Positions 1 to 13,071 of a stretch of 13,071 nucleotides of DNA are shown one piece after another. Positions within the stretch are counted from its first letter, which is position 1. Each line of letters opens with the position of its first letter. Source of the DNA: Jimgerdemannia flammicorona. Taxonomy: Eukaryota; Mucoromycota; Endogonomycetes; Endogonales; Endogonaceae. The notes below the pieces were generated by a model. It was not told the origin of the DNA, made no database searches, and was given only the letters and a program-made list of their open reading frames with translations. The stretch lies in the NCBI GenBank assembly GCA_003990745.1, contig RBNI01005059.1, positions 1 to 13,071 on the forward strand, written 5' to 3'. Position numbers and translations under genes: made by a program.

Positions 1-394
1 CCCCCCCTACTCCTTCTCAATAGAAGACTACTTTGTCTAACACTATTGCCACCCTCCCACCACTCTGCTCACAGATCCTTACCACCAAACTGCGATGTCG
101 TCCCCCCTGAGAACCCCAACCCACCCACCATCCAGTCAACAGATTCTCCAACAGCCCCTCCCACCTTAACACCTTCTCCCACAACCCCAACTGCTGCCCC
201 TCCTCAAATACAAAAAGCCAATGATCTGCTAGTCCCACCCATATTGCTAATATCCACCCTACAGTGAGCCAACTATCACCCACCCCACCCATAAGCCAAG
301 ATCTCAAGTCCTCCCAATGACCCCCCTCCCCCACCAGCCTATGCCCCACACCCAGTCTATCTCCTATTTCAGCCCAAAATTCTCTCAAAACCTC

Positions 395-466
395 ACACTC
401 TCTCAGCCAATGTTCTGGTGTCTGTACATGACCCCCAGCTCATCCAATATCATAACACTCCTCACA
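395..466 (-). other. Cys/His zinc-binding cluster at the ORF2 C-terminus (zf-RVT-like)
   Basis: FDCEECYDIG, a TGA, then a stretch ending EHWLREC gives Cys-x2-Cys (466-455) followed by His (412-410) and Cys (397-395). This is the pattern found downstream of the polymerase in many LINE proteins, where it is thought to bind RNA or DNA. The interrupting TGA at 442-440 sits in the loop. The open reading continues towards position 1 with Trp- and Gly-rich residues and no further recognisable motif. Confidence 0.65.
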
Positions 467-1159
467 GTCAAATTGTCCACCATCTACCAAATGCCCCATA
501 CGGAAATTCAGCATGACATTCTGCTGCAACATTCTCCACCATACCACCCAGTACTTGGGAGGAAGCCACCTCTGTACCTCTACACTCCAAGACCAGATAC
601 TGGCCCAGTCCCACTCCTCACCAATCTCTACCACCTGCCAGCCACTCAGTCAAAGATCCTGGCCAAACCCCTGCTGACACTCTACTCTCTCTCTAATATC
701 AAATGTAGCAAGTGGAGCACCCCCTAGGAGCAATCTATCCCAACACTATATATTAGGCCCCCACACTGCCTCTCCCTCATTGCCTTGCTAATTTGATGTG
801 CTCCATCAGCCATGCCCTATCAAAAGCCCTTGAACTGCAGCCGCCAAATTCCATTCAGCCCCACCAAAGAGAGCAGATCTCTGGAGGACCCCCAAGGGGA
901 TGTTCGCATCTCCCATACCTTCTGCAGCAGAGGCACCCAACTACTGCCCTGCAGTTCCACAGCTCTCTTCAACCACCAGGCTCGCAAGCAGTGCAGCCTC
1001 TTAGGAAAGTTTACTAGTCCAAGACCTCCTCTGACTATCAGTCTCGCAAGAGTATCCCAACTGACCTGGGACCTCCTCCCCACCCAAATCCAATCCCTAG
1101 CCACCTTTGTCAGCTTTTTCACTACCCATGCTAGGAAGTCAAGGTGATATGCCACATAC

Positions 1160-2300
1160 TATAGCTTGGGGAACCAATATATATTCAAGATTGACACCCA
1201 CCCTGCTAGAGAGATATGGCGGCCTCCCCATCCTTGAAGGGTCTCCCTCCAAATATTCATCCTGCTCTCCCACCACACTTGTGGCAAGACAGAACTATAT
1301 ACAGAGAGGAAGATGCCCAGATACCACACCACCTCATCAGTAGGGACAATTGTTCTAATGATATCTCCACCCACTAGCCCATTTTCTAGCACCATCATCT
1401 CACACTTATGTCAGTTGAGCTTCACTCCCGAGTGAGTCTCATACTATTCCACAGTCTCCTGAAGTGCCCCTACATCTACCACAGACCCAAGTCCAACCAC
1501 CATATCATCAGCAAAGGCCCCCACCTTCCATACTATACTATATATAGAGAGCCTTGCCACCTTCTGGCGAATCCTATCTATCAATGGCTCTAGCGAAAGG
1601 ACATAAAGAATAGGGGACAGAGGGTCCCTCTGAGGAACTCCTCTTCCTAAGAAAAATGCCCTCCCATGGTAACCATTACATGTCAGAGCTGCCTGACTGC
1701 TCTCCAGCAAACTCAATATAGAGACCCTAAACCTTGGGAGAACCCCAATTCAGTCCAATACCTTGCCCAGCCACACCCGCCATACACGGTCATAGGCCTT
1801 CTCCTGGTCTAAAAAGACCAACCTTTCATCCAGGCCACAGGCCTGGGCCCCTTCAATGATACCATGAACCCATGTAGTCCCATCTCTTATAAGTCTGCCC
1901 CCAACAAAGCCCCACTGCTCCTCCCCTAGCACCTGTTGGGCAACTTTCTGCAGCCATGCGATAATCACCTTAATCACCATTTTCCTGTCCATGTCCAGAA
2001 GTATGATCAGCCTCCAGTTCTTCCAGTCTTCCCTCCTCCCCTTGTCTTTGTACAATAAGGCCACCAGCCTGAGATCCTGCTCTCCAACCCACTCACCACT
2101 CTGAAGGACATGGTCACAGAGAGCAGCCCAAAACTCCAGGGACATTTACCATCTTCTTCCAGAAGTCCCATGGCAAACCATTCTCCCCTGGCACTGTCCC
2201 AAGTTTAGTTGCTGCCAGGACACTCTGGATCTCCTCTCTCTACACTGGTAAGATCAAGTCACCCAGTCCAGCTACTTGTGACAGCCCCCAATCCACAATC
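1160..2300 (-). other. Reverse transcriptase domain of LINE ORF2
   Basis: The polymerase motifs are readable in order. They are the leader VPGENGLPWDFW, then ILLDMDRKM followed by EEQWGFVGGR, then FLDQEKAYDRVW (first catalytic Asp at 1809-1807), then GVPQRDPLSPILYVL, then VGAFADDMVVGL (the FADD box with the paired catalytic Asp at 1515-1504). After these come the SGVKLN motif, a TGA where Trp is typical, HKCE, and a thumb-like region ending near 820. The catalytic residues are all kept, although the frame is broken near 2146 and by stops near 1748, 1440, 1405 and 1156. Confidence 0.9.
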
Positions 2301-2774
2301 TCCACCTCATCAGCACCCCCTTCTCTCTCACTCTACAAGCCCTGTCATCTCTCCTTCAATACTCCTAAGATTTGTTGTGTACTGTATATCATATCTCCAT
2401 CAGCATCCAGGACCCCATCCCACTGATGTTGTACTCTCCTAGCTTTGAGAAGTCTTGATAAGTACCTAGTAGGCCGCTCACTCTCCTCTAGCCCCTGCTA
2501 CCGTAGTCTAGCAGCCCTGTCCCACATATGAGTCTCCTCTACTTCCCTCAACACCTGTTGTAGTTCCACAATCTCCAATTTTGCCCTCTCGATCCTCCAA
2601 TTCTCCGCCCCAACAACAGTAAGCAAATCTGCCCAATCCATTTGTAGTCTCCTCAGCCTGCTGGAAGTATACCTCGTGTGCCTCTTCCTCTGCCTCCCAG
2701 CCTCTCTACCAGCCTCTCCCCAATAAACCCTCATAGCCTCTTTCAATCTCATCCAGCAGACAGCTACAGGCAAA

Positions 2775-3604
2775 CCCTCACACCACTAGTTAAAAACTTT
2801 TGCCTGAATGTCCTCCACCCACAATTCCCACAACCCCTTCTCAGCCAGCAGGGAGGAGTTAAGACACCAATGTCTGGGTTCATCTCTACTCCCCCCAAAC
2901 TGCCCCTGCCCCAACAGTCCCCAGTGATCAGACCATGGGTACCACTCCACTTCCAATGCCTTCCAAACATCTGAACCCCAGCACTCCACCATCAGAATCC
3001 AGTCAATCCTTGTGTCCAAGCCATTTACTCAATATGTGTAGACCCTGACATCACCCCACCTTATTCTGCCCATATTCCCCAAGGAGCTCAACATCTCCAC
3101 CTCCTCCCATGCATCTAGACCTCCACTTCTACCCCTGGCACTCCTCCCTCCATCAGTCCTGTCTAGACACTGATCCTGAACCATATTAAAGTCCCCACTG
3201 AGCATGTTGACCCCTTCCTCCAAGAGAATACCCTCCTCCAGCAGCTCCCTAATCTATGCAGTCCTCTCACCCCTAGCCGCAGGGCAGTAGCAAGAGTCCA
3301 CCATTACCAATTCCCACTCTGGCTGATGCCAATCTCCCCAGACCAAGTGATCACCCCAGCTCCTGATTCCCCCCAAGTCACCTCTACCCTTCCTTACCAA
3401 AATCACTACCTTTTCAAACCAAGCAGTAGCCCCACCCCATTCCCTTGTCCACTCTACCCGATCATCCTCATCCTCGCATTGAACATCTTATAGTAAAAAG
3501 AGATCAGCCTCTAATCCCTTGAGCCAAGTAAAAATGTTCTTATGCTGCCCAGAGCCCCTTAACCCATTCACATTTAAGGAGAAAATGTTGGTTGTACTGT
3601 TCAT
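2775..3604 (-). other. APE-type endonuclease domain of LINE ORF2
   Basis: The fold's landmarks occur in order. The N-terminal strand is FSLNVNGLRG (Asn motif). ADLFLL then precedes a stop where Gln is expected. After this come LSGDFNMV (GDFN motif), TRIDWIL (the SRID-like motif) and PWSDHWGL (the SDH motif with the catalytic His). The residue after the presumed Gln is Asp, where the catalytic Glu of the family is usually found. In-frame stops lie in the DLFLL motif, before IRELLEEG, and before VNGLDTRID. The order and spacing make the domain call secure; activity is not expected. Confidence 0.85.
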
Positions 3605-3620
3605 AAGGAATAGTGATATA

Positions 3621-5669
3621 TCATGGTCCCATCCTCTACAAGTCTGCATTCTGCTCCTCCTGCACCAAGTCCAAGACATGTTCAGCAGCTAGTTCCCTCT
3701 ACCCTGCTTCCTGTGCTGCCAACTCTCCCAGAAGTTCTACCATTGCCCCATCTTTACACTCCTCAAATTCCTTGCAATACTCCAGACAGGCCTCCTGCCA
3801 GAGCCACAAACCATAACGCTCTGCCTAGCAGTAGGCCACCTGCTCACCAGCAACCACCCCCAGCTCTGCCTTCCTCACCTCATCCACCTCATACCCCTCC
3901 TCCTCCAGGAAAATACCCAGAATCTCCACCTGTAGTATCTCCACCATTCCATTACCACACAGAATCTGTGCCCAATGCTCCTCAGGCATTGCCCGTAGGT
4001 CCACTTCCCCCAAAGCTTCTGCTGCGAGATTATCTATTACCTTGCGCATCTACAACAAGTTCCCCACCTCCTTCCCTCCTAGAGTCCCTGGCCGCCCTAC
4101 ATTCAGTATCATAGTGTCAGCTCCTACACTGACAGCCTCATCCCACTCCTCCTCAGGGACATCCACCAGCTCATCCTTGCCAACCACCACCACCTGATCC
4201 TCTTGTCCCACATCAGGGACCCCAAAGTGTACCTGCTGGGCCCCCTGCATCTATGTATCCTCCATCATCCCTCTCTTTGCAACTGGGCCCCTCCTGATAA
4301 GTGGGGGGGAGGTGGTCTCCAACTCCAGCTCCCATACTTCGAAGGTACTATTAGTAAATGGGTTCTTGTCCAGCATCCCCCCAGCCCCTGCCTCCTTTGC
4401 CTCTACCTCCTCTCCTTCTTTACCAGCCCAGACACTGGCCTTAGTACCTCCAGACTCCTCAGCTCCAACTGACTTCTTCTTGACCCCTCCTATCATACTT
4501 GCCAATAGCTCCCTCTGCCTCTTGCATCCCTGGGCCTGCTCCCACTGCTTCTTATCCATATGAATATGCTTCCTGCCCACAACCTCTAGATGCATTGACT
4601 CCTCATACAGTTTCCAGGCCTTCATCCTCCTCTCCACAGCACTACTCAACTCCTCCAGTGCCTCCAATAAGTCCTCCTCCTCCTCTTCACTCCCTTTCAC
4701 CCTCAACACCTTGCAGACAATGGCCCCCCACATCATCACCAAGGGCCAGTCACTTGTCTTCCCAGTGGCCTCCCTCTCTGCCAACTGAATTCTGACATCG
4801 ACATTACCTATCCTGAAAGTTGTCCCCTCCCACAACTGAAAGCCGATGTCCACCACATCACTATACTCTACCATCACCTCCTCCACCCTCCTTCTAGTCT
4901 CCTCCTTAGTCACTGTGAGCACCCCCCTCACTAGAAGCTGTACCACCCTGGGGTCCCACCTTAAGCACCTCACCATAGAAACCACTACCTCCCCAACCAC
5001 CACTCCAGTCTTCATGGCCTTATCCAGTAGGCCAGCCTCCTCAAAGCCCACCTCAACCCCCTCCAGGCCCTTCAAAAACTTCACCGAGGCCGCACCAGCC
5101 ACCTGCCTCGAAATGAGCCTCAGGACCATCCTTGCCATCACTGCCAAGCCCCGGAAGCACAAGATAGCTGCGAACTCTAAGATCGACTTCTTGAGTAATA
5201 GGGCTACCTCTAGTCCCGTCACACTATCTGCCAGGTCCCCCTTCCACATCAGGATCCCCTGCCCTCCCTGACCATCAGCCATCACATCTCTTTTTTTTTT
5301 CTGATTTGCCATCATGCCACCATCAGCAGTCCCACCACTACCCCCAGCAGTCCCTCCACTTCCCCCACCTCCCACCAGCAAAGGCCCAGCTCCCCCAGTA
5401 TCCTCAGCCTTCTGCTTCCCCTTCCCTCCAGCCTGATCACTGTGGGCTCTCATCGGCCAATCCTCAGCCCTCAGCATGTCTGCAAAGCTCCACCCCTACT
5501 GCCCTCCAGCCCCCCCATCAGTGCCACCTCCACTATCCAAGCTGCCCAGTCCACTTGAGCCACCAAAAGACCCCATCTCCAGTCTATACCTCCTCTCAAC
5601 ATGCTGCCAGTCAAAAGCCCCAGGTCCACCTGACCTAGTACGTATGTCAGCTTGCTTGCTGCTTGACAT
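3621..5669 (-). pseudogene. LINE ORF1 (gag-like RNA-binding protein), interrupted by stops
   Basis: One reading frame runs from an ATG at 5669 to a TGA at 3623-3621, about 683 codons. It is broken by TAG at 5498-5496, 4253-4251, 4052-4050, 3827-3825, 3701-3699 and 3638-3636, with no frameshift. The longest intact piece is 408 codons (5477-4251). The N-terminus is Ser/Gly-rich, the middle is a mixed helical region with hydrophobic and charged stretches, and the C-terminal third is acidic. No CCHC zinc knuckle is visible, so the gag-like role rests on position before ORF2. The start at 5669 is preferred to an ATG at 5768 because the codons upstream read back into the gypsy gag junction. Every internal stop is TAG, one transition from CAG or TGG. 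Confidence 0.7.
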
Positions 5670-5699
5670 CTTCTTAGTATCTTTCTCCAATAAAGAACT

Positions 5700-5723
5700 T
5701 GAAAGTGTGTTGTGAAAGTGTGT
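5700..5723. repeat. 13-bp tandem duplication at the LINE/gag junction
   Basis: TGAAAGTGTGT occurs at 5700-5710 and again at 5713-5723, a period of 13 bp, exactly where gypsy gag homology ends and the LINE 5' end begins. It could be a small duplication made when the LINE 5' end was joined, or chance low complexity (TG-rich). Confidence 0.5.
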
Positions 5724-6645
5724 GTGCCTCATAGTATTCTTTATCATTAGTGTCACTAATCTCCTCAATGACTACTGCATTGGTTTGTTCTCTAGTTCTG
5801 CTAGTATTGCTTAGTTGGGCTTTGCATCTTGTTTCGGTTATGCAATTCTTTACATAGTGGCCTTCTTCTTCATATCTGAAGCATGTGATATTGTATTCTT
5901 CTGTAGCAGCTGCAAATCTCTACACTAGTCTCCTGTTGGTACTTTGGACTTCTCTAATAACATCACTAAGGTATGCAGTCATCTCAGCAAACTGCTTGGT
6001 GAGTTCTTCCACTGGGTCAGCTTTGGCTGTCTTGGGGGTAGGTGGGGTTGGTTGTCTGTTTACGACTGTGGTGAGTATGATACTAGTTAGTTTTGATGGC
6101 TCCATCTTAATGCCAGTTATTTTCTCTATTGAGTGTTCAGCAGGGTGTCTGGCAGTCCAATATCTCTGTGCAAAGACCACTTTCTGATCAAGGATCAGTG
6201 CAGCTGGGGTAGACCAGATTGCTAGGGCAATTTCAGAGTAAACTCTCTTGAGGAAGGTTGAATCTACTATTTGTTCCTTGAGAGCATCATCACAGCCAGC
6301 CAAAACAATCTGGTGGTAGATTCAGATATAGAATGAGTTGAGATCTTCACTAAGTCCCTGGCAGATAGTATTGAGTTAATCCTTGAGAGCTTGCTTGATT
6401 TCTTCAGTATAGTATGTTGTTCTGAGGAAGACCTTCATGTTGGCAAGTTTGGCTGCACCATTATCGGCAATAGTGACTGCATTGAACTTGTCTCTAGCAG
6501 GTCCTCTGAGGCTGACTGGTAGAAGGACCAATTGAGCATTCACACCAAGGGCTTGTACAGTGGCAAATTGTTCAAAGTCTTCAATGAAGGTCAGGATTGA
6601 CTCTTCAGTAGTATATCTATAGAATGTAGAGGGATGCATTTCTAT
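5717..6645 (-). pseudogene. Gag of gypsy element A, truncated by LINE insertion
   Basis: The protein packages element RNA into virus-like particles. A single frame aligns with gag of element B: ESILTFIEDFEQF, SLRGPAR, TYYTEEIKQALKD, VYSEIALAIW, FAQRYWTARHP and ELTKQFAEMTAYL are shared landmarks. The codon aligned with B's start is ATA (6645-6643), one transition from ATG; the first ATG in frame is 6639. Stops are TAA at 6378-6376 (Gln in B), TGA at 6324-6322 (Arg in B) and TAG at 5922-5920. The zinc knuckle (5883-5842) has lost its second Cys, now Tyr, while its first Cys, His and last Cys remain. Homology ends shortly after it, at the LINE. Confidence 0.85.
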
Positions 6646-6699
6646 CTTATCTTGAATTTTTGCAGGGGTGACTCTTGTAGTCAGGGTAGTTGTTGTGGA

Positions 6700-6765
6700 G
6701 GTTGTTCATTTTTTAGCTTGAAAGTGAGGGATTTGTCTTGAATCACCAGCCAATGGGCACCAAGT
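6700..6765 (-). other. Leader and primer-binding site of element A
   Basis: This stretch starts at the LTR end with ACTTGGTGCCCATTGG and continues GCTGGTGATTCAAGA. It matches the leader of element B at 60 of 66 positions, much more than the two gag genes match each other. In LTR elements the sequence beginning TGG just after the 5' LTR pairs with the 3' CCA end of a tRNA to start minus-strand synthesis. The particular tRNA was not identified. Confidence 0.65.
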
Positions 6766-6972
6766 TATCATGTAGTGGTCACTGAGTCCTTCAAATATAC
6801 CAGATTCTCTTCAAGATGTATCTCTTAGACTAACTCAAGTTTGTTATAAGCAAGTTCTTATTAGAGTACCTTTCCAAGATCTTATAGTCCTCAAAATTCT
6901 TATCTTTAAACTGTCTTGTTATCTCTTAGATTGCTTGCAAGGAAGTGTATATATTACACTGAACTGACTGAC

Positions 6973-6978
6973 TTTATT
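6973..6978 (-). promoter_or_regulatory. Polyadenylation signal in the LTR of element A
   Basis: AATAAA on the minus strand lies 19 nt downstream of the TATA box. Element B has the same signal at the same spacing (18 nt), which supports both as LTR control elements. Confidence 0.5.
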
Positions 6979-6997
6979 TTAGAGGAAATAAGAGGAG

Positions 6998-7005
6998 TAT
7001 TTATA
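6998..7005 (-). promoter_or_regulatory. TATA box in the LTR of element A
   Basis: TATAAATA on the minus strand, embedded in GTATAAATACTCC, matches the TATA context of element B (GTATAAATAATCC). Transcription of the element RNA would start about 30 nt downstream, towards gag. Confidence 0.65.
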
Positions 7006-7105
7006 CAAAATATAATTCAATAGTTGCTAAGATATAAAGCTAAATATAAATTCCAATAACTAAAACTACTAAGTTCCAGGGTTGGTACTGATAGTTGTAC
7101 AGGTT

Positions 7106-7239
7106 CAGAATACTGGTATTATCTAGTATTACATCAGAATACCAGTACTGGAACAATTTCGTGTCACCTCAGAATGCCAGTGCTGGCATTATCCAGTATT
7201 ACATCAGAATACCGGTACTGATATTATTTAGTATAACAA
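7106..7239. repeat. Four tandem repeats in U3 of element A
   Basis: Units start with CAGAAT at 7106, 7135, 7170 and 7205. The last three are 35 bp and the first is 29 bp. They share CAGAATACCAGTACTGG-like and ATTATCCAGTATTACAT-like halves; the second unit has a different right half. Each left half holds the palindrome CCAGTACTGG or a variant. Lying 100-240 bp upstream of the TATA box on the minus strand, they are placed like enhancer repeats. Confidence 0.75.
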
Positions 7240-7244
7240 AGAAC

Positions 7245-8288
7245 TTAGAGCAGAAAGTTCAGGATCATGGGGGCTTCATCCTCATTATTACTAAAGGAGA
7301 TGAGATCTGTGAACTCATTGTGTAGGTCGCACATTTTGTATATGTCGCATGAGATGATGTCATCACCAATGATGTCATCATATTCGGTAGAGAAATCAGG
7401 AATAAGGTCTGGAGCTCTCCAGTCTATGAGGTTCTCTTCTACAAAATAAGGAATAAATGTGGGGTCTTAGGGAGGTCTAACCTGAATGCTTGGGTCTTGG
7501 AATACTGAGATCAATCCTTGTAGGAATTGGTCTGGGTTGTCCTGAAGGATAGGATACTAGAAGTCTTCTACTTCTTCACTGTTAAGAGTGATAGTGGACT
7601 GGGTTTCTGTAGCCACCCTGGCTTCTAGTATATTAATACAGCGGGATGACAGGCCTCTGAAGTCTGAGACTCTAACATACTCCAAGTTGGGGATCAACTA
7701 TGGTATATGCCTGAAGATCTGATGGATCTTCTTAGCTGTCCTTATTTCATATATGTCTATAAAAGTGGCATCTTGTAGCTCTTGAGTGCTAGCCTGTGGG
7801 AACTTCTAGCAGAGAAGGTTTCCTATTTCATACTCCTGTCATATTTGGAGACATTTGGTAGCAATGGTGATCCTTGTTTCCATTTCATAGCAGTAGAGGA
7901 TAAAGTGATAGAGATCTGCAGTATCCAGGTTGACACTAGGAGTCCTTCTTGAGTGGGTCCTCATAGCTCTTCTGATGTCTTGGAATATCCTTTTCTCGAC
8001 TGAGATGCCTTAGTGATTCCTTGACCTTGAGGTTTGGTAGGCAGCAGGTATTTCATTTATGGTAAGTTTTTGAGCTATTTTGGAATTAGTGGTTTTTGTT
8101 GGTTACTACTACTGCAGTTCCTTGATCCTTCTTTTATATTATTCAGGATGCTTGTACTGTGGTCACAATGACTCACAGTTGGTCATCATTGCTCATCTCA
8201 TATACCATATGATCTTCTTGTGCTCTAATCTAGTGGCTTGTAAGGAAAGGCTGTCTCCTGTGCTGATGTCATCATTCTGGGGTCACTG
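7245..8288 (-). pseudogene. Unrecognised ORF inside the LTR of element A (about 345 codons, decayed)
   Basis: One frame, without frameshift, can be followed from the LTR start to a TAA at 7247-7245. About a dozen internal stops break it, including TGA at 8195 and 8165, TAA at 8141 and a TAG-TAG-TAA run at 8111-8103 that directly follows a CAG and looks like a former Gln run. All are one transition from Trp or Gln codons. Readable pieces include a basic N-terminal part, SVNLDTADLYHFILYCYEME, DATFIDIYEIRTAKKIHQIF, and an acidic tail with a repeated DDIIG/DDIIS pentapeptide. No signal peptide or known domain was recognised. No in-frame ATG lies near the LTR start, so the gene either began in the internal region and ran into the 3' LTR, or lost its start codon. 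Element B's LTR lacks it. Confidence 0.5.
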
Positions 8289-8309
8289 TTACAATATATA
8301 TATTAAATA

Positions 8310-8332
8310 AACTCTTAATAAGATTAAGAGTT
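8310..8332. repeat. Perfect inverted repeat, 10-bp arms, 3-nt loop
   Basis: AACTCTTAAT, AAG, ATTAAGAGTT can fold into a hairpin about 17 bp outside the LTR start of element A. It could be a terminal-repeat remnant of the older transposon or chance in AT-rich sequence. Confidence 0.5.
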
Positions 8333-8399
8333 AGATTAATCAAGTGTTCCCAGTTATCTTTTTTTTACTTAATAAAGTATATTAGATATAATTATTAAA

Positions 8400-9990
8400 T
8401 AAATATTTATAAGAGATAGTTCTTATAGTATATTCTAGAGTTTGGTTGATAGATGATATAATTATTAGTAAAAAATATTTATTCAAAAATAAGTAAAATT
8501 AATATATATAGTTAGTCTCTATAATCTATACTCTTGAAGACTCTTTTCAGCTATTTTATATTTACCTTTCAAATTATAAATCTATATATATACAGCTGCT
8601 CTCTGAATTTTAGGAACTGTTTATCTTATCAAGATATGAAAATTATAAGTAAGGGGCTATATATTTTAAGCAAGCTTGATTTATACAGATCAGACAAATC
8701 AAACATACCTCTGAATAATTGACTATAAAGAATATAACTACTAAATAACAATCATAAAGGTTGCCATCTAGTATATATATAATAATATCACTACAAAATA
8801 TATTTATAATCAGCTATTAAATAATAAAATTTTTATCTAAACAAATTTATAATTATAAATATTACCTTTTTTCTACTATAGATAGTCTATAAAGTACTCA
8901 TGATATATATCTATAATATAGAATAACTTTCACTTTACAGAAGAAGTCTTTTTTGATCTCCTTAAAAGTCCCTTCAATAATTGAAAAATATGTAATTACT
9001 GGGAATATATTTTGCAAGTATGTTTGCTAAATAGATTTAGAGAGATTACTAATAAAAATATGTATATAGCAGATATATTTTGATACATCTAAGCAAATTA
9101 CAATATATTTGGTCAATCCCAAATAATATCAAGATTACTATTATACTAAGTGGGAGTTTCTCCTATAGTTTGGAAAAAGAATTATAGTCTGCAAATAGTG
9201 AGTATACTAACTGATCATCTGCAAATTTAAAATTAATTATTATTTTACCTATATTTGCTATCAAAAATCACTCCAATATATCTTAAAGCACTTTTATATA
9301 TAATCTACTATATAGTATTTCTCTGCTTTAAATTTTATATTGTTTTTGAATAAAGCATTTGATGTTAGCTTGTGTAGAACAGTAAGTAGATCTTAATAGA
9401 ACAGTATATATTCACCAGTCTAAGTTTCAGACATATGAGTAATATTAAAAACTTTATAATTAAAGAGCTAATTTAAAAAAGAGAATTACTAAATATTCAT
9501 CAATTTAACAGAAATATTAACTGTTTAATTATGTACTACTCTGTTTTTAGCTAATATATCTAAAAGTTTTATCATCTCTCTTAAGTTTATAAACTAGAGG
9601 GACCTATTCACTATTGAAATTCTTTTATCTACAAATATATTAAAAAGTTCATCTGCAACCTTTTGGGATATATTTTCACTTTGAAACAATAGATTTATAA
9701 GCTAAATTTCTCTATCATTCTTCTAAGAATATAAAGAATTATTTATATCAGTTATAGGTATCCATCCAAGTTTAGAAATAAATTCATTATACTGTATAAG
9801 TACTTTTTTGCTATTGATAATCTGACCACTAGTTGGTTTGTAGATAATATGATTTTTACTGAACTTCAATATAGTAGATGGGCTTCTCTGATCTTGAATT
9901 GAATTGTTATTCTCTTTGAACAATTATCTTTCCTCTTGAATTGAATTATTATTTTTGCTAAATAATGGGCTTTTCTGTTTTTGAATTAAA
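8400..9990 (-). pseudogene. Degraded DNA transposase, Plavaka/KDZ-like
   Basis: Stop-riddled minus-strand translation gives pieces in the order expected of Plavaka-type fungal transposases. SLYS then KNDREI and ENISQKVADELFNIF (9740-9620) resemble the N-terminal 'S-x-D-x-E-I-A' and 'LS-x-x-A-x-x-x-LL' region. GEYILFY then DLLTVLHKLTSNALF (9405-9345) resembles the 'Y-R-D-x-x-x-x-I-x-x-L' block. EKLPLSIIVILILFGIDQIY (9165-9106) resembles 'LP-x-x-x-x-x-x-P-I-x-x-x-x-D-K-T' with a catalytic Asp. SQLFRGMFD (8717-8691) resembles 'HQL-x-K-G-x-F-x-D'. KVNIK then LKRVFKSI (8554-8526), after a TGA where Trp is expected, resembles 'WTG-x-D-x-K-x-L-M-x-V-F'. The frame shifts at least once near 9240-9300. 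The match is from memory of the family, not a search, and the piece is dead. Confidence 0.5.
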
Positions 9991-10022
9991 AATAGGCCAT
10001 CACTATTTATATTATCTTAAAT

Positions 10023-10040
10023 TATATATATATATATATA
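10023..10040. repeat. (TA)9 microsatellite
   Basis: An uninterrupted TA run inside the AT-rich segment, about 65 bp from the LTR of element B. Nothing suggests a function. Confidence 0.8.
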
Positions 10041-10179
10041 CTTAGTATAATTATCCGAAATCTTCTAAGTTCATATATATGAATTATTTAAACTTGAAAT
10101 ATATATTGTGACAGTCAATCCAAATTAGTAATATGAATCAGGGGAGTTAGACATTTGATCATGGTACCTGAATCCGATT

Positions 10180-10314
10180 CCCAGTATAGTATAGCCTTAT
10201 AGTTAGCCAAGTCTCCGATTTAGACAATATCGAAATATTTCGACACTTGCGAAATCGATGACCCAATATAGTATAGCATTTAGACAATGGCGAAAAGTCT
10301 CGATACTTGCTAAA
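10180..10314. repeat. Direct repeats in U3 of element B
   Basis: CCCAGTATAGTATAGC (10180-10195) recurs as CCCAATATAGTATAGC (10262-10277). A 37-bp unit beginning ATTTAGACAAT with ACTTGC near its end occurs at 10218-10254 and 10278-10314. The first 37-bp copy contains the perfect palindrome TCGAAATATTTCGA (10230-10243). A shorter repeat, ATAACTTAGCC, follows twice at about 10321-10344. Placement upstream of the TATA box suggests enhancer or silencer-protein sites. Confidence 0.75.
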
Positions 10315-10365
10315 TAACTCATAACTTAGCCGCATAACTTAGCCATCTCATAGTTAGCAAACTTG

Positions 10366-10373
10366 TATAAATA
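10366..10373 (+). promoter_or_regulatory. TATA box in the LTR of element B
   Basis: TATAAATA lies 211 bp before the LTR end and in the same context as in element A. Transcription would be expected to start near 10395-10400. Confidence 0.7.
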
Positions 10374-10391
10374 ATCCAGTATCTTAGAGTA

Positions 10392-10397
10392 AATAAA
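10392..10397 (+). promoter_or_regulatory. Polyadenylation signal in the LTR of element B
   Basis: AATAAA lies 18 nt after the TATA box, matching the arrangement in element A. In an LTR it would act in the 3' copy. Confidence 0.5.
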
Positions 10398-10576
10398 CCT
10401 CAGATCGAAATAGTTCAAAGCAAAGAAAAAGCAAAGGAACTAGTAAGCCTGCGGGCAGATACACTTCGAACTCACCCACCCCTGCATACTGAGGACTCCG
10501 CGGAGTCAAAGAAGATCAAGAATTCAAGATACAGAAATCCGATGTACTTACAAGGTTAAGCATCCGCTACGTTACA

Positions 10577-10642
10577 ACTTGGTACCCATTGGCTGGTGAT
10601 TCAAGATGAATCCCTCACTTTCAAGCTGAACAACGAACAACC
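10577..10642 (+). other. Leader and primer-binding site of element B
   Basis: It begins ACTTGGTACCCATTGG immediately after the LTR. The TGG at 10580 would pair with the CCA end of a tRNA primer that was not identified. The 66-bp stretch differs from that of element A at six positions only. It includes a short upstream ORF of seven codons plus stop (10606-10629) that element A lacks because its ATG is absent, so the uORF is probably incidental. Confidence 0.65.
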
Positions 10643-10678
10643 GCTACCACAAGAACTCACACAACACAATCAGACAAG

Positions 10679-11776
10679 ATGGACATAAGACCACCTGTAT
10701 TCCATGGATATACTTCGGATGAATCAATCGTCACCTTCATAGATGATTTCAAGCAGTATACTGCTGTTAGGATCTTAACTGCAGGACAGCAAGTAGCCCT
10801 CATGCCCTACAGCCTACGAGGACCTGCAAGAGCAGCATTCACAGCCGCAACCCATGCAGGAAATGATGCCGATGCTATACTGATAGCACAGAAGACCTGG
10901 CTCTGGAATACCTATTACACAGACGAGATCAAGCAAGCCCTGAAGGACCAGCTCAATACAACATGTCAAGGAATGAGCGAGGATCCAAACACATTCTTCA
11001 CAAGAATCTGATATCAGATAATCCTCACGGATTATGCTGATGCCATCCGAGACCAAGTAGCTGAAGCAACCTTTATGAAAGGAGTTTACTCAGAGATAGC
11101 CTTGGCCATCCACTCATCACCAGTAGTCCTGGATCTGGCACAAAAGGTTACCTATGCTCAGCGATATTGGATAGCCAGACATCCACAAGACCACACAATG
11201 GAAAGAGTTACTGGTATTAGAATCGAAGCACCCAAGCCAACTAGTATGATCCCTACCACTATGATCAATCGAAACACACCTCAGCCAAGAGCTATAGAAC
11301 AACAGAGAAACAGCAATCCTATGGAAGAACTTGCTAAGCAGTTCGCTGAAATGACTGCTCACCTGGGGGATATGGTAAAGGAAATCAGAGGAAGAGATCG
11401 CTGCCCAATTCAGAAGTTTGCCGCCACCTCAGACAAGAAGAAAGGTACCTGCTACAGCTGCGGAGAAGAAGGCCACTACTCATATGAATGTATGAGTGAA
11501 ACCAAGCGCAAGGCCCAGCCAAGCAATGCTACCACTAGAAATAAGGAGCAAGCCAACATTATCACCTTCGAGGAGATTGGAGATTCAGACAAGGAATGGG
11601 AGGCCTATCCTGCTCAGACCACTAAGAAGGATGTTCGCAAGAAACCCTACAAGAGATCGCCAGGAAGACCCAAGAAGAACTCAGTGGAAAAGCAGATGGA
11701 AACAACCACAGAAAGCCAAGCTGAAGAAATGGATCAAGACATAGAGCTCAAGCAAGCAGTCCAAGATATCATCTGA
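10679..11776 (+). other. Gag region of element B
   Basis: This part forms the particle shell and binds RNA. It shares with element A the landmarks ESIVTFIDDFKQY, SLRGPAR, TYYTDEIKQALKDQL, VYSEIALAIHSSP, AQRYWIARHP and ELAKQFAEMTAHL. The TGA at 11009 lies inside the conserved shell domain at a residue that is Tyr in element A, so it is damage and not a boundary. The region after the knuckle is rich in Lys, Arg, Glu and Pro (KRSPGRPKK resembles an AT-hook or nuclear-localisation-like basic patch). Confidence 0.85.
11450..11491 (+). other. CCHC zinc knuckle of element B gag
   Basis: CYSCGEEGHYSYEC fits C-x2-C-x4-H-x4-C exactly, the nucleocapsid motif that binds element RNA. The equivalent motif in element A has lost its second Cys. 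Confidence 0.93.
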
Positions 11777-12029
11777 GGAACCACTCCAGCAAGTGAAGGA
11801 GAAAAGGAGAAGAAGCTTCACAAGACCAAGACTTTCAAGTATGATATCTTTAAGGATCTCAGCCAACAGAAAGTTAATGCAACCTTCGGCCAGCTGGTAG
11901 AAATCCCCACATTCAGGCAGCAAATGAGATTTGGGCTTGCAGAAACTACCAAGGAGCAAGATTGGAAGATAATGGAGGCCAACAATATTCAAGAAGACTC
12001 CGGAGAGGAAAGTGAAGACAACCACAAGA

Positions 12030-12350
12030 CTTCTGCTTATGCAACCTGCCAAATCGAAGATAGAATCTTTGAAGCCATCATAGATACAGGAGCAGGAGGA
12101 TGTCTCCTCAGCAAGAAGGCAGTAGACTGCTTAGGATGGGAGATCGAAGAAGCAACCAAGCTGGTATTCGTCACAGCAGATGGCACAAGAGCCACCCCTC
12201 TGGGAAAGATCCGAGATATTCCCATCAAGTTCGGAAGAGCGACCATCCCAGTTGATGTGATTGTAACCAATGCAACCAACTATAACATCCTCATTGGCAA
12301 TCAGTAGCTTCACAAAGCCAGAGCAATAATCGATCTGAATGCACAGAAGA
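12030..12350 (+). other. Retropepsin-type aspartic protease domain
   Basis: It cuts the polyprotein. FEAIIDTGAGGCLLSKKAV carries the catalytic Asp-Thr-Gly (12083-12091) followed by Ala-Gly. ATPLGKIRDIPIKFG lies in the flap-side half, and NYNILIGNQ then TAG then LHKA is the C-terminal 'ILG-x-x-W/F-L' motif. The TAG at 12305 replaces the Trp usual there. The catalytic triad itself is intact. Confidence 0.88.
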
Positions 12351-12550
12351 TGCAGATTGTCTACCAAGGACAAAAGATGCGAATCCCTATCAATGTTAAC
12401 AAAGGAGTGCTCCCCGAGATGGAGGAAGAAGAAGGTAAGCAAGAGGAAGCCTACATGGTAACCACACAGAAAAAGAAGAAGAAAGTTGAATGGATGAGTG
12501 AGGAGGAATGGTGCAAGAAGATTACAGAAGGGTATGCGCCACAAGGAGTC

Positions 12551-12607
12551 TGCCCCCATGGAATCAAGATGTACTATATGGAGCATGTCAATGATTGCTA
12601 CCAATGC
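12551..12607 (+). other. Cys/His cluster between protease and dUTPase
   Basis: CPHGIKMYYMEHVNDCYQC has Cys-x-His near the start, a second His, and a closing Cys-x2-Cys (C-x14-C-x2-C). It could bind one zinc ion. It sits in a linker rich in Lys and Glu, followed by a coiled-coil-like charged helix (about 12620-12720). It resembles the CxHG...CxxC short zinc motifs seen in various eukaryotic and giant-virus proteins; that comparison is from memory. Its role in the element is unknown. Confidence 0.45.
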
Positions 12608-12754
12608 ACTGGTAGAATCAAGAAGATCCACTATGAAAAAAAACAGAAGGTTCTCGAAGAACAGGCCAGAAGAAAAAAGGAAGAGGAAGAAGATGACGAA
12701 CCACCAGCCCTCCTAGAAGACAGCGACGATGAAGAAGAGATCAAGGTCAAGATT

Positions 12755-13071
12755 CGGAAAATCCATCCTGATGCAGTTCTACCAGAATACAAGTCGAAAA
12801 ATACAGCTGGAATGGATATCGCCACAGTGGAGGAAACCATACTGGAGCCCCAGACAACTACTCTACTCGCAACTGGACTAGAAATGACCATTCCAAAGGA
12901 CCACATCGGAATTCTCAAGACAAGAAGCAGCCTGGCAAAAAGCGAAATCACCATTGAAGGAGGAGTCATCGATTCGGACTATATTGGGGAAATACTACTC
13001 ATCGCTAGGAATCACAATCCTACCATTCCATTCCCAGTCAAGAAGAAGGATCAGCTAGCACAGATGCTGAT
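12755..13071 (+). other. dUTPase domain in the retrotransposon polyprotein, cut by the window end
   Basis: dUTPase hydrolyses dUTP to dUMP and pyrophosphate, keeping uracil out of cDNA. Four of the five trimeric-dUTPase motifs are in order. Motif 1 is TAGMDI (12803-12820). Motif 2 is TRSSLA (12920-12937). Motif 3 is GVIDSDYIGE (12962-12991), with its catalytic Asp at 12971 and the base-stacking Tyr kept. Motif 4 is DQLAQML (13049-13069). The usual Arg in motif 3 (DYRG) is Ile. Motif 5, the Gly-rich tail, would lie beyond the window. No stop interrupts 12308-13071. The domain lies after protease and presumably before reverse transcriptase. Confidence 0.92.

Follow-up and report, generated by a model that had tools for sequence, protein, structure and literature searches.

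An apparent accessory gene within the U3 region of a Ty3/gypsy long terminal repeat in the fungus Jimgerdemannia flammicorona

Results

The window that we analysed, that is, the whole stretch of 13,071 nucleotides, corresponds to one entire contig (RBNI01005059.1) of Jimgerdemannia flammicorona, and the genome with which it was compared comprises 134.8 Mb in 7,754 contigs. An RPB2 exon scored 452 bits against yeast RPB2 (YOR151c) and about 380 bits against the RPB2 chains that came next, in line with a fungal genome; its decay and its content of elements would be in keeping with a truffle-like host (PMC4165359). The window contains a decayed LINE-like sequence (positions 1-5640, minus strand), the remains of a Ty3/gypsy element read on the minus strand (element A), an AT-rich stretch, and a second gypsy element on the plus strand (element B, 10107-13071). 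The LINE-like region shows two reverse transcriptase (RT) matches, at 2145-1750 (E = 3.9e-08) and at 1716-1444 (E = 3.8e-06, below the Pfam cut-off), and its 408-aa open frame at 5477-4251 gave no Pfam match. Element A is represented by its 5' long terminal repeat (LTR; 6766-8293), by the primer-binding region directly 3' of it (6747-6765), which is conserved after 5' LTR copies, and by a decayed gag region (5730-6700) ending at the LINE-like sequence; positions 5727-8296 gave an 89% alignment with a related locus, L009. The stretch between both gypsy elements (8294-10106) has a GC content of 22% and holds no listed ORF longer than 66 aa, and the window as a whole had no Rfam match at gathering scores. 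The LINE and element A had CpG observed/expected ratios of 0.07-0.16 and the AT-rich stretch one of 0.04, with 0.37 in the interior and 0.93 in the LTR of element B, a pattern of strong to weak depletion that would be expected from decay driven by methylation and differing in age.

A search with positions 7245-8293 yielded 39 other matches that were 87-89% identical (best 40 of 2,878 candidates scored, the window itself included). On each of three contigs (L009, L010 and L011), two LTR copies lie about 7.24 kb apart and align over 1531-1544 bp with 90-95% identity, which bears out the LTR of about 1.53 kb proposed in an earlier, sequence-only reading of this DNA. These LTR pairs enclose gag, dUTPase, RT, RNase H and integrase, with RT and RNase H upstream of integrase, as in Ty3/gypsy elements; Pfam placed the dUTPase ahead of RT, RVT_1 (1.6e-33) and RT_RNaseH_2 (3.4e-12) at L011:3518-5338, and Integrase_H2C2 (7.8e-17) at L010:6173-6526, 3' of the RT of L010. 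In most of the 43 extracted copies, over which the ends were compared, the LTR has a TGTAAC-type start and a GTGACA-type end, and it is followed by a primer-binding region if it is a 5' LTR or preceded by a purine-rich tract if it is a 3' LTR. A short target duplication of 4 bp was clear in two of the three pairs (ACAT/ACAT in L011 and TTAT/TTAT in L009), the flanks of L010 matching at 3 of 4 bases. From the paired LTRs with their TG...CA ends, the primer-binding region, the purine tract and the flank duplication, it follows that 8293-6766 is the 5' LTR of a minus-strand Ty3/gypsy element. The LTR copies compared are best matches and no random draw; codon counts were made on 37 of the 43, which include the three LTR pairs and so are partly non-independent, after omission of L028, L031, L034 and L043 (1,620 bp or longer) and of L020_2+ and L022_2522- (too little LTR covered), while the reading of stops before 3' LTRs used 36 copies (L012 omitted as well).

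Within this LTR, the codon counts in 37 copies and the metagenomic relatives P0001-P0008 delimit a minus-strand ORF of 268 codons at 7245-8051 (LTR 243 to 1049). Its start codon is ATG in 31 of 37 copies and ATA in the other six, the window (8051) being among these six, and its stop codon (7247-7245 in the window) is kept in all 37 copies, as TAA in 36 and TAG in one. A leader of 242 nt (8052-8293) separates the LTR terminus from this start; in it, in-frame stops at LTR 99, 129 and 183 (codon first bases at 8195, 8165 and 8111) are present in 37, 37 and 36 of the 37 copies, respectively; they are fixed in this sample and do not reflect decay. Given the position of the ATG and these upstream stops, the gene corresponds to 8051-7245. 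The sequence-only reading had described a single frame of about 345 codons starting near the LTR terminus; one long minus-strand frame free of frameshifts is indeed present, but both its proposed length and its proposed start have to be abandoned, the first 80 or so codons being no part of the gene. The expected end of the frame ahead of U3 repeats and a TATA box was recovered, as the ORF is followed in the window by 35-bp tandem repeats (7113-7237, minus strand), some with the palindrome CCAGTACTGG, and then by TATAAATA (6998-7005, minus strand; LTR 1289), found in 37/37 copies, which would act as the main LTR promoter at the end of U3. With the U3 border placed by this putative TATA box, the ORF is taken to lie wholly within U3.

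In the window itself, the ORF is interrupted by six in-frame stops. At each of these six sites the remaining 36 copies most commonly have Gln or Trp, in agreement with the view that all stops are one transition away from Trp or Gln codons; the window copy is a decayed, broken one. Intact ORFs (ATG, no internal stop, no frameshift, final stop) were found in five of the 37 copies, and 39 of 134 scored genomic protein matches had no internal stop (a hand count that includes the query's own place, the 134 being the best candidates and no random sample). The comparison of both LTRs of full-length relatives, which had been proposed as a check, located the ORF in both LTRs of about 1.53 kb in L009, L010 and L011. 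LTR copies lacking the ORF were also sought, with the ORF-free LTR part 3' of it (6766-7240) as a query: all eight copies read, the window included, have the ORF upstream (best 40 of 2,709 candidates scored). In the copies read, the ORF does not appear to be a separate insertion, and no ORF copy outside an LTR was identified among the minority of the 134 and 164 protein matches whose flanks were inspected.

Several features indicate that the ORF evolves as a protein-coding gene, as judged from sequence comparison. Of 33 distinct insertion or deletion events inside the ORF, 28 have a length divisible by three, versus 9 of 37 elsewhere in the LTR (Fisher P = 3.4e-7); for events common to three or more copies, this holds in 12 of 12 versus 2 of 9. 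Averaged over the 37 copies, the ORF frame contains 1.8 stops per copy, compared with 9.9 and 19.9 when the two alternative forward frames are read. Eight metagenomic proteins (P0001-P0008) proved to be relatives, sharing 45-83% identity with the query listed first, and one of these, P0002 (271 aa), begins at the same methionine as the LTR ORF. Among the copies of the family of element A (family A), transitions occurred at 0.103, 0.065 and 0.133 by codon position, a third-position excess but one shaped by strong C-to-T decay, and transversions displayed no third-position excess (0.0069, 0.0044 and 0.0061 per site).

With the metagenomic protein P0005 as a query, older and more decayed relatives were reached, of which eight (L046-L053) were read. 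In six of these eight loci the shared block begins, after unrelated flanks, at a common, LTR-like boundary, which reads TG in L048 and L053 and TA in the other four (all by eye). BLAST similarity between the LTRs of the two families begins about 20 nt upstream of the start codon, and no similarity was reported by BLAST outside the ORF. Against the unbroken copy of L011, in-frame pN/pS was 0.34-0.48 in all eight loci, in contrast to 0.87-1.54 in the other two forward frames, the alignment being protein-guided and hence somewhat favouring the ORF frame. One reverse frame gave 0.46-0.60, as shared third positions would predict. Synonymous sites are near saturation between the families (pS 0.70-0.81 over the eight main alignments), and transversions by codon position show a weak phase (e.g., 41, 21, 40; P = 0.02-0.12 in four comparisons). 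P0006 was omitted from two alignments as its tail looks chimeric, and the C-terminal pieces of the old family were omitted from one owing to poor alignment. By eye, the C-terminal tail of P0006 resembles the LTR reverse strand, and its metagenomic contig may be chimeric or contain an inverted duplication.

On one contig (C790), two ORF-bearing LTR blocks, which share 82% identity across 1,048 bp, enclose RT and integrase, and the RT shares 37% amino-acid identity with that of element A, from which we conclude that two distant gypsy lineages have the gene in their LTR. Together with the frame-specific pN/pS, these sequence data show that the LTR ORF has been kept under purifying selection across two distant gypsy families. 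A query of dUTPase plus RT matched the C790 element (L055) from the RT part onward only, and the old-family element may lack a dUTPase. Non-coding LTR sequence with a long frame arising by chance could account for the six stops of the window copy and for the missing codon phase in family A transversions, but it is contradicted by the indels in multiples of three, the conserved start and stop, the frame-specific pN/pS and the open metagenomic relatives, and we consider it the least probable of all explanations, to the point of being barely credible.

How such an ORF might be expressed was addressed from the motifs surrounding it. At LTR 156 (8131-8138, minus strand), 87 nt 5' of the start, 36 of 37 copies have TATAAAAG, a motif match that makes this site a candidate promoter of the LTR ORF, and 34 of 37 have AATAAA, a candidate polyadenylation signal, at LTR 1316 (6973-6978, minus strand), about 267 nt 3' of the stop. 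The leader is well conserved overall, with 8 of 235 octamer windows as conserved as TATAAAAG, so that the conservation of this octamer appears modestly special; by chance, it occurred in 0.3% of trials with dinucleotide shuffles of A and in 2.65% with those of L047. In the old family, exact TATAAAAG is present in four of eight loci, 63-69 nt upstream of the start, with the variants TATAAAAA in L053 and TGTAAGAG in L050 at the octamer site, L051 and L052 having no alignable sequence there. ATG triplets occur upstream at LTR 19, 22, 86, 93, 98, 105 and 108 in 21-36 of 37 copies, and in 20 of 37 an ATG in another frame precedes the start by 5 nt; a transcript beginning 3' of TATAAAAG would bypass the triplets at LTR 5-108. 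Because TATAAAAG stands at LTR 156 and AATAAA at LTR 1316, and the upstream ATGs would be bypassed, this arrangement suggests that each LTR may be a self-contained gene.

Two other modes of expression involve the 3' LTR. The sequence-only reading had the ORF begin in the 3' internal region and run into the 3' LTR, the 5' LTR copy thereby lacking a start. In agreement with this, the integrase (pol) frame is in phase with the LTR ORF in L009-L011. This frame is, however, closed by a stop 36 nt 5' of the LTR in 14 of 14 3' LTR copies (by eye), and the stops at LTR 99, 129 and 183 follow in 36-37 of 37 copies, although an intron could remove them; an origin in the internal region is not supported, and we regard it as very unlikely. 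More serious is the alternative that the gene is real but expressed from the 3' LTR only, in the manner of nef or sag, on spliced or genomic RNA and with TATAAAAG unused. A genomic RNA starting after TATAAATA has U3 at its 3' end only, and a splice or an internal start is compatible with the sequence. Against this speak the TATA box at a similar distance in the distant family and the closure of the pol frame 36 nt before the LTR, some 280 nt before the start, while simple reinitiation is countered by the ATG triplets that intervene at LTR 19-108; we give this alternative a minor, though appreciable, chance. As a separate observation, a frame spanning the purine tract (about -233 to LTR 106) is open for 75-113 codons in L009, L010 and L011, in all of which it is out of phase with integrase; in 8 of 14 copies it extends into the 3' LTR for 67-106 nt, and in the other six a stop closes it 92 or 113 nt short of the LTR.

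The LTR of element B measures 460 bp, and the element has a zinc-knuckle gag and an aspartyl protease, followed by a dUTPase-like stretch (by eye). Its LTR carries no LTR ORF; 39 other full-length scored copies of this LTR were 94-95% identical (best 40 of 1,987 candidates scored), with two pairs (C2507 and C1079) about 6.25 kb apart. Internally, element B is closer to element A (66% over 2.6 kb), and the gene was thus either lost in element B or exchanged along with the LTR. As element B lacks the ORF yet has many copies, the gene is dispensable for transposition in general. The missing ORF in the LTR of element B could also be explained if the gene had been acquired from a host or a virus and were a passenger that does nothing for the element, and so could the lack of significant relatives in Pfam, PHROGs and PDB. 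A passenger is at odds with the low in-frame pN/pS across two gypsy families whose RTs are 37% identical, and no copy outside an LTR was identified among the minority of matches read; on balance, we find this explanation improbable.

Concerning the protein, no Pfam family was matched at E up to 1 by two unbroken copies, and sequence and profile searches of PHROGs and PDB revealed no significant relative (best E 0.1 and 0.66, respectively). None of 290 pattern matches in viral contigs was a relative by tblastn. A relationship to the element's own gag was considered and dismissed, there being no significant match (best E 0.084). The first 60 residues are positively charged (+3 to +8 in six unbroken copies and P0002) and the last 70 negatively (-14 to -21 in six unbroken copies, P0002, P0001, P0003 and P0005), and family A proteins end in LNFLL or LNILL. 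Two AlphaFold models were poor (mean pLDDT 43.3 and 50.5) and too weak for a fold search; in the second, helices extend as far as residue 185, and the tail has no confidently modelled structure. A basic N-terminus combined with an acidic tail would suggest a trans-acting regulator.

Discussion

Taken together, our observations uphold one part of the original proposal, namely an accessory gene in the LTR of a gypsy element, and do away with the other, its origin in the internal region. The explanation that we favour, and hold to be probable without being assured of it, is that each family A LTR contains a complete U3 accessory gene, with a putative promoter and poly(A) signal of its own and a presumed role in trans, the window copy being a decayed example. 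The ORF would be transcribed from its own TATA box TATAAAAG at LTR 156, and the transcript would end at the AATAAA that the element itself uses, so that 5', 3' and solo LTRs could each make protein, independently of the genomic promoter TATAAATA. The protein, with its basic N-terminus, its probably helical first 185 residues and its acidic tail, may, with less certainty, act in trans on the element. Most plausibly it would regulate transcription by way of the 35-bp repeats beside its own gene, or counteract host silencing; of these, a regulator working through the adjacent repeats is our preferred function, put forward as a conjecture that is rather doubtful at present.

The ORF described here is an extra ORF of an LTR element, placed wholly in U3. 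Plant aORFs, rotifer ORF3 and Boty brtn are likewise additional reading frames of LTR elements, with functions that are unknown or diverse, but they are located between pol and the 3' LTR. Lentiviral nef is also an accessory ORF that lies in U3 or overlaps it, but its start is 5' of the LTR; the present ORF differs from it by starting 242 nt inside the LTR, with fixed in-frame stops both before the LTR and before the start. Neither the plant aORF review (PMC7264820) nor the rotifer paper (PMC5408684) has wording on LTR-internal ORFs in its main text, as far as the excerpts of both extend. According to the available sections of PMC4667437, LTRs are ordinarily non-coding, and the sag gene of MMTV lies mostly in U3, is present in solo LTRs and has several described promoters, one of them inside U3. 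The LTR ORF resembles sag in that it is likewise in U3 (LTR 243-1049, before TATAAATA at 1289), and differs in that it belongs to a fungal gypsy element and has no detectable homology to sag (no Pfam family and no significant PDB relative). Among fungi, excerpts of PMC2864245 report dUTPase in gypsy elements, situated between protease and RT in Postia PosPlaTy3-5; element A, with its dUTPase ahead of RT, is similar to these elements (Postia PosPlaTy3-5, Phanerochaete, Tuber Tmt1), but no LTR ORF is mentioned for them in those excerpts. The crapaud subfamilies of Podospora anserina are set apart by the 5' half of their LTR, and crapaud is in this sense comparable as a fungal LTR element, the difference being that gag and pol ORFs alone are mentioned in the passages of PMC10787394 at hand. 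At the level of titles and abstract beginnings, no description of a fungal gypsy element with a gene inside its LTR was encountered in the open-licence literature.

In a broader and more tentative reading, which we would not yet bet on, in two or more fungal gypsy lineages that separated long ago the LTRs would themselves be genes, with promoter, ORF and polyadenylation signal inside a single LTR, and each solo LTR would be a potential source of an element-encoded regulator that controls or protects the whole family in trans, a U3-encoded protein that arose independently of vertebrate retroviruses. If a conserved gene does lie wholly inside the LTR of this high-copy fungal element, many LTRs, now mostly dismissed as regulatory remnants, may code for protein, such genes being hidden by annotation that masks LTRs, and the MMTV-like design of a gene in U3 would have arisen more than once. 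The finding also raises the testable question of whether LTR retrotransposons of transposon-methylating hosts might encode trans-acting regulators or anti-silencing factors.
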